Source: Bacteroidota bacterium | GTDB taxonomy: Bacteria > Bacteroidota > Bacteroidia > UKL13-3 | Assembly (NCBI GenBank): GCA_027482225.1 | Contig: JAIXWD010000016.1 | Span: forward strand, 78,050-142,049 | DNA length: 64,000 nucleotides | Direction of reading: 5' to 3' | Shown: in pieces, positions 1 through 64,000 of the stretch | Layout: every line of letters begins with the position of its first letter | Numbering within the stretch: position 1 is the stretch's first letter | Position numbers and translations under genes: made by a program | Notes under the pieces: model-generated | The model's database searches: none | Told to the model about the DNA's origin: nothing | What the model saw: the letters and a program-made list of their open reading frames with translations, nothing else

Positions 1-177
1 TGTTTCCAAGGCGCTGACTTCCGAAGCACTTAAAGCATTTGCATAATCATTAACAAATTGGTTTGATTTTGCAGGAATATCTTTAGCAAATGCAGCATAT
101 GATGTTAAGCTGAATAACGCAAAGGCAACTAGTAATCTAAATGCTGCGCCTCTAATTATTTTACACATGTTATTCAT
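1..177 (-). CDS. TPM-domain (YgcG-like) exported protein, 5' part only
   Basis: Only the first 59 codons lie in the window; the gene runs off the left edge and so is missing from the ORF track. From the ATG at 177 the frame is open to base 1. The start reads MNNMCKIIRG, then a hydrophobic stretch ending near SYAAFA, a plausible signal peptide, then IPAKSNQFVNDYANALS, which resembles the beginning of a TPM domain (the YgcG/TPM_phosphatase family, often described as membrane-associated proteins of uncertain function). It overlaps the 3' end of the next TPM gene by 8 bases, so translation is probably coupled. The order LemA - TPM - TPM on one strand is a familiar Bacteroidota arrangement and supports the call. 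Full length and C-terminus (often a Gly-rich tail) cannot be judged. Confidence 0.72.
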   Translation of the reverse strand, partial: MNNMCKIIRGAAFRLLVAFALFSLTSYAAFAKDIPAKSNQFVNDYANALSASEVSALET

Positions 178-622
178 GCTTTCCTCCTTCATTCCCATAA
201 GAAATATCATTGCTCAATTCATTGGTATCATTACTTTGGTAAGGAAAATATTCTTTCAGTTTTTCACCAGCTTGCGCAATGGCCAAACAAATACCTTCTA
301 CAAATTTACTTTGCTTAAAGAAAGTTAGTAATAACTCCTTTTCTGAATCCCAAAACTGTTGCGATACTTTTTCGTGTATGCCTTTATCACCCAAAATGGC
401 AAACTTGTGGTCATCATAAGCCAAGTAAAACAATACCCCATTTTTTTGTTCGGTGGCATGCATACCTAATTCTTCAAACACAATTTTCGCACGTTCATAA
501 GGTTCAATTTCGCAATGCGCCTCAATATGTAAGCGAATTTCTCCGCTGGTATTTAACTCAGCCAAACGAATAGACTCAATAATTTGTGCTTGCTGTGTTT
601 CGGTAAAAAAAGTTTTGGCCAT
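170..622 (-). CDS. TPM-domain protein without signal peptide
   Basis: A 150-residue protein with no signal peptide or membrane segment. The segment NTSGEIRLHIEAHCE (about residues 24-38) and the later hydrophobic strand GVLFYLAYDDHKFAILGDKG match the TPM fold seen in the second, shorter TPM protein of Bacteroidota LemA operons. The biochemical role is not established; plant TPM proteins have been linked to photosystem repair and phosphatase activity, but that should not be carried over. It lies between lemA (82-base gap) and the exported TPM gene (8-base overlap), all on the reverse strand, so they are probably one transcript. The C-terminal 20 residues are polar (Asn, Asp, Gly, Glu). The ATG at 622 is the only good start. 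Confidence 0.8.
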   Translation of the reverse strand: MAKTFFTETQQAQIIESIRLAELNTSGEIRLHIEAHCEIEPYERAKIVFEELGMHATEQKNGVLFYLAYDDHKFAILGDKGIHEKVSQQFWDSEKELLLTFFKQSKFVEGICLAIAQAGEKLKEYFPYQSNDTNELSNDISYGNEGGKHE

Positions 623-704
623 AAAATGGAGTTTAAATCAAAGCCACAAACAATACAACTGATTAGTTTGTATTGCCTGTGGCTTAATATTCATGTTGTT
701 ATAA

Positions 705-1298
705 TTATTCGAAGTTAACAGTTGGCGCTTTTTCAGCACCTTTATCGGCCTCAAAATAACCTTTTTTATCAAACCCAAACATACCGCTGTAAATTACTTG
801 AGGGAATTTGCGAATGTAGGTATTGTAGTCTTTTACAATTTCGTTAAATTTTTGACGCTCAACAGTAATGCGGTTTTCTGTCCCTTCTAGCTGACTTTGC
901 AACTCTAAAAAGTTTTGGGTGGCTTTTAATTGCGGGTATTGCTCGGCAACCACCATTAAACGACCTAAAGCCTGACTTAACTCACCTTGAGAAGCCTGGA
1001 ATTTTTGAATTTGTTCTGGTGATAACTTGCTAGCATCAACCTTAATTGATGAGGCACTTGCACGGGCATTAATTACATCGGTTAGTGTTTTTTGCTCAAA
1101 ATTGGCCACACCTTTTACGGTGTTAACTAAGTTAGGAATTAAATCTAAACGTCTTTGGTACACGTTTTCAACCTGTGCCCAGGCAGATGAAGTGGCTTCT
1201 TGTTTGGTTACCATGTTGTTGTAACTGCCACAACCGTTAAAAATAAGTAGCAAAAACAAAGCTGCTACACCTAAAAGAATAATTGTTCCTTTTTTCAT
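705..1298 (-). CDS. lemA: LemA family protein
   Basis: LemA-family membrane-anchored helical protein, first gene of the LemA-TPM-TPM operon. The ORF track starts at 1361, but the signal anchor begins at an internal ATG at 1298 (MKKGTIILLG followed by a hydrophobic run to IFNGC), giving 197 residues; the 21 extra residues of the longer ORF have no matching features. Family hallmarks are visible: YNNMVTKQEATSSAWAQVENVYQRR, then DLIPNLVNTVKG, and the later QFLELQSQLEGTENRI-like segment (here NFLELQSQLEGTENRI). The NGCGSYN context could be a lipobox-like cysteine, although LemA proteins are usually described as having one N-terminal helix. Function is unknown; LemA homologues are thought to be envelope proteins. 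Probably co-transcribed with the two TPM genes. Confidence 0.9.
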   Translation of the reverse strand: MKKGTIILLGVAALFLLLIFNGCGSYNNMVTKQEATSSAWAQVENVYQRRLDLIPNLVNTVKGVANFEQKTLTDVINARASASSIKVDASKLSPEQIQKFQASQGELSQALGRLMVVAEQYPQLKATQNFLELQSQLEGTENRITVERQKFNEIVKDYNTYIRKFPQVIYSGMFGFDKKGYFEADKGAEKAPTVNFE

Positions 1299-1443
1299 GT
1301 TTATGTTAGATTGAGATACTGCAAGATACAAATTGCTTTCCAAACTTTGGTTAACTGACAAATTGCCGCTTTTTGTTCTGCTTTAAATTTGGTGTTTTTG
1401 CCGCTTGTGGTTATACTTGCCAATAGGGCTAAGCCAAACAAAC

Positions 1444-2517
1444 ATGATGAAATTTAACGCAGATTGCATTCACTATAAAGGTCATATTCCATGTAAACCA
1501 CACAAACAGCATGGTTTTCATTGTGTAGATTGTTCGGTATACACTAAGGTTTCTAAGCGTATATTAATTATTAAATTGGGTGCTATTGGTGATGTTATTC
1601 GTACCACACCATTGGTGGTTAAGTTTAAAAAGGAATTTCCTGATTGTAAAATTACTTGGCTAACCTGGACACCCGATATCCTGCCATCATCGCAAATTGA
1701 TGAGATTTTAAAATGGGATCACAACAGTTTATTGTATGTTCAACATAGCCATTGGGATATTGCCATTAACCTTGATAAAGAAAAAGAGGCAGGTGCTTTA
1801 CTAAAGATAGTAGATGCTGAAGAGAAATATGGATATGTGTTGAAGAATAATGAAATTCAACCCATGAATGATTTGGCTGTTCATAAATTTTCTACAGGGA
1901 TGTTTGATGATGTGAGCAAAGCCAATACTAAAAGTTATTTACAGGAAATTTTTGAAATATGTGGTTACACCCATCAAGGCGAACCTTATTTAATGGATAC
2001 GCATGATGAAAAAGGGTACACATGGAATTTACCTAAAGGCAAAAAAATAATAGGCATGAATACAGGTTGCGGTGGCCGTTGGACAACACGCTTGTGGAGT
2101 ATAGATAAATGGGTGGAATTGGTTTCTATCTTAAAGCAACAACACCCCGATGCAGAAATTTTACTATTAGGCGGTGAAGCTGAAGATGCGCGTAACAAAG
2201 AAATACAACAACGTAGTGGTGCTTTGTATTTGGGCTATTTTAGTTTGTTTGAATTTATAAACTTAGTTAACCACTGTGAAATGGTAATTACACAAGTTAC
2301 CATGGGCATGCACATCACATTAGCTTTAGGTAAGAAAATTGTATTGATGAATAACATATTTAATCCATACGAATTTGATTTGTTTGGTAAAGGCGAAATT
2401 GTTGCACCTAACAAAACTTGTAAATGTTTTTACAGAGGTAGTTGTATTGATGGTACTAGTTGTATGGAAGAACTGCCAGCAAGTAATATTGCAGCAGCAG
2501 TAAATAGACACTTCTAA
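1444..2517 (+). CDS. Glycosyltransferase family 9 (heptosyltransferase-like)
   Basis: GT9-type glycosyltransferase, the family of ADP-heptose:LPS heptosyltransferases, probably acting on cell-surface glycans in the cytoplasm. The ATG at 1444 is preferred over the ORF start at 1405, giving 357 residues. The Rossmann start KRILIIKLGAIGDVIRTTPL and the donor-side motif MNTGCGGRWTTRLW are characteristic. The N-terminus carries an extra segment before the GT9 core with cysteines at about residues 8, 17, 27 and 30 (CX8CX9CX2C), and the C-terminus has another cluster (CKCFYRGSCIDGTSC). C-terminal cysteines are common in GT9 proteins; the N-terminal set is less usual and might bind metal. Donor and acceptor are unknown. 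It stands alone, divergent from the lemA operon. Confidence 0.82.
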   Translation: MMKFNADCIHYKGHIPCKPHKQHGFHCVDCSVYTKVSKRILIIKLGAIGDVIRTTPLVVKFKKEFPDCKITWLTWTPDILPSSQIDEILKWDHNSLLYVQHSHWDIAINLDKEKEAGALLKIVDAEEKYGYVLKNNEIQPMNDLAVHKFSTGMFDDVSKANTKSYLQEIFEICGYTHQGEPYLMDTHDEKGYTWNLPKGKKIIGMNTGCGGRWTTRLWSIDKWVELVSILKQQHPDAEILLLGGEAEDARNKEIQQRSGALYLGYFSLFEFINLVNHCEMVITQVTMGMHITLALGKKIVLMNNIFNPYEFDLFGKGEIVAPNKTCKCFYRGSCIDGTSCMEELPASNIAAAVNRHF

Positions 2518-2933
2518 ATATTAATGTAATAAATTTTCAATATCAGTTTAACAATTTTGTTGCATGTGCAAGGTTTGATACTAGACCACTTGCATGCGTC
2601 TATCATTAGTAAATCATGTAATTAAAACCGAGCGCAATGTAATCTTCATGCCACTTTTTAGCAGTAATTTCCATTCATAACTAAGGTAACAAAAATTGGT
2701 TTTTTAAAATACATGAAAATACCAGATAATAAATAGGTTGAAAAATCTAAGGTGCTAATTATTGATGTTGTTATTGAGTATATTCTAAGTCCTGTAGTTA
2801 GTAAAATTATCATAAAAAAATCAACAGGTAATATTAGCATGATGTCTTTTGATAGCGGTGAAGGACTAATAGAAAAAATTTCATCTTATTAAAAAGAAAA
2901 AGTTAAAAAGAATGTGTAATTATTAGTAGTTAT
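2518..2933. other. Intergenic region, 416 bases, with a cupin-like relic
   Basis: Very AT-rich stretch between the GT9 gene and the ArsC-family gene (convergent sides). No RNA gene or strong terminator was seen. Positions 2737-2892 hold a short open frame on the plus strand that reads like the start of a cupin protein (entered separately). The 60-residue reverse ORF at 2658-2840 is its antisense and has no recognisable feature. Confidence 0.5.
2737..2892 (+). pseudogene. Possible relic of a small cupin-domain gene
   Basis: The plus frame between a TAG at 2734 and a TAA at 2890 reads VEKSKVLIIDVVIEYILS, then PVVSKIIIKKSTGNIS, then MMSFDSGEGLIEKISSY. This resembles the N-terminal half of short bacterial cupin proteins, whose typical pattern is VVSKT-(I/L)-x-K-x-TGN-I-x-(L/V)-F-A-F-D-x-GEGLSEHTAPFDA. 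Here the conserved metal-binding His after GEGL is absent and the frame stops almost at once, with no start codon or ribosome site in front. The best reading is a decayed gene fragment. The resemblance is from memory of the family pattern and is moderate; it could be coincidental in AT-rich DNA. Confidence 0.38.
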
Positions 2934-3278
2934 CTAAAAAATTATCTCCCAGTCTATTGGCTTAAATCCTAATAATATTTTATTGTTTACTTCCACTATC
3001 GGACGTTTTATCATGGATGGTTGATTAATCATTAAATCAATTGCTTGTGCCTTATCATGAATACTTTCCTGCTGTTGGGCTGTTAGCTTTTTAAATGTTG
3101 TGCCTTTAGTATTAATCAATTGTAATACATTAACATGCTGAAGCCAGCTGGTTAATTTATTGGAGGTAATTCCCAGCTTTTTGTAATCGTGAAAACTGTA
3201 TGATATATCATGCTCATCTAGCCAATTAAATGCTTTTTTCATGGTATCACAATTTTTAATGCCGTAAATATGAATCAT
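2934..3278 (-). CDS. ArsC/Spx-family thioredoxin-fold protein (YffB-like)
   Basis: A 114-residue ArsC-family protein. It begins MIHIYGIKNCDTMKKAFNWL, with a single cysteine at position 10 in the GIKNCDT motif, as in YffB/Spx-like members rather than CXXC thioredoxins. The later NQPSMIKRPIVE segment, with its Arg-Pro, is the typical ArsC-family C-terminal motif, followed by LLGFKPIDWEIIF. These proteins are thought to be glutathione- or thiol-dependent reductases, but the substrate of this subgroup is unknown and true arsenate reduction should not be assumed; no other ars gene is nearby. It lies 23 bases upstream of the YheT-like gene's 3' end on the same strand, so the two could be one transcript, hydrolase first. 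Confidence 0.85.
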   Translation of the reverse strand: MIHIYGIKNCDTMKKAFNWLDEHDISYSFHDYKKLGITSNKLTSWLQHVNVLQLINTKGTTFKKLTAQQQESIHDKAQAIDLMINQPSMIKRPIVEVNNKILLGFKPIDWEIIF

Positions 3279-3301
3279 AGCTAATAGCTTATTTACGTAG
3301 T

Positions 3302-4246
3302 TTAATCCTCAAAAAAACTTAGTATTATAGGCTCTAACCAACTTTGTTTTTTGTTAAGCATAAAACCCACGTGGCCCCCTAAAGGCGAAAAAATTGCATG
3401 AACAAATGGATGGTCAACCACCTCGTCATATGGGAAACAGCTAGCACTTAAAAATGGATCGTTTTGAGCGTTGATTAGTAATGTGGGAGTATTAATGGTA
3501 TTTAGAATGTCTTTGCTGCTGCATTTGTTCCAGTATTCGTTAGCGTCTTTATATCCATTTAATGGTGCGGTATAAGCGTCATCAAAATCTTTAAAATTCT
3601 TAATTTTATGAATACTTTTAATATCAACTTCTTTGGGGAATAGTTTATTTTTTAACAACATTTTTTTTAACATGCTATTTAAAAAACGTTGCATATAAAT
3701 CCTGTTTATTCCATTGTCTAACTCCATTGCCGAACCTCTCAAATCAATAGGGACAGAAATTGCAGCAGCGGCCAAAACTTGTAAAGGTACCTCACTACTG
3801 TTTGATAAATAGTTTAGTAAAACATTACCCCCTAAACTAAATCCCATTAGAAATATAGAATCATATTTAGCTGTGATACTTTTGAGGTAGAAAGATAAGT
3901 CATTTGTAAAACCACTGTGATATGAGTAGGGTAGCAAGTTCATCTCTCCACCACAACTTCTAAAGTTTATTGCATGTACATCATAGCCGCTAGCACTAAA
4001 TAAATTTGCAAATCCTTTAATGTATTGTGAATCGCTGCTACCTTCAAGCCCATGCAGCATTACTACTGCTTTTTTATTATTACGTAACAAACAATCTACA
4101 TAAAAAAAATCATCATCCGGTGTAGTTATTCGTTTTCTAGTATATGCTGTATTGTGCTTACGAAACAATGCAGGTAATATGGTAGAAAGGTGCTTATTTC
4201 TGTATAAAATATTGGCTTTTAATTCTGGGTAGTCTTTTACAATCAT
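3302..4246 (-). CDS. YheT-type alpha/beta hydrolase
   Basis: Alpha/beta hydrolase of the YheT/AB-hydrolase-4 group (COG0429-like), 314 residues from the ATG at 4246; the track's start at 4255 is a TTG three codons earlier. The oxyanion segment VVMLHGLEGSSDSQYI, the nucleophile elbow GFSLGGN (Ser near residue 143), a later NAQNDPFLS with the probable acid, and the C-terminal GGHVGF histidine supply a complete catalytic set. Enzymes of this group are probable esterases or carboxylesterases with unknown physiological substrates. No signal peptide is present, so it is cytoplasmic. It precedes the ArsC-family gene by 23 bases. Length fits the family (about 310-340). Confidence 0.86.
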   Translation of the reverse strand: MIVKDYPELKANILYRNKHLSTILPALFRKHNTAYTRKRITTPDDDFFYVDCLLRNNKKAVVMLHGLEGSSDSQYIKGFANLFSASGYDVHAINFRSCGGEMNLLPYSYHSGFTNDLSFYLKSITAKYDSIFLMGFSLGGNVLLNYLSNSSEVPLQVLAAAAISVPIDLRGSAMELDNGINRIYMQRFLNSMLKKMLLKNKLFPKEVDIKSIHKIKNFKDFDDAYTAPLNGYKDANEYWNKCSSKDILNTINTPTLLINAQNDPFLSASCFPYDEVVDHPFVHAIFSPLGGHVGFMLNKKQSWLEPIILSFFED

Positions 4247-4423
4247 GCCTTGCAAAGGTAATCAACCTAAACTAATTACTAATTTTATAACGTATGCTTT
4301 AATACAATAAATATAAACCATTTTAATTCTAAGTTCTGTATTCTATACACTGTAATTGGTGTTTTTAGCATTGTAAAATTCTTTTTAGCTAAAACCAACT
4401 TTACATTTATTGGTTGTATTTGT

Positions 4424-5884
4424 ATGCAAAATGCACTTGTTTGGTTTAGAAACGACCTAAGAATTCATGACCATGAGCCACTTAGTAAGGCGATTAAATT
4501 TTCAGACAACGTTTTAGGTGTTTATTGTTTTGATCTGCGTGATTATGTGATATTGCCCACCGGATTTCCTAAAACAGGAACTTTTAGGGCAAAATTTATA
4601 ATAGAGTGTGTTGCAGAATTAAAAAAAAAATTACAACAACTCGGTTCTGATTTACTTGTTTATGTTGGCAAGCCAGAAGATATCTTACCTCAGTTATGTA
4701 TTGATTTATCAGTTAATGAGATTTACTACCATAAGGAAGTGGCTCCTGAAGAAAAGCGTGTAGAGGATGAATTGGAAAATACCTTATTTACGCACAAGGT
4801 TAAATTCTCTGGCTTCTGGGGGCACACCTTATTTCACCTTGAAGACTTACCTTTTCCTATAAAACGTATACCAGAGTTATTTACTGATTTCAGAAAAAGT
4901 ATCGAGCGTGAATCAAGTGTAAGGGCTTGTATTGATACCCCACAAATTATAAGCCCTATAACCCCGATACCACCCACTCAATTGCCTTGCTTACAACAAT
5001 TGGGTTTAACAGAAATAGCAGTTGATAAAAGAACAGTGTTGAATTTTAAAGGTGGTGAAAACGAAGGATTGGCAAGGCTTGAAGATTACTTATGGACAAA
5101 AAACTTGCTAAAAAATTATAAAGGAACCCGCAACGAAATGTTGGGGGCTAACTACAGTACAAAATTCTCTGCTTGGTTAGCTATTGGATGTATAAGTCCA
5201 CGTAAAATTTATGAAGAAGTAATTCGATATGAAAAAACGCAAATAAAAAACGATAGCACCTATTGGTTGATTTTTGAATTGATGTGGCGAGATTATTTCA
5301 GGTTTATTATGCTTAAGCACGGCAGCATGATTTTTAAACCAGGAGGCATTCAAAATTTAAATGTTAAATGGAAAAATAATCTTGATTTATTTGAACTCTG
5401 GCGTATTGGAAAAACTGGTTTCCCTCTGGTTGATGCTAATATGCAAGAGCTGCTGTTAACTGGTTATATGAGCAATAGAGGCAGACAAATTGTGGCCAGC
5501 TTTTTAACCAAAAACTTAGGTTTAAACTGGCAATTAGGTGCAAATTGGTTTCAAAGCCAATTAATTGATTATGATGTTTACAGTAATTATGGTAATTGGA
5601 ATTATGCAGCTGGAATAGGTAATGATGCCCGTGGGTTTCGTTATTTTAACATTATTAAACAAGCCATACAGTATGATAATAATGGCGATTATGTGCGTTA
5701 TTGGTTACCTAGTTTAGCAAATATTAAAGGAGTAAGCGTGCATCAACCATATGCACTTAAGTTTGGTGAGTTACTTGATACTAATTTTGATTTAATTCGT
5801 GATTATTGTCAACCTATTGTTGATTTGGAAAAATCTGTAAAAGAGAATGAATCCATTTTTAATTTAGCATTAAAAAGCAAATAG
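4424..5884 (+). CDS. Cryptochrome DASH / photolyase-family protein
   Basis: FAD-binding blue-light protein of the DASH cryptochrome branch, 486 residues. The N-terminal photolyase alpha/beta domain starts with ALVWFRNDLRIHDHEPL; GFPKTGTFRAKFIIE is a DASH-type signature. The C-terminal FAD domain carries YSTKFSAWLAIGCISPRKIYEE, ELMWRDYFRF, MSNRGRQIVASFL and the DYDVYSNYGNWNYAAGIGNDAR segment typical of DASH proteins. DASH members repair cyclobutane pyrimidine dimers in single-stranded or looped DNA and may also act as light sensors. It is a single gene with no photolyase-linked neighbours, convergent with the DUF4249 gene (2-base gap). The ATG at 4424 fits the family start exactly. Confidence 0.93.
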   Translation: MQNALVWFRNDLRIHDHEPLSKAIKFSDNVLGVYCFDLRDYVILPTGFPKTGTFRAKFIIECVAELKKKLQQLGSDLLVYVGKPEDILPQLCIDLSVNEIYYHKEVAPEEKRVEDELENTLFTHKVKFSGFWGHTLFHLEDLPFPIKRIPELFTDFRKSIERESSVRACIDTPQIISPITPIPPTQLPCLQQLGLTEIAVDKRTVLNFKGGENEGLARLEDYLWTKNLLKNYKGTRNEMLGANYSTKFSAWLAIGCISPRKIYEEVIRYEKTQIKNDSTYWLIFELMWRDYFRFIMLKHGSMIFKPGGIQNLNVKWKNNLDLFELWRIGKTGFPLVDANMQELLLTGYMSNRGRQIVASFLTKNLGLNWQLGANWFQSQLIDYDVYSNYGNWNYAAGIGNDARGFRYFNIIKQAIQYDNNGDYVRYWLPSLANIKGVSVHQPYALKFGELLDTNFDLIRDYCQPIVDLEKSVKENESIFNLALKSK

Positions 5885-5886
5885 CT

Positions 5887-6762
5887 TTATCTAATAATTA
5901 CACTTCTAAAACTCACACCATAACCAGTAAAAGATCCAATAGCACCTTGAATATTTGATTTTACTATTATGGGTGTAGCAAATGGTCCACCATTATTGGC
6001 TGCTCTGGAATATGATTCCCAAAACAAATACTCTTTTCGTCCAACGGAGGTTAAGTATAAACTAAGTGTATCGCCAAAATTAAAAGGGCGAAAAAAGCTA
6101 TATGGTACAACGCCATCATTTAAAAAACCATCGTCAAAGTTTCTGAATTGTGAAGCAGATCCCCAGCCTAATAAAAACGGATTAAATCCATTTTGTACTG
6201 CTAAGCGATAATTGTTTTGTTCAGGGCCATCGGTAAATTTGAATGTAACAAACATGTTGGTATCGCCATTCTTATCATCAAATTCTTGTTTCCAAAAAAC
6301 GGTATCTATTTCTGCTACTTTCGGAATTGTTGTGTAGCCTATAACACGTTCGTTTTCTGCAGTAATTTCAAGTTTGTATGGAACTCCAATTTGCGGACTG
6401 ATGGTAGTGCTGAAGTATATTCCACTGAATCCAGGCAGTAACAGATCAATACCGGGTATGGTATTAATATCTATCATTTGAACTCGTGCACTTTCATTCC
6501 AAATGGTATCATTACCTACAACAGTTCCTGGGGTAATATAAACCAAAGCATCTCTTACACCATTTAAAGATAAATCAGGATTAAAATAATCTATAGTTCT
6601 GCTAATGTATACGTAATTTAAATTTGGAAACTGCTGATTAATGCTCGCCTCAACTACCAGGCTAGCTTTGCCGGGAGGTAAATCAACCGTGATTTCTTTT
6701 TCGCATGATGTAAATAGAATAATGCCTAAAACAAACAATATATAATTTAATGAATTTTTCAT
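5887..6762 (-). CDS. DUF4249 lipoprotein, partner of the TonB receptor
   Basis: A 291-residue lipoprotein of the DUF4249 family. The signal peptide ends in the lipobox LFTSC with Cys20, followed by EKEITVDLPPGKASLVVEASI, the typical DUF4249 start. DUF4249 proteins are nearly always encoded directly after a TonB-dependent receptor with a carboxypeptidase-like N-terminal domain, and that is what is seen: the receptor stops 3 bases upstream. By analogy with SusC/SusD-like pairs they are thought to be surface-exposed partners in uptake, but no substrate is known. The last gene of a two-gene operon, converging on the DASH cryptochrome gene. No PKD or sorting domain was seen. Confidence 0.88.
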   Translation of the reverse strand: MKNSLNYILFVLGIILFTSCEKEITVDLPPGKASLVVEASINQQFPNLNYVYISRTIDYFNPDLSLNGVRDALVYITPGTVVGNDTIWNESARVQMIDINTIPGIDLLLPGFSGIYFSTTISPQIGVPYKLEITAENERVIGYTTIPKVAEIDTVFWKQEFDDKNGDTNMFVTFKFTDGPEQNNYRLAVQNGFNPFLLGWGSASQFRNFDDGFLNDGVVPYSFFRPFNFGDTLSLYLTSVGRKEYLFWESYSRAANNGGPFATPIIVKSNIQGAIGSFTGYGVSFRSVIIR

Positions 6763-6765
6763 GCC

Positions 6766-9138
6766 TTAAAATTTAAAGTTCCATGCAACTGAGGGAAGAA
6801 TTGGGAAGAGGTAAACCATATAAGCCTTAATTCGGAGCTCTTCTAAATCGGGTACAAAATAAATAAAGTATGGATTAGCCCTGTTGTATAAATTGTAAAT
6901 ACTAAAGTTCCATGATGACTCGAATCTTTCTGTTTGCTTTTGTATATAAGTAAATGAAATATCCATGCGGTGGTATGCAGGAAGTCGGAAATCATTAATT
7001 TTATCGTAAACATCAATGAAGGTATACTTTGGCTCATTATCAATTAAATCGTATCCTGGGCTGTATGCAAATCGAGAATTTGGAAGTGTTGTTGCATTGC
7101 CTGTTCCATAAACAAAAACTAATGTACCACTCCATTTTTTATTAAATTGGTATGAGGCTACAAGGCTAATATCATGTGTGCGATCATATCTAAAAAAGTA
7201 GGGTTTACCTTGGTTTATTTCATCAAATTGTCTTGTGCTTCTGCTCCAGGTGTAGCCGATCCAACCAGTTAGTTTACCAAATTTTTTCTTCCCAAAAATT
7301 TCTACTCCATATGAAAGGCCTTCACCAAAAATCATCTCTTTCTCTAAGTTTTGATTAAAGAATAAATTAGCACCTGGCTTAAATTCAATTTGGTTATACA
7401 TCGGTTTATAGTATGCCTCAATAGATGTTTCAAAAAGATTTTCGTTAAAGTTTTTAAAAATACCCAATGCATATTGATATGCTAATTGCGGTTTAACTAA
7501 CTTAGATGAAGGTACCCATAAATCGGCTGGAAACTGTGCACCACTTGTAGTTGCTAAATGTAGAAATTGGTAGGTTCTGGTGAAAGAGGCTTTAATTGAA
7601 GTATTTGAGTTTATGATGTAAGTACCTGCTAAACGAGGTTCAAGTCCTGGATAAGTGACTATTGCATCACCATTTTTGTATGTTTTACCGTTTTCAATTT
7701 CTATTCCTTCCGAATTGAAAATACGCTCTGTATATGGACCCACTTGTTTAAAAAATACTGCCCTTATACCTGCATTAAAGGTGAGTCTATTACCCAATTT
7801 AAATTCATCCATGGCATAAAATGCCCATTCGTGTGCATATTGTTTATTTATACTTTCGTTAATAGTTATAGTGCCTACCTGTCCTGTGGCAATGCCTGGT
7901 TTAAAAGTGTGGTAAATGTATTGTCCGCCAAATTTTATGCTGTGTTTTTTATTTGGTGTAAAGTAAAAGTCTTGTTTAACGTTTAAATCCTCCACACCTG
8001 AAGAAAGTTGAAATCCATTTTCTCCAAATTCGAACTTATTATTTAAGTCATATCGGTTGTATATAAAAATGGTATTGGAGTAAAAGTTTTTATTGAAGCT
8101 ATGAAACCATTTTAAACTGGCTGCTGCATTGCCCCAGCCAATTTGGAATTTTACCAATTGATTAGTTGGGCTTTTAAAATTAAAAATATCTCTGCCAAAA
8201 TATCCTGAGAAAGATAGTTTGTTTTTCTCGTTTATGTTAATGTGTGCTTTGGCATTAAAATCGTAGAAATAATATCCATTTGATTTTTGTTCTTCAGTTA
8301 AAAAGGGTCTAACTACGGCATCTATATATGTTCTTCTGGCTGCAAACATAAATGCACTTTTCCCTTTTTTTATTGGCCCTTCAGCCATTATTCTTGATGA
8401 TATTAGACCAACACCGCCATTTACCTTGTATCGTTGTTCGTCTCCCTCACGTAAATTAACATTGAGTATTGATGATAAACGACCACCGTAATTTGCGGGC
8501 ATTCCGCCTTTAATAACTTCTACATTCCTTACAGCATCTGTATTAAAAACTGATAGGAAACCCAATAAATGTGATGCATTGTAAATTACAGCATCATCCA
8601 TTAAAATTAAATTCTGATCAGGTCCACCGCCACGAACATAGAAACCTGTTCCTCCTTCACCGCCACTTTTAATACCAGGTAATAAAGTAATTGCTTTTAA
8701 AACATCAGGCTCGCCAAAAATTACTGGTAAAGTTTTTACTTGTTCTCCACTCAGTTCAACCCTGCTCATTTCTGTGCTAGTTACATTTTTATTATTTCTT
8801 TGTCCTGTAATTACCGCCTCTTTGGTTGATATGGTATTGCTACTTAATGAAAAATTTACTTTTATATTTTTGCCATTTAATGTGATGGTTATTTGTTGGG
8901 TTAAATAACCTAAGTATGAAATTTGTAATGTTTGCTGTCCTTGGTTTAACTCTAATCTATAAAATCCTCGCGTATCTGATGCTGCTCCTTTTTTACCATC
9001 AACCGTTTTTATAATGGCACCAACTAATCCTTCCCCTGTGGCAGAATCTTTAACAAAACCGCTAATGGTTTGCCCATTTAAATTAATGCCCTGTATTATT
9101 AAAAACAGGCATATTAGTACTTGAAACAATAATTTCAC
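6766..9138 (-). CDS. TonB-dependent receptor with carboxypeptidase-like domain
   Basis: Outer-membrane TonB-dependent receptor, 790 residues. After a signal peptide (to about residue 22, LNGQ) comes a carboxypeptidase-regulatory-like Ig domain (TISGFVKDSATGEGLVGA; ISYLGY near residue 75), then the plug (LKAITLLPGIKSGGEGGTGFYVRGGGPDQN, with VRNVEVIKGGMPANYGG), then a beta barrel ending in aromatic-rich strands and a terminal Phe (VAWNFKF). Together with the DUF4249 gene 3 bases downstream it forms a receptor/surface-lipoprotein pair that probably imports an unknown ligand using TonB energy. The upstream 190 bases to the divergent oxygenase gene should hold its promoter, but no clear element was identified. 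Confidence 0.92.
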   Translation of the reverse strand: MKLLFQVLICLFLIIQGINLNGQTISGFVKDSATGEGLVGAIIKTVDGKKGAASDTRGFYRLELNQGQQTLQISYLGYLTQQITITLNGKNIKVNFSLSSNTISTKEAVITGQRNNKNVTSTEMSRVELSGEQVKTLPVIFGEPDVLKAITLLPGIKSGGEGGTGFYVRGGGPDQNLILMDDAVIYNASHLLGFLSVFNTDAVRNVEVIKGGMPANYGGRLSSILNVNLREGDEQRYKVNGGVGLISSRIMAEGPIKKGKSAFMFAARRTYIDAVVRPFLTEEQKSNGYYFYDFNAKAHININEKNKLSFSGYFGRDIFNFKSPTNQLVKFQIGWGNAAASLKWFHSFNKNFYSNTIFIYNRYDLNNKFEFGENGFQLSSGVEDLNVKQDFYFTPNKKHSIKFGGQYIYHTFKPGIATGQVGTITINESINKQYAHEWAFYAMDEFKLGNRLTFNAGIRAVFFKQVGPYTERIFNSEGIEIENGKTYKNGDAIVTYPGLEPRLAGTYIINSNTSIKASFTRTYQFLHLATTSGAQFPADLWVPSSKLVKPQLAYQYALGIFKNFNENLFETSIEAYYKPMYNQIEFKPGANLFFNQNLEKEMIFGEGLSYGVEIFGKKKFGKLTGWIGYTWSRSTRQFDEINQGKPYFFRYDRTHDISLVASYQFNKKWSGTLVFVYGTGNATTLPNSRFAYSPGYDLIDNEPKYTFIDVYDKINDFRLPAYHRMDISFTYIQKQTERFESSWNFSIYNLYNRANPYFIYFVPDLEELRIKAYMVYLFPILPSVAWNFKF

Positions 9139-9326
9139 TTTATAACAAACAATTGAATTTAAAAATGGTTTAACGCAATTTAAACCTGAACAGATACTTA
9201 ATATTTTAAACGAATTATCTGTATTCTTAGTTTAAGATTGCAATATATTCAGTAATATTTGATAAATATCATTCAAACTATCAATGCTAATGCGCATATT
9301 TGTTTTATACAATTATTTTTAGAACC

Positions 9327-10097
9327 ATGATTAGATTTGATTATATAGAGGCCAATCAAGAAAAGTTTAGGAATGATTTTTTAAACGCGAAGCCATTTCC
9401 GCATTTAGCAGTTGATGGTATTTGTGACGAATTAAAATTGACAGAATTATACAGCTTGATACCTGATATTGAAACACCTAGTGCAGATTATGTTTTTGGT
9501 AAAAATAAATTCGAGAAATCTAAGTATAGAGAATTAGGTGGTTTGTTTGAAGAGTTGTACCAAGATTTTATATCTGAACGTTTTCAAAAATGGTTGAAAT
9601 ATGTAAGTAATGAAGATATATTTATTGATGATACTTTTTACGGTGGAGGAATCCATCAAGGTAAAACGGGTAGCTTTTTAGATATGCATGCTGACTTTAA
9701 CTATCATCCATTAAACGATAAATGGTTCAGGAATTTAAACTTGTTGTTGTATATCAATAAAGATTGGAAAAATGAGCATGGAGGTGAGTTAAAATTGGAA
9801 CATTCAGATACCGGTGTTAAAACCGAAGTTGACGTGCCTTTTAACAGATTAGTCATTATGCTTTGTAGGGGTTACACCTTACATGGTTATGATGCCATTC
9901 GTTTCCCTGAAGGTAAATATCGCACAAGCATTGCTGCTTATGCATATACCCTGCATGAGAAAGCTTTAGAAGATTCTCGCACCACAGTTTGGCATGTTGA
10001 AAAAAGCAACCCTATAAAATATGTATTATCTAAAATTTGGGTTCCTGCGGTTAAACTAAAAAGTAAATTTAGTAAAAGTAAAACTGCTGATCATTAA
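9327..10097 (+). CDS. 2OG-Fe(II) oxygenase family protein
   Basis: Cytoplasmic 2-oxoglutarate/Fe(II)-dependent oxygenase-like protein, 256 residues from the ATG at 9327; the track's nine extra residues (MFYTIIFRT) lie upstream of the conserved start MIRFDYIEANQEKFRNDF. The facial triad and 2OG anchor are visible: FLDMHADFN supplies His121 and Asp123, GYTLHGYDA supplies His186, and KYRTSIA supplies Arg199. The FPHLAVDG start and double-stranded beta-helix spacing match prolyl-hydroxylase-like members (2OG-FeII_Oxy_3). The substrate is unknown; related genes are often found with polysaccharide or sugar genes. It ends one base before ispD, so the two are probably co-transcribed. Confidence 0.85.
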   Translation: MIRFDYIEANQEKFRNDFLNAKPFPHLAVDGICDELKLTELYSLIPDIETPSADYVFGKNKFEKSKYRELGGLFEELYQDFISERFQKWLKYVSNEDIFIDDTFYGGGIHQGKTGSFLDMHADFNYHPLNDKWFRNLNLLLYINKDWKNEHGGELKLEHSDTGVKTEVDVPFNRLVIMLCRGYTLHGYDAIRFPEGKYRTSIAAYAYTLHEKALEDSRTTVWHVEKSNPIKYVLSKIWVPAVKLKSKFSKSKTADH

Positions 10098-10098
10098 A

Positions 10099-10752
10099 AT
10101 GGATAAGTTTGCTGTTGTAGTTGCTGGAGGTAATGGTCTGCGCATGGAAACCGATATACCTAAACAATTTTTATTGCTTAAAGGTAAGCCGGTTTTAATG
10201 CATACACTCCAAAAGTTTTCTAACTGCAAACAAATTATTTTGGTTCTACCCGATAATCAAATTAGCTATTGGAGTGAGTTGTGTAAACAGTATAATTTTT
10301 TATTACCGCATACCGTTGTAAAGGGTGGAAGAGAACGTTTTTACTCTGTATTGAATGGTTTACGTGCTTTACCGGATGACGGTTTAGTAGCAATACATGA
10401 TGGGGTGAGGCCATGCTTATCTGAGCAAATAATTAATAATAGTTTTGATGCAGCCGAGAAGTATGGTAACGCGGTTGTAGCTGTTCCATCAAAAGATAGC
10501 ATTAGGTTGGTTGATAAAGAAAAATCTATTGCTGTAGACAGAAGCAAATATTATTTAATTCAAACCCCGCAAACATTTAACTTGGCCTTGCTAAAAAAAG
10601 TATATGGGCAAACCGTTTATCAAGATACATTTACAGATGATGCTTCAGTTTTTGAATCGGCAGGAAATAGCATACACCTTGTTAAAGGAGAATACACCAA
10701 TATTAAAATAACAACACCAGAGGATTTACCTCTGGCGGAACTGTTTTTATAA
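10099..10752 (+). CDS. ispD: 2-C-methyl-D-erythritol 4-phosphate cytidylyltransferase
   Basis: IspD converts MEP plus CTP to CDP-methylerythritol in the non-mevalonate isoprenoid pathway. The protein is 217 residues, close to the family's usual 220-235. The nucleotide-binding start VVVAGGNGLRMETDIPKQF, with its Gly-rich loop and Lys, is typical, as are VKGGRERFYSVLNGL, the DGVRPCLS motif (family consensus DaaRPf, with H before it: IHDGVRP), and the C-terminal QTFTDDAS-like region (QDTFTDDASVFE) followed by NIKITTPEDL. It follows the oxygenase gene by one base. IspF lies 33 kb away in the same window, so the two are not clustered. The ATG at 10099 has no real competitor. Confidence 0.95.
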   Translation: MDKFAVVVAGGNGLRMETDIPKQFLLLKGKPVLMHTLQKFSNCKQIILVLPDNQISYWSELCKQYNFLLPHTVVKGGRERFYSVLNGLRALPDDGLVAIHDGVRPCLSEQIINNSFDAAEKYGNAVVAVPSKDSIRLVDKEKSIAVDRSKYYLIQTPQTFNLALLKKVYGQTVYQDTFTDDASVFESAGNSIHLVKGEYTNIKITTPEDLPLAELFL

Positions 10753-10756
10753 ATAA

Positions 10757-11716
10757 TTACTTTTTGCTAAGCAAGTCTATAATGCCTTGTTTACCCCATT
10801 CTTCAATTTCAAGATCACTCCATAATTCAGGGTAAAAAATTCGTTTTTGGAAACGCGGAGGAAGATATTTTTGCCAATTAGTACCACCTGTTGCAGCAAT
10901 ATCTTCTGGATTTTTGTGTAAATACCTTACTGCCGATTTATAATGTTGTAAAGGCCAGTTTACATTAACATTTAGATCAAACTGTCTTAATTGCTGCTTT
11001 AATTCTGCATGATTTTGTGCCTCTGCTGGCATTTGTTTGTAGGTTGTCCAAAGATTCTTTGTTGAGTAATTTTTGGCCAAATCAATTAATGTTTTACTGT
11101 ATTTGTCTTCAAACTGAGTTAAGGTTAAGGTTTTTTTACCTGTAGCTAACTCTGTAGCTCCGGCTTTCCAATAGATGTGTTCAAATTGATCCGCAATAGA
11201 TGCATTGAAAGTGATTTTGTTTCTATAATCTTTATCAACTAAATGAATTAAATCAGTTGCGCAAATCTCAATCATACGATATTGTGCACTTTGAAAGCCA
11301 CTAGCAGGTAATAAACTCATTCTATATTGCAAGAATTGTATATGGTCCATGCCATCAACCATAATTTCAAACGAGTGGGTAAGATTTCGAAAGTAGGAGT
11401 TAATACGTTTAACACGTGAAGCAAAAAAATCAGGGTCTATGTTTTCTGATTGATCAGCAATTTGTTCCATTTCGTGCAACGTTAGTCTGAAATACAACTC
11501 AGTAATTTGATGATAAATAATAAAAATAACTTCATCCTTTATCGGGGTTCTGGGTTTTTGGAGTGTTAGTAAGGTGTCAACTTCCACATAATCCCAATAA
11601 TTAAGATAATTTGCATGCAACAAACCTTCTAAATAGGCATTAATGTCTTGCCCTGATTTGGTATATTTATTCCTGAGCTGATTTAATAAACTTAAAGTTT
11701 CTTGATCAATTTCCAT
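10757..11716 (-). CDS. kynA: Tryptophan 2,3-dioxygenase family protein
   Basis: Heme-dependent tryptophan 2,3-dioxygenase-family protein, 319 residues. The N-terminal segment NYLNYWDYVEVDTLLTLQKP and the helix IIYHQITELYFRLTLHEMEQIA match the family's Y-x-x-Y-L, QxP and HQxxELWFK motifs that frame the heme pocket (HQ plus Phe/Tyr and Arg). SGFQSAQYRMIE matches the SGFQS..FR..E motif. The product of the canonical reaction is N-formylkynurenine. No other kynurenine-pathway gene is adjacent, although nadC occurs 23 kb away. Because ELYFR replaces ELWFK the specificity may be looser. It converges on ispD (4-base gap) and follows rfbC on the same strand by 14 bases. Confidence 0.87.
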   Translation of the reverse strand: MEIDQETLSLLNQLRNKYTKSGQDINAYLEGLLHANYLNYWDYVEVDTLLTLQKPRTPIKDEVIFIIYHQITELYFRLTLHEMEQIADQSENIDPDFFASRVKRINSYFRNLTHSFEIMVDGMDHIQFLQYRMSLLPASGFQSAQYRMIEICATDLIHLVDKDYRNKITFNASIADQFEHIYWKAGATELATGKKTLTLTQFEDKYSKTLIDLAKNYSTKNLWTTYKQMPAEAQNHAELKQQLRQFDLNVNVNWPLQHYKSAVRYLHKNPEDIAATGGTNWQKYLPPRFQKRIFYPELWSDLEIEEWGKQGIIDLLSKK

Positions 11717-11730
11717 CTGGTTTGAATGAG

Positions 11731-12273
11731 TTAAAAGGGTGAAATAAAATCCTTGAAAGTTGTCAATATTTGGTCTTTCTCAGACACTATCGGTGAATCG
11801 GTTTGCCAATTTATATTTAGTGTAGTATCATTCCATAAAATACCGCCCTCACTTTCTTTGTTGTATATGTTGGTACACTTATACTCAAAAATGGTATTAT
11901 CTCTTAAAGTAGCAAAGCCATGCGCAAATCCCGGAGGAATCCAAAACTGAATCATATTTTCTTCATTTAATTCAATTTCATAATGTTGGCCATATGTAGC
12001 TGAGTTTTTTCTAATATCCACGACCACATCTAATACAGCACCTTTTATAACACGCACTAGTTTTCCTTGCTCAAATGGTGGTGCCTGATAATGTAATCCC
12101 CTAACAGCACCAAATTGGGATAAGGATTGATTGTCTTGCACAAACTCATGAGTAATGCCTGCATCGTAAAATCGCTGCTTATTGTATGGCTCAAAAAAAT
12201 AGCCCCTAGAATCGTAAAATACTTTTGGTTTAATTACCAATAAACCTGCCAATGGCGTTGTTGTTATTTCCAA
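11731..12273 (-). CDS. rfbC: dTDP-4-dehydrorhamnose 3,5-epimerase
   Basis: RfbC/RmlC epimerase of dTDP-L-rhamnose synthesis, 180 residues, cytoplasmic, cupin fold. Visible motifs are VIKPKVFYDSRGYFFEPYN, FVQDNQSLSQFGAVRGLHYQ with the catalytic His in RGLHYQ, KLVRVIKGAVLDVVVDIRKNS, and FWIPPGFAHGF followed by EYKCTNIYNKESEGGI. The tail runs about as long as is normal. Other rml genes are absent from the window, so the pathway must be encoded elsewhere. It sits upstream of the tryptophan dioxygenase gene (14-base gap) with no obvious functional link. The ATG at 12273 begins the typical MEITTTPLAGLLVIKP. Confidence 0.94.
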   Translation of the reverse strand: MEITTTPLAGLLVIKPKVFYDSRGYFFEPYNKQRFYDAGITHEFVQDNQSLSQFGAVRGLHYQAPPFEQGKLVRVIKGAVLDVVVDIRKNSATYGQHYEIELNEENMIQFWIPPGFAHGFATLRDNTIFEYKCTNIYNKESEGGILWNDTTLNINWQTDSPIVSEKDQILTTFKDFISPF

Positions 12274-12364
12274 TGATGTGATAATTAAGTTTAACTTAGC
12301 AAAAGTATAAAATTATGCCACATTCTCACGTTGATAAAGAGGTATCGTTTTTAATAAATTCTGT

Positions 12365-12372
12365 TATTTTTG
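12365..12372 (+). promoter_or_regulatory. TAnnTTTG -7 box just before the coiled-coil gene
   Basis: TATTTTTG matches the Bacteroidota -7 consensus exactly and ends only 5 bases before the ATG at 12378. A start site a few bases after the box would give a leaderless or nearly leaderless mRNA. No convincing -33 TTTG was found at the usual spacing. Confidence 0.5.
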
Positions 12373-12377
12373 CACAT

Positions 12378-13298
12378 ATGGAAGAACAACGTAAGAGTTC
12401 GGGTAAGATATACTATATTATTATTATAGTTATATTATTGGCTTTAAACGGCTTATTTATTTACAACTACTTCAAAACAGATAAAAAACTTGTTCAAACC
12501 GAGGAAACTTTGTTTGCTACAGATTCTGTTAAAGCTGAATTGGAGAAAATATTAGGCGAGACCCAATCAAATCTAGATTTATATAAGGGTAAAAATAGTG
12601 AGTTGGATGCTTTTTTGAAAGAGAAAAACGATTCTTTACAGGAATACGCAGAGCGAATTGAGAGTTTGTTGCGCTCCGGACGCTTAAACAAAGTACAGTT
12701 AGAAAAAGCAATGGAAGAAATTGATCAATTGCGTTATTATAAACGTAAATACCTTAATCAAATTGATTCATTATCTACCCAAATTAACCAATTAAGTAGC
12801 GAGAACAAGAACTTACGTGGTAAAGTAGATAAAGAAAAGCGCCAAAACGAAAACCTTACCATGGAAAATGTGCGACTCAACAATAAGGTTGCCATTGGCG
12901 CAAAACTTAATGCTAAATCTATTTTTATAACTGGGGTTAAAAACAGAAGCAACGGTAAAGAGCGTGAAACCAATCGTGCATCACAATTAGAAAAGTTAAA
13001 AATTACTTATATTTTAGATGAAAACTACGTAAACGATCCTGGTGAAAAAACTGTATTTATGAAAGTGGTTGGCCCTGATGGTGCTACGCTATACAATGAA
13101 GCTGCCGGTTCGGGAACTTTTAATTTCCAAGGTAAAGAGTCATTATACTCTTCTAAGCAACAAATTTCTTTTAATCAAAAAGCACAAGAAGTTACCACCT
13201 ATTGGACCAAAGGGTCTACATATGGTATTGGCGTTTACAACGTGCAGTTATTTGTTGATGGATTTCAAATTGGTTCGGCTTCATTCGAATTAAAATAA
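12378..13298 (+). CDS. Membrane-anchored coiled-coil protein
   Basis: A protein of 306 residues from the ATG at 12378. It has a short basic N-tail (MEEQRKSSGK), one hydrophobic helix (IYYIIIIVILLALNGLFIYNYF), a long heptad-type coiled coil to about residue 170, then a beta-rich globular C-terminus that includes YILDENYVNDPGEKTVFMKVVGPDG and ends in SASFELK. The membrane topology suggests the coil and the C-terminal domain face the periplasm. I do not recognise a named family; similar conserved proteins occur widely in Bacteroidota. The track's longer start at 12315 would put a TATTTTTG promoter-like box inside the gene, so the shorter start is chosen. A terminator follows at 13325. Confidence 0.7.
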   Translation: MEEQRKSSGKIYYIIIIVILLALNGLFIYNYFKTDKKLVQTEETLFATDSVKAELEKILGETQSNLDLYKGKNSELDAFLKEKNDSLQEYAERIESLLRSGRLNKVQLEKAMEEIDQLRYYKRKYLNQIDSLSTQINQLSSENKNLRGKVDKEKRQNENLTMENVRLNNKVAIGAKLNAKSIFITGVKNRSNGKERETNRASQLEKLKITYILDENYVNDPGEKTVFMKVVGPDGATLYNEAAGSGTFNFQGKESLYSSKQQISFNQKAQEVTTYWTKGSTYGIGVYNVQLFVDGFQIGSASFELK

Positions 13299-13324
13299 AA
13301 CCGAATAATAGAATTATATAAACA

Positions 13325-13358
13325 AAAACGCGCTGCTTTTATCAGTGCGTTTTTTTTT
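13325..13358 (+). terminator. Rho-independent terminator after the coiled-coil gene
   Basis: Inverted repeat AAAACGCGCTG / CAGTGCGTTTT (one G-T pair) with a 7-base loop and a run of T to 13358, 27 bases after the stop codon. Confidence 0.8.
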
Positions 13359-13396
13359 GAAAATTATTTCTCTACCTTTTTATAAAATTACAAACT

Positions 13397-14752
13397 TTGA
13401 ATAAAAAACTATCCCTTAACGATTGTATCATGCTTATTATGGGTAGCATGATTGGCTCAGGAATTTTTATAGTTCCTGCAGCAATGAGCATCGAACTACA
13501 ATCACCATCCATGCTTATTTTTGCTTGGGTGGTAACAGCCATACTTACTTCATTTGCTGCATTAAGTTATGGAGAGCTAGCGGCTTTAATGCCTAAAGCT
13601 GGCGGGCAATATATATACCTTAAAGAATCGTACAATAAATTAGTTGGTTTTTTATATGGTTGGACATTATTTACAGTGATTCAAACTGGTACCATTGCGG
13701 CCGTTGCTGTTGCCTTTGCTATATACAGTGGTGTGTTTTTCCCTATTATTAGTGATCAAAATATTTTGTTTGATTTGGCGGGTATCACCGTTTCAACTAA
13801 ACAGTTATTGGCTATAGTTATTGTATGGCTGCTAACTTACAGCAACTTTAAGGGTATTCGCACAGGTGCACTTATCCAAAATATTTTTACCATTACTAAA
13901 ATTGGTGCTTTACTTTTTATGATAGGAGCAGGTTTATATTTTATTGCAACTCAACCTGCGGTAAATATTAATTGGCAATTACCCGCGCAAATAAATACGT
14001 ATAATTATTGGGGTATTTTTTGTGGCGCTTTAGTGGGTAGCATTTTTAGTAGTGATGCATGGAATAATGTAACCTTTACTGGTGGGGAAATAGATAACCC
14101 TAAACGTAACTTGCCTTTGTCTTTAGCTATTGGTACTTTAGGTGTTTTGTTACTTTATATTTTTATCAATTACATTTATTTGTACAGCATTCCTTTTAAT
14201 GATATTGCCACAGCCAAAGATGGTAGAGTAGGAACCTTATTGCTGAATAATATTTTTGGCACCATTGGTTTAACCATTATGGCCGCTTTAATTATGGTTA
14301 GCACCTTTGGTTGTATTAATGGATTAACCTTAAGTGGCGCGCGTGTTTATTATGCCATGGCCAATGATGGGTTATTTTTCAAAAAAGCATCATCATTAAA
14401 TAAGCACCACGTGCCTCAATTTGCATTAGTTATTCAGGCTGTTTGGACAAGCATATTAACGCTAAGTGGTAGTTATGGAGACTTGCTTGATTATGTAGTA
14501 ATAGCGGTATTAATATTTTATATTTTAACCGTGATTGGGGTATTTATTTTGCGTATAAAACTATCCAATATAAAGCGTACTTATAAGGTTTGGGGTTACC
14601 CAATAGTTCCTGCTTTGTATGTGGTAATGGCCACATTTATTTGTATTAACTTAATAGCATTTAAACCCGAATACACCATACCCGGAATAGGTATAGTGGT
14701 ATTGGGTATACCAGTTTATTACCTAATAAATTTAAAGAAAAAGCAACGTTAA
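13397..14752 (+). CDS. APC-family amino-acid permease
   Basis: Inner-membrane transporter of the amino acid-polyamine-organocation (APC) superfamily, 451 residues with about 12 hydrophobic segments. The first transmembrane helix carries MIGSGIFIVPA, the Gly-rich unwound substrate site of APC transporters, and AALSYGELAALMPKAGGQYIYLKE is the usual helix 2-3 loop. FSSDAWNNVTFTGGEIDNPKRNLP is also a family motif. It most resembles the LAT-like/serine-threonine-exchange group, but substrate cannot be read from sequence. The start is a TTG (TTGAATAAAAAACTATCC): the protein reads NKKLSLNDCIMLIMGSMIG from it, and no in-frame ATG lies near, so TTG initiation is likely. It converges on the large TonB receptor with a 4-base overlap. 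Confidence 0.88.
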   Translation: MNKKLSLNDCIMLIMGSMIGSGIFIVPAAMSIELQSPSMLIFAWVVTAILTSFAALSYGELAALMPKAGGQYIYLKESYNKLVGFLYGWTLFTVIQTGTIAAVAVAFAIYSGVFFPIISDQNILFDLAGITVSTKQLLAIVIVWLLTYSNFKGIRTGALIQNIFTITKIGALLFMIGAGLYFIATQPAVNINWQLPAQINTYNYWGIFCGALVGSIFSSDAWNNVTFTGGEIDNPKRNLPLSLAIGTLGVLLLYIFINYIYLYSIPFNDIATAKDGRVGTLLLNNIFGTIGLTIMAALIMVSTFGCINGLTLSGARVYYAMANDGLFFKKASSLNKHHVPQFALVIQAVWTSILTLSGSYGDLLDYVVIAVLIFYILTVIGVFILRIKLSNIKRTYKVWGYPIVPALYVVMATFICINLIAFKPEYTIPGIGIVVLGIPVYYLINLKKKQR

Positions 14753-17613
14753 AACTTAACGGCTATACCAAACATAATATGGCGTTGGGCCATGTATCTA
14801 GCGGGGTTAGTTGGTGCAGGTCCGGTTACACCTAAACGTGGATCACGGAATCTTGGATCAACCCAACTATCTGGTACGTTTTGTCCGTATATGTATGCAG
14901 TTCCAGTAACAGGATTAATTATTGTAGCATTCTTGTTATCAAACACATTAGTTACTTGTATGCTAAAGTTAATTTGTGATTTACCTTTTAATTTCCACCA
15001 CCTAGTATAAGTAATATCAGTAGAGAACCAATATTCACCAACCTTACTCCAACGTGCGTCAGGATTTGGGTCTTGCACATAAATTGGTCTGCCCGTATTA
15101 ACGTCAGTTCTATCAAAAATAAATGGAGTATAGCGTACACCACTTCTTAAGTTGGTCTCTACATAAAAACTCATTTTGTTTAACCACTTTTGATTAAACA
15201 AACCGTTTTTATTATCTATTTTAAAGATGTGATTTGTTTTTAAGTTGTGCGGCACATCCCAAGGCAAATAAAATTCTCGGGTATCTTCGCTTGCGCCCGA
15301 AGCCAATAACTCTTTTAACTTATCATTGGCACTTGCACTTTGTCCGGTTGTTACTTGGTAAGTGTACGATAACTGTCCGTTGTACCAGTTTCCAATACGT
15401 TTAATGTAACCAAACTCTACTCCACGGCTACGAGCATAATCACTATTTATTCTTATGGTTCTTGCCACTTCACGACCTGTTCCATCGGCAATAAATACGT
15501 TTGCTGTGGTTATAAAATCATACTTGTCTTTCCAAAATGCAGAAAATGTAAATGCATCATTACTGGTAATTTGTGTTTTTAAACCAATTTCGTAGCTAAT
15601 ATCTACCTCAGGATTTAAGTCAGGATTACCCACATTAGCGATGGTTGATCGGTCTTGATAAAAAGGATCTAAACCTGGGTAAAGGAAGGATGGGTGAGGT
15701 AAAATGGTATTGTGTCCGTAATTGAAATACAACATTTGATTTTCGCGAATAGGAAATGATGCAGATATTTTTGGTAAGAAACGGAATTTATATCTTAAGT
15801 CACCAATTTTAACGCTGTTATCTGTGTATGATTGACGAATTTCATCTCTAATAGGAGCTCGTGGGTTTAATACAGCATCATCAACAAATTTACCTGGAGC
15901 CCAATATTCAAAACGGCCACCAATACTAGCCACTAAACCTTTATATTTAATTTGATCGGTAACAAAAATACCTCCACGTTGTGGGCTTACCTTCCACACA
16001 TCACTTTGTTGTCCTAAACGGAATGTTTGCGATTCGCCACCACCAGCCAGAGGCAAAGGTGCACCAACCCAAGGACGGATGATATCAATCCACTGCATTT
16101 CTTGCATCTTAGCTTCAAAACCAAATGATAATTTGTTCATAGAGTTTAATGAAACCAAATTTCCTTGTGCTTTAATGGCGTACTCTTCAAAATAATGTGA
16201 GTGCCATAAAGTGGCTATACCACCATTATTATTAAACCCTGATGAAAGATTTACAAAAGAAATCGAATCGCCTGGATTAAAATAAGTAGATGGATATTGG
16301 TTGATGGATGCAGGGTCTAATACTTGATCTACAGATGTTGGTCTCCATGGGCGACCATTGGCATCAGCTTGTAATTTTACAAAAAAACGTGAAGCTAATA
16401 CAGTGTATGAAAAACGTTTGCTCAACGATTGTTTCCAATCAATTGAAACCATATTTGCATCATGCGTATATGTATTTGCATTATCCATTTGTTGGCTAAA
16501 ATTATATTGGTAGCCTGGTTGAAATGGTAAGTCGTTTCCGAAAATACGCAACATATTTACATCTTGATTAATAGTTAATGAGCGTAAACCCGAGATCATT
16601 AAACTTTTACCCGATTTAAAATTGTAATTTAATTTACCAAATACACTCCATTTATTATCTTGGTATGGGCTCAACAATCGGTTGTTACCCCAACCTTTTT
16701 CGGGGTAAAGATTTGAAATAACTTGGTTAGCTGGGTTTTTGTAGTATTCATCGCTAAACGCACCACGTAGTGCCACCGAAAACTTTAATCTATTTTCAAA
16801 AGCTTTACGCAATAATGGTCCGCTAAAATTCATTTCTGTAATGTTGGTGTTCCAGTTGGCTCGGCTATTTTTATTTATACCAAAATTATCGCGTTTGTGG
16901 TTAATTCCGAATTCAAATTTATCGCCTCCATTTCGGGTTTTGGTATTTACAACACCTGCTGTAGCATCTCCAACATCAGCACCAATACCACCAGTAGTCA
17001 CTTCAATATCTCCTACTGCATTACTTCCTAAGTCTAAACCAAAACCTGTGCCCGCCAATGGATCGGTTACTTTTACTCCATCAACATACATACCTGTTTC
17101 GTATGTTCTACCTCCACGTATGCTTACTCCTGCAGGAGAGTTTACAACTCCTGGTTGGGTATTGATAATACTTTGAATTTGTCTTGCTGGAGCAAGCTCA
17201 ATGGCTTCCTGACTGATGGTATTTACTGATTGTGCCTTGTCTACATCAATAAGGGGGCGCTTTCCTATAATAATTACATCATCGCCTGTACTCACTGCTG
17301 CTGGTTGAAGTTGAATGGATAATTCCCTGACTTCACCTGCTTTAACTTTTATTTCTGTTAAAACTACTTTGCTGTATCCTAAGTATGAAATTTCTAGATT
17401 GTATTCTCCTGGTTTTACATTTTTTATTGTAAACCTACCATTAACATCGGTAGCAGCTCCAAACGATGTACCTTTAATAAGTACACTAACACCAATAAGT
17501 TCGGAGTTATCCTTTTTGTCTTTAATTACACCTGTAATAGTAGCAGTTGTTTGTTGCGCTTTAATTTGCAACGATAAAATGCTGAGAAGAAAAACCATGA
17601 GAAGGTGACGCAT
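14749..17613 (-). CDS. Large TonB-dependent receptor
   Basis: Outer-membrane TonB-dependent receptor, 954 residues. A signal peptide (to about residue 19) is followed by a carboxypeptidase-like domain (ATITGVIKDKKDNSELIGVSV; LEISYLGYSKVV), a plug (VNTISQEAIELAPARQIQSI; PAGVSIRGGRTYETGMYVDG; VGDIEVTTGGIGADVGDATA) and a large barrel ending in MFGIAVKF. It has no adjacent SusD or DUF4249 partner, so it differs from the receptor at 6766. The plug reads GAD VGDATAGVVNT with a predicted ordered strand set; the ligand is unknown. It converges on the APC permease and is transcribed away from ilvE's 3' end (127 bases). Confidence 0.92.
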   Translation of the reverse strand: MRHLLMVFLLSILSLQIKAQQTTATITGVIKDKKDNSELIGVSVLIKGTSFGAATDVNGRFTIKNVKPGEYNLEISYLGYSKVVLTEIKVKAGEVRELSIQLQPAAVSTGDDVIIIGKRPLIDVDKAQSVNTISQEAIELAPARQIQSIINTQPGVVNSPAGVSIRGGRTYETGMYVDGVKVTDPLAGTGFGLDLGSNAVGDIEVTTGGIGADVGDATAGVVNTKTRNGGDKFEFGINHKRDNFGINKNSRANWNTNITEMNFSGPLLRKAFENRLKFSVALRGAFSDEYYKNPANQVISNLYPEKGWGNNRLLSPYQDNKWSVFGKLNYNFKSGKSLMISGLRSLTINQDVNMLRIFGNDLPFQPGYQYNFSQQMDNANTYTHDANMVSIDWKQSLSKRFSYTVLASRFFVKLQADANGRPWRPTSVDQVLDPASINQYPSTYFNPGDSISFVNLSSGFNNNGGIATLWHSHYFEEYAIKAQGNLVSLNSMNKLSFGFEAKMQEMQWIDIIRPWVGAPLPLAGGGESQTFRLGQQSDVWKVSPQRGGIFVTDQIKYKGLVASIGGRFEYWAPGKFVDDAVLNPRAPIRDEIRQSYTDNSVKIGDLRYKFRFLPKISASFPIRENQMLYFNYGHNTILPHPSFLYPGLDPFYQDRSTIANVGNPDLNPEVDISYEIGLKTQITSNDAFTFSAFWKDKYDFITTANVFIADGTGREVARTIRINSDYARSRGVEFGYIKRIGNWYNGQLSYTYQVTTGQSASANDKLKELLASGASEDTREFYLPWDVPHNLKTNHIFKIDNKNGLFNQKWLNKMSFYVETNLRSGVRYTPFIFDRTDVNTGRPIYVQDPNPDARWSKVGEYWFSTDITYTRWWKLKGKSQINFSIQVTNVFDNKNATIINPVTGTAYIYGQNVPDSWVDPRFRDPRLGVTGPAPTNPARYMAQRHIMFGIAVKF

Positions 17614-17739
17614 GCCTTATTAATCTATATAATAGGCATGCAAAATAGTAGAATATTTTGGGTAAAAAAACAGCCATTATTATGCTTTTGTTAATGATAC
17701 TGTTATTGTAAAAAAACAGCAAACCAATGTTCGCTTTTT

Positions 17740-18801
17740 TTAGTTCACTCTTTCAATCCAATTAAAGTTATCAGGTATTAAACCTGTTTGAATTTCGCCA
17801 AGCGTTTTATACAAATAATTACTCACTTCTCTTTCTTCTGGGTTAGGTAATTTATAGTCTACACCTTTATAATTAATGGCTGCAATTTTTGCTACAATGG
17901 CAGCTGTACCTGTGCCAAAAGCATCTTTTAATACGCCTTTATTAGAAGCATCTACTATTTCATCTACACTAATTTTGCGCTCTTCAACGGTGTATCCTTT
18001 ATTTTGTAATAATTTAATACAGCTATTCCGGGTTATACCTTCTAATATGGTTCCGTCAAGCAATGGCGTTATAACCTTATCACCTATTACAAAAAACACA
18101 TTCATGGTTCCACTTTCTTCTATATACTTGTGTTCACGCCCATCAGTCCAAATAATTTGGTCAAATCCCTTTTGGTTTGCCTCATAGGTAGGTAGCATAC
18201 TTATACCATAGTTTCCTGCAGCTTTAGTGGCACCAACTCCTCCATCAAATGCACGTACATACTTTTCTTCAACCACAACTCGAATTGGTTTAGGGTAATA
18301 CGCATTTACTGGACAAGTAAAAATCACAAACTTAAAGTGTTTAGCTGGTCGAACACCCACGAACTCATCCGTTGCAAACATATATGGTCTGATGTATAAT
18401 GAACTACCTGATTTTGTTGGAATCCAATTACTATCAATAGCAATTAATTGTTTTAAACCTTCCATGAAAATTTCTTCTGGCAATTCGGCCATTGCCATTC
18501 GCTTTGCACTTTGGTTTAAGCGTTTTATGTTGTCTTTTGGTCTAAATAATTGAGCTTCGCCATTGGTGTTTTTATAGGCTTTCATTCCCTCAAAAATCGC
18601 TTGTCCGTAATGTAATGCAAATGTAGATGGAGAAAGACTTAGTGGGCCGAATGGTAAAATTTCCGGGTTAATCCAATTCCCATCTTCATAATCAACTACA
18701 AACATGTGATCGCTAAATACTGTACCAAACTGAATGTTATTAAAATCGCAGGTATTAATTCTGCTATGTGTAGTTTTGGTTATTTTTATTGAAATTGCCA
18801 T
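17740..18801 (-). CDS. ilvE: Branched-chain amino-acid aminotransferase
   Basis: Class IV PLP-dependent aminotransferase that interconverts Leu/Ile/Val and their 2-oxo acids, cytoplasmic, 353 residues from the ATG at 18801 (the track's start at 18843 adds 14 hydrophobic residues that overlap the divergent gene). Typical eukaryote/proteobacterial type II BCAT motifs are visible: FGTVFSDHMFVVDYE, LHYGQAIFEGMKAYKN, PKDNIKRLNQSAKRMAMAELP, then GVGATKAAGNYGIS with the PLP lysine, WTDGREHKYIEESGTMNVFFV and GITRNSCIKLL. It is divergent from the hypothetical gene at 18818, with only 16 bases between start codons, so any promoters lie inside the opposite gene or are leaderless. Confidence 0.95.
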   Translation of the reverse strand: MAISIKITKTTHSRINTCDFNNIQFGTVFSDHMFVVDYEDGNWINPEILPFGPLSLSPSTFALHYGQAIFEGMKAYKNTNGEAQLFRPKDNIKRLNQSAKRMAMAELPEEIFMEGLKQLIAIDSNWIPTKSGSSLYIRPYMFATDEFVGVRPAKHFKFVIFTCPVNAYYPKPIRVVVEEKYVRAFDGGVGATKAAGNYGISMLPTYEANQKGFDQIIWTDGREHKYIEESGTMNVFFVIGDKVITPLLDGTILEGITRNSCIKLLQNKGYTVEERKISVDEIVDASNKGVLKDAFGTGTAAIVAKIAAINYKGVDYKLPNPEEREVSNYLYKTLGEIQTGLIPDNFNWIERVN

Positions 18802-18817
18802 TGTTTTTATTTTAAAT

Positions 18818-19444
18818 ATGACCAACGAAATTGAAAATATCATCGACTTATTTGATGAGATGTATGTGTTTGAAACAAAGGAAGAGCTTGTCGCAAAAGA
18901 AACATCTGATGTTGAAAGTAAGTCAATAGAGCATTTTGATAAGAATAAATCAATTGTTTCAGAAATTGAATTTCCCTCAAATACTCAAGTACCAACAATA
19001 CAAAACGAATCTTTTGTTGAAACCCAACCGGAATTAACATCACCTCAAAAAGAGTCTTTAGTTCAAATACCGTTGAATTATTCGGGTGCAAACAAAAGGC
19101 ATATTGCTATTATATACAATGATATATTTAATGATAGTCGAGAAAATGTTGGAATGCTGAGTGATTTAATAACTAAAGGGCTCAAATTCAGCATGGATGA
19201 TCTTGCTATTGTGCGATTGTCAAAAAACCAAAATTATACAATTGAGCATATTTTGGAGCAATTGAAGCCAAAAAAAGCAATTCTATTTGGAGCTCCAGAG
19301 GGATTTCAACACCAAATAGTCCATCAAATTATTGAAATTAATTCGAATCAAGTTTTAGTTGCTCATTTTGTGCACTTATATCTTAATAATAAAGATTCCA
19401 AAGGGCAATTATGGACATCGATTAAAACACTTTTTGCATTATAA
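18818..19444 (+). CDS. Conserved hypothetical protein upstream of rdgB
   Basis: A 208-residue cytoplasmic protein from the ATG at 18818; the track's start at 18734 would run 68 bases into the divergent ilvE. The first 80 residues are acidic and polar with no clear fold. The C-terminal part is more ordered: KRHIAIIYNDIFNDSRENVGMLSDLITKG, then MDDLAIVRLSKNQNYTIEHILEQLKPKKAILFGAPEG and LVAHFVHLYLNNKDSKGQLWTSIKTLFAL, an alpha/beta pattern that faintly recalls the HolD/uracil-DNA-glycosylase-like fold. I do not recognise the family with certainty. It ends 2 bases before rdgB, so the two are probably co-transcribed; the partner hints at nucleic-acid metabolism, but that is inference. Confidence 0.62.
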   Translation: MTNEIENIIDLFDEMYVFETKEELVAKETSDVESKSIEHFDKNKSIVSEIEFPSNTQVPTIQNESFVETQPELTSPQKESLVQIPLNYSGANKRHIAIIYNDIFNDSRENVGMLSDLITKGLKFSMDDLAIVRLSKNQNYTIEHILEQLKPKKAILFGAPEGFQHQIVHQIIEINSNQVLVAHFVHLYLNNKDSKGQLWTSIKTLFAL

Positions 19445-19446
19445 GT

Positions 19447-20028
19447 ATGAGGTTAGTTTTTGCAACACACAACAAAAATAAGGCTGCTGAAATTCAGAAA
19501 ATGGTAAATGACCCATACGAGGTAATTACTTTAACTGATTTAAATATTCTAGACGAGATTCCAGAAACAGGATCAAATTTACAGGCGAATGCTCTAATTA
19601 AGGCACGTTATGTGCACCAAATGTTGGGCTATAATTGTTTTGCAGATGATACAGGACTTGAAGTGGGTGCATTAAATGGTGAACCTGGAGTGCACAGTGC
19701 TAGATATGCGGGCACTGCAAAAAACGACAATGCAAATATGGATTTAATTTTACAAAAGCTGTACAATCAATCAAATAGAAGTGCAAGATTTGTTACTTGT
19801 ATATGTTTGTTTTGGATGGATGAAATGTATGTATTTGAAGGGGAGTTGAGAGGCAAAATTATTGACACTAAAATTGGAAATAACGGTTTTGGTTACGACC
19901 CCATATTTATGCCAGATGGCTATGATATTACACTAGCACAAATGGACATGTTTAATAAAAATCAGATAAGTCACAGAGGTAAAGCCTTTAAAAAAATGGC
20001 CGAATTTTTGATTGAAAATCAGCTTTAG
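19447..20028 (+). CDS. rdgB: XTP/dITP diphosphatase (HAM1 family)
   Basis: HAM1/RdgB pyrophosphatase that removes non-canonical purine nucleotides (dITP, XTP) from the pool, cytoplasmic, 193 residues, which is normal. It starts MRLVFATHNKNKAAEIQKM, the family's T-x-N-x-x-K motif. Further motifs are ADDTGLEVGALNGEPGVHSARYAG and the C-terminal IGNNGFGYDPIFMPDG with SHRGKAF (the S-H-R motif). A 2-base gap to the hypothetical gene makes a two-gene operon. It converges on the WecA/TagO-type gene with 2 bases between stops. Confidence 0.96.
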   Translation: MRLVFATHNKNKAAEIQKMVNDPYEVITLTDLNILDEIPETGSNLQANALIKARYVHQMLGYNCFADDTGLEVGALNGEPGVHSARYAGTAKNDNANMDLILQKLYNQSNRSARFVTCICLFWMDEMYVFEGELRGKIIDTKIGNNGFGYDPIFMPDGYDITLAQMDMFNKNQISHRGKAFKKMAEFLIENQL

Positions 20029-20030
20029 AT

Positions 20031-21152
20031 TTAATTTACGTGTTCTTTAGATTTTGAAGGATTAACAAATTCTTCTGGTATTAGCTGCCCATTTTCAACT
20101 TCTAAATCTTGAAGTTTGTGGTTAAACATGTAAATCGGTATTTGTGCTAAAATAAGTGCCAACGACCCTACTATAAGTAAAATTACTGTTGTTGTACTGT
20201 CTTGTATTAAAAATGCTATCAATACAAATACCACGTTAGCCAAATACATAATCATAGATACTTCTTTATGGCCTAATCCTATTTTAATTAAGGAATGGTG
20301 AATGTGATTTTTATCTGCTGTAAATGGAGATTGTTTCTTTAGAACGCGCAATACAAAAACCCTCAATGTATCAAATAAAGGCACGATTAATATAGCCACG
20401 GCAATACCAGGAGCCGATTTTATTTTGTATAGATTAACTGCTTCGGGTGCATTAAATTGAATAAATTTAATAGCAAAAATGGAAAGTAAGAAACCAATAC
20501 ACAAGGATCCTGCATCACCCATAAAAATTTTTGCAGGGTTAAAATTGAAAATTAGAAATCCTAATAATGAACCTGCTAAACCAAATGCCAAAATACTCCA
20601 ACCTATTTGATCAATAAAATTAAACCATAGCCCAAATGTAATTGATGTAATAAATCCAATGCCTCCTGCAAGCCCATCAACCCCATCTATCAAATTAAAG
20701 GAATTGGTAACAACTATGATTGTAAATACTGTTAGTGCATAACTAGCCCATATTGGAATAGATTCAATACCAAACAACCCATAAAAATTATTAATCAGAA
20801 TTCCTTCTCCTGCAACCGTGATAACTGTTGCAATTATTTGGGCTGCTAGTTTCTTGTAAGGAGATAAAACAACAATATCGTCTTTTAAACCAGAGAAAAA
20901 TAATATAATAACTGCTGCTTGTAAATATTGTAATCGGGTATCCATTCCTTGGGAAATTCCCCATAGGCTAACAGCAATAGAAAAGCCTGCAATAATGGCT
21001 AAGCCGCCAAGTCTTGGAATCTTATTGGTGTGCAATTTCCTGAAGTCAGGTTTATCGTACAACCCCTTTAACTTGGCTACTGTAATGATGGATGGAATGC
21101 CAAAAATTACTACAAGAAGGGAGGTTAAGAATGCTAATATTATATTCTGCAT
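20031..21152 (-). CDS. MraY/WecA/TagO-family phospho-sugar transferase
   Basis: Integral inner-membrane enzyme of the polyprenyl-phosphate N-acetylhexosamine-1-phosphate transferase family, 373 residues with about 11 hydrophobic segments. It loads a UDP-amino sugar onto undecaprenyl phosphate, the first step of O-antigen, teichoic-acid or other glycan assembly. Visible motifs are KLHTNKIPRLGGLAI near the N-terminus, NSFNLIDGVDGLAGG with the catalytic Asp, GDAGSLCIGF, and HIHHSLIKIGL, the HxHH motif of the WecA/TagO branch (MraY is different in this region). The sugar specificity cannot be read. Its 3' end meets rdgB; upstream lies pdxH (105-base gap). Confidence 0.9.
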   Translation of the reverse strand: MQNIILAFLTSLLVVIFGIPSIITVAKLKGLYDKPDFRKLHTNKIPRLGGLAIIAGFSIAVSLWGISQGMDTRLQYLQAAVIILFFSGLKDDIVVLSPYKKLAAQIIATVITVAGEGILINNFYGLFGIESIPIWASYALTVFTIIVVTNSFNLIDGVDGLAGGIGFITSITFGLWFNFIDQIGWSILAFGLAGSLLGFLIFNFNPAKIFMGDAGSLCIGFLLSIFAIKFIQFNAPEAVNLYKIKSAPGIAVAILIVPLFDTLRVFVLRVLKKQSPFTADKNHIHHSLIKIGLGHKEVSMIMYLANVVFVLIAFLIQDSTTTVILLIVGSLALILAQIPIYMFNHKLQDLEVENGQLIPEEFVNPSKSKEHVN

Positions 21153-21257
21153 GAACTAATTAACTAATTAAGTTAATGTTTATTATACTTTCGCAAAGTA
21201 AGTTAAAATTATCAAATAGTTAAATTATATACATTTTAACTGATTTTATTCAACAAT

Positions 21258-21911
21258 TTAAGGTGCCAACCGATTGTGTTTCCAGTCATTTCCGTTTCTA
21301 ACAAACTCAAATCTGTCGTGTAAACGGCTGCTACGGCCTTGCCAAAACTCAATTAAGTTCGGTTCTACTTTATAACCACCCCAATGTTCGGGTCTTTCTG
21401 GTGCTTTTTCATGTAAATTGTTTTTTACTGAACTATAAATCTCCTCCAACACATGTCGGCCTTCTATTACAGTACTTTGTGGTGAGGCTATAGCACCAAT
21501 TTGGCTACTTAATGGTCGCGAATAAAAGTAATTGTCACTCTCCTGTTTTGATATTTTGCTCACTTTTCCTTCAATTCTAATCTGACGTTGTAATTCAAGC
21601 CAACAAAAAACCAATGCCACATTTGGGTTCTGTATAATTTGTTGCCCTTTGTGGCTGTTATAATTGGTAAAAAAAGTAAACCCCGTATCATTAAATCCTT
21701 TTAATAAAACAACCCGTGCACTTGGCGTATTGTCTTGCTTTACTGTGGCTAGGGTCATTGCGTTAGGCTCATTTACATCAGCTTCTAAGGCCTCTTGAAA
21801 CCAAACAGAAAACTGTTTTATAGGATCAGCCAAAACATGAGTTTCGTCAAATTCCTTTAAACTATAATCAACTCTTAATGCTGCAATCTTTTTATTGGTT
21901 AGTTCGTTCAT
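21258..21911 (-). CDS. pdxH: Pyridoxamine 5'-phosphate oxidase
   Basis: FMN-dependent oxidase making pyridoxal 5'-phosphate from pyridoxine or pyridoxamine phosphate, cytoplasmic, 217 residues. The ATG at 21911 is preferred to the TTG at 21917. Motifs: REL-like start (LRVDYSLKEFDETHV), PNAMTLATVKQDNTPSARVVLLKGF, GFTFFTNYNSHKGQQIIQNPNVALVFCWL (FMN site), QIRIEGKV, YFYSRPLSSQIGAIASPQS, and the C-terminal WGGYKVEPNLIEFWQGRSSRLHDRFEF motif, all typical of PdxH. Its neighbours have no evident link; the YqgE gene is divergent (136-base gap). Confidence 0.96.
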   Translation of the reverse strand: MNELTNKKIAALRVDYSLKEFDETHVLADPIKQFSVWFQEALEADVNEPNAMTLATVKQDNTPSARVVLLKGFNDTGFTFFTNYNSHKGQQIIQNPNVALVFCWLELQRQIRIEGKVSKISKQESDNYFYSRPLSSQIGAIASPQSTVIEGRHVLEEIYSSVKNNLHEKAPERPEHWGGYKVEPNLIEFWQGRSSRLHDRFEFVRNGNDWKHNRLAP

Positions 21912-22047
21912 TACCAACTAAATTAACGTGATGTTCAAAAAATATAAATAACTAAACGAATATATTTCGGATAATTACCATGCGAAAGTAATACTTGATG
22001 TAACTGTTTGTTATGATTTTGCGTATATATTTTAAAAAATAAACGTT

Positions 22048-22626
22048 TTGAAGATAAAGCAAGTAAAAAAAGTGTTTCAAAATCCTACCCGAGGTAGTTT
22101 GCTGGTTAGTGAACCCTTTTTAGAGGACATTAATTTCAGGCGATCAGTTGTGATTATTGCTGAACATACTGACTTTGGTGCTGTGGGATTTATTTTAAAT
22201 AAGCCGCTAGATATGCTAACTGGTGAAATTGCTCCTGACTTATTGCAGTATGAGTTTCCTGTATTTCATGGTGGTCCGCTTGAGCCTAATTCGCTACATT
22301 TTATTCATAAACATGGCGATGAAATACCCGGTAGCATGCAAATATTACCTAATATATATTGGGGTGGTGATATAAGTTATGTAAGTAATCTAATTGAAAC
22401 GGGTACAGCAGAGGTTAATGATTTTAGATTTTTTTTAGGGTACAGTGGTTGGGAGCCAGATCAAATAAACGAGGAAATAGAAGAGAAGTCATGGTGGGTT
22501 ACTTTGGCAGATGAGTCAATAATTTTTGATGATGACATGGAAAACATGTGGGGCAATGTGGTTAAGCTATTAGGCGAAGATTTTGCCCCTATGGCAAATT
22601 CTCCTGAGGATTTAAGTTGGAATTAG
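22048..22626 (+). CDS. YqgE/AlgH family protein
   Basis: Protein of the YqgE/AlgH (DUF179) family, 192 residues, role unresolved. The start is the TTG at 22048, giving MKIKQVKKVFQNPTRGSLLVSEPFLEDINFRRSVVIIAEH. The family pattern GSLL-(v/i)-s-P-x-(l/m)-x-D-x-F-x-R-S-V is there, as are GAVGFILNKPL, FHGGPLEPNSLHFIHK and FFLGYSGWEPDQINEEI, which match the family's GGPv and fl GYaGWxxgQLe motifs. No in-frame ATG lies in the first dozen codons, so the TTG is likely real. A bidirectional terminator follows 8 bases after the stop. Confidence 0.9.
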   Translation: MKIKQVKKVFQNPTRGSLLVSEPFLEDINFRRSVVIIAEHTDFGAVGFILNKPLDMLTGEIAPDLLQYEFPVFHGGPLEPNSLHFIHKHGDEIPGSMQILPNIYWGGDISYVSNLIETGTAEVNDFRFFLGYSGWEPDQINEEIEEKSWWVTLADESIIFDDDMENMWGNVVKLLGEDFAPMANSPEDLSWN

Positions 22627-22633
22627 AATTATT

Positions 22634-22675
22634 TCCTCATAAAAAAAGCGCTTAAAAGCGCTTTTTTTATGAGGA
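22634..22675. terminator. Bidirectional terminator, 20-bp near-perfect palindrome
   Basis: TCCTCATAAAAAAAGCGCTT and its exact complement AAGCGCTTTTTTTATGAGGA face each other around a 2-base AA centre. The A and T tracts serve both strands, which fits the convergent YqgE and lipoprotein genes on either side. Confidence 0.9.
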
Positions 22676-22683
22676 ATAGTTTA

Positions 22684-23481
22684 TTACCGCGTAATGGTTA
22701 TTAGTTTGTTACCTACCTTAACCGTATAAGTGTTATCGCAAGTTCCCGATCCGTAATTTATAATTCGTACTTGCTTACCTTGTGGTGTTAACTCAATTTC
22801 ACCTGCAGTTAGGCGATATTGGCAACTTAAATCAAAACGAAGTGCTTGGGTAATATTAGCCGTGTAGCTTAATCCATTTGCATTTACTCCGTTGGCTGTT
22901 CCTGTAATTAAATATACATCATCAGTTGGTGTAATTGTATTTTCTCCAGCAATCCATTCTCTGGTGCGCGTTGAGTTCCATGTTCTGCTTTTGCCATCAA
23001 CAGTTGTTATTTTACTACCAGAAACACTTATACTGTATACTAGGTTTCCACTGGCATTGCGCCCTTGGTTTGTTAACGTCTTAGTGCCTTCAATTTTGTT
23101 CCCATTTTGAAAAAAATTATCTGTAGTTATGGTTATTACAGTTCCTACACTACGGTATCTGCCAGTCCAAGTAACTATTAATTTACCAGAACGTTGTTTG
23201 CCATCATTACAAATAGTTCCTGTGCCATAGTCTATTGTCATTACCCTTGGATTTGATGTGCTGTCAATAATTACAGTTGGCCCTGCTTTTCCTAATTTAT
23301 TGTTTGCTGCTGCTTCATCTACTTGCTTTAGCTCATCATTAATTTGATTGTCGGCTAAATAGTTGTCTGTTGAACTTTGTGTTTCCAGATCAATTCCATC
23401 TGTACTGTCTTTTTTACATGATGCAAAACTAAGCGCTAAACCTATTAAGGTAATGGCTGCTAAAAACGTTATTTTTTTCAT
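22684..23481 (-). CDS. Hypothetical lipoprotein
   Basis: A 265-residue secreted lipoprotein of unknown function. The signal peptide MKKITFLAAITLIGLALSFASC ends in a lipobox with Cys22, followed by an Asp/Ser-rich linker and then a beta-rich body with repeated G-T/S strands (DYGTGTICNDGKQRSGKLIV; INYGSGTCDNTYTVKVGN near the C-terminus). Two G-(T/S)-G-T-(I)-C motifs, about 150 residues apart, look like internal repetition. Resembling proteins are common in Bacteroidota but have no named family I can supply. It sits alone between the palindromic terminator and the class III aminotransferase gene (51-base gap). Confidence 0.72.
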   Translation of the reverse strand: MKKITFLAAITLIGLALSFASCKKDSTDGIDLETQSSTDNYLADNQINDELKQVDEAAANNKLGKAGPTVIIDSTSNPRVMTIDYGTGTICNDGKQRSGKLIVTWTGRYRSVGTVITITTDNFFQNGNKIEGTKTLTNQGRNASGNLVYSISVSGSKITTVDGKSRTWNSTRTREWIAGENTITPTDDVYLITGTANGVNANGLSYTANITQALRFDLSCQYRLTAGEIELTPQGKQVRIINYGSGTCDNTYTVKVGNKLITITR

Positions 23482-23532
23482 GTTATGTTAATTTAAGTGC
23501 TTATAAGATGTATTAAAATATTAAAGGTTTAA

Positions 23533-24726
23533 TCAAAGATAAAACTTGTTTAGGTTATTTACAATAATTTGGCAAGCCTGTTTTATTTGTACAGGGGTAA
23601 TAATAAGTGGTGGGGATAACCGCATGCAGTTGGTGGCAAATAAAAACCAATCTGTAATCAGTCCATCTGCTATGCAACCATCAATTACTTTTTTATTAAA
23701 TTCAAAGCTCTCCAGCTCTAAAGCCAACATCAAACCTTTACCGTTTATTTTTTTTATTGCTGGATGAACCAGAAGTGAACGGAACAATTGTTCTTTTTCG
23801 GCTACTTCACTTATCCAACTATTTGTAATTAATTCCTCAATTCCGGCAATTGCTCCTGCACATATTACGGGATGTCCGCCAAAGGTAGTAATATGGCCAA
23901 GTATCGGATTTTCGGCTAAAGTCATCATCATGTTATGCGAAGCCACAAAAGCGCCCATTGGCATGCCTGCTCCTAATGCTTTTCCAAGCAATAAAATATC
24001 AGGTACAACACCGCTGTGTTCAAAAGCAAACATTTTTCCGGTACGACCCATACCTGTTTGTATCTCATCAAAAATAAGCAAAACGCAATGTGCATCACAT
24101 TTATCTCGTAGTGCTTTTAAAAAAGTTTCGTCAGTTGGTAAATAACCTGCTTCGCCACGCACAACTTCAATAATTACACAAGCTGTTTTATGGGTGATGT
24201 TTTCTAATTCCGTTATATTCCCGTTTGTTAAAAAACGTACATCAGGCAACAATGGGCGAAATGCATTTTTGTATTCCTCTTCACTATTTAAACTTAAAGC
24301 CGCATGTGTACTGCCGTGGTAGGCATGTTTAAAAGCAATAATCTCACTACGTTTGGTTACGCGTTTCGCTAGTTTTAAAGCGCCATCAGTGGCTTCGGCA
24401 CCAGAGTTTACAAAGTATACACTATTTAAGGAATCGGGTAGGAGCGATGTTAATTTTTGTGCCAACTGCACTTGTGGTGCTTGTACATATTCGCCATACA
24501 CCATTAGGTGCATGTATTTATCTATCTGGGTTTTTAAGGCTTGATTTACATTTGCATTGCCATGCCCCAAACTACTTACGCTAATGCCCGAAATTAAATC
24601 AATAAATGGTTTGTTGTTTTTATCGTACAAGTAAATTCCTTCGGCTCTTTCAAACTCAAGCAATAACGGGAAGCGTGTTGTTTGTGCCTGATGCTGTAAA
24701 AATAATTCTCGGTTACTGATGTGCAT
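23533..24726 (-). CDS. Class III PLP-dependent aminotransferase
   Basis: Fold-type I, class III aminotransferase (acetylornithine/ornithine/4-aminobutyrate/adenosylmethionine-type group), 397 residues from the ATG at 24726 (MHISNRELFLQHQAQ). The longer track ORF adds 38 residues rich in Ser/Arg/Val that do not resemble the family. Motifs are GIYLYDKNNKPFIDLISGISVSSLGH, FVNSGAEATDGALKLAKR, HAYHGSTHAALSL, VIIEVVRGEAGYLP, LLIFDEIQTGMGRTGKMFAFEH and the PLP lysine in LLLGKALGAGMPMGAF. The precise substrate is not resolvable; no arg or gab gene is adjacent. Its start lies 47 bases from the divergent small gene at 24773. Confidence 0.88.
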   Translation of the reverse strand: MHISNRELFLQHQAQTTRFPLLLEFERAEGIYLYDKNNKPFIDLISGISVSSLGHGNANVNQALKTQIDKYMHLMVYGEYVQAPQVQLAQKLTSLLPDSLNSVYFVNSGAEATDGALKLAKRVTKRSEIIAFKHAYHGSTHAALSLNSEEEYKNAFRPLLPDVRFLTNGNITELENITHKTACVIIEVVRGEAGYLPTDETFLKALRDKCDAHCVLLIFDEIQTGMGRTGKMFAFEHSGVVPDILLLGKALGAGMPMGAFVASHNMMMTLAENPILGHITTFGGHPVICAGAIAGIEELITNSWISEVAEKEQLFRSLLVHPAIKKINGKGLMLALELESFEFNKKVIDGCIADGLITDWFLFATNCMRLSPPLIITPVQIKQACQIIVNNLNKFYL

Positions 24727-24772
24727 GATACAAATATGCGGTAATATTCTAATTTTAGCTAAATTCGTGATC

Positions 24773-24919
24773 GTGCAAAAAACAACTAAACGCATATTAA
24801 CAACCGAAGAAGAACGACTTGAAAAACTTTTGGCCACCACACCAACCGAGCGTTTTAGGTTAATGATTAATTTGTTTAAGTTTAATCAGAAATTAAAGCT
24901 TGCTAATCAACCAAAATAA
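24773..24919 (+). CDS. Small protein beside a broken nucleotidyltransferase
   Basis: About 48 residues if started at the GTG at 24773 (another GTG lies two codons earlier). The ATG at 24719 would overlap the divergent aminotransferase start. The body TTKRILTTEEERLEKLLATT, then PTERFRLMINLFKFNQKLKL, is a charged amphipathic helix pattern with a T-x-x-E-R-F motif. Small proteins of this sort commonly sit directly upstream of DUF6036/AbiEii-like nucleotidyltransferases in Bacteroidota, which is what follows 9 bases later, so a two-gene, toxin-antitoxin-like cassette is possible. No helix-turn-helix is evident. The exact start and function are uncertain, and expression is not proven. Confidence 0.5.
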   Translation: MQKTTKRILTTEEERLEKLLATTPTERFRLMINLFKFNQKLKLANQPK

Positions 24920-24928
24920 TTTAAAGCT

Positions 24929-25404
24929 TTGGATTTATTTGAAGAAGAACTTGTAAACCTTTTCGGTGCGTTTCAATCAACCAACTTAGCCTACATTATA
25001 TGGTTGGAGGATTTGCAACTAACCTGCATGGATTTAGTCGTTTTACTGCCGATTTAGATATTTGGATTAAAGAAACTCCCGAAAACAAACACAATTATAG
25101 AAAAGCGATTGCAATTGCCGGTTATGGTGATTTTCCTATGTACGAAACTATGGAGTTTGTTCCGGATTGGACAACCTTGTCTTTAAACAATGGGATGGAG
25201 TTAGACATCATGACTTTTATGGCAAATTATACCCCGGCTAATTTTGATGAGTGTTATGTATTAGCACCAATCATGAATATTTTAGATAATGATGTTCGTG
25301 TATTGCATATCAATCATCTAATTGCAGAAAAAACTAAACTATGCAGGCCAAAAGATTTAATTGATTTGGAATAGTTAGAGAAAATTCGTTCTAGTCAAAA
25401 ATAG
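24929..25404 (+). pseudogene. Frameshifted nucleotidyltransferase-like gene
   Basis: Reading from the TTG at 24929 gives LDLFEEELVNLFGAFQSTNLAYII, in frame 2. The core of the protein, MVGGFATNLHGFSRFTADLDIWI, continues in frame 1 from 25000, so one base appears to be missing (or two gained) near 24998. The frame then runs through LELDIMTFMANY-like sequence (MELDIMTFMANY) to RPKDLIDLE and meets a TAG at 25372, but after it the same frame reads LEKIRSSQK before a second stop at 25402. The GGFATxLHG and DLD motifs are those of MNT/DNA-polymerase-beta-type nucleotidyltransferases (DUF6036/AbiEii-like). One frameshift plus one in-frame stop suggest a recent pseudogene. The track reports only the 124-residue part from 25000. 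A sequencing error could mimic the frameshift, less easily the stop. Confidence 0.65.
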
Positions 25405-25450
25405 TCAATTATACATTTGTGCTGCCAATAGCTAAAGCCATAAGTTCAGT

Positions 25451-25458
25451 TATCTTTG
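25451..25458 (+). promoter_or_regulatory. TAnnTTTG -7 box of the DEAD-box helicase gene
   Basis: TATCTTTG matches the -7 consensus exactly, 22 bases before the ATG at 25481. A TTTG lies 31 bases upstream, which is longer than the usual 17-23 spacing, so no -33 element is claimed. Confidence 0.55.
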
Positions 25459-25480
25459 CTGCTCAACCTTATTTTATCAT

Positions 25481-26617
25481 ATGTCGTTTGCAGCGCTTGG
25501 TTTAAACCGCGATTTACTTTACGCATTAGAAAAACAAATCTATACTACACCATATCCAATACAATCTGAAGCTATACCTGTTATTTTAGCAGGTAAGGAT
25601 GTGTTGGGCATTGCACAAACAGGTTCGGGTAAAACAGCTAGTTACGTGTTGCCAACTTTGCAATTGCTGCAAAGCAAACCCATCTGTCAAAATAGGTATA
25701 TCAATACTTTAGTTTTAGTACCAACGCGTGAGTTAGCCATACAAGTTCAAAAAGTATATAAATCGTTTAGCGATAAACTAGAACAACCCATTAAAACATT
25801 AGCTGTGTATGGTGGTGCTTCTATTAACCCACAAATGATGGATATGAATAAAGTTGAAGTTTTGGTAGCTACACCTGGACGTTTATTGGAGTTGGTAGAA
25901 AAAAAAGCTGTTTTTTTAAGTGCGGTTGATGTGTTGGTGCTTGATGAAGCTGATAAAATGTTGAACCTTGGTTTTAAAGAGGAGATGACTATGGTGTTGG
26001 GTTTATTGCCTATTAAACGTCAGAATTTACTTTTTTCGGCCACCTTAAGTACCGATTTAAGCAGCATAAAAGATGTGCTGCTAAATCATCCTTTTACAAT
26101 TGAAATTGTTGAAAAGACTCACAACATTGAACTGATTAATCAATTGTCTTATGCGGTTGAAGAAGAACTTAAAGGGCCGTTGTTGCGCTATTTAATTAAG
26201 CTACATCAAATAGAACAAGTGCTGGTGTTTACTTCATCTGTTCACAAGGCCGATATGGTGACAGATAAATTAAATGCAAACGGAATAAAAGCGATGGCCA
26301 TGCACAGTAAAAAAAGTCAGGGGGCACGTGAACAAGCGTTGTTAAAATTTAAAAATGGTGTTGTGCAAGTATTAGTAGCAACCGATTTAATGGGGCGCGG
26401 AATTGATATTCCTTTCTTGCCATTTGTCATCAATTACGAATTACCTCGCTCGCCTAAGGATTATATACACCGTATTGGCCGCACGGGTAGGGCAGAGCAT
26501 GCCGGAACTGCTATAAGTTTTATAACTTCCGATGATGCGCATCATTTTGGTGTAATACAAAAGAAAATGAAAAAGCGTGTGGAGTTGTTGGATAGCGATG
26601 GATTGAAACTGTTTTGA
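25481..26617 (+). CDS. DEAD-box RNA helicase
   Basis: ATP-dependent RNA helicase, 378 residues, shorter than RhlE/DeaD types because there is no long basic C-terminal tail. Ordered motifs: Q-motif (TTPYPIQSEAIPVIL), Walker A (AQTGSGKT), PTRELA, GG (VYGGAS), TPGRLLELV, DEAD (LVLDEADKMLNLGFK), SAT (LFSATLS), and in the second domain VLVFTSSVHKADMV, VLVATDLMGRGIDIP and HRIGRTGRA. Complete motif set, so it should be active. RNA helicases of this sort assist ribosome assembly, RNA decay or cold adaptation. The gene stands alone, converging on the interrupted gene at 26633. Confidence 0.95.
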   Translation: MSFAALGLNRDLLYALEKQIYTTPYPIQSEAIPVILAGKDVLGIAQTGSGKTASYVLPTLQLLQSKPICQNRYINTLVLVPTRELAIQVQKVYKSFSDKLEQPIKTLAVYGGASINPQMMDMNKVEVLVATPGRLLELVEKKAVFLSAVDVLVLDEADKMLNLGFKEEMTMVLGLLPIKRQNLLFSATLSTDLSSIKDVLLNHPFTIEIVEKTHNIELINQLSYAVEEELKGPLLRYLIKLHQIEQVLVFTSSVHKADMVTDKLNANGIKAMAMHSKKSQGAREQALLKFKNGVVQVLVATDLMGRGIDIPFLPFVINYELPRSPKDYIHRIGRTGRAEHAGTAISFITSDDAHHFGVIQKKMKKRVELLDSDGLKLF

Positions 26618-26632
26618 TGATGAGCTGATCCA

Positions 26633-27331
26633 TTAACAAATAAGCAATAAACGGCACTCCCCATCTTTTTCTTTTGGTGCACGATGCACACATGGCTGAA
26701 CTTTACTCTGAGGATGATCTACAGCTAAACGCCACAAGTTGCCAATTCCCAAATTAATGGTTTGTGCATTTGGTTTAGGTTGATAATGCAAATCAAAAAA
26801 AGCTTCATTTAAATAGGTTTCAAATGCCTCGTTTGTACCATTAAATGCCACACTTAGCTGATTACGAATTTCCGGTATTTGAATTTTTTGTATGGCTTGT
26901 ACATTGGGTAAAATTTCACTGGCTTGGCCATATTAAGTGCATAAAAAAGTATCGGTTGGCACAGGCGAACGATCCACATGAAACGAATACACATCAGTTG
27001 GTATTAAAGGATGCGTATCGTCCCTATCGTAGTTTTTAATTAAGTTAAGGGTTGGTTGTGCACCATGTGCTTTTAACAATTCCCAATCGGCTAAAATGGT
27101 TTGGCATGCTAAGTTACCTTGTTCACTTAACTCTAATGCAATCAGTTCGTCTGGTTCAATGGATGTAATGTTTTCTCTAGGCTTAATTTTTTCATTAATT
27201 TCAAAGAAATCACCCTCTATTACACGCTGCCAACATAACGCATTGATTTTGCCCACAAAAGAAGTATCCACCAACTCTTTAAATGTAGCAACAAGTTGTA
27301 TTTGGTTATTTGCGTGTGTTAAATCTATCAT
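26633..27331 (-). pseudogene. DUF1826-like gene interrupted by one in-frame stop
   Basis: Track ORFs 26933-27331 and 26633-26851 lie in the same frame and are continuous apart from one TAA at 26935-26933. The uninterrupted frame would encode about 232 residues starting MIDLTHANNQIQLVATFKEL. Around the stop it reads SFHVDRSPVPTDTFLCT, stop, YGQASEILPNVQAIQK; a Tyr codon changed to TAA would fit (CTY-YGQ). The middle FHVDR...LCTYYG and the end CVHRAPKEKDGECRLLL resemble DUF1826 proteins (FHxDh...cTYrGpGTEW; HRsP...RLLL), a family of unknown function. Family assignment is tentative. The frame itself is unequivocal. Either the gene has been lost recently, there is a base-call error, or two products are made. 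Confidence 0.6.
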
Positions 27332-27754
27332 GGGTTAAACGAATGGATGTTTTAAAATTGGGCCAACTTATTTATCTGCGAAACTCAAAACCTATTTTGT
27401 TTCGCTTTTATTTATTTAGTTTTAATTGATCAAATGGGCTAGTTATTTTGCCCAAATACTCGGTACTTAAATACTTGTAAATTTTGGTTGTATTAGGCTT
27501 TTGAGTTTTGTAATACACTACTAAATAAAACTATTGTGTTGGCAATTTAAAAATCATTATTAAATGAAGTTAATTATTTTATAATAAGTTAAACTCGGCA
27601 TAAGGTTTTCAGCAGTTACAAGCGAGGGTTGGCATTCTGATTAGGCGTTAAACGTTTATATTGAAGCTATACTTTACCTAAGGGTAAGCCCCAAAAATAA
27701 AAACGCCACTCCAAATAATTGAAATGGTGTTTTTAAGTATAAAAGGTACATAAA
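27332..27754. other. Intergenic region, 423 bases
   Basis: AT-rich spacer between the interrupted DUF1826-like gene and the deoxyhypusine-synthase-like gene. Only short open stretches broken by stops are present (for example a plus-strand ATG at about 27344 followed by 28 codons); none resembles a known protein. No tRNA or riboswitch was seen. A terminator occupies the right end (27699-27734). Confidence 0.5.
27699..27734. terminator. Terminator downstream of the deoxyhypusine-synthase-like gene
   Basis: AAAAACGCCA and TGGTGTTTTT pair with one G-T across a 16-base loop, with A-runs on the left acting as the T-tract for the reverse-strand gene that ends at 27755. Confidence 0.65.
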
Positions 27755-28729
27755 TTACCAGCCTAAAATCCAAGCAAACATTAATGGTGCTACAATGGTA
27801 GCATCACTTTCTACAATAAACTTTGGTGTATGTATATCTAATTTACCCCAAGTAATTTTTTCATTCGGTACTGCACCAGAGTATGAACCGTATGAAGTGG
27901 TTGAATCGCTAATTTGGCAGAAGTAACTCCAAAACGGAATGTTTTCCATTTCCATATCTTGGTATAACATAGGCACTACGCAAATAGGGAAATCGCCTGC
28001 TATACCGCCACCAATTTGAAAAAAACCTAAGCCTTTGCCTTCACTGTTTTTTACATACCAATCGGCTAACCAAGCCATATACTCAATACCACTTTTCATG
28101 GTGCTGGCTTTAATTTCGTTTTTAATTACATAGCTCGCAAAAATGTTACCCATGGTGCTATCTTCCCAACCCGGAACTACAATGGGTAAATTGCGCTCGG
28201 CTGCTGCCAACATCCACGAGTTTTTAGGGTCAATTTCGTAGTATTGTGCTAGCTCGCCACTATTTAAAATTTTGTACATAAACTCGTGTGGAAAATAACG
28301 CTCGCCCACGTTATCTGCATCTTTCCATATTTTATGAATGTGCTTTTGTAACCTACGGAAAGCTTCTTCTTCAGGTATACATGTATCGGTTACACGGTTA
28401 TAATGGTTTTCTAATAAATCCCACTCGTCTTGCGGTGAAAGATCGCGATAGTTTGGCACACGCTTGTAATGGCTGTGTGCAACTAGGTTCATAATATCCT
28501 CTTCAAGGTTGGCGCCAGTGCAACTAATAATATCTACCTTGCCTTGGCGTATCATTTCGGCCAACGATTTGCCTAACTCGGCAGTACTCATGGCACCGGC
28601 AAGTGTAACCATCATTTTGCCACCCTCAGTAAGGTGTGTTTCGTATCCTTTGGCAGCATCAACCAATGCAGCAGCATTAAAATGCTTGTAGTGGGTTTCA
28701 ATAAATTGAGATATGGGTCCTTTAGTCAT
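27755..28729 (-). CDS. Deoxyhypusine synthase-like protein
   Basis: Deoxyhypusine-synthase-family protein, 324 residues, predicted cytoplasmic NAD-dependent enzyme. Motifs: MVTLAGAMSTAELGKSLAEMIR, DIISCTGANLEEDI (NAD-binding TGANLEED), the ISDSTTSYGSYSGAVPNEK region and ITWGKLDIHTPKFIVESDATIVAPLMF, in which WGK carries the lysine that is catalytic in eukaryotic DHS. Because bacteria lack eIF5A, related bacterial proteins are thought to act on free polyamines (homospermidine synthase type) or on unknown substrates. No polyamine gene is adjacent. It is monocistronic: a terminator lies upstream (28779) and one downstream, and a good promoter (28747-28780) precedes it. Confidence 0.9.
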   Translation of the reverse strand: MTKGPISQFIETHYKHFNAAALVDAAKGYETHLTEGGKMMVTLAGAMSTAELGKSLAEMIRQGKVDIISCTGANLEEDIMNLVAHSHYKRVPNYRDLSPQDEWDLLENHYNRVTDTCIPEEEAFRRLQKHIHKIWKDADNVGERYFPHEFMYKILNSGELAQYYEIDPKNSWMLAAAERNLPIVVPGWEDSTMGNIFASYVIKNEIKASTMKSGIEYMAWLADWYVKNSEGKGLGFFQIGGGIAGDFPICVVPMLYQDMEMENIPFWSYFCQISDSTTSYGSYSGAVPNEKITWGKLDIHTPKFIVESDATIVAPLMFAWILGW

Positions 28730-28746
28730 TTCCTGTAAATTTTGGG

Positions 28747-28780
28747 CAAATATAGCTGTACCGGGTTAATTAAAAACAAA
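28747..28780 (-). promoter_or_regulatory. Promoter of the deoxyhypusine-synthase-like gene
   Basis: On the reverse strand TTTG (28780-28777), 22 bases, then TATATTTG (28754-28747), an exact Bacteroidota -33/-7 pair, 17 bases before the ATG at 28729. The spacing falls within the reported 17-23. Confidence 0.7.
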
Positions 28781-28808
28781 AAAGGAAACCAAACTTGGTT
28801 TCCTTTTT
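28779..28808. terminator. Bidirectional terminator after the ECF sigma operon
   Basis: AAAAAGGAAACCA and TGGTTTCCTTTTT form a perfect 13-bp stem with a 4-base loop. It lies 8 bases past the stop of the reverse-strand gene at 28817 and partly overlaps the -33 element of the next gene. Confidence 0.9.
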
Positions 28809-28816
28809 AAGTGTTG

Positions 28817-29266
28817 CTATTCTTTATGCCTTTTATCTTTTATTTTTTTGAGTAGTTGTATTTTAAATTCTTGCTCAATGCTCAGTAGTTTTGCAACTTT
28901 AACTGTGGGTAATATCTTTTTAAACTCGGGTATGTATTTTTTTATCGCATCAATCTCTATTTGCTTAAGCAACAACTGTTCATTAATGTATTTATCGGCC
29001 TCTTGCTCATTTGGTTTAGCTTTTAGTTTAAACGCTTTGGTTAGCTCACGTTGTTTTCTTCTTACTGTTTTTATCTCTTGCTCAAACTTATTGTAAATGG
29101 GCCAAAATAATTCTGCTTCTTTACTTGTAAGTGCTAGTTTCTCTGTAATAAACCCAATTTTTAGCACTTCTATTTTTTCGTGTTTCGTTTCTTCATTATC
29201 ATCGGTTTGTTGCGCTAATAGGCTCAATCCCATGCTTAAGAACAATATCAATAATATTTTTTTCAT
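28817..29266 (-). CDS. Exported Spy/CpxP-like helical protein
   Basis: A 149-residue protein with a clear signal peptide (MKKILLILFLSMGLSLLAQQ) and a highly charged helical mature part. ITEKLALTSKEAELFWPIYN resembles the small periplasmic proteins (Spy/CpxP or heavy-metal-sensor-like) that follow Bacteroidota ECF sigma factors, with a segment of the form L(t/s)xxEAxxFWPxYxxY(e/q). No LTXXQ pair is visible, so the match is a resemblance only. It is the third gene of an operon with the ECF sigma factor and the anti-sigma-like protein (11-base gap to the latter), and may report envelope stress or regulate them. A terminator follows directly. Confidence 0.7.
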   Translation of the reverse strand: MKKILLILFLSMGLSLLAQQTDDNEETKHEKIEVLKIGFITEKLALTSKEAELFWPIYNKFEQEIKTVRRKQRELTKAFKLKAKPNEQEADKYINEQLLLKQIEIDAIKKYIPEFKKILPTVKVAKLLSIEQEFKIQLLKKIKDKRHKE

Positions 29267-29277
29267 GTTGGTTAATG

Positions 29278-29733
29278 TTACAATTCGTTAACTAATATTT
29301 CTTCATCCATATCCTCAATTACTTCATCTGGTATGGTTTCGTTTTTATTTGCCTCATTTACAACTAATGCTTCAATGGGTAAATCGGATAATTTATCGGC
29401 TATTACATAGTTTATTATTTCCTCATCGGTAACTATTAAATTTTCATTTTTGTTATATGTTAATGGCATAAATTGAAACAATCCAAGCATTATTATTAAT
29501 ATGCCTGCTGCATACCAAATAGGGTTAATATAAATAATTTTTGGTTTTGGCTTGATTTGACTTAATAAGCGTGTTTTACTTTTTTCGAAGTAAACTTCTA
29601 GTGTAGTAAATCCACCCTCATTAACCCTTAACATGATTTGGTTTTTGCTTCGTTCAAAATAATCATCAGGTACGGTAAATCCACCTTGTGGGTTACTTTT
29701 AGTGATCTGATATAAATGCTCTTGCTTACTCAT
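29278..29733 (-). CDS. Anti-sigma-like single-span membrane protein
   Basis: A 151-residue protein from the ATG at 29733 (MSKQEHLYQITKSN). The track's start at 29793 would overlap the sigma gene by 26 bases, so the shorter form is preferred though not proven. The N-terminal cytoplasmic part contains two similar blocks, GGFTVPDDYFERSKNQIM and GGFTTLEVYFEKSKTRLL, then one hydrophobic helix (YAAGILIIMLGLFQFM), then an acidic tail to EEILVNEL. The PDDYFE-x-SK motif and single helix recall the second gene of many Bacteroidota ECF operons, where the protein restrains the sigma factor. No zinc-anti-sigma HXXXCXXC motif is present. It follows the sigma gene and precedes the Spy-like gene. Confidence 0.65.
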   Translation of the reverse strand: MSKQEHLYQITKSNPQGGFTVPDDYFERSKNQIMLRVNEGGFTTLEVYFEKSKTRLLSQIKPKPKIIYINPIWYAAGILIIMLGLFQFMPLTYNKNENLIVTDEEIINYVIADKLSDLPIEALVVNEANKNETIPDEVIEDMDEEILVNEL

Positions 29734-29767
29734 TACGTATTTTATGATTGGTATTTTGGCTAATGGT

Positions 29768-30319
29768 TTAATGTACGGATAAATAAGTTTCAATTTTTTT
29801 TACTGCATGATGGTAAGAGGCTTTTAATGCACCCACCGAAGTTTCTAATACCTCACTCATGTCTTCATATTTCATATTATCGAAATATTTTAAGTTAAAC
29901 ACCAATCTTTGTTTTTCAGGTAAATTGATAATGGCTTGTTGTAGTTTAAGCTCTACACTATTTCCATTAAAATAACCTGTAGTGTTTAAATGCACCAGCA
30001 ATTCGGGGGAGGTATCCTCTATATTTTGATGTTGCTTTTTTTTGTTTAAAAAGTTTAATGCCTCATTTGTGGCTATACGATATATCCAGGTGTATAGTTT
30101 AGCATTGCCTTTAAACTGATGCAGGTTTTCCCACACTTTAATCATGGTATTTTGAAGTACATCATCAGTATCATCATGACTAATAACCATACGTCTAATG
30201 TGCCAATATGTTTTTTGTTGGTAGGTATTTAATAACCACTCGAAAGCCATATGCTTAGTTGCATCTTTTGCAAATGCTTGCAATATCTCTATATCGGATG
30301 TTGGCTTGTTGGTGCTCAT
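29768..30319 (-). CDS. ECF RNA polymerase sigma factor
   Basis: ECF-type sigma-70 factor, 183 residues. Region 2 is seen in DTDDVLQNTMIKVWENLHQFKGNAKLYTWIYRIATNEALNFLNKKK, which includes the core-binding and -10-recognition helices, and region 4 in LPEKQRLVFNLKYFDNMKYEDMSEVLETSVGALKASYHHAVKKIE, a helix-turn-helix for -35-like recognition. First gene of an operon followed by an anti-sigma-like membrane protein and an exported helical protein, a common stress-response layout in Bacteroidota. Which genes it controls cannot be read from the window. Regulon inference would need motif searching. Start MSTNKPTSDIEILQAF at 30319. Confidence 0.9.
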   Translation of the reverse strand: MSTNKPTSDIEILQAFAKDATKHMAFEWLLNTYQQKTYWHIRRMVISHDDTDDVLQNTMIKVWENLHQFKGNAKLYTWIYRIATNEALNFLNKKKQHQNIEDTSPELLVHLNTTGYFNGNSVELKLQQAIINLPEKQRLVFNLKYFDNMKYEDMSEVLETSVGALKASYHHAVKKIETYLSVH

Positions 30320-30538
30320 TTACTTTATATGCTAAATTAGAGTAATTATGTAGCACTTGGTTTAAATTGTTTTCAAAATTTACGGGTAACTACCTAATTT
30401 ACTTGAGTAAAAAGTTTGGGTAGGTGAAAAATTGCATGTAGTTTTGTCCAAGATACATTCAGTTTCAATCGTTTTGCTTGGCATGATGATTGTTATTTGA
30501 TGTTTCGTTTCAAAAATTATATAACTAAACATATCAAA

Positions 30539-31192
30539 ATGATTAATCGAATTCTTCTTCTTGTAGTTTTTTCTACTTCCATTGCCATAGCGCTTCAAGC
30601 CCAAAAACCTGCTGATAAAAGTGCTGATAAATTGTTAAATTTAATTAGCACACGATACAAAAACTTTAAAACAATAAAGGCTGATTTTATTTACAGCATA
30701 GAAAGTAAGGCGGAGAACATAAGCGAAAAACAAAAAGGCAGCATATATGTGAAAGGTAATAAATTCAGGTTAGACATAGCCGATCAAGTAATTATGTGCG
30801 ATAATAAAACGGTTTGGACATATAGTAAAGAGGTAAATGAGGTGCAAATAAATAACTACGATCCTAAAAAAGCACCTATCAGGCTTGACGATATTTTTAC
30901 CATGTATGATAAAGGTTTTTTATCAAAAATATTAGACACCAAAAAAGAAGGCAAAAGCGATATTGTGTTGGTGGAACTCACCCCAAAAGACAAAAAGAAA
31001 AACTTCTTTAAAATTAAATTAACAATTGATAAGACCAATCAAACCATAATTAAGTCTCAGGTTTTTGATAAGAGCGGAACCATACATACTTATTTAGTTA
31101 CCAACCAATTTCCTAATATTAAATTGGAAGATAAATTTTTTGTGTTTGATGTAAAGAAATACCCAAAATGTGAAGTAATTGATCTTAGGTGA
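30539..31192 (+). CDS. Outer-membrane lipoprotein carrier protein LolA family
   Basis: LolA-like periplasmic protein, 217 residues, starting from the ATG at 30539 (MINRILLLVVFSTSIAIALQAQ, a signal peptide). The mature part begins KSADKLLNLISTRYKNFKTIKADFIYSI, and continues KQKGSIYVKGNKFRLDIADQVIMCDNKTVWTYSKEVNEVQI, the family's half-barrel strands; later FKIKLTIDKTNQTIIKSQVFDKSG. It should carry lipoproteins from the inner to the outer membrane, the way LolA does. The lol ABC transporter genes are not nearby. The gene stands alone with a terminator after it and is divergent from the ECF sigma gene (219 bases between starts). Confidence 0.88.
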   Translation: MINRILLLVVFSTSIAIALQAQKPADKSADKLLNLISTRYKNFKTIKADFIYSIESKAENISEKQKGSIYVKGNKFRLDIADQVIMCDNKTVWTYSKEVNEVQINNYDPKKAPIRLDDIFTMYDKGFLSKILDTKKEGKSDIVLVELTPKDKKKNFFKIKLTIDKTNQTIIKSQVFDKSGTIHTYLVTNQFPNIKLEDKFFVFDVKKYPKCEVIDLR

Positions 31193-31212
31193 TTTTAAAA
31201 AATTGCTAAAAT

Positions 31213-31240
31213 AAAACGCTTCAATTTTGGAGCGTTTTTT
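31213..31240. terminator. Convergent terminator between lolA-like and lipoprotein genes
   Basis: AAAACGCTTCAA pairs with TTGGAGCGTTTT (one G-T) across 2-4 bases, followed by a run of T on the plus side and preceded by A's for the reverse-strand gene. Confidence 0.75.
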
Positions 31241-31247
31241 TTAAAAA

Positions 31248-31781
31248 CTAATGTATAAATTTTGCATTAATTAAGTACTCGCTATCATCGCCAAGTTTTA
31301 CAGCTTGTTTACCGTAAATACTAAATCCGCTATCTGTTACATACCTTAATTTGTTAAATGATTGGTACAATGAATTAGTTTTGATCATAACGGCCTCAAT
31401 CACCTTTATATTGTATTTTAAATCTTTGGTAATTTTAACTGTTTTAAGTGATTGTTTATTTTCTGTTGATGTGTATTTAATTTGTATTTGATTAGGGTAA
31501 TTACTACTATCTACAATATAAGTATTTCTATTACTAGGTTTTGCTAAATCTATAAGGGTAAATGCTTGTAATTCTTTTTCCCAATTTACTTTATCATACA
31601 TAGTTAAACTATCCGTTTTTGCACCATACTTTACCTGTTTTTCTATACCTGTTTTTTGTTCAGATAGAATGGTTATTTCATGTTCAAAAAAATGTTTTGT
31701 GTTAACAAATGTGGGTTTGTTTTCACTTACATTTTGACACGATATCATTGTAATTAGGTAAGTAGATATAATCAATCGCAT
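31248..31781 (-). CDS. Hypothetical lipoprotein after gpmI
   Basis: A 177-residue lipoprotein. The signal peptide MRLIISTYLITMISC ends in a lipobox-like MISC with Cys15. The mature part is a small beta-rich domain (NKPTFVNTKHFFEHEITILSEQK; QFSIYGKQAVKLGDDSEY-like C-terminus, here GFSIYGKQAVKLGDDSEY). I do not recognise the family. Its start overlaps the 3' end of gpmI by 10 bases, so it is translated from the same message, although no functional link is known. A convergent terminator follows. Confidence 0.72.
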   Translation of the reverse strand: MRLIISTYLITMISCQNVSENKPTFVNTKHFFEHEITILSEQKTGIEKQVKYGAKTDSLTMYDKVNWEKELQAFTLIDLAKPSNRNTYIVDSSNYPNQIQIKYTSTENKQSLKTVKITKDLKYNIKVIEAVMIKTNSLYQSFNKLRYVTDSGFSIYGKQAVKLGDDSEYLINAKFIH

Positions 31782-33298
31782 AATAAACTGGTTCCAGTCA
31801 TTTGAGATGGTTGAGGTATTTGAAGCAAATTCAAAATCGTTGGGGCTACATCGGCCAATTTCCCTGGTTTTAACCGTTTACCGTTACCGTTAACTACAAT
31901 AAATGGAACTTCGTTTGTGGTATGTGCTGTATTTGGTGTGCCATCTTCTTCATTGGTCATGTATTCACCATTACCATGGTCGGCAGTAACCAATAAAGTA
32001 TAATTGTGCTCAATTGCTGCAGCAATAATTCTTCCTAAACACTCATCTACTTTTTCAACCGCCTTTATCTCGGCACTTACATTTCCTGTGTGGCCAACCA
32101 TATCAGGATTAGCAAAGTTAACGCAAATAAAATCTGGTTTCTCTTGGGTAATAGCTTGTAAAGCAAATACACAAACATCCTCTGCACTCATTTCTGGTTG
32201 TAAATCATATGTAGCCACTTTGGCAGATGGCGCTAAATGTCTTGTTTCACCAATAAAAGGTTGCTCTCTACCGCCACTAAAAAAGAAAGTAACATGGGGG
32301 TATTTTTCTGTTTCAGCAATACGCATTTGAGTTTTTTGATGTTGTTCTAAAACTTCACCTAACGTCATTTGTAAATCAATATCAGGAAAAATTACACCAA
32401 TATTTTTATATGTTTTATCGTATTCTGTTAGTGTAATGTAATGCAGATTTAATTTGTGCATGTTATGCTCGTGGAAATCGGTTTGTGTTAGTACTTCAGT
32501 AATTTCACGACCACGATCTGTTCGGAAGTTGAAGCAAATTACGACATCACCATCTTCAATTTTTGCAATAGGTTGATTGTTTGAGTCAACACAAATAATG
32601 GGTTTTATAAACTCATCAGATTCTCCAGCTTCATATCTTTTATTGATGGTTGATACCACATCGCTGCTTTGTTCTCCAATTCCATTTACCATGCAATTGT
32701 ATGCCATACTAACACGTTCCCAACGTTTATCTCTATCCATGGCATAATATCTACCACATACCGAAGCTAGTTTGCCTCCTGTATTGTTTAATTCAACTAG
32801 CAATTTTTGTAGGTAACCTTTACCATTTTTAGGATCGGTATCTCGCCCATCAGTAAAGGCGTGCACAAAAAAATTGCTCGTATTTTCGTGTTTCATCATT
32901 TGGCACAAACCGTTTAAATGTTCAATGCTCGAGTGAACACCTCCATCACTTACCAATCCAATGAGGTGAATATTTTTGTTATTGGTTTTAGCATATTTAA
33001 TAGCGTTAACTAAGGTTTCGTTTTTAAACACCTCGCCATTTTTAAACGATTTATTAATAAGTACCAACTGTTGAAAAACTACACGGCCTGCACCTAAGTT
33101 CATGTGTCCAACCTCACTATTGCCCATTTGCCCGGCAGGTAGACCTACATCTATTCCACTTGTTTTAATACTTGTACCAGGATATTTCTTTACAATACTA
33201 TCGAAATTTGGGGTGTTAGATTGGTATATCGCATTGCCATCATAAGGTTTACCATTTCCCCAACCATCTAAAATAATTAAAGCTACTTTTTCAATCAT
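31772..33298 (-). CDS. gpmI: Phosphoglycerate mutase, cofactor-independent
   Basis: 2,3-bisphosphoglycerate-independent phosphoglycerate mutase, glycolysis/gluconeogenesis, cytoplasmic, 508 residues from the ATG at 33298 (MIEKVALIILDGWGNGKPYDG). The track ORF begins 18 codons earlier, but the conserved start and a TATTTTTG box 4 bases upstream support 33298. The catalytic Ser is in QMGNSEVGHMNLGAGR; further motifs are HAFTDGRDTDPKNG, CGRYYAMDRDKRWER, NFANPDMVGHTGN and TADHGNGEYM, with the Mn-binding Asp/His residues. Length is normal (about 510). It is followed by a lipoprotein gene in overlapping coupling. Confidence 0.95.
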   Translation of the reverse strand: MIEKVALIILDGWGNGKPYDGNAIYQSNTPNFDSIVKKYPGTSIKTSGIDVGLPAGQMGNSEVGHMNLGAGRVVFQQLVLINKSFKNGEVFKNETLVNAIKYAKTNNKNIHLIGLVSDGGVHSSIEHLNGLCQMMKHENTSNFFVHAFTDGRDTDPKNGKGYLQKLLVELNNTGGKLASVCGRYYAMDRDKRWERVSMAYNCMVNGIGEQSSDVVSTINKRYEAGESDEFIKPIICVDSNNQPIAKIEDGDVVICFNFRTDRGREITEVLTQTDFHEHNMHKLNLHYITLTEYDKTYKNIGVIFPDIDLQMTLGEVLEQHQKTQMRIAETEKYPHVTFFFSGGREQPFIGETRHLAPSAKVATYDLQPEMSAEDVCVFALQAITQEKPDFICVNFANPDMVGHTGNVSAEIKAVEKVDECLGRIIAAAIEHNYTLLVTADHGNGEYMTNEEDGTPNTAHTTNEVPFIVVNGNGKRLKPGKLADVAPTILNLLQIPQPSQMTGTSLLCD

Positions 33299-33302
33299 AG
33301 TG

Positions 33303-33310
33303 CAAAAATA
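33303..33310 (-). promoter_or_regulatory. TAnnTTTG -7 box of gpmI
   Basis: On the reverse strand TATTTTTG (33310 to 33303) lies only 4 bases from the ATG at 33298, so gpmI may be transcribed without a leader. No TTTG at the normal -33 spacing was found. Confidence 0.5.
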
Positions 33311-33414
33311 ACTAATAAAACTTTTAAGCCTTATTATTTTGCATATCAACATTTTTACTAATTTGCACCTGTGGCACGCTTTTGGTTCAAGGTGCGTAAT
33401 TAAACAAACACAAC

Positions 33415-33807
33415 ATGAAGAACGGTTTATTTAAATATATGGTAGGGGTTATACTAATATTCAGTGTATCAGTTGTATTAGCTGATGGGTTTGATGAAAT
33501 AGTGAACGCCCTAAAAAATACAAACGCCAAAGAAGTGTCTAAATTTTTAAATGGTACTGTAGAGTTAACCATAAACGATAACGAAGGAGTATACAGTAAA
33601 CAACAGGCTGAAATCATGATAAAAAACTTTTTATTAAATAATCAGCCTAAAAATATTGCCATACAGCACCGTGGTAAATCTGGTCAAAGTGCCAAATATG
33701 CTATTGTGAATTATGAAACTGCACAAGGTAAATTTCGTGTGTACATCTTTATGAAAGATAGTGGAAGTGGCATGTTAGTTCACGAAATGCGTTTCGAAAA
33801 AGAATAG
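33415..33807 (+). CDS. DUF4783 exported protein
   Basis: A 130-residue protein of the DUF4783 family. The signal peptide MKNGLFKYMVGVILIFSVSVVLA is followed by DGFDEIVNALKNTNAKEVSKFLNGTVELTI, an NTF2-like alpha+beta fold of a kind found in Bacteroidota, and then YSKQQAEIMIKNFL and KFRVYIFMKDSGSGMLVHEMRFEKE. Function unknown. It lies 30 bases before nadC, with which it is probably co-transcribed, and is divergent from gpmI (117 bases between starts). Co-occurrence of DUF4783 with nadC appears in other Bacteroidota genomes as I recall, but this needs checking. Confidence 0.82.
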   Translation: MKNGLFKYMVGVILIFSVSVVLADGFDEIVNALKNTNAKEVSKFLNGTVELTINDNEGVYSKQQAEIMIKNFLLNNQPKNIAIQHRGKSGQSAKYAIVNYETAQGKFRVYIFMKDSGSGMLVHEMRFEKE

Positions 33808-33836
33808 GGAAAGTCAAATCGTAACATGAATTGGTA

Positions 33837-34691
33837 ATGGAAAATTTATTAAAAAACGCCTTGGTTAAGCAACTCATTGATATTGCTTTTGCAGAGGATA
33901 TAGGAGAAGGCGATCATACCTCGTTAGCTACAATTAATGAAGATGAAAAAGGTAAGTCGATAATAGTAGCTAAAGATAACGGTATTATAGCTGGGCTAAA
34001 CTTAGTTGAATATATTTTTAAAAAGGTTGACCCATCTTTGGATGTAAAACTAATTAAAACAGATGGTGATGAAATTGCATACGGTGATGTGGTTTTAGAA
34101 GTTTCTGGAAGTTCTAGAAGTATGTTAACTGCAGAACGTACGGTTTTAAATTTTGTTCAACGTTTAAGTGGGGTAGCATCTTTAACAGCAAAATATGTAG
34201 CCGAGTTATCTGGATTACATACGCAAATATTGGATACTCGAAAAACTACACCTGGCATGCGTTTACTCGAAAAATATGCAGTTAAAATAGGTGGAGGTTG
34301 TAATCACCGTATTGGTTTGTATGATATGATTTTGATTAAGGACAACCATGTTGATTTTGCAGGCGGAATAGCCAATGCAATAACACGTACTCAAAAGTAT
34401 TTAATGGAACATAACCTTAAACTTAATATTGAAATTGAGACCAGATCAATTGATGAAGTTAAACAAATATTAGCAATTGGTGGTGTTCATCGTATTATGT
34501 TGGATAATTTTTCGCCTGAGCTATTACGTGAAGCTGTTAAGTTAATTGATGGTAGGTTTGAAACTGAGGCTAGTGGTGGTATTACACTTCAAACCTTAAG
34601 AAGTTATGCAGAGTCTGGTGTAGACTTTATATCATCTGGTGCGTTAACACATAGTGTAAATGCAATGGATTTGAGTATGCGTGCTATTTAA
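33837..34691 (+). CDS. nadC: Nicotinate-nucleotide diphosphorylase (carboxylating)
   Basis: Quinolinate phosphoribosyltransferase, NAD synthesis, cytoplasmic, 284 residues from the ATG at 33837 (MENLLKNALVKQLIDIAFAEDIGEGDHTS). The TTG at 33831 in the track is less likely. Motifs: EDIGEGDHTS, ILDTRKTTPGMRLLEKYAVKIGGGCNHRIGLYDMILIKDNH, the phosphoribosyl-binding IEIETRSIDEVKQIL, and ASGGITLQTLRSYAESGVDFISSGAL. All catalytic-type residues are in place. It follows DUF4783 and is followed by a strong terminator. Reaction: quinolinate plus PRPP to nicotinate mononucleotide, CO2 and pyrophosphate. Confidence 0.95.
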   Translation: MENLLKNALVKQLIDIAFAEDIGEGDHTSLATINEDEKGKSIIVAKDNGIIAGLNLVEYIFKKVDPSLDVKLIKTDGDEIAYGDVVLEVSGSSRSMLTAERTVLNFVQRLSGVASLTAKYVAELSGLHTQILDTRKTTPGMRLLEKYAVKIGGGCNHRIGLYDMILIKDNHVDFAGGIANAITRTQKYLMEHNLKLNIEIETRSIDEVKQILAIGGVHRIMLDNFSPELLREAVKLIDGRFETEASGGITLQTLRSYAESGVDFISSGALTHSVNAMDLSMRAI

Positions 34692-34734
34692 ATTCTCCTC
34701 AATCAAATACACTTCATTATTATTATAACAATAT

Positions 34735-34766
34735 AAAAGCCGACTAAAATTCTAGTCGGCTTTTTT
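34735..34766. terminator. Bidirectional terminator between nadC and gldJ
   Basis: AAAGCCGACTA and TAGTCGGCTTT form a perfect 11-bp stem with a 6-base loop, with a run of T after it. Genes on both sides converge on it. Confidence 0.9.
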
Positions 34767-34779
34767 AATATCTTATTTA

Positions 34780-36219
34780 TTATTTGGTTTTTCTCGGGTC
34801 ACCTACACGGTCCATCACGCAACGGAAACCTATTGTTGCAGTTGATAAATCCTCATCCAAATATCTTCTAGAGCCAGGTGTCATCCAATAAGCTCTATCA
34901 TTCCATGATCCACCTTTGTATACGCGTGCTGTGTTTCTAATCAAACTTGTAACACCGTAATCATATTTTTGCTCAAAGTCTGTGTATTCTAACTCATCTT
35001 TATAGCCAATATTATTTGATTTGCGGTAGTTTCTACGTTTTGCGTTTTCTACGTCAGTAACATCTCTATATGGTATGCGACCTAAGCTGTCTTTTTCTGC
35101 AACAATACCATCTGCATCTGTTACTTTAGTTTTGTATACATTACCACGGAAAGGAGCAAGTTCTTGTCCATCTTCCCATGATAAAGGACGATAAACATCC
35201 ATTGTCCACTCGCTTACGTTGCCTGCCATATGATACAAACCAAAATCGTTAGGTAAGTAATCTTCGTTTTTTACTTGTACTGTATAAAATCCTGCATCAT
35301 TTAAACGACCAGCAACACCGGCAGCATCACCACGACCGCGCATATAATTGGCATACATTGTTCCACGGTTTTTCTCAGAATCGCTTCTGCGCATGGTTAA
35401 ACCATCCCAAGGATATATACGTTTTACATCAATGTTTTCATTATACTCTGGTGACATGTAACCATATGCTGCATATTCCCACTCTGCTTCTGTTGGTAGG
35501 CGATAATCAGGTAATAATATACCATCTTCCATGCGCACCTGACGAGTCTTTCCTCCAGGAGCATAATCTTTTAATTCCTTTTTTACAGTTGGTGTGTATA
35601 AACCTAAAAGGTATGCTTCTGTATTAAAGTTATTGTCACCTGTGGTTTTTTGAACATCTAAGTCAATAAAACCCTCACGTGCCAAAATCATTTCGTTTAC
35701 ACGATCTGTACGCCAATCAGTATAAGCCTTAGCTTGTAACCAATTTACACCAACTACAGGGTATTCTCTGTATGCAGGGTGACGTAAATAATACAATACG
35801 TATGGTTCGTTATAAGATAGTTTGTTACGCCAAACCAAAGTATCGGGTAGTGCACCACGGTATACTAAAGGGTTGTCAACAAAAACACGGTTTAACCAAT
35901 ACAAATATTCTAAATAATGGAAATTGGTAACCTCTGTTTCATCCATATAAAAACTAGGAACAGATACCCTACGCTTAAGTGCATTACGTTCGAACATTAC
36001 ATCGTTCTCAAAGTTACCTAAGCTTACTGTACCGCCTTCAATAAACACTAATCCTGGTCCTGTTTCTTGTTCCTGGAATTTTGGTTTTTCAAAGCCGCCC
36101 CATTTCTCGTTGTTATATTGCCAGCCGGTAGTCTCCGACTTGGGTTTTTTACACCCTGTGCCAATAAACACGCTATGGGCTAGTGCTGCTAAAAGAAAAA
36201 CTTTTGTGGCCTGCTTCAT
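34780..36219 (-). CDS. gldJ: Gliding motility lipoprotein GldJ-like (SUMF1 domain)
   Basis: A 479-residue lipoprotein with a formylglycine-generating-enzyme/SUMF1-type domain. Signal peptide with the lipobox ...FIGTGC (Cys23) and then KKPKSETTGWQYNNEKWGGFEKP. The FGE domain starts GPGLVFIEGGTVSLGNF, with FYMDETEVTNFHYLEYLYWL and VVGVNWLQAKAYTDWR, and ends YKGGSWNDRAYWMTPGSRRYLDE with GFRCVMDR. In Flavobacterium johnsoniae GldJ and GldK are lipoproteins of this type needed for gliding and type IX secretion. The TGW..N..GGF start and YWL segment favour GldJ over GldK, though the split is not certain. It adjoins two PorP/SprF genes and the porU-porV pair. A promoter precedes it. Confidence 0.83.
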   Translation of the reverse strand: MKQATKVFLLAALAHSVFIGTGCKKPKSETTGWQYNNEKWGGFEKPKFQEQETGPGLVFIEGGTVSLGNFENDVMFERNALKRRVSVPSFYMDETEVTNFHYLEYLYWLNRVFVDNPLVYRGALPDTLVWRNKLSYNEPYVLYYLRHPAYREYPVVGVNWLQAKAYTDWRTDRVNEMILAREGFIDLDVQKTTGDNNFNTEAYLLGLYTPTVKKELKDYAPGGKTRQVRMEDGILLPDYRLPTEAEWEYAAYGYMSPEYNENIDVKRIYPWDGLTMRRSDSEKNRGTMYANYMRGRGDAAGVAGRLNDAGFYTVQVKNEDYLPNDFGLYHMAGNVSEWTMDVYRPLSWEDGQELAPFRGNVYKTKVTDADGIVAEKDSLGRIPYRDVTDVENAKRRNYRKSNNIGYKDELEYTDFEQKYDYGVTSLIRNTARVYKGGSWNDRAYWMTPGSRRYLDEDLSTATIGFRCVMDRVGDPRKTK

Positions 36220-36248
36220 ATTTAAATCGTTTTGAAGTATTAATTTTT

Positions 36249-36282
36249 CAAATATAACGGAAAATAAATGGAATTATTCCAA
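36249..36282 (-). promoter_or_regulatory. Promoter of the gldJ-like gene
   Basis: On the reverse strand TTG (36282-36280), 23 bases, then TATATTTG (36256-36249), 29 bases before the ATG at 36219. The -7 match is exact; the -33 match is a TTG only. Confidence 0.55.
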
Positions 36283-36303
36283 TATTTATTTAGATTTTTT
36301 AGA

Positions 36304-37296
36304 TTAAAGTGCTGGACATGCCATCATTTTAACTCTTGACCTTTGCTTTTTCTTGGGTGTTATCTCAAATGCAAGTGATAATTCATGCGATCCTTGAGTA
36401 GCAGTTCGTGCACCAGAAACAGTTACATCATAGCTGTAACCCAATCTAAATTTAGGTAGCTTAAGGCCCAACATAACTATTGCTGCATCAGAATTTTTAC
36501 TTGTTTGACGGAACCATAGACCTGCTGTTAAAGCTTGTTTTTTAACATACATACCCAAATTTAATTGGTTAAAATTACGTTGGCTCATATATAAAATGCT
36601 TGGTGATAGTATCACCCGCTGGTCTTCGTTACGCTCTTGTGTTAGTGGAATATTCAAACCTGCGTGAGCAGTATATCGTCTGGGTAATTTAAATTCTTCC
36701 TTTGGGCTATTTTCGTAATAAAATGATTGGTTAGGCTCTGTTAAATTGTGCACTGCAATACCTGCAAAAAATGTTTCGCTGTATATTACTAATCCAGAAC
36801 CAAAATTTGGGAATATTCTGTTTTGCGATCCTACAGGCTCTTGGGTGGGGTAAACAAAGCCTAGCCGATCATCAATCTGATCACCAAATCGGAACCTGCT
36901 GAAGTCGTAACTTTTTTGCACGAAAGTTGTTTGTACAGCAGCTCTCATGCGCACTCTCCGGCTAATCTGGGTATAAAAAGAATAGGATAAGCTAGCTTGA
37001 TTTGTGGTTAATCTTCCATCACCTGCAACATCATTTAAAAATGAAACACCTAAACCACCCAATTTATTTATGTGTGCATCAACGCTTGCGTACGTTGTTT
37101 TAAAATTATTAGAAACACCAATGTATTGGTCGCGATAAGCCGCATTAAACCTTATATTTCCACTAGCCCCTGTTAATGCTGGGTTAGTATACAATGGCAC
37201 AGCATAAAACTGACTGAACTGCGGGTCCTGTGCTAGTAGGTTGGTTGTAAAAACTATACCTGTTAATATTATTATTAGGTAACGAAAAAAAAGCAT
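36304..37296 (-). CDS. PorP/SprF family outer-membrane protein (second copy)
   Basis: Type IX secretion outer-membrane protein of the PorP/SprF family, 330 residues. After a signal peptide (to LLAQ) it starts DPQFSQFYAVPLYTNPALTGASGNIRFNAAYRDQY, the family hallmark, continues with predicted beta strands and ends with a basic tail (KKKQRSRVKMMACPAL). PorP/SprF proteins act with PorK/N, or assist export and attachment of specific adhesins in F. johnsoniae. It lies 44 bases downstream of a paralogue (37341-38366) that shares the DPxFSQFYA start and closely similar order of motifs, suggesting tandem duplication. The hydrophobic C-terminal barrel is not a lipoprotein. Confidence 0.9.
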   Translation of the reverse strand: MLFFRYLIIILTGIVFTTNLLAQDPQFSQFYAVPLYTNPALTGASGNIRFNAAYRDQYIGVSNNFKTTYASVDAHINKLGGLGVSFLNDVAGDGRLTTNQASLSYSFYTQISRRVRMRAAVQTTFVQKSYDFSRFRFGDQIDDRLGFVYPTQEPVGSQNRIFPNFGSGLVIYSETFFAGIAVHNLTEPNQSFYYENSPKEEFKLPRRYTAHAGLNIPLTQERNEDQRVILSPSILYMSQRNFNQLNLGMYVKKQALTAGLWFRQTSKNSDAAIVMLGLKLPKFRLGYSYDVTVSGARTATQGSHELSLAFEITPKKKQRSRVKMMACPAL

Positions 37297-37316
37297 AAAT
37301 GCATGTTTAAGCTATA

Positions 37317-37324
37317 CAAATGTA
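37317..37324 (-). promoter_or_regulatory. TAnnTTTG -7 box before the second porP/sprF gene
   Basis: On the reverse strand TACATTTG (37324 to 37317), 20 bases before the ATG at 37296. It overlaps the left arm of the small inverted repeat at 37321, and its -33 would fall inside the upstream gene. Confidence 0.45.
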
Positions 37325-37339
37325 AACAAAAAGTTTACA
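37321..37339. repeat. Inverted repeat TGTAAAC-N5-GTTTACA between the two porP/sprF genes
   Basis: TGTAAAC, AAAAA, GTTTACA is a perfect 7-bp stem starting 1-2 bases after the upstream gene's stop codon. It could be a short hairpin, a weak terminator or an operator site; the sequence does not decide. Confidence 0.5.
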
Positions 37340-37340
37340 T

Positions 37341-38366
37341 TTAAAACTCTGGACAACGAATAGCACGAATTGACTTTTTTGGGATACGCTTTCTTAACTC
37401 AAATGAAAGTGATACTTCATGTGATGCTCTCGCTCCTGGGCGGGCATTTGAAACGGTAGCGTCATATGAATATCCTATCCTGAGTTTTTCCCTTCGTAAT
37501 CCCAATAAAACAATAAGCGCATCAGAATTGGCTGTTGTTTGCCGGAAATAGCCACCAATGATGTATGATCCTTTATTATAATACATTCCTAGGTTTAACT
37601 CAGAGAAAGCGCCTTGCTGCATGTAAATAACATTAGGTGATAAACTAATGTTATTTTTATTTGATTTTTTATCAGGTGGGCGCAAAGGTATTTGTGCACC
37701 AGCGTGAACGGTTACTTTTCTTAGGATAACATTTTTATTTTGGTATGAATTCCAAAATTTTTGACTGGGTTCAGTTAGATTATGTACTGCAAAACCACCA
37801 TAAACGTTACGTGTATACCCAATAAAACCTGCGGCAAAATTAGGTATAGTGATAGCTGGATTAGGAGGAGACTCGCCTGTTACAGGTTTTACAATACCAT
37901 ATTGTTTTAGTATTTGGTCCCCCCAAGTAAAATTACCAAAGTCAAGTGTCTTTTGCATCATGGTAGCCTGTACACTTGCTCTTATTGTAAAATTTCTATT
38001 TACAGGTATTTGATAGGAGTATGCACCTGAAATACCAGTGGTAGTTAGCAATCCTACTCCTGCTTGATCCCTTGTTACCATTATGCCTATTCCTCCATTG
38101 ATTACATCGTAATGTTCATCAAAGGATGCTGACATTGTGGTAAATGTTCCTGCTATACTGCTCCATTGGTTACGTGCGTTTGTTACTATTCTTCCATGAT
38201 TGGTACTTCCTGCAAAAGCTGGATTAATATACATAGGATTGGCATAAAACTGTGAAAAGTGCGGGTCCTGAGCAAACAGGTCGCCTTTCACAACAATTAT
38301 TAAAGCCATATATATAAATAACTTCCTTTTAACCGAAAGTGATAATTTCATTTTAGTGTTAAACAT
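37341..38366 (-). CDS. PorP/SprF family outer-membrane protein (first copy)
   Basis: PorP/SprF-type protein, 341 residues, upstream tandem paralogue. The signal peptide runs through LSVKRKLFIYMALIIVVKGDLFAQ (start M1 or M6), then DPHFSQFYANPMYINPAFAGSTNHGRIVTNARNQW, the family pattern, with TMSASFDEHYDVINGGIGIMV and a barrel ending in RCPEF. The gene is divergent from porU, with 133 bases between starts. Being next to PorU/PorV suggests that these two paralogues are linked to the T9SS export machinery here, but which substrates they serve is unknown. Bacteroidota often have several PorP/SprF copies. Confidence 0.9.
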   Translation of the reverse strand: MFNTKMKLSLSVKRKLFIYMALIIVVKGDLFAQDPHFSQFYANPMYINPAFAGSTNHGRIVTNARNQWSSIAGTFTTMSASFDEHYDVINGGIGIMVTRDQAGVGLLTTTGISGAYSYQIPVNRNFTIRASVQATMMQKTLDFGNFTWGDQILKQYGIVKPVTGESPPNPAITIPNFAAGFIGYTRNVYGGFAVHNLTEPSQKFWNSYQNKNVILRKVTVHAGAQIPLRPPDKKSNKNNISLSPNVIYMQQGAFSELNLGMYYNKGSYIIGGYFRQTTANSDALIVLLGLRREKLRIGYSYDATVSNARPGARASHEVSLSFELRKRIPKKSIRAIRCPEF

Positions 38367-38499
38367 TTATGCTCGTTAAAGCATGATAAATATTGCTTTA
38401 ACCAACAAGCTCCCCTTTATATTTTCTATGTTTATTTTACCTGTTTTTGGGAATAAACATATAATTAATTTCATTTGTTAACGTTATATTTCGCATCCA

Positions 38500-41400
38500 A
38501 TGTATTTTTCAATTATAAATAATTTGTTAACTTTTATGCAATTTTTATTGCTTCGTGTGAAAATAATTTTTGTAATTTTTTTATTTACAATGTTATTTAT
38601 GTCTGATTTAAGCGCAACTGTACTTCGTTTTCAGCGTAATATAAATTGGATAGAAGAAAAAAATATTACAAAAGGGGAGCAATTTTTTTCTAATTTTATT
38701 TCGTTTAAAGATGCCCAATTAATTCAAAATTCGCATTGGCATCCCTATTGGAGTGAAGTTTTTAGACTAAATTCTGCCTCAACAAACATTCGAATTAACA
38801 TTCAAAAAGTTATTTTTAGTAAATCAGACAAAAGATATCAAATTCAAAATCAAGAATTCTTAAAAAGTATTGAAGATTATAACAAACAGATTACTATTGG
38901 TAAAGAAAATGGGAAAAGTGTTGTAGGATTAACATTTTTACCAATTTCTTTCGATGCATCAGCAAATCGTTATTCTACTATAATATCTTTTGAATTAGAA
39001 ATTACTTATGACGAAGCGCCTAGCATGAATTCGTTGCTTAATAAAAAAGGGTTTACAAACAATTCTGTTTTGGCCTTTGGCGATTGGTATAAAATTGCGG
39101 TTACAAAAACTGGATTTCACAAATTGGACCGTAATTTTTTTCAATCAAATGGGATTAATATTGCTGGCATCGACCCCAGAACCATTAAAGTATTTGGTAA
39201 TGGCCCGGGTTTGCTAAATCAGGCTTGTGCACTAACTCGTGCTGATGATTTGGTAGAAAATGCAATTTTAGTTTTTGGAGAAAATGATGGTGTTTTCGAT
39301 GCAGGAGATTATGTATTGTTTTATGGGAAGTCTCAATTTGATGTTTGGAAACAAAATGGTTCATTTATAGGACGAGAAAAGAATATTTATTCAGATACCA
39401 CATACTATTTCATTACTTTTAATAAAGGAAATGGAAAACGAATTGTCAAACAGTCATTTCAACCCAATGTTGTAAATACCCAAAACCATCATGTTTATTG
39501 CCATTCGCATGAGCTTGATGCTTTAAACTACGGTAGAAGTGGAAGGCAATTCTTAGGTGAGGCTTTTGATAGAGTGCCAACTCAAAATTTTTCTTTTTAT
39601 ATTGATGGACATAACCCCAACGATTCTATAATTATAAAATCGGTAGTAGCATCTCGTTCATTAATAACCACATCAAACTTTAATGTAAGTGCGAACAATA
39701 ACTTTTTATTCGCTCACAACAATATTCCTACCGTTGGTACAAATTATGATGGTTATTACTACAGAACCAGTGGTCCGCTGGTTAGGAGTTTTTATTCAAC
39801 AACGCCATTTGTAAATATAAATTATAGATATGATAATCCTCCAGGTGGGGCTATTGGTTGGTTAGATTACTTTGAAATTAATGCAAAGTCGAATTTAACT
39901 TGGTTTAGTAGTCAAGTGTTGTATCGTTTTACGGCTAATACAACTCCTGGTGCAACTCGTTATAACATAGCTGCATCTCCTGCTTCCGCTCGCATATTTA
40001 ATTTAAGCGATTTGATGAATATTCAAGAGTTGATAGTTGATTATAATGGGACAGTTGCTTCTTTTGTAAATAACACTGCAACATACACGGAATTTGCCGG
40101 AATTAGTGATGCTTCAACGTATTGGGTGCCTTTAATGTTGGGTAAAATAGCAAATCAAAATTTACATGCATTAACTCAATGTGATGCTATATATATAACA
40201 CCAGGTTTGTTTATCTCTGAAGCCAATAGGCTTGCAGCTTTTCATCAACAAAATGGGCTAAAAATCCATGTGGTTAATGTGAATGATATTTATAATGAAT
40301 TTTCGAGCGGTAGCCAAGATGTTAGCGCCATACGTGACTTTTTAAGGATGTTTTATACCCGCAGTACATCAGTAAATGATAGGGTAAAATATGTCACCTT
40401 GTTTGGCCGTGCTTCCTTCGATTATAAATATAGGCTTAAAGGCAATACCAATTTTGTTCCTACTTATCAAAGTGAATTTACCGAATCTCCAATATTATCC
40501 TATTGCAGTGATGATTATTATGGCTTCCTTGATGACAACGAAGGTTTGTGGGATAGTGGAACTGACCCCAAAGAATTTCTTGATTTAGGAATTGGTAGAT
40601 TGCCAATTTCAAATGCAATTGAAGCAAGAAATGCAGTAGATAAAATTATTAACTATCATCAATCAGATAAAATGGCTGATTGGCGAAATAAAATCGTATT
40701 TGTTTCAGATGATGAAGATTTTAATATTCATCAGAATGATGCAAATAATATGGCAAATAATGTAACATCACGATTTAAAAATTACAACATTGAAAAAATT
40801 TGGATAGATGCTTATCGTGAAGAAGTTGTGGCAGGTGGGCAACGTAATCCTAATGCACAAAAAGCAATAGTTGATGCGGTGCAAAAAGGATGTTTTATAA
40901 TTAATTACACCGGTCATGGAGGCGAGTTAGGTTGGGCTGCAGAACGTATTTTAACTATTGAAGATATTAATGGTTGGAGTAATCGTGATAGATTACCCTT
41001 ATTTGTTACAGCAACTTGCGAGTTTAGCAGGTTTGATGATCCATTAAGGGTTTCGGCAGGGGAGTTAACTTTTTTAAACACACAAGGGGGTTCCATCGCA
41101 TTGTTTACAACAGTGCGTTTGGTTAATGCTTTTTCAAATACAATGCTTAATACTTATTTCTACAATAGGATTGGATTAGACTCTACATCAAAACAAGACC
41201 CAAGACCACTTGGTGAAGTTATGCGTTTAACTAAAAATGATTATTTGCCGAATGATAAAAATGAACGCAATTTTACTTTATTAGGAGATGCCGTTATGTA
41301 TTTGGCATATCCAAAATATAATGTAGTTACAACTTCAATAAATAATAAGTTATTAACTGATGTTACTGACACGCTTAAGGCTCTTTCTAAAGTAACCATT

Positions 41401-42399
41401 ACTGGTAAGATAACAGATTTATCGGGCAACATACTTAGCAATTACAATGGGCAAATGTTTTCTACGGTATACGATAAAGCTTCTACATATCAAACCTTGG
41501 TAAATAATTCGGAGTCGGCACCTGCTTTACAATTTAACATGCAGAATAACATTATCTACAATGGAAGTGCATCTGTTATAAATGGACAATTTACCTTTTC
41601 ATTTGTTATACCCAAAGATATATCCTACCAATTAGGAAGAGGTAAAATATCATATTACGCTACAAATTTGGTTAATGATGCTAATGGTTTTAACGAGAAC
41701 TTTGTTGTTGGCGGAACAGCTGATTCGGTTCCAATAGATGGGGTAGGGCCTACTGTTAAACTATACATGGATGACGAGAAATTTGTTTTTGGCGGATTAA
41801 CCAATGAGAATCCGTTGTTTATTGCGAAATTATTTGATGAAAATGGCATCAATACAATTGGGCGAGGAATAGGAAGAGAACTTACCCTAATTATTGATGG
41901 CGATAACAGTAAATCTGTATCGGTTAATGACTATTACAAAGCCAAAACAAATAGCTATCAGGAAGGAGAAATCCGTTATCCATTAAAAAACATTACACCT
42001 GGGAAACATACGGCAACGTTGAAATCTTACGATACACACAACAACTTTAGTGAAGCTACAACGGAGTTTATAGTAGCATCAAATGAAAAACTGGCTTTAC
42101 AATATGTGTTGAATTACCCAAATCCATTTAATTCAAATACCACATTTCATTTTGATCATAATAAAGCTGGAGAATACTTAACTGTATTTATTTACGTTTA
42201 TACAGTAAGTGGAAAATTAGCCAAAACGCTTACCACCCAAATAACTACTTCAACTTCCCATTTCGATCAATTAACATGGAATGGGCTTGATGAGTATGGT
42301 GATAAGTTGGCGAATGGAGTGTATATATATAAAGTACAAGTAAAAAGCGGCACGGGTAAAACAGCTGAAGCAACCCAGAAATTGGTAATATTAAATTAG
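38500..42399 (+). CDS. porU: Type IX secretion system sortase PorU
   Basis: PorU, the surface sortase that removes T9SS C-terminal signals and attaches cargo to the cell surface, 1299 residues. It belongs to the C25 (gingipain-type) cysteine peptidases: the pair NYTGHGGELGWAAERIL supplies the catalytic His and FVTATCEFSRFDDP the catalytic Cys. The N-terminal part holds the LPIS-like segments and a TIKVFGNGPGLLNQ region; a C-terminal domain contains ALQYVLNYPNPFNSNTTFHF, a T9SS-type/FlgD-like beta domain ending in EATQKLVIL. PorU works with PorV, whose gene follows 50 bases later. The signal peptide is long (TM at about residues 21-36). ATG at 38500. Confidence 0.93.
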   Translation: MYFSIINNLLTFMQFLLLRVKIIFVIFLFTMLFMSDLSATVLRFQRNINWIEEKNITKGEQFFSNFISFKDAQLIQNSHWHPYWSEVFRLNSASTNIRINIQKVIFSKSDKRYQIQNQEFLKSIEDYNKQITIGKENGKSVVGLTFLPISFDASANRYSTIISFELEITYDEAPSMNSLLNKKGFTNNSVLAFGDWYKIAVTKTGFHKLDRNFFQSNGINIAGIDPRTIKVFGNGPGLLNQACALTRADDLVENAILVFGENDGVFDAGDYVLFYGKSQFDVWKQNGSFIGREKNIYSDTTYYFITFNKGNGKRIVKQSFQPNVVNTQNHHVYCHSHELDALNYGRSGRQFLGEAFDRVPTQNFSFYIDGHNPNDSIIIKSVVASRSLITTSNFNVSANNNFLFAHNNIPTVGTNYDGYYYRTSGPLVRSFYSTTPFVNINYRYDNPPGGAIGWLDYFEINAKSNLTWFSSQVLYRFTANTTPGATRYNIAASPASARIFNLSDLMNIQELIVDYNGTVASFVNNTATYTEFAGISDASTYWVPLMLGKIANQNLHALTQCDAIYITPGLFISEANRLAAFHQQNGLKIHVVNVNDIYNEFSSGSQDVSAIRDFLRMFYTRSTSVNDRVKYVTLFGRASFDYKYRLKGNTNFVPTYQSEFTESPILSYCSDDYYGFLDDNEGLWDSGTDPKEFLDLGIGRLPISNAIEARNAVDKIINYHQSDKMADWRNKIVFVSDDEDFNIHQNDANNMANNVTSRFKNYNIEKIWIDAYREEVVAGGQRNPNAQKAIVDAVQKGCFIINYTGHGGELGWAAERILTIEDINGWSNRDRLPLFVTATCEFSRFDDPLRVSAGELTFLNTQGGSIALFTTVRLVNAFSNTMLNTYFYNRIGLDSTSKQDPRPLGEVMRLTKNDYLPNDKNERNFTLLGDAVMYLAYPKYNVVTTSINNKLLTDVTDTLKALSKVTITGKITDLSGNILSNYNGQMFSTVYDKASTYQTLVNNSESAPALQFNMQNNIIYNGSASVINGQFTFSFVIPKDISYQLGRGKISYYATNLVNDANGFNENFVVGGTADSVPIDGVGPTVKLYMDDEKFVFGGLTNENPLFIAKLFDENGINTIGRGIGRELTLIIDGDNSKSVSVNDYYKAKTNSYQEGEIRYPLKNITPGKHTATLKSYDTHNNFSEATTEFIVASNEKLALQYVLNYPNPFNSNTTFHFDHNKAGEYLTVFIYVYTVSGKLAKTLTTQITTSTSHFDQLTWNGLDEYGDKLANGVYIYKVQVKSGTGKTAEATQKLVILN

Positions 42400-42422
42400 T
42401 TAGGCGAAATCATATAAAGCAT

Positions 42423-42430
42423 TATTTTTG
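42423..42430 (+). promoter_or_regulatory. TAnnTTTG -7 box before porV
   Basis: TATTTTTG matches the consensus exactly, 19 bases before the ATG at 42450, so porV may have its own promoter in addition to read-through from porU. No -33 TTG at normal spacing was found. Confidence 0.45.
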
Positions 42431-42449
42431 GCAATTATATCAAGTGTAA

Positions 42450-43712
42450 ATGAATAAGTATTTTAAAGGCATAGCAGCGATATTAGCAGGTTTAACTGTA
42501 ACAAATTTGAGTGCGCAGCAAAATAAACTTACTACAGGGCAATTAGACGGACGACAAAATACCATCACCTCAGCAGTACCTTTTCTATTAATTACCCCAA
42601 ATGCAAGGGCAGGAGCAATGGGTGATGCAGGTGTTGCTACACCAAACGATCCTAACGCGATACATTGGAATTCCGCTAAAATGGTTTTTAATGAAAAAAA
42701 CGGAACAGTGTCTCTTTCATACAACCCATGGTTACGAGATTTGGTTCCAGATGTTTCGTTGTCTTATTTATCTATAATGGGTAAAATAAACGATAAGGCT
42801 TCATTAGGTGGTTCGTTAAGGTATTTTTCACTTGGAGAAATACAGTTTACTGATGTATACGGAGGCAGTTTAGGTAATGCAACACCAAGCGAATGGGCAG
42901 CTGACCTTGCTTATGCGCAAAAATTATCAGACAACTTCAGTCTTGGGGTAGCATTCAGATTCATATACTCTAATATTGCCGGAGGTGCACAAACACAATC
43001 TCAAAGTGGTATAAAAGCTGGAACATCATACGCAGCAGACATTACTGCATACTATAGAAACAAAACCAAAGTACAAGGGTATAAAATTAACTACGGTATT
43101 GGCGGTGCCATTACTAATATAGGATCTAAATTAACTTATACTACCGATCAAAATCAAAATTTTATTCCCATTAATTTACGTATAGGAGGCTATGGTGAAG
43201 TTGAAATAGATAAGTACAACACCATTGCGTTAGCATTAGATTTTAATAAGCTACTCATACCAACTCCTCCAGTATATGAATATGATTCATCAGGTAATCC
43301 TGTGATTAAAAACGGAAGCCTAGTTATTGCATCAGGTAAAAGTCCCAACATACCAATTATACAAGGTATGACCCAGTCGTTTTCTGATGCTCCGGGTGGA
43401 TTTAAAGAAGAAATGCGAGAGATAAACATCTCTGCTGGATTGGAATATTGGTATGATAAACAGTTCGCACTTCGTGCAGGGTATTTTCATGAGAATCAAT
43501 ATAAGGGTAATCGAAAGTATGCCACATTTGGATTAGGTATTAGGTATAATGTATTTACAATTGATGCAGCTTATTTGGTGTCATTTGGTCAGCGCAACCC
43601 ACTTGATAATACTTTACGTTTTACACTAGGCCTAGATTTTGATGCGTTAAAATCTGGTAGTAATGAAAAAGAACAACCAAGCGGTATTTTTGAAATGCCC
43701 AAAGATAATTAG
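42450..43712 (+). CDS. porV: Type IX secretion outer-membrane protein PorV
   Basis: PorV (also called LptO), an outer-membrane barrel of the FadL-like group that shuttles T9SS cargo from the translocon to PorU, 420 residues. A signal peptide (MNKYFKGIAAILAGLTVTNLSAQ) precedes QQNKLTTGQLDGRQNTITSAVPFLLITPNARAGAMGDAGVAT, the PorV signature, followed by PNDPNAIHWNSAKMVF. The tail QRNPLDNTLRFTLGLDF is typical. The gene follows porU directly and precedes ispF by 2 bases. Together with PorU and the PorZ-like protein, it supports a working T9SS. Confidence 0.94.
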   Translation: MNKYFKGIAAILAGLTVTNLSAQQNKLTTGQLDGRQNTITSAVPFLLITPNARAGAMGDAGVATPNDPNAIHWNSAKMVFNEKNGTVSLSYNPWLRDLVPDVSLSYLSIMGKINDKASLGGSLRYFSLGEIQFTDVYGGSLGNATPSEWAADLAYAQKLSDNFSLGVAFRFIYSNIAGGAQTQSQSGIKAGTSYAADITAYYRNKTKVQGYKINYGIGGAITNIGSKLTYTTDQNQNFIPINLRIGGYGEVEIDKYNTIALALDFNKLLIPTPPVYEYDSSGNPVIKNGSLVIASGKSPNIPIIQGMTQSFSDAPGGFKEEMREINISAGLEYWYDKQFALRAGYFHENQYKGNRKYATFGLGIRYNVFTIDAAYLVSFGQRNPLDNTLRFTLGLDFDALKSGSNEKEQPSGIFEMPKDN

Positions 43713-43714
43713 AC

Positions 43715-44188
43715 ATGAGAATAGGATTTGGATTTGATGTTCATCAATTGGTTGAAGGGCGTGAATTATGGCTTGGTGGTGTAAATATACCTTCAGCTAA
43801 AGGAGCATTAGGGCATAGCGATGCTGATGTGTTGCTGCATGCTATTTGTGATGCTATTTTGGGTGCCCTGGCTTTAGGAGATATTGGTAAACACTTTCCC
43901 GATACAGATAACAGTTTTAAAGGAATTGACAGTAAAATTCTGCTTCAAAAAGTAATAACCCTTATTGATGCAAAAGGCTATAAAGTTGGTAATATAGATA
44001 GTAGTTTGTGTGTAGAAAAACCCAAAGTTATGCCTTATGCAGCGCAAATGTGTTCAACTATTGCAAGTATTTGCGGAGTTGACATAGATGATGTTTCTGT
44101 TAAAGCCACAACCAATGAAAAGATGGGTTTTATAGGCAGAGAGGAAGGCTTAGTTGCCTATGCGATTGTTTTATTGATAAAAAAGTAA
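43715..44188 (+). CDS. ispF: 2-C-methyl-D-erythritol 2,4-cyclodiphosphate synthase
   Basis: IspF of the MEP isoprenoid pathway, 157 residues (normal). It begins MRIGFGFDVHQLVEGRELWLGG, giving the conserved D8 and H10 metal ligands, with GHSDADVLLHAICDAILGALALGDIGKHFPDTD carrying H42 and the D-T-D loop. KATTNEKMGFIGREEGL is the C-terminal active-site motif. The gene begins 2 bases after porV, so it may be co-transcribed with it, although no functional tie exists. A small hairpin separates it from murF. Confidence 0.96.
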   Translation: MRIGFGFDVHQLVEGRELWLGGVNIPSAKGALGHSDADVLLHAICDAILGALALGDIGKHFPDTDNSFKGIDSKILLQKVITLIDAKGYKVGNIDSSLCVEKPKVMPYAAQMCSTIASICGVDIDDVSVKATTNEKMGFIGREEGLVAYAIVLLIKK

Positions 44189-44204
44189 ATTCAAATTTAA
44201 CCAC

Positions 44205-44228
44205 AAAAGGAGACGCTAGCCTCCTTTA
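44205..44228. terminator. Probable terminator between ispF and murF
   Basis: AAAGGAG and CTCCTTT flank an 8-base centre (ACGCTAGC); the T-tract is short, so strength is doubtful. Genes on both sides converge here. Confidence 0.5.
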
Positions 44229-45524
44229 CTAATCAATGCTTTCAGCTAAAGTCTCTAATTTCATGCCTCTCGAACCTTTAATAAAAAAGGCACAATTTTT
44301 ATAATTCATTTGTTTGATAAACACATCTGCATCTGCAGTATTGATAAATGCATGTACGTTATCATGTTTTGTTTGGTAAAATTCTTCACCTACAATAATT
44401 ACATTGGTTAAATTTAAGTTGGCACACAAGTTAATCATTCGTTGGTGTTCTGTTTTTGCATATTCTCCCATTTCAAACATATCTCCCATAATAATTACTT
44501 TATGCGGATGTTCCATGGCTGCGAAATTTCTTAATGCTGCCTCCATGCTACTTGGATTCGCATTATAGGCATCCATAAATATAAGGTTATTGTTCTTTTG
44601 TATCCATTGCGAACGATTGTTTTTAGGTTCATATGCTGCTACACCTTTTAAAATATTGGTTTCGCTTACTCCTAAGTATTTACCAATGGCAATTGCAGCC
44701 ATTATATTATCAAAGTTGTAATCACCACTTAAAATCGAATGGCCGTTTTGGTTTTGAAATACAAATTTTATAGTTGGTTGGAGTTCGCTTGCAACCCCCA
44801 TGTAATCTGCACTCACATTTCTTAAAATGGTGTTTGCTGCATATGTTTTTTTGTTTATTAAACGAGCGCTCATGCGCATTAACCATTCATCGTGTGCATT
44901 AACAAAAGCTGTTCCATTATTTTTTAGCAAATAATAATAAAGTTCGCTATTACTTTTTGCTACTCCTTCAATATTGCCAAAACCTTCCAAGTGATCCATA
45001 CCATTATTGGTAACAATACCCAATGTAGGTTCTGCAATTTCACACAACTCGGCATTTTCTCCCACATGATTAGCACCCATTTCAATTATTGCCATTTGGT
45101 GGTTGATGGTAAGTTGGAGTATTGTAAGTGGTAATCCAATATGATTATTAAAGTTACCTGGTGTTGCCCACAAATTGAAGGTTGTAGCTAATACAGAAGT
45201 AATAAGCTCCTTTGTAGTGGTTTTGCCGTTACTTCCTACAATTGCAATAATGGGTATATTTAGTTGTTTACGATGATGATTAGCCAGTTTTTGAAGACAA
45301 TTCAATACATCATCAACCAAAATGCACTTATCGTTTATCTTGTAATTTACATCATCAATAACACAATAAGCAGCCCCTTTTTTAAGGGCTTCCGAAGCAA
45401 AGGTATTTGCATTAAAATTTGGGCCTTTAAGGGCAAAAAATATACTACCCTCTGCAATTTTTCGGGTGTCCGTTGAGATGGTGGAATGTTCTTTATAAAT
45501 TGCGTATAACTCGATAGTTGTCAT
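44229..45524 (-). CDS. murF: UDP-N-acetylmuramoyl-tripeptide--D-alanyl-D-alanine ligase
   Basis: MurF, the ATP-dependent ligase that adds D-Ala-D-Ala in peptidoglycan precursor synthesis, cytoplasmic, 431 residues (usual 430-460). N-terminal segment DTRKIAEGSIFFALKGPNFN is the MurF/MurE-type substrate-binding domain. The ATP site GSNGKTTTKELI, AIIEMGANHVGE, VTNNGMDHLEGFG and a C-terminal NANPSSMEAALRNF plus GSRGMKLE complete the set. Converges on ispF and is divergent from the FG-GAP gene. It lacks mur neighbours, so it is separate from a typical dcw cluster. Confidence 0.94.
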   Translation of the reverse strand: MTTIELYAIYKEHSTISTDTRKIAEGSIFFALKGPNFNANTFASEALKKGAAYCVIDDVNYKINDKCILVDDVLNCLQKLANHHRKQLNIPIIAIVGSNGKTTTKELITSVLATTFNLWATPGNFNNHIGLPLTILQLTINHQMAIIEMGANHVGENAELCEIAEPTLGIVTNNGMDHLEGFGNIEGVAKSNSELYYYLLKNNGTAFVNAHDEWLMRMSARLINKKTYAANTILRNVSADYMGVASELQPTIKFVFQNQNGHSILSGDYNFDNIMAAIAIGKYLGVSETNILKGVAAYEPKNNRSQWIQKNNNLIFMDAYNANPSSMEAALRNFAAMEHPHKVIIMGDMFEMGEYAKTEHQRMINLCANLNLTNVIIVGEEFYQTKHDNVHAFINTADADVFIKQMNYKNCAFFIKGSRGMKLETLAESID

Positions 45525-45580
45525 CTTTATGATAAAATTTAGAAATCCTTATATTAAATTTACAATGAAAATTAAATGCT

Positions 45581-47962
45581 ATGTATAAACTTCTTACAAC
45601 ATTATTACTCCTTTTTGTTATAACCAATACGAGTAATTCACAAAGTTTTAAATATTATCAAGCAAAAGGGGCACCTAAATTTATAAAAAATGGGACAGTA
45701 AATGATACCTTATTAAATCCATTTGCTGGAGGTTTAAACACCCCTCAATTTAGTAATATAGATTGGAATAATGATGGTAAGCAAGATCTTTTTGTTTTTG
45801 ATAAGGAAGCTTTAAAACCACTTTCATTTATTTTTAATTCAAACTTAGGTAAGTTTATACATGCACCTCAATATGAAGGTGCATTTACAAATTATTTTGC
45901 AGGTTGGGCTTTATTAAGGGATTATAATTTTGACGGAAAGCCTGATTTGTACACCGCTTCTATGCCATACAATAAAATATCGCTTAACCCTTTTATTCCA
46001 TCAGAGAAAATTCAGTTGTTTGTTAATACAACTACACCAGGTGGTAAAACCACATTTAAGCAATATAGTAATGTGTTGTTTGATACGGGTATGTATGTTG
46101 GCCCACCATACAATCAGTTTTTAAGTCCTGGTGAGTTAGTTGCAGTTTCGAATGCCATACCTGCTATTGATGATTTAGATGGAGATGGTGATGAGGATAT
46201 CATATCTAACCAAGGTATTAATACCACATTTTGGTATTATGAAAATTTCAAAAAGAATAAATTCAACACTCCTTTTTCAAACGATACAACCATTTTTGTT
46301 CCGCGCGATTTATGTTGGGGGTTTATTGATTATGATTTTGTTAATCACCGTTTTTTTTTAGGCTTCAGACGTGATCAAGGTTCTCAATGTGATTACAATA
46401 TGTGGGGAAAAAGGAGGCACGTTGATCAGTCTTCATTATTGATAGATTTAAATGGAGATGGGATTAAAGATTTGGTTTTCGGTGATTCGGAACACAAAAG
46501 TTTTGTTTCACTTATCAATGGCCGTTTGCAAAACAGTAGGCAGATGGATTCAATCATTTCTCAGGATACGCTCTTTTTATCAAGTAATAATACGAGAAAA
46601 AATTTTATTGAATTTCCATCTGCTTATTATGTAGATGTTAATGCAGATGGAAAGAAGGAACTCTTGGTAACTACTAATAAAAGTTTTGCCTCAAAATCGG
46701 TAAATAATATTTGGGTTCATAATGCTACACGTGTAAATAGTAATTTACAATTTACTGCCACTGATGGTAATGATTTTTTGTACAAAGATATGATAGACCA
46801 CGGTTTAAGATCGGTGCCAGTTTTTATAGATATTGATAATGATGGAGACAAAGATTTGGTGGTGGCAACAAGTGGTGTATTGGAGCAAACTGGAAACAAT
46901 AATGATAGGTTGTATTTATATTTGAATATTACAGACTCGGTAAAGCCAGTATTTAAATTGTTAGATTCCAATTTTGTTCTTTCTTCATTTACTACAGGGC
47001 AAGGATTTTTCTCTGCTCATCCCACATTTGGTGATTTAAATGGAGATGGAAAACCTGATTTATTGATTGGTGAGGGTAATGGTAATATTGCCTATTTTAT
47101 TAATAATAGTAATGGCTCCCAATTTAATTTCACACTAAATAATCGCAATGCATTTAACTTAACAATTGCTACCTATTGTACTCCACAATTAATAGACTTG
47201 GATAAAGATGGACTACTTGATATTGTTAGTGGTGAGAGAAATGGAACAGTTAAGTATTACAAAAACATGGGTACAAAACAGATGCCATCTTTTTCAAATA
47301 CACCAACCATTGATAGTTTAGGAAAGGTACATTCTAGGGATATTTATAAGCCTTTAGGAACCCCACAAATGCTAGAGTTGGTTGGATATAGCGCACCACA
47401 TATTACTGATTTGAATAATGATGGTGTTTATGAAATGTTATTGGGGTCAAACAACGGAAAAGTTGATTTATACACGCATATATATGCTAATAAAGATAGC
47501 GTAGCTAAAAAACAAAATAATGTATATGTTGATTTTAGCTTGGATGCTAATGCAGGTTACAATAAAAAATTTGGCATGCGCACTACTGCTGCAACAGCCT
47601 ATTTAAATGGCGATTCGCTTTTGGATATCATCATTGGGAATATCTCTGGAGGGCTAGTTTTTATGGGATCAGATGTGTCTCCGGTTAATAGTACAAAGGA
47701 ATTATTTATAGATGATAACGCTTTCGTGCTTTATCCTAACCCTGCAGATAATAAAGTTAGTTTTATCTTGAATAGAACATTATTGTCGGATATTAACTAT
47801 ATGATTTATGACGTGTCGGGTAAAAAAATAATGGAAGGAACGTTAGATAAAAATCAAACGAACACTTCCATTAATTTGGGTGTTTTAAACCCTGGGTTAT
47901 ATTTGGTTCAGTTAACCACTAACCAATGGCAATCAACTCAACGATTAATGATATCTCATTAA
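45581..47962 (+). CDS. FG-GAP repeat protein with T9SS sorting domain
   Basis: A 793-residue secreted protein. Signal peptide to about residue 20 (TSNSQS), then many FG-GAP/VCBS-type repeats with calcium-like loops, for example DWNNDGKQDLFVFD, DYNFDGKPDLYTAS, DLDGDGDEDIISN, DLNGDGIKDLVFGD, DIDNDGDKDLVVA, DLNGDGKPDLLIGEG and DLDKDGLLDIVSGE, at spaced intervals through the body. The C-terminus (DDNAFVLYPNPADNKVSF...LNPGLYLVQLTTNQWQSTQRLMI) is a type A T9SS sorting domain, so the protein is a probable substrate of PorU. Function is likely surface adhesion or carbohydrate or protein binding, but this is inference. Divergent from murF, with no operon partner. Confidence 0.9.
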   Translation: MYKLLTTLLLLFVITNTSNSQSFKYYQAKGAPKFIKNGTVNDTLLNPFAGGLNTPQFSNIDWNNDGKQDLFVFDKEALKPLSFIFNSNLGKFIHAPQYEGAFTNYFAGWALLRDYNFDGKPDLYTASMPYNKISLNPFIPSEKIQLFVNTTTPGGKTTFKQYSNVLFDTGMYVGPPYNQFLSPGELVAVSNAIPAIDDLDGDGDEDIISNQGINTTFWYYENFKKNKFNTPFSNDTTIFVPRDLCWGFIDYDFVNHRFFLGFRRDQGSQCDYNMWGKRRHVDQSSLLIDLNGDGIKDLVFGDSEHKSFVSLINGRLQNSRQMDSIISQDTLFLSSNNTRKNFIEFPSAYYVDVNADGKKELLVTTNKSFASKSVNNIWVHNATRVNSNLQFTATDGNDFLYKDMIDHGLRSVPVFIDIDNDGDKDLVVATSGVLEQTGNNNDRLYLYLNITDSVKPVFKLLDSNFVLSSFTTGQGFFSAHPTFGDLNGDGKPDLLIGEGNGNIAYFINNSNGSQFNFTLNNRNAFNLTIATYCTPQLIDLDKDGLLDIVSGERNGTVKYYKNMGTKQMPSFSNTPTIDSLGKVHSRDIYKPLGTPQMLELVGYSAPHITDLNNDGVYEMLLGSNNGKVDLYTHIYANKDSVAKKQNNVYVDFSLDANAGYNKKFGMRTTAATAYLNGDSLLDIIIGNISGGLVFMGSDVSPVNSTKELFIDDNAFVLYPNPADNKVSFILNRTLLSDINYMIYDVSGKKIMEGTLDKNQTNTSINLGVLNPGLYLVQLTTNQWQSTQRLMISH

Positions 47963-47976
47963 TTACATGAGGTTGG

Positions 47977-48825
47977 TTATTTTGCTGCTCTTGTTCTTTT
48001 GGCATTCATTGCTTTTAAGTCCTTGGCAGTAAGCCTGCATCTTTCAGGTGCATCTTCAGCTAAGTATACCAATTCACCTGTTGTTGAAGTAACAATTTTA
48101 TTGCAACCGTTTTCATCTTTGCTGTAAAAGAAAATAATCTTATCAGCTTTGTTCATGTATGCATTATAAGTTTCATCAACCTCAACATCTTCTACTTCTC
48201 CTCCCCATAAAGTGGCGGCATCTTCCTTACCTTTTAACTCTAATGAGCGCAAGGGTAGCATTAATGTTTGTTCAAGTAAGCTTGAATTTAAAGGAGCATT
48301 ATTTGCCATGTAATTTGTACTAATTCCTTTATCTCCATCAGCCTCTATTGCATTAGTTAAATAGTTATTTAGCATTTGAACAGCTCTTGTTAATTCGGGT
48401 CTCCAATCGTTGGTATCAATAAAGTTACTACAGTATGCACCAGATACTAAATCTATCTCTAGCGCTTTTTTCTTAAACTTACCCCCAGTTGTAATTAACA
48501 ATCCATTAAAGTCAAATTCACAAGAGCCTAGTTTAGCTTTTATTTTAGTGCCTTTACTTTTACTAAAGTACAAATAGCTGTATTCGGGTTTATTATATGG
48601 TTTCATAGCAGAATCGTATTCAAACAAAAAACCACCATTAAATGTCCAATATTTTTCAATGGCTTCAATTATAGATGCATTATAGGAGCTATCAGGAGAT
48701 AAAACAACAACCAATCGGGTGTCCTTAAACTTTTCAATATCCTCTTTTCTTTTTTTGAACCCAACTTGTGCAAATGCAACTGTAATTGCCATAAATGTGA
48801 GTGCTAACAAAGCTATTTTTTTCAT
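47977..48825 (-). CDS. Hypothetical exported protein
   Basis: A 282-residue protein with a signal peptide (MKKIALLALTFMAITVAFAQ). The mature sequence starts VGFKKRKEDIEKFKDTRLVVVLSPDSSYNASIIEAIEKYWTF, a mixed alpha/beta pattern, has KADKIIFFYSKDENGCN near the end and a basic C-terminus. No family was recognised, though homologues appear to be common in Bacteroidota. It converges with the FG-GAP gene (14 bases between stops) and lies downstream of the sigma-factor gene on the same strand, separated from it by a probable terminator. Confidence 0.68.
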   Translation of the reverse strand: MKKIALLALTFMAITVAFAQVGFKKRKEDIEKFKDTRLVVVLSPDSSYNASIIEAIEKYWTFNGGFLFEYDSAMKPYNKPEYSYLYFSKSKGTKIKAKLGSCEFDFNGLLITTGGKFKKKALEIDLVSGAYCSNFIDTNDWRPELTRAVQMLNNYLTNAIEADGDKGISTNYMANNAPLNSSLLEQTLMLPLRSLELKGKEDAATLWGGEVEDVEVDETYNAYMNKADKIIFFYSKDENGCNKIVTSTTGELVYLAEDAPERCRLTAKDLKAMNAKRTRAAK

Positions 48826-48864
48826 AATATGATGCGTTACGTTATTTATTTAACCAAATAAAAC

Positions 48865-48895
48865 AAAAAAGCAGCTCAAAACCGAGCTGCTTTTA
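48865..48895. terminator. Terminator between the sigma-factor and the hypothetical gene
   Basis: AAAAGCAGCTC and GAGCTGCTTTT form a perfect 11-bp stem with a 6-base loop, flanked by A and T runs. It lies 26 bases past the stop of the sigma gene at 48921. Confidence 0.85.
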
Positions 48896-48920
48896 AAAAT
48901 ATTATTTATTTATACGATTT

Positions 48921-49451
48921 TTACATCGCATTCTCTAATCCGTATTGTCTGGCATAATCGTTTAATTGATCTCTTAGTTGCCTGCGAGCCACAAAAATTC
49001 TTGTTTTAACAGTTCCTATTGGGATATGCAATATTTCGGCAATTTCATGGTATTTAAACCCACGTGTATTCATGGTAAAAGGTTTTTTAAGGCTATCTGG
49101 TAAGCTATCAATTGCTTGTTCTATGTCTTTTAACATAAACTTTTTTTCAGCATCGTTTTTTACAAGTGGCGAAACCGAGTCTAAGTAATAATCATTATCA
49201 GTTTGGTCTATAAACGTGTTGCGTTTAACCATTCTGCGGTAATTATTGATAAAAGTATTTTTCATGATGGTGTATAACCAACCTTTTAAATTCGTACCAT
49301 CTATAAACTTATCTCTGTAAGTAATTGCTTTAAGCATCGTATCCTGAACTAAATCGTTGGTGTCTTCAACGTTTTTGGTCAGTTGATAAGCATAGTGGCG
49401 TAATGATTGCGTTTCGCGTTGTACGGTTTTTTTAAAGTCGATACCAGTCAT
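48921..49451 (-). CDS. ECF sigma factor (SigP-like?)
   Basis: Sigma-70-family ECF factor, 176 residues from the ATG at 49451 (MTGIDFKKTVQRETQSLRHYAYQLTKN); the track's start at 49511 adds 20 residues with no family match. Region 2 is seen in TNDLVQDTMLKAITYRDKFIDGTNLKGWLYTIMKNTFINNYRR and region 4 in LPDSLKKPFTMNTRGFKYHEIAEILHIPIGTVKTRIFVARRQLRDQL. It has no adjacent anti-sigma gene. The sequence looks like the broadly conserved Bacteroidota ECF factor; in Porphyromonas gingivalis SigP is a related ECF factor that drives T9SS genes, but identity here is not established. Confidence 0.88.
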   Translation of the reverse strand: MTGIDFKKTVQRETQSLRHYAYQLTKNVEDTNDLVQDTMLKAITYRDKFIDGTNLKGWLYTIMKNTFINNYRRMVKRNTFIDQTDNDYYLDSVSPLVKNDAEKKFMLKDIEQAIDSLPDSLKKPFTMNTRGFKYHEIAEILHIPIGTVKTRIFVARRQLRDQLNDYARQYGLENAM

Positions 49452-49739
49452 ATTGTTTATGTTTGTTTGGTAAATGTTAAACAAATGTATGGTATTTTTT
49501 TCTTCATGCAAGTTTTTTGTTTATCTTTTTTGGTAAAAAATTAAACAAAATATATTTGCCTGATAATCAACGTTATTATTTCAAATTAGTTGTTTTAATG
49601 CTTATTTCAAGTTCTATTTAATTGAAAATACACCTAAATCAATAGCAAATTGTATAAAATAAAACAAAAAGACTTGTTTAAGGTTTATATATATTAATTA
49701 AACAATAGTTACTCGTGCACGTTTGTTTAATATAGGCAG

Positions 49740-49747
49740 TACCTTTG
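49740..49747 (+). promoter_or_regulatory. TAnnTTTG -7 box of queD
   Basis: TACCTTTG matches the consensus exactly, 17 bases before the ATG at 49765. A TTTG lies 14 bases upstream, shorter than the usual spacing, so a -33 element is uncertain. Confidence 0.55.
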
Positions 49748-49764
49748 TAACTCAATTAGCATAA

Positions 49765-50175
49765 ATGGAAATATCAGTATCTCGTAAAGCTCATTTCAAT
49801 GCAGCGCATCGTTTACATCTATCACATTGGAGTGAAGAGCAAAACAAATCATACTTCGGATCGTGCAATAATCCAAACTATCACGGGCACAATTATAACC
49901 TCATTGTAACCGTATCTGGAGAACTTAATGAGGAAACCGGATATCTTATAGACATGAAAGATTTAAGTAAGGTAATAGAGACTGAAATTGAAAATAGATT
50001 TGATCACAAAAATCTTAATTTAGATACAGTAGAATTTAAAAATTTAAACCCAACTGCAGAAAATATAGCAGTAGTTATATGGAGGCTTTTAAGGGCTAAA
50101 ATAGCCTATGAATTAAAAATTAAAGTTACATTATATGAAACCGAAAGAAACTTTGTTGAATACACAGGGAACTAA
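49765..50175 (+). CDS. queD: 6-carboxytetrahydropterin synthase (QueD family)
   Basis: QueD/PTPS-type enzyme, 136 residues, cytoplasmic, making 6-carboxy-tetrahydropterin from dihydroneopterin triphosphate for queuosine. Zinc-binding His residues are seen in HFNAAHRLHLSHWSEE and NYHGHNYNLIV; the catalytic Cys lies in FGSCNNPN; DMKDLS and ENRFDHKNLN with PTAENIA complete the family motifs, and a final TLYETERNFVEYTG. The true 6-pyruvoyl-type enzyme is similar, so the substrate is assigned on genome context. Its stop codon overlaps the start of folE by 41 bases; the two share the GTP-derived pterin route. Confidence 0.9.
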   Translation: MEISVSRKAHFNAAHRLHLSHWSEEQNKSYFGSCNNPNYHGHNYNLIVTVSGELNEETGYLIDMKDLSKVIETEIENRFDHKNLNLDTVEFKNLNPTAENIAVVIWRLLRAKIAYELKIKVTLYETERNFVEYTGN

Positions 50176-50830
50176 CCAGCACCACGATCATGTTGGTGAT
50201 GCTCACGCTTCATTTTCGTTGGAAACCCCACTCAGAGCTGATGCTTTTGAGTTGGATGATGAACTCAAAATTGAGTTGATAGAAAAGCACTTTAAAGAAA
50301 TTATGCAAATTTTAGGGCTTGATTTATCGGATGATAGTCTTAAAGGTACACCTCATAGAGTGGCCAAAATGTATGTTAAGGAAATTTTCTCGGGCTTAAA
50401 TCCCGCTAATGCACCTGAAGTTAAATTGTTTGATAATAAATACCAATACAAAAATATGTTGGTAGAAAAATCAATCAGCTTTCATAGCCTTTGCGAACAT
50501 CATTTTGTGCCCATAATAGGGAAAGCGCATGTGGCATATATACCCAATGGACAAGTTGTAGGGTTAAGTAAGCTTAATCGTATAGTTAGGTATTTTGCAC
50601 GTAGGCCGCAAGTACAAGAGCGCATGACTATTCAGATTGCCAACATGTTAAAAGAAGCACTAGGTACAAATGATGTGGCTGTTATAATAGAGGCTGATCA
50701 TATGTGTGTAGCCTCAAGGGGTGTTCAAGATGTTACGAGTAACACCATTACCAGTGAGTATAGCGGAAAATTTTTGGACGTAAAAACAAGAGAAGAGTTT
50801 ATTAAGTATATATCTTTAAACAACATGTAA
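50135..50830 (+). CDS. folE: GTP cyclohydrolase I
   Basis: FolE converts GTP to dihydroneopterin triphosphate, the first step of folate and of queuosine, cytoplasmic, 231 residues. The N-terminal extension (KPKETLLNTQGTNQHHDH) precedes the core (LETPLRADAFELDDELKIE). Motifs: LDLSDDSLKGTPHRVAKMY, zinc-binding FHSLCEHHFVPIIGKAHVAY, RIVRYFARRPQVQERM, and EADHMCVASRGVQ. The track start ATG at 50135 overlaps the queD stop by 41 bases; no other in-frame ATG lies before residue 20, so the overlap seems real. Since FolE supplies the QueD substrate, this is a functional operon. Confidence 0.93.
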   Translation: MKPKETLLNTQGTNQHHDHVGDAHASFSLETPLRADAFELDDELKIELIEKHFKEIMQILGLDLSDDSLKGTPHRVAKMYVKEIFSGLNPANAPEVKLFDNKYQYKNMLVEKSISFHSLCEHHFVPIIGKAHVAYIPNGQVVGLSKLNRIVRYFARRPQVQERMTIQIANMLKEALGTNDVAVIIEADHMCVASRGVQDVTSNTITSEYSGKFLDVKTREEFIKYISLNNM

Positions 50831-50833
50831 AAT

Positions 50834-50858
50834 AAAAGCGGGCTTGCCCGCTTTTTTT
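50834..50858. terminator. Terminator between folE and the exonuclease gene
   Basis: AAAGCGGGC and GCCCGCTTT form a tight 9-bp stem with a 2-base loop and a T7 tail. Genes on both sides converge; the reverse-strand gene ends at 50857. Confidence 0.88.
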
Positions 50859-52227
50859 ATGAAGTAAATCTAATCACTCGATGGTTTGGTATTTTTTCAA
50901 GATTTAGTAATTCTTTGATATAGTAATTTTCTTTCATGGGTTTAATCAATCCTTTAAGACTTTCAATGCTATACATATCAGCATCGTTACCAATATACCC
51001 CATACCATAAAACTTCCCTTCATCTATCAATATACAACAAACTTCATCGCTATTTATTCCCTTATCAATTATAGCATAGCTTTCTTTTTTGGTAAGTTCT
51101 TTTATTGCTAAATATACCCTCGAGTTATAACTTTCAGCTACTTCATTAAACTCACAAGCGCCAATACAACATCCGGCAAGTAAAGCTGCACATGGTTCTT
51201 TATGCGAGTTTATCATACACAACTTAGGACAAAGGTTAAATTCTAAAACTAATTTTTGTAAATGATTAAATGCATCGGCTAGTTTTGGGTATGTATGCAA
51301 TGGTGTATTTCCTTTTCTCACCCTGTCAACTGCCAAACGCAAATAGCCTTTTTGGTCTTCATAGTCGTAAATGGCATAATTAAACTCAATACTTTTTTGC
51401 GACTTATTATGCTTTGGCCAGTGTCTTTTTATTTCTATTGATTCGAGTATAAGCGCTTGTAATTCGGTTGCAACTATTTCAAATCCTATATGAAAGATTT
51501 CTCTTAAAAAATCTTGGCGTTTGGATGATGTATTGTTACCACCGAAGTGTGAAAGTACGCGTTTTTTTAAATTGATTGCTTTTCCTACGTATATGAGTTT
51601 GCCTTTTTCATCATGAAAATAATAAACTCCAGGTGTTTCTGGTAAAGCATCATAATCTTTTCGAGGTAAATTTGGTGGTAATGAAGCCTCTTTTGATCCC
51701 TTCTTTAAAAAACTATTTATGATGCTTCTATCTTTGTCAATATGCAAAGCTCGTTCTAATACTTTAACTGTTGCAGCCGCATCACCATGAGCTCGGTGTC
51801 TGTTTTGTAACTGTATCCCTAATGATTGGCATAGGTTGCCTAAGCTATAAGAAGAAAACCCAGGAAATACTTTTCTACTTAATCTTACGGTACAAAGTTT
51901 TTTTACATTTAATTCATGTCCTGCATGCTTAAGGTGATGTTTAATAAAGGTATGATCGAAGTTTACGTTGTGTGCAACAAAAATTTTATCGTGCAGCATT
52001 TCGTATACCTTATCGCTTATCATGTTAAAGCTAGGGGCATTTTCTACCATTTGATTGGTTATGCCTGTATAACTCTCTAAAAATGGAGGAATAGGAATAC
52101 CCGGATTAATTAAAGTGGTATAAGAGTCTATCACACGGGTGCCATCATGAGTAAAAATAGTAATCTCTGTAATGCCGTTTTTATCAGCATGACCACCGGT
52201 GGTTTCTATATCTACAATGGCAAACAT
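50857..52227 (-). CDS. DEDDh exonuclease fused to a GIY-YIG domain
   Basis: A 456-residue fusion. The N-terminal half (about residues 1-160, MFAIVDIETTGG to HRAHGDAAATVKVL) is a DnaQ/PolC-type DEDDh exonuclease with the catalytic Asp and Glu in DIETTGG, NVNFDHTFI and HxxxxD (HRAHGDAA). The second part from about residue 190 starts LPETPGVYYFHDEKGKLIYVGKAINLKKRVLSHF, a GIY-YIG nuclease like the UvrC N-terminus. The C-terminal part carries CPKLCMINSHKEPC...GCCIGAC cysteines that may bind metal. The ATG at 52227 (three codons in from the track start, a TTG) is used. Similar exonuclease/GIY-YIG fusions are known in Bacteroidota and elsewhere as Cho-like repair proteins. Confidence 0.86.
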   Translation of the reverse strand: MFAIVDIETTGGHADKNGITEITIFTHDGTRVIDSYTTLINPGIPIPPFLESYTGITNQMVENAPSFNMISDKVYEMLHDKIFVAHNVNFDHTFIKHHLKHAGHELNVKKLCTVRLSRKVFPGFSSYSLGNLCQSLGIQLQNRHRAHGDAAATVKVLERALHIDKDRSIINSFLKKGSKEASLPPNLPRKDYDALPETPGVYYFHDEKGKLIYVGKAINLKKRVLSHFGGNNTSSKRQDFLREIFHIGFEIVATELQALILESIEIKRHWPKHNKSQKSIEFNYAIYDYEDQKGYLRLAVDRVRKGNTPLHTYPKLADAFNHLQKLVLEFNLCPKLCMINSHKEPCAALLAGCCIGACEFNEVAESYNSRVYLAIKELTKKESYAIIDKGINSDEVCCILIDEGKFYGMGYIGNDADMYSIESLKGLIKPMKENYYIKELLNLEKIPNHRVIRFTS

Positions 52228-52557
52228 ATGTAGCAAATGTAACTGCTATATTGTAATCATAATACTAATAATTTTAGTAATTAATGAGGTATTTACTCTA
52301 ATCTAATTATTCAGCTTTTGGTATCATGTAAATTGTTATACTTATTCCGTCAAATTGTTTAGTTAAAAAACTTAGGGGATTATTTCATTAATCATCTATT
52401 GTTGAAATCCTATTGGGTCTTTTTATTTACTAAATTAATTCAAATTACCTCGCAGATATCTATTAATTCAACACATTTGAATTGGAGTATGTATGATATA
52501 AAGTATACCTGCGTCATTCATAAAAAAAAGCCCCATCTTATTAAATGGGGCTTTCTG
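52228..52557. other. Intergenic region, 330 bases
   Basis: AT-rich region between the exonuclease and pepP genes, both on the reverse strand. It holds a terminator for pepP near its right end (52528-52553) and presumably the exonuclease promoter at its left end; no exact TAnnTTTG box was noted. No coding or RNA feature is supported. Confidence 0.5.
52528..52553. terminator. Terminator after pepP
   Basis: AAAGCCCCAT and ATGGGGCTTT make a perfect 10-bp stem with a 6-base centre; a run of A on the left is the T-tract for the reverse-strand gene that ends at 52558. Confidence 0.85.
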
Positions 52558-53853
52558 TTATTTTGAATTCATAAGTTCTTCAATGTGATCCGCTTCAATT
52601 GGAATATGCTCCATTAAATCGATGCAGCCGGTTTCGGTAATTAATATTTCGTTCTCTAAGCGTATTCCAATTCCTTCTTGTGGAATGTAAATACCTGGTT
52701 CGCAACTAAACATCATGCCTGCTTGCATCGGTTCATAACGCATACCTACATCGTGCACATCTAAGCCTAAAAAGTGCGATGTGCCATGCATGTAGTATTT
52801 TTTAAAGGCTGGCCATGCTGGGTTTTGATTTTTGATTTCATCTAAAGATAATAGTTTCAAATCTAACAATTCCTTTTCCATAACCTTACAAACCTCGTTA
52901 TGGTATTCCATCAGTAATACACCTGGTTTAAGCATTTTCTTGGCTTCGTTCATTACACATAAAACGGCATTATACACTTCTTTTTGTCGTGCTGTAAATT
53001 TTCCATTTATAGGGAATGTACGTGTCATGTCACTGATGTAGTTGCCATAATCAGCACCAGTATCAAGTAGCAGTAAATCACCATCTTTACAAGTGTCAGC
53101 ATTATCTATGTAATGTAAAACACAAGCGTTTTTACCTGCTGCAACTATTGGCGTAAATGAATGTCCTGCTGCACCGTTGCGTATAAATTCGTGAATGACT
53201 TCAGCTTCTATTTCATACTCTTTAACACCTGGTTTAACAAACTTAAGCACACGGTTGTACATTTTATTTGATATGTTAATTGCGTGTTTCATGTACTCCA
53301 CTTCTAATGGCGATTTTAATGAACGTAAACGTTGCATTATTGGGGCAGAACGTTCATACTTATGCAACGGAAAACGCTCACGCATTTGTAGTGCAAAATT
53401 CAAATCTTTATACTTAACTGTATTGCTGGCTCTATCATTTTCGTTGGTGTTTAAATAAACATATTCGGCCATATTAATTACAGCACGCATTAGTCCATCA
53501 AACTCATCATACCAAAATACATTTTTAATACCCGAAGCTGCTATTGCTTCTTCTTTGGTGTATTTGTGGCCATCCCAAACTGCAATATGCTCATTGGTTC
53601 GTTTAACAAATAATGCCTCTCGGTATGCTTCAACAGGGCAATCAGGAAACATTACCACAGTGCATTCTTCCTGATCAATTCCTGTTAACCAAAACATATC
53701 GCTGTTTTGTTTAAAGTTATATGTTGAATCACCATTGCGAGGCAATTCTTCGTTGCTATGAAATATGGCTAAAGATTTAGGTTTAAGTTGTACGGTAAAT
53801 CTTTTTCTGTTTTCTATAAACAGTTTTTGATCTATTAACTGATAGCGTTTCAT
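52558..53853 (-). CDS. pepP: Aminopeptidase P family (Xaa-Pro aminopeptidase)
   Basis: M24-family metallopeptidase that removes an N-terminal residue preceding Pro, cytoplasmic, 431 residues. The N-terminal creatinase-like domain (FTVQLKPKSLAIFHSNEELPRNGD, FKQNSDMFWLTGIDQEE) is typical of PepP, and the C-terminal pita-bread domain has metal ligands in LLLDTGADYGNYISDMTRTFP (two Asp), HGTSHFLGLDVHDVG (His), FSCEPGIYI (Glu) and GIGIRLENEIL (Glu). It lies downstream of lspA (15-base gap) and is followed by a terminator, so lspA-pepP is the end of a reverse-strand operon. Confidence 0.94.
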   Translation of the reverse strand: MKRYQLIDQKLFIENRKRFTVQLKPKSLAIFHSNEELPRNGDSTYNFKQNSDMFWLTGIDQEECTVVMFPDCPVEAYREALFVKRTNEHIAVWDGHKYTKEEAIAASGIKNVFWYDEFDGLMRAVINMAEYVYLNTNENDRASNTVKYKDLNFALQMRERFPLHKYERSAPIMQRLRSLKSPLEVEYMKHAINISNKMYNRVLKFVKPGVKEYEIEAEVIHEFIRNGAAGHSFTPIVAAGKNACVLHYIDNADTCKDGDLLLLDTGADYGNYISDMTRTFPINGKFTARQKEVYNAVLCVMNEAKKMLKPGVLLMEYHNEVCKVMEKELLDLKLLSLDEIKNQNPAWPAFKKYYMHGTSHFLGLDVHDVGMRYEPMQAGMMFSCEPGIYIPQEGIGIRLENEILITETGCIDLMEHIPIEADHIEELMNSK

Positions 53854-53868
53854 TTGTTTATTTTTATG

Positions 53869-54501
53869 TTATGATGCCTCAACTTGTGTTTCTGTATGTT
53901 GTTCGTTATCGCTTTTATTGGATGTTGACGAACTTGCTTCTTCTTTAAAAAATATTTTTTGACCCAATAGAATAATCACAAAGCCAATACTAATTGCTGC
54001 ATCTGCTACGTTAAAAACGGGTCTAAAAAATTCAAAATCTTCTCCTGCCCAAAATGGCCAGTTTTGTGGTATAGTTGTTTGAATAATAGGGAAGTAAAAC
54101 ATATCAACTACTCTTCCATGAAACCAAGAATCGTAATCAAATAAGATACCATAGAATATACTATCTATAATATTACCTAATGCTCCAGATAGAATTAATG
54201 CCCATGAAATAATATACCATTTGTTGGTCTCTTTTTTAGTTAGATCAAAAATATACCACCCAATAAATGTAACGGCAACTAGTCGGAATAATGTTAGTAG
54301 TATTTTACCTCCCTTTCCACCAAACTCTAAACCAAAGGCCATACCGTAATTTTCTGTAAAGTGTATACGGAACCAATCTCCAAGCACATGTATTTCTTCG
54401 CCAAGGTAAAAGTTTGTTTTGATGTAGAGTTTTACCATTTGGTCTATAAACAATACAACAAGCACTATAAGTATAGGTAGTCCTAATTTTTTAAATTTCA
54501 T
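53869..54501 (-). CDS. lspA: Lipoprotein signal peptidase
   Basis: LspA cleaves prolipoprotein signal peptides at the lipobox Cys in the inner membrane, 210 residues, with a longer polar C-terminal tail (SSSTSNKSDNEQHTETQVEAS). Catalytic Asp residues lie in ILSGALGNIIDSIFYG and FNVADAAISIGF, family motifs, and FTENYGMAFGLEFGG is also characteristic. Four hydrophobic segments are visible. It lies downstream of ileS and the DksA-like gene, an arrangement common in Bacteroidota, except that a deletion scar sits between them here (54566-55578). Confidence 0.95.
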   Translation of the reverse strand: MKFKKLGLPILIVLVVLFIDQMVKLYIKTNFYLGEEIHVLGDWFRIHFTENYGMAFGLEFGGKGGKILLTLFRLVAVTFIGWYIFDLTKKETNKWYIISWALILSGALGNIIDSIFYGILFDYDSWFHGRVVDMFYFPIIQTTIPQNWPFWAGEDFEFFRPVFNVADAAISIGFVIILLGQKIFFKEEASSSTSNKSDNEQHTETQVEAS

Positions 54502-54565
54502 TTTTAGCTCTTAATAAAGCAAAAGTATGAAACTACAATCAATTTATGCGCACTTATCGCATCAT

Positions 54566-54862
54566 TTAAAAGCCAATACCTAATCCAAACCTAAAGAACC
54601 AGTTGTTATTGTTAGTGTTTGAAATAACCCTTCCTGCATCAATCCTTACAACACTAAATATATTTGCTAAACCAATGTATGCTTCGGTGTATGTGTTTGA
54701 CGCGGTTTGTAAAAAGTTAATTCCTGCTAATTCATAGGCTCTTGTTTTTCGGAGTATAGGCACTTTACCAATAAAAAAGCTCCTGAAATTTTGTAATGCG
54801 TGTATTTCAATATACTTATTTTGGGTACTTAATCCATAGTAGTTAAGCCAATTTGAATTGTT
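54566..54862 (-). pseudogene. 3' remnant of a DUF5686/carboxypeptidase-like outer-membrane protein
   Basis: The reverse-strand frame is open from 54862 to the TAA at 54566. The track reports only its last 65 codons, starting at a GTG. It reads WLNYYGLSTQNKYIEIHALQNF, FFIGKVPILRKTRAYELAGINFL, then YTEAYIGLANIFSVVRIDAG and the end FFRFGLGIGF. This is the C-terminal barrel end of DUF5686-type outer-membrane proteins, which are usually around 800 residues; the rest is missing. It has no start codon or ribosome site. Its 5' edge runs into the S9 peptidase fragment in a different frame, so this is a fragment left by a deletion. Confidence 0.7.
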
Positions 54863-55578
54863 TTATCTTGTTCTTCTAATATTAACTCATCGTTACTAAA
54901 ATGATTTCCTAAAATATGCCTGTAAACTCTATAAGCTCTGTTGGTTTTAGGTTCTGGTGTTGTGTAATAAAAGGTGCGGTTATCTTCTGCCCATATAAAA
55001 GAAGTAATAGCAGGAATGGTATCGGTTAAAAGGGAGTCACCATCAATATGCTTAAAAAATAATTTGCCAATATTATTTCCTTTATCATCAATGGCATATG
55101 CAAATAATGTTTGGTTTGGACTAATACTAGAAACTGCTAATGAAAAATACATGTACTGTTGTGCTAATACATTTAAATCAAGCACCAATTGCTCCTTGGC
55201 TGTTAACGAATCTTTTTTACGATAAATAGCTGGATAATCTCTGTCTTTTAAAGAACGGCTGTAATAATAGTAGTTTTTATTTTTTGATGGTCGGGTATCC
55301 TTTGCCTCTACCAGTCTGCCGCGCATTTCATCAAAAATTACTTTTTGTAATAAGGCCGAAGATTTCATCTCTGCATCTGCATGAGCATTATTGGCATATA
55401 AATAATTAACCACCTCAGCGCTATATTTATCACGCATCCAGAAATATGAATCTATTAACGTGTCGTTATGTATGTATGTTTTAAATGGTATTTTATCGGC
55501 TTTTGGGTAATTAAACTGCTGGCCAAAACAGATTGTGCTTGTAACTAATGTTAAAACAAGTAGTATTTTGTTCTTCAT
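54829..55578 (-). pseudogene. 5' remnant of an S9-family prolyl oligopeptidase (oligopeptidase B-like)
   Basis: The frame has a signal peptide (MKNKILLVLTLVTSTICFGQQ) and then FNYPKADKIPFKTYIHNDTLIDSYFWMRDKYSAEVVNYLYANN, the start of an S9A oligopeptidase, with EMRGRLVEAKDTRPSKNKNYYYYSR and further propeller segments to LILEEQDKTIQIGLTTMD. It stops at 54829 after 249 residues, whereas family members are about 680-720 residues with the Ser-Asp-His catalytic domain in the last third. No catalytic residue remains. The final residues TTMD arise where the coding frame meets DUF5686-derived sequence. It is read as a broken gene, not a short paralogue. Confidence 0.78.
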
Positions 55579-55878
55579 GATATAGAATATTGCTTTGTAA
55601 ATAAAGCACGTGGTATCGTTATAGTCAAATTAAAATATATAAAGATAAATTTTAAATGATAAGCGGAAATAAACCCTAACTTTTCGTCTTTTTATTATAC
55701 TTATTTTACATCTTATCTTATTTAAGGAAAATGAATTTATGCTCTATTTTTGCATAAAAATTTAACTGTAATATCTTATTTACCATTCAATTTTATTGCT
55801 ATATCTGATTTTAAATTAGGCATAAAAAAAGCGGCTAGGATATCTTCTAGCCGCTTTTTAATTAACGTTTTATCAGTG
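55579..55878. other. Spacer between the S9 fragment and the DksA-like gene
   Basis: 300 bases, AT-rich, containing the hairpin terminator at 55826-55859 that ends the ileS - DksA-like transcript. The left part should hold the former S9 promoter, but no exact -7 box was found. No coding feature is supported. Confidence 0.5.
55826..55859. terminator. Terminator after the DksA-like gene
   Basis: AAAAAGCGGCTAG and CTAGCCGCTTTTT are a perfect 13-bp stem with an 8-base centre (GATATCTT). It ends the reverse-strand transcript 20 bases after the stop at 55879. Confidence 0.9.
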
Positions 55879-57168
55879 TTATTTATACTGTTGCAGTTTA
55901 GCTTCCATACTTAATGTTGTATGAGGCACTGCACGTAACCTTTCTTTTGGAATTAGCTTACCTGTAACTTTGCAAATACCGTATGTTTTGTTTTCGATAC
56001 GTACCATTGCATTTTCTAAGTTTTCGATAAACTTCTTTTGACGTGCAGCCAATTGAGCGATGTATTCTTTTTCTTGGCTTGATGTTCCATCTTCAGCTGT
56101 TTTGTATGAGTTGTCAGTATCATCACCTGCATTCATTCCTGGGTTTTGCATTTGATCTATTAAATCACCCAATTCTTTACGTGCAATTTCTAATTTCTTA
56201 TTAATGATGTCTTTGAACTCTGCTAAGTCTGCATCGCTATATCTTTTAGCTTCGGTAGCTTTTTCTAATGTGTCTTTCTTCTCAATAAAGTGAACTGGTT
56301 TAGCAGCAACTGCTCTTTCTACCTGTTCTTTTTTCTCTAATATTTTTTGGATTGGACTTATTGAAGGAGCAATCTCTGTTTTTTTACTTGGTTTTGTAAT
56401 CTTCTTAATCTCTACTTTTTTAACAATAGGTTTTGCCACCACAGCTACTTTTTTAGAAACTGGAGCTTCTTTTACTATTGCTTTTTTTACCACTACTTTT
56501 TTAGGAGCGGGTTTAGCTACAACCTTTTTTACCACTACTTTTTTAGGAGCGGGTTTAGCTACAACCTTTTTTGCAATCACTTTTTTAGGAGCAGGTTTAG
56601 CTACAACTTTTTTCGCTACTGCCTTTTTAGGAGCAGGTTTAGCTACAACTTTTTTCGCCACTACTTTTTTAGGAGCAGGTTTAGCTGCTACCTTTTTAGC
56701 CACTACTTTTTTAGGAGCAGGTTTAGCTGCTACCTTTTTAGCCACTACCTTTTTAGGAGCAGGTTTAGCTGCTACCTTTTTAGCTACAACTTTTTTAGGA
56801 GCGGGTTTAGCTGTAACTTTTTTAGCCACTACCTTTTTAGGAGCAGGTTTAGCTGCTAACTTTTTAGCTACAACTTTTTTAGGAGCAGGTTTAGCTGCTA
56901 ACTTTTTAGCTACAACTTTTTTAGTAGCGGGTTTAGCTGCTAACTTTTTAGCTAAAACTTTTTTAGGAGCGGGTTTGGCTGCTACCTTTTTAGCCACAAC
57001 TTTTTTAGGAGCAGGTTTAGCTGTAACCTTTTTAGCCACTACTTTCTTGGGAGCAGGTTTAGCTGCTGCTTTTTTAGCGACTACTTTTTTAGAAACGGTT
57101 TTAGCAGCAGGTTTAGCTGCTTTCTTAGGAGCTGGCTTAGCAGCCTTTTTTATCACTTTCTTAGCCAT
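55879..57168 (-). CDS. DksA/TraR-like protein with a Lys/Ala/Pro repeat tail
   Basis: A 429-residue protein with two parts. Residues 1-236 are low-complexity and basic: after MAKKVIKKAAKPAP come 15 units of 14 residues of the form KKVVAKKVAAKPAP (units vary by V/L, A/T/V), like the histone-H1/AlgP type. Residues about 300-429 are a DksA/TraR-like coiled coil and C-terminal domain (YSDADLAEFKDIINKKLEIARKEL; AEDGTSSQEKEYIAQLAARQKKFIENLENAM; YGICKVTGKLIPKERLRAVPHTT). Only one Cys remains where the zinc finger has four. It lies 6 bases after ileS in the same operon and is followed by a terminator. The basic tail suggests DNA or RNA binding, and the second part RNA polymerase binding; both are inferred. 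Confidence 0.85.
   Translation of the reverse strand: MAKKVIKKAAKPAPKKAAKPAAKTVSKKVVAKKAAAKPAPKKVVAKKVTAKPAPKKVVAKKVAAKPAPKKVLAKKLAAKPATKKVVAKKLAAKPAPKKVVAKKLAAKPAPKKVVAKKVTAKPAPKKVVAKKVAAKPAPKKVVAKKVAAKPAPKKVVAKKVAAKPAPKKVVAKKVVAKPAPKKAVAKKVVAKPAPKKVIAKKVVAKPAPKKVVVKKVVAKPAPKKVVVKKAIVKEAPVSKKVAVVAKPIVKKVEIKKITKPSKKTEIAPSISPIQKILEKKEQVERAVAAKPVHFIEKKDTLEKATEAKRYSDADLAEFKDIINKKLEIARKELGDLIDQMQNPGMNAGDDTDNSYKTAEDGTSSQEKEYIAQLAARQKKFIENLENAMVRIENKTYGICKVTGKLIPKERLRAVPHTTLSMEAKLQQYK
56461..57090 (-). repeat. Tandem array of 15 x 42-bp units within the DksA-like gene
   Basis: Fifteen consecutive 14-codon units, each reading KKVVAKKVxAKPAP or close to it, fourteen well kept and the last degenerate (KKVVVKKAIVKEAP). 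Neighbouring units are nearly identical at DNA level (for example the stretch at 56680-56760), which fits slippage or recombination. Unit pairs 2-3 and 7-8 share the VT/VA order, suggesting multi-unit duplication. Copy number may vary between strains. Confidence 0.9.
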
Positions 57169-57174
57169 AAAGAG

Positions 57175-60100
57175 TTAATTAGCTTTTGTTAATTGAACTT
57201 TTATAAGGTGTTCGTCAACCTCTATTTCTGCCGAAAGCTCTGCTGCTGTCACAATCTCAAGCTTATCAGCTAAAATTTCCGTGCAAATATATGCTTTATA
57301 AGCATTTATAGCATTGTTTATATAATCGTGCAACAGTATTTGTACATTTATTTTATCAGTTACCTCTAAACTTGTCTCTTTTCTTAAGGCCTGAAGCTTG
57401 CTAACTACCTCACGTGCAATACCTTCTAGTTTTAGTTCTGGACTTATTTCTATATCTAGAGCTACCGTAACTTTTCCTTCGTGGGCTACTTTATAACCCG
57501 TAATATCTTTCGACATGATTTCCACATCGTTAATTTCCAAAGACATCTCTTCGCCTTCAACGTCTATGTTAATACAGCCCTTTTGCTCTAATTTTGAAAT
57601 TTGTTCTGTATTCATAGCTAAAATAGCATCGCCCACAGCCTTCATTTTTGCACCTACTTTTTTACCCAATACCCTAAAGTTTGGTTTGATAGATTTTTCA
57701 ATTTCTTCAATAAATTCAAGTTGTTTTACATTTACCTCAGATAAAATCAAATCTTGTACATGTATGATTTCGTCTTTAATGCGCGCATCAACCATTGGGA
57801 TTAAAATTTTTTGTAGCGGTTGACGAACTTTGATGTTTTCTTTTTTACGAATAGATAACACCAATGAAGATATTTTTTGTGCATACTCCATTTGTTCTTC
57901 TAATCGTAAGTCAATTAAATTTTCATCAGCGTTTACCAAATCAGTTAAATGCACCGACTCGCTTTTACCATTTAAATTTTTGTATACCCAATCGCTAAAA
58001 AATGGCGCAAACGAACTGCTTAATTGCGATATTGTAATTAAACATTGGTATAAAGTTTCGTAAGCGGCTTTTTTATCTGCATTCATTTCACCTTTCCAGA
58101 AACGCCTGCGGCTTAAACGAATAAACCAGTTACTGAAATGGTCGCCTGTAAATTCTTCTATGGCACGAACAGCTGGTGTGGCATCGTAATCGTCCATGTG
58201 TTCGCGAACCAATTTAACCAAGCTGTTTAATTTGCTTATAATCCAACGATCCAATTCGGTGCGTTCGCTTATTGGTGTTAAGTTGTTTTCGTCAAACTCA
58301 AACCCATCAATATTGGCGTATATAGCAAAGAAAGAATAGGTGTTGTACAATGTGCCAAAAAACTTACGTTGACTTTCAGCTACGCCTTCCAAATCAAACT
58401 TAAGGTTATCCCAAGGATCACTGTTGCCTAACATATACCAGCGTGTGGCATCTGCACCGTATTTAGATATGGTTGCAAACGGATCAACAATGTTGCCTAG
58501 ACGTTTGCTCATTTTTACCCCGTTTTTATCTAAAACCAGTCCGTTGGCAATTACATTTTTAAAGGCAATTCCAGGATTATTGTTTTGTTGGTTGATGGTC
58601 TTAATTTCATCACTACATTCATTTAATAAAACAGCAATTGCGTGTAATGTAAAAAACCATCCACGGGTTTGGTCAACACCTTCTGCAATAAAATCAGCAG
58701 GGTAGTTCTCGCTTAAGGGAATTTCTTTGTTAAAAGGAAAATTCCATTGCGCATATGGCATCGCGCCACTATCAAACCAAACATCAATTAAATCAGCTTC
58801 ACGCAACATTCTTTCGCCCTTACTCGATACCAATATCAATTCATCAACATATGGTTTGTGCAAGTCTTTCATTTCAAAATCTTGCGGAATAAATCCTGCA
58901 ACTTTTGCTTTGGCAAGTTCTTCTTGTAACTCGGCATTAGAGCCAATGCATTTTTCCTCAGTACCATCCTCTGTTCTCCAAATTGGTAGAGGCGTTCCCC
59001 AATAACGTGAACGAGATAAATTCCAATCTACTAAGTTTTCTAACCAATTACCAAAACGTCCAGTTCCGGTGTGCTCTGGTTTCCAATTAATTTTTTGATT
59101 GGCTTCAACCAGTTTGTCTTTGTATGCAGTTGTTTTAATAAACCAACTTTCTAGTGGGTAGTATAAAATGGGCTTATCGGTTCTCCAACAATGCGGATAT
59201 GTATGTTCGTATTTTTCTTTCTTAAACAACTTACCTTCGGTTTGTAATTTAAGAATGATGCGCTCATCCACGCTCAGGTAATTTAATTTTGAGGTATCTT
59301 TAATTACACCACTTAATTTTTCTTTTTGTATAACAAGAGCTGCTTCTTTTTCTGCATCGGTTAAGTAGGCTTCTTTTACGTATTCTTCTCCATATAAAAA
59401 TTGTCCGTCTTGCACTTCGGGTAAAAACTTACCGCGTTTATCAACCAAAGTTAAACTGCCAATGCCGTTTTGTTTAGCAACCCTAAAGTCATCTGCACCA
59501 AAACTTGGCGCAATGTGCACAATACCTGTACCATCTTCGGTTGTTACAAAATCTCCTGTAATTACTTTAAATGCATCACCATTTTCTACATTGGCAAAAG
59601 GCAACAATTGCTCGTAACGTATTCCGGCTAGGTCGGCACCTTTAATTTCTTTTACTACTTCAAATGGTATGTTTTTATCACCAGCTTTATAATCAACTAA
59701 TTTTAACTCCGCATTTTCTGCTTTAAAATGTTTGCCAAGTAAATCTTTTGCTAACACAACGGTACATGGCTGATGAGTATTAGGGTTAAATGTTTTTATG
59801 AGTGCATAATCAATTTTAGCACCAACAGCTAATGCTGTGTTAGATGGCAAAGTCCAAGGAGTGGTGGTCCAAGCCAAGAAATATACATCGCCTTCAAATG
59901 GCGCGTGAATGGCTTTAAACATAGCCACAGCGGTCATGTCTTTTACATCTTTGTACGTGCCAGGTTGGTTTAACTCGTGCGAGCTTAATCCAGTTCCTGC
60001 AGCAGGAGAGTAAGGTTGAATGGTGTAACCTTTGTACAACAAACCTTTATTGTACAATTGTTTTAAAATCCACCAAAGCGATTCGATGTAGTTGTTATCG

Positions 60101-60555
60101 TAAGTTACGTAAGGATCGTTTAGGTTAACCCAATAGCCCATGCGTGTGGTTAAGTTGTTCCACACATCGGTGTATTTCATTACATCTTTTTTGCAGGCTT
60201 CGTTGTATTCTGCCACCGATATTTTTTTACCAATATCTTCTTTGGTAATGCCCAATGTTTTTTCTACTTGCAACTCAACAGGCAAACCGTGAGTATCCCA
60301 ACCAGCTTTACGTTTTACCTGAAAACCTTTAAGTGTATTGTAACGGCAAAAAATATCTTTAACCGTGCGGCTCATTACATGGTGAATACCCGGCATACCA
60401 TTAGCACTTGGCGGACCTTCGTAAAACACAAAAGATTTTGCGCCAGCGCGGTTGCTCACGCTTTTTTCAAAAATGTGATGTTCTTGCCAAAACTTAAGTA
60501 TTTCCTCTTCAAATGCAGGAAAGTCAAGTTTTTTGTATTCGTTGTATTTACTCAT
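57175..60555 (-). CDS. ileS: Isoleucyl-tRNA synthetase
   Basis: Class I aminoacyl-tRNA synthetase charging tRNA-Ile, cytoplasmic, 1126 residues, in line with the longer (ileS2-like) bacterial form. Motifs: GPPSANGMPGIHHVMSR, holding the HIGH-type signature; the editing (CP1) domain with AWTTTPWTLPSNTALAVG and GTGIVHIAPSFGADD; LDVWFDSG-like LIDVWFDSGAMPYAQW; DQTRGWFFTLH and DKNGVKMSKRLGNIVDP, the KMSKR motif; and a C-terminal anticodon-binding domain. It is the first gene of an operon with the DksA-like gene, 6 bases apart. The C-terminal zinc-type Cys motif was not obvious. Confidence 0.95.
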   Translation of the reverse strand: MSKYNEYKKLDFPAFEEEILKFWQEHHIFEKSVSNRAGAKSFVFYEGPPSANGMPGIHHVMSRTVKDIFCRYNTLKGFQVKRKAGWDTHGLPVELQVEKTLGITKEDIGKKISVAEYNEACKKDVMKYTDVWNNLTTRMGYWVNLNDPYVTYDNNYIESLWWILKQLYNKGLLYKGYTIQPYSPAAGTGLSSHELNQPGTYKDVKDMTAVAMFKAIHAPFEGDVYFLAWTTTPWTLPSNTALAVGAKIDYALIKTFNPNTHQPCTVVLAKDLLGKHFKAENAELKLVDYKAGDKNIPFEVVKEIKGADLAGIRYEQLLPFANVENGDAFKVITGDFVTTEDGTGIVHIAPSFGADDFRVAKQNGIGSLTLVDKRGKFLPEVQDGQFLYGEEYVKEAYLTDAEKEAALVIQKEKLSGVIKDTSKLNYLSVDERIILKLQTEGKLFKKEKYEHTYPHCWRTDKPILYYPLESWFIKTTAYKDKLVEANQKINWKPEHTGTGRFGNWLENLVDWNLSRSRYWGTPLPIWRTEDGTEEKCIGSNAELQEELAKAKVAGFIPQDFEMKDLHKPYVDELILVSSKGERMLREADLIDVWFDSGAMPYAQWNFPFNKEIPLSENYPADFIAEGVDQTRGWFFTLHAIAVLLNECSDEIKTINQQNNNPGIAFKNVIANGLVLDKNGVKMSKRLGNIVDPFATISKYGADATRWYMLGNSDPWDNLKFDLEGVAESQRKFFGTLYNTYSFFAIYANIDGFEFDENNLTPISERTELDRWIISKLNSLVKLVREHMDDYDATPAVRAIEEFTGDHFSNWFIRLSRRRFWKGEMNADKKAAYETLYQCLITISQLSSSFAPFFSDWVYKNLNGKSESVHLTDLVNADENLIDLRLEEQMEYAQKISSLVLSIRKKENIKVRQPLQKILIPMVDARIKDEIIHVQDLILSEVNVKQLEFIEEIEKSIKPNFRVLGKKVGAKMKAVGDAILAMNTEQISKLEQKGCINIDVEGEEMSLEINDVEIMSKDITGYKVAHEGKVTVALDIEISPELKLEGIAREVVSKLQALRKETSLEVTDKINVQILLHDYINNAINAYKAYICTEILADKLEIVTAAELSAEIEVDEHLIKVQLTKAN

Positions 60556-60720
60556 TTGTAGTTATGGTATTAGGTCGAATCATGGATTTGACGGTATTGT
60601 CTTTCAATTACTCAGCCCTAAATAAAAGTTTGCGAAAATAGGACTTAGCAGTTATAAATGAAAGAGTTAATGAATATTGCTTTAAGTTATTGCCAATGTT
60701 GATTTTGAGTGTGTTAAAAC

Positions 60721-60750
60721 AAAAATACCAACTATAAGAGTTGGTATTTT
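60721..60750. terminator. Terminator after the RND exporter gene
   Basis: AAAATACCAACT and AGTTGGTATTTT pair perfectly over 12 bases across a 5-base loop. It ends the reverse-strand gene that stops at 60757. Confidence 0.8.
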
Positions 60751-60756
60751 ATTATT

Positions 60757-63123
60757 TTATTCCTCATCATTATCGGTTGGCTCAGGCTCAAGTTCAACCA
60801 ATGTACGGCTAAATTCTTCTTTATTATTAATTGATTTTTCGAGCGATAACAACAAGGATGGCAACAGCAGTAAATTCATAAACATACCAAATATTAAGGC
60901 CAACGATGTGAGTACACCCAAGGCAATGGTACCACCAAAATCGCTGGCAGCAAAAATGATAAAGCCTGCAAACAAGGCTACTGCAGTATAAATAATACTT
61001 GGGCCAGCTTCTTGTAAACTCTCGGGTATGGCTACTTTCATATCCCAATTGTGTTTTTTAAGTGAGTTGCGGTACTTGGCTAAATAGTGTATGGTAAAAT
61101 CAACCACAATACCATAGGCAACAGAAAAAATGATAATGGTTGATGGTTTAAGTCTGATGTCGAAATAGCCCATAATACCCAATGTCATTAACAAAGGAAC
61201 TATATTAGGAATTAAAGATATGAGCACCATTTTCCAACTGAAAAATAAAAATGCCATCATAATAGAAATGATGATGAGAGCAGCAATTACACTTTGCAAA
61301 AGGTTTGCAACCAAGTAATCGTTACCCTTTAAAAAAATTAAACTGGTACCTGTTAGTTTAACATCGTATTTATCTTTAGGAAAAATTTCTTCAACAATGG
61401 TTTGTACTCTTTGGTTTAACGTTTTTAACTCTACAGATCCTACATCAGCCATTTGTATGCTAATGCGAGCTATTTGGTAATTGCTATCAACCATGCTCTT
61501 CATTAAACCTCCACTTACTTCGCCTCCTCTTGGCACATAACTTAGCAGTTCACTTATATCTAAAGCACTAGGTATAATATAATATCTCTCGTCTCCATCG
61601 TGGTAACCTTGGTTGGCAAATTTTAAAAAATCAACCATAGAAATCGCTTTACTAAATTCAGGAAACTCGGCCAATTCTTTTTGTAAGCGATTCATTTTTT
61701 GTAGGGTTGAAAAATCTTTTACCCCATTTTTTCGCTTGGTATCAATCCTAATTTCAAAAGGTAAAACACCTTTTAATTCTTTTTCAAAAAACTTTAAATC
61801 GGTGTATACTTTGTCTTTTTGTGGCAAATCATCAACCACATAACCTAATGAGCGTACTTGCATACTGCCATATACGGATACAATACAAACCGCAATGGTA
61901 ATAGCATAAATAATCTTTCGTTTTTCGTACACCCAAGTGTTACAAAGGCTCATTACTTTGTTTAAACGTTTGCTATCCAAATGTTTGGTGTGCTTTTGTT
62001 TTGGTGGTGGTAAATAGCTGTATACAACAGGTATAAACACCAACGATATAACATAAATGAGCATGATGTTAATGCCAGAAACTACAGAGAATTGATCGAG
62101 CAATGCACTGCCCGAAAAACTAAATACACAAAAACCAACAGCTGTTGTTACGTTGGTTAAAAATAGTGGCAAGCCATTTTTTGAAATCAGGCGAATAATG
62201 GCTAACATTTTATTGCCGTGTGCCCTAAACTCTTGATGATAAACGTTAAGTAAATAAATGCAATTTTGTATGCCAATTATAACCATTAACGGAGGAATAA
62301 TACCTGTTAATAAAGTAATTTTATAACCAAGTATAGCTGTACTACCAAGGGTAATAACCACGCCAATAATTACTACAATTAATGAAAAAATTACTGCCGA
62401 TATAAAACGAAAGAATAAGAAAATAAATAGTGCTGTAACCAGTATGGATAAGTAGGTAAAAATTTTAATTTCATTAGCTACTTTACTGGCATATACAGTA
62501 CGTACATAAGGTAATCCGCTGTAATGAATTTCGATGTTGTGCTTTTCGCCAAATGCTTTACAATGTGCTTCAATTTCTGCTACTAAACCTATACGGTCTT
62601 TACTATCTAATTTTTGTTTGTTAAGTGTAATGGCAAGTAGCGCTACATCACCCTTTTCATTGTACAATATACCTTTATACAGTGGCAATGATGAAATAAC
62701 ATTTTTAACTGAATCCATTTCTGCTTGTGATTGCAGATATCCGTTTATTATTGGTTTCAGTTCTAATTTATGCAAGCTATCATTTCGATAGGGCATGTAT
62801 AAGTTGGTTATGGAGAGTACTTTTTCAACTCCATTGGTTTTACTTATTTTATTGTTTAGTTCAATTAAATCATTAAAAAAGTCTTTTTCATACAACTTGT
62901 CAGATTGAATTCCAATGGCCAATATGTTTCCGTCTTCGCCAAAAGTTTGTTTAAATTTAACATACTCAATAAAGTCGGGGTCGTTATTGGGTATAACCTT
63001 AGCGAAATCGTAGGTTAGTTGCACCTTGGTTGCAAAATACCCAAAAAACAAAGTAACAATTCCAAGTGCTACTAAAAACCAAAAGCGGTTACGTATAACG
63101 TATGTTCCTATTTTTTGCCACAT
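60757..63123 (-). CDS. RND-superfamily (MMPL) exporter
   Basis: Integral inner-membrane protein of the RND superfamily, MMPL/hopanoid-transporter-like branch, 788 residues. Two similar halves each have a first transmembrane helix, a large periplasmic loop and a block of five further helices (YLSILVTALFIFLFFRF...; second half LLQSVIAALIIISIMMAFLFF...), about 12 in total. Segments GIVVDFTIHYLAKYRNSLKK and TAILGYKITLLTGIIPPLMVIIGIQNCIYLLNVYH resemble the helix 4 region of RND transporters, where charged residues drive proton coupling. Substrate is unknown; lipids or hydrophobic molecules are typical. The gene is divergent from the porZ-like gene (112 bases between starts). Acidic C-terminal tail. 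Confidence 0.87.
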   Translation of the reverse strand: MWQKIGTYVIRNRFWFLVALGIVTLFFGYFATKVQLTYDFAKVIPNNDPDFIEYVKFKQTFGEDGNILAIGIQSDKLYEKDFFNDLIELNNKISKTNGVEKVLSITNLYMPYRNDSLHKLELKPIINGYLQSQAEMDSVKNVISSLPLYKGILYNEKGDVALLAITLNKQKLDSKDRIGLVAEIEAHCKAFGEKHNIEIHYSGLPYVRTVYASKVANEIKIFTYLSILVTALFIFLFFRFISAVIFSLIVVIIGVVITLGSTAILGYKITLLTGIIPPLMVIIGIQNCIYLLNVYHQEFRAHGNKMLAIIRLISKNGLPLFLTNVTTAVGFCVFSFSGSALLDQFSVVSGINIMLIYVISLVFIPVVYSYLPPPKQKHTKHLDSKRLNKVMSLCNTWVYEKRKIIYAITIAVCIVSVYGSMQVRSLGYVVDDLPQKDKVYTDLKFFEKELKGVLPFEIRIDTKRKNGVKDFSTLQKMNRLQKELAEFPEFSKAISMVDFLKFANQGYHDGDERYYIIPSALDISELLSYVPRGGEVSGGLMKSMVDSNYQIARISIQMADVGSVELKTLNQRVQTIVEEIFPKDKYDVKLTGTSLIFLKGNDYLVANLLQSVIAALIIISIMMAFLFFSWKMVLISLIPNIVPLLMTLGIMGYFDIRLKPSTIIIFSVAYGIVVDFTIHYLAKYRNSLKKHNWDMKVAIPESLQEAGPSIIYTAVALFAGFIIFAASDFGGTIALGVLTSLALIFGMFMNLLLLPSLLLSLEKSINNKEEFSRTLVELEPEPTDNDEE

Positions 63124-63211
63124 AATAAAGTGGGCGAATTTAATTAAATAAAATAAGTAGTAAGTTAAATTTATGTTCGTATTTGATATAACATTTATCA
63201 GTTAAATGCGT

Positions 63212-63219
63212 TACGTTTG
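63212..63219 (+). promoter_or_regulatory. TAnnTTTG -7 box of the porZ-like gene
   Basis: TACGTTTG matches the -7 consensus exactly, 16 bases before the ATG at 63236. A TTTG at 63182 lies 26 bases upstream, slightly beyond the usual spacing. Confidence 0.5.
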
Positions 63220-63235
63220 AAGTTTATTTTATTTA

Positions 63236-64000
63236 ATGGCATACATGCGTTTTATATCTATATTACTGGTTTTTGGCCTATCTATATTCAGTTTATCTGC
63301 ACAATTTAGTGTGCCTAAAGTAGGCAATTGGAGGGTGCATTTGCCATATCAAACCAATAATACTGTGGCCCAGAACGGAAGTATTGTTTATGCAGGTTCG
63401 TCTAGCGGGGTATTTAGTTTTGATATAGAAGACAACTCGTTGGAAGTAATGAGTAAAGTAAATGGGCTTTCTGATGTAGAAGTGAGCAAAATTGAATTTG
63501 ATAACAGCACCCAAACACTAATTATTATTTATAACAATACCAATATAGATTTAATGAGTAATGGCATCATTACCAACTTACCTGATTTATTAAGGAAAAC
63601 CATAATAGGTGATAAAAAGGTAAATGATGTTACAGTGGTAGATGGTTTTGCTTATTTAGCATGCTCATTTGGTATTGTAAAAATAGATTTAGTAAGAAAA
63701 CAGGTCATTGATTCGTATCAAAATATTGGTATCGGAGGTGTAAACTTAGCTGTAAACGATATTGCTGTTTACAACAGTAATTTATATGCTAGTTCTGATG
63801 TTGGATTGTATCGTGCTTCTTTAAACAGCGGCAATTTAAGTGATTATAATTTTTGGACCGAAATTAGAAACGATACTTGTAAGCACTTAATTACAGTTGG
63901 AAATTATTTGTTTGTTAGTACAGCTAACTCTGTAAATTTAATTAGGCGTTATGATGGTGTAATTTGGGATACGTTGAAAGGAGCATCTGGTGAGGTGACA
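63236..64000 (+). CDS. porZ: PorZ-like type IX secretion beta-propeller protein, 5' part
   Basis: Open from the ATG at 63236 to the right edge (255 codons, no stop), so it is missing from the ORF track. Signal peptide MAYMRFISILLVFGLSIFSLSAQ, then FSVPKVGNWRVHLPYQTNN, SIVYAGSSSGVFSFDIEDNS, LEVMSKVNGLSDVEVSKIEFD and a repeated seven-bladed-propeller pattern (VNDVTVVDGFAYLACSFGIVKID; VNDIAVYNSNLYASSDVGLY). The W-R-x-H-L-P-Y start and the propeller are typical of PorZ, which binds PorU at the cell surface and helps process T9SS cargo. It is cut at the right edge, so the C-terminus is not seen. Divergent from the RND exporter gene. Confidence 0.8.
   Translation, partial: MAYMRFISILLVFGLSIFSLSAQFSVPKVGNWRVHLPYQTNNTVAQNGSIVYAGSSSGVFSFDIEDNSLEVMSKVNGLSDVEVSKIEFDNSTQTLIIIYNNTNIDLMSNGIITNLPDLLRKTIIGDKKVNDVTVVDGFAYLACSFGIVKIDLVRKQVIDSYQNIGIGGVNLAVNDIAVYNSNLYASSDVGLYRASLNSGNLSDYNFWTEIRNDTCKHLITVGNYLFVSTANSVNLIRRYDGVIWDTLKGASGEVT

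Follow-up and report, generated by a model that had tools for sequence, protein, structure and literature searches.

Three described systems come close to the locus reported here. Oligopeptidase B belongs to the S9A peptidases (PRK10115/NF007511; PDB 7zjz and 7ywp) and has, in the Serratia enzyme, the catalytic triad S532-D617-H652 (PMC9917282). DUF5686 (PF18939) occurs in stand-alone proteins of about 850 aa. Finally, genes can be lost by deletion at short microhomologies, which leaves pseudogenes. In the window, by which we mean the whole stretch of 64,000 nucleotides that was analysed, pieces of an S9 peptidase gene and of a DUF5686 gene lie between a dksA-like gene and lspA. We consider it very probable that they are the product of a recent and real deletion inside one fusion gene.

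The scar between dksA and lspA

The features of the locus are as follows.

53869..54501, minus strand: lspA, the downstream neighbour, intact (Pfam Peptidase_A8, 1.8e-35)
54520..54527, minus strand: TACTTTTG, a Bacteroidota -7 promoter-like element just upstream of lspA, conserved in the genus, with TAnnTTTG similarly placed in most other loci
54566..54847, minus strand: 3' remnant of the fusion gene, the last 93 DUF5686 residues plus the stop codon, in the other frame (Pfam DUF5686, 2.5e-13; 86-89% amino acid identity to G005 and G002)
54829..55578, minus strand: the 249-aa ORF left after the deletion, its last four residues out of frame (ORF call and comparison at the joint)
54845..54848, minus strand: deletion joint, with the 4-bp microhomology GCTT common to both sides (window versus G004; 3559 bp missing)
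54845..55578, minus strand: 5' remnant of the fusion gene, a signal-peptide-like segment and the first ~245 codons, covering the first half of the S9/oligopeptidase B propeller (Pfam Peptidase_S9_N, 1.6e-45; amino acid identity over 245 residues 97% with G004, 93% with G005)
55824..55861, minus strand: intrinsic-terminator-like hairpin after dksA (-19.8 kcal/mol, z -5.7), with similar hairpins after dksA in relatives
55879..57168, minus strand: dksA-like gene with a histone-like tail, the upstream neighbour, intact (Pfam zf-dskA_traR, 1.3e-7; HC2, 1.2e-7)

The original prediction placed the N terminus of an S9 peptidase, 249 residues long, beside a DUF5686 tail in another frame, with the two frames meeting at about 54845, and both statements were confirmed. 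The 249-aa ORF matches Peptidase_S9_N at profile positions 12-230 of 414 (E 1.6e-45) and is truncated within the propeller, and the frame at 54566-54862 (minus strand) encodes a DUF5686 C terminus (profile 609-669 of 669; E 2.5e-13). The two remnants are in different frames, and each is truncated on its inner side. Their predicted lengths needed some correction: the ORF does have 249 residues, of which 245 are homologous and four are out-of-frame read-through before the stop, and the DUF5686 remnant has 93 residues rather than the ~85 expected. The only peptidase match in the window copy is the one at Peptidase_S9_N positions 12-230, and the oligopeptidase B catalytic domain is absent from it. 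About one-third of oligopeptidase B is retained, with none of the catalytic residues.

Comparison with G004, the closest relative, resolves the joint to the base, and the attribution of both inner truncations to a single deletion was supported. On the left flank 44 of 44 bases are identical up to the joint, on the right flank 64 of 65 are identical from GCTT onward, and the 3559 bp in between are missing from the window; relatives carry the intact sequence. As the missing length equals 1186 codons plus one base (3 x 1186 + 1), the frame is shifted, and the ancestral reading frame is destroyed by a stop after 249 codons. The joint fits a single illegitimate recombination at the 4-bp microhomology, judging from the bases shared by the two sides. 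Each remnant corresponds to a part of a single intact homologue found at the same locus in relatives, and the missing part is absent elsewhere in the genome: residues 248-1420 have no high-identity copy in the assembly (2.72 Mb in 24 contigs, 99.9% complete, and the sole assembly of the species compared). The only other long match to this query, on another contig, is an S9 protein with 30% identity, and a stand-alone DUF5686 gene that the same genome has on contig C15 is a different paralogue. Taken by itself, the scar is an ordinary recent gene loss.

An uninterrupted ileS-dksA-lspA operon had also been assumed, and this did not hold, as a terminator follows dksA and a promoter-like element precedes lspA, also in genera without the insert. 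TAnnTTTG is the -7 promoter motif of Bacteroidota. It is found upstream of lspA in 15 of 17 loci (all except G009 and G022) and within 29 bp in 14, whether the insert is present or absent; its frequency in the 8.3-kb region predicts about 0.02 occurrences in a 30-bp stretch. Upstream of the fusion gene, there is no TAnnTTTG within 330 bp. The hairpin after dksA is followed by a U run, and none of 200 shuffled sequences was as stable; a simple terminator scan did not list it, probably because A-T pairing lengthens the stem so that it includes part of the T run. Both the terminator and the -7 element survive the deletion. Insertion and deletion thus appear to have fallen between two retained transcription signals, and since the neighbours keep their own signals, loss of the fusion gene would be easy to tolerate. 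In the upstream neighbour (55879-57168, minus strand), the DksA/TraR zinc finger is joined to a long Lys/Ala/Pro-rich tail with histone H1/HC2-like repeats, part of which matches HC2 at 1.2e-7, below the Pfam cut-off. Most relatives read have a comparable Lys-rich tail (DksA/TraR proteins of 333-429 aa).

The intact gene and its distribution

Relatives were fetched via lspA and their local genes were then mapped, and a genus-wide search added further copies. In three members of the same genus, one uninterrupted ORF lies between dksA and lspA (1523 aa in G005 and in G002, 1525 aa in G007), and in each of them Pfam finds Peptidase_S9_N, Peptidase_S9, CarbopepD_reg_2, and DUF5686. The layout is that of a signal-peptide-like segment, oligopeptidase B, CarboxypepD-reg, and DUF5686 in one chain. 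DUF5686 in the intact relatives scores 647.5 bits against a gathering score of 39.2 and covers positions 1-669 (E 3.3e-194). The genus-wide search added G004, whose frame is open for 1465 codons until the contig end, a G001 copy matched over 1485 residues, and a G008 copy of 987 residues, limited by its contig. The scar derives from one fused gene of 1523 aa and not from two genes. Aligning related genomes at dksA-lspA had been proposed as a check, and it did uncover intact sequence that supports a deletion, but as a single fused ORF instead of the anticipated gene pair. A 249-aa S9-like protein conserved as such, which would have spoken against a deletion, was seen in none of the genus members examined. 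We also considered regulatory constraint on the 3' end of the fusion gene but do not claim it: over the final 93 codons, synonymous divergence is low for G005 versus G002 and is not low for G002 versus G008.

In nine loci from other genera that have both neighbours, the dksA-lspA gap is 79-143 bp in eight and 964 bp in one, and the fusion gene was not found between dksA and lspA in any of the nine. As these genera have no such gene at this site, the fusion gene would have come there within the genus, and the losses indicate that it later disappeared more than once. This agrees with the predicted order of an insertion between dksA and lspA followed by loss. The intact fusion gene is uncommon. 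Elsewhere in the family it is present in g10 and in one g2 genome, a draw of 395 genomes from the class contained it in 4, which belong to families f3 and f5, and a draw of 396 genomes from the phylum gave none at E 1e-80; it is also present in further metagenome-assembled genomes. Where neighbourhoods were read, these homologues lie in other gene neighbourhoods. Complete homologues in other families are single ORFs of about 1516-1533 aa. In one distant partial relative (L114:3-3296), the peptidase and DUF5686 parts are two ORFs six bases apart, with the break near residue 740; the split may be genuine, or it may stem from a frameshift or a sequencing error.

Age of the loss, a second loss, and other explanations

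The deletion is young. Between the window and G004, the remnant has a dS of 0.109 and a dN of 0.012, the window branch (polarised with G005) carries 7 synonymous changes and 1 nonsynonymous change, and there are no further stops or frameshifts in the window remnants. We judge the event recent because the remnants have not decayed so far; the same counts would be equally compatible with an artefact, or with a mixed sample of which the window shows one allele.

The genus shows a second loss. In G006, the dksA-lspA spacing is 526 bp and only the DUF5686 tail is left, with stops; compared to G005, 4438 bp are missing, beginning upstream of the start codon of the gene. Flank trees were built from nucleotides, as the lspA and ileS protein trees are too conserved to resolve close species. 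G005 and G006 group together in all three data sets (ileS+dksA, 100/100; dksA, 93/92; lspA+pepP, 91/82). In the tree of the nearest gene, dksA, the window and G004 group together (99/100). They do not in the ileS-dominated set, and a mosaic ileS is the probable reason: window ileS (57175-60555, minus strand) has a dS of 0.28 to G004, compared to about 0.11 for dksA and the S9 remnant, which suggests that ileS has recombined in either the window genome or G004. Since G004 and G005 are both intact, the deletions in the window and in G006 would most simply be independent. Their right-hand ends lie ~36-40 bp apart in the 3' part of the fusion gene (around 9088 in L036, versus 54848 in the window), and this closeness may be a coincidence. 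It is also the one point in favour of a single ancestral deletion that was afterwards enlarged in G006, an explanation that we find improbable, as the flank trees join G006 with intact G005 and dksA joins the window with intact G004. The fusion gene is absent from G003, of the same genus, where lspA (L040) adjoins ccm-like genes for cytochrome c biogenesis, which lie on the opposite strand, so that the genome is rearranged at this point.

An assembly collapse had been named as the main alternative to a deletion. The intact gene would then still be present, and the assembler would have left out about 3.56 kb, or would have combined two alleles from a mixed population. The undecayed remnants, the intact state of the closest relative, and a joint that rests on one assembly are compatible with this. 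However, the 4 bp that the two sides have in common are far too short an overlap for any assembler, there is no N at the joint, which lies within a 483-kb contig, and the missing middle is on no other contig of the 99.9%-complete assembly. Moreover, a related genome (G006) lost the same gene by another deletion. An artefact is therefore quite unlikely. Even less likely is the original view that two separate genes, for an S9 peptidase and a DUF5686 protein, were inserted side by side and joined by one deletion. Stand-alone genes of both kinds are common, also in the genome studied, and the partial distant relative has its parts in two ORFs; against this, each complete copy at the locus in the genus is one ORF of 1523-1525 aa, as are the complete homologues in other families, so we give this explanation almost no credence.

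Conceivably, the 249-aa remnant still functions in truncated form, perhaps as a secreted half-propeller able to bind peptides but not to cut them. In favour of this are the open frame and the mostly synonymous substitutions on the window branch (7:1), but the deletion is too young for this count to be informative, the product stops within the propeller without a catalytic domain, and such a short form occurs in none of the relatives. We therefore regard a function as very doubtful, and the remnant presumably has none. A recent deletion inside one fusion gene accounts for the locus as follows. The ancestor of most of the genus would have carried, after the dksA terminator and before the lspA promoter, a gene for a secreted oligopeptidase B-CarboxypepD-reg-DUF5686 protein. 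In the window lineage, one recent illegitimate-recombination event at the 4-bp microhomology would have removed the remaining propeller together with the catalytic and CarboxypepD-reg domains and most of DUF5686; the resulting frame shift would have inactivated the gene. With the signals of the neighbours untouched, such a loss could have been tolerated.

The fusion protein compared with known systems

In the intact relatives, residues 21-696 align with oligopeptidase B (PDB 7zjz; E 2.9e-156). They have an N-terminal propeller and a Ser-Asp-His triad in an S9 catalytic domain: S555, D640, and H675 (G005 numbering) are conserved in 14 of 14 aligned sequences, with the same spacing as S532, D617, and H652 of the Serratia enzyme. 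Their score against the PRK10115 NCBIfam equivalog is 548.7 bits and does not reach the cut-off of 1313. The peptidase half is homologous to oligopeptidase B yet is not a PRK10115 equivalog. For residues 702-1523, an AlphaFold model has low confidence (pLDDT 47); almost all of the PDB entries that match it best are Omp85-type barrels (BamA, TamA, Sam50; E down to 3.5e-7), but the TM-scores are low, so that the predicted resemblance of DUF5686 to these barrels is only a lead. Judging from the domains, the signal peptide probably exports the protein, which DUF5686 would anchor in the outer membrane, and the oligopeptidase B half would cleave short peptides after Arg or Lys, either in the periplasm or on the surface. 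In the literature searched, no description of a peptidase, CarboxypepD-reg, and DUF5686 in one chain was found, and no paper named DUF5686. We tentatively suggest, at slightly less than an even chance, that the intact gene represents an undescribed architecture in which an exported oligopeptidase B is tethered to an Omp85-like outer-membrane barrel, patchily distributed across several Bacteroidia families and repeatedly discarded in this genus.

The scar is unusually clean, with a close relative that resolves its joint to the base and another in which the gene was lost through a different deletion. The scar also uncovers a gene family combining a peptidase, CarboxypepD-reg, and DUF5686, and the intact fusion is, modestly, of more interest than the scar. 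The natural losses give a basis for comparison in studying the role of a membrane-tethered oligopeptidase B. Among known systems, the window scar shares with deletion pseudogenes formed at short microhomologies the two-sided truncation, the frameshift, and a few bp of homology at the joint, and it differs notably only in the second loss in a close relative. The peptidase half of the intact relatives is closest to oligopeptidase B; the fusion protein has, in addition, a signal-peptide-like segment at its N terminus and about 820 aa fused to the C terminus of the peptidase. As in the stand-alone DUF5686 proteins, the CarboxypepD-reg domain precedes DUF5686 in the fusion, whereas here DUF5686 sits behind a peptidase and shares only about 25% identity with its stand-alone paralogues in the genus.
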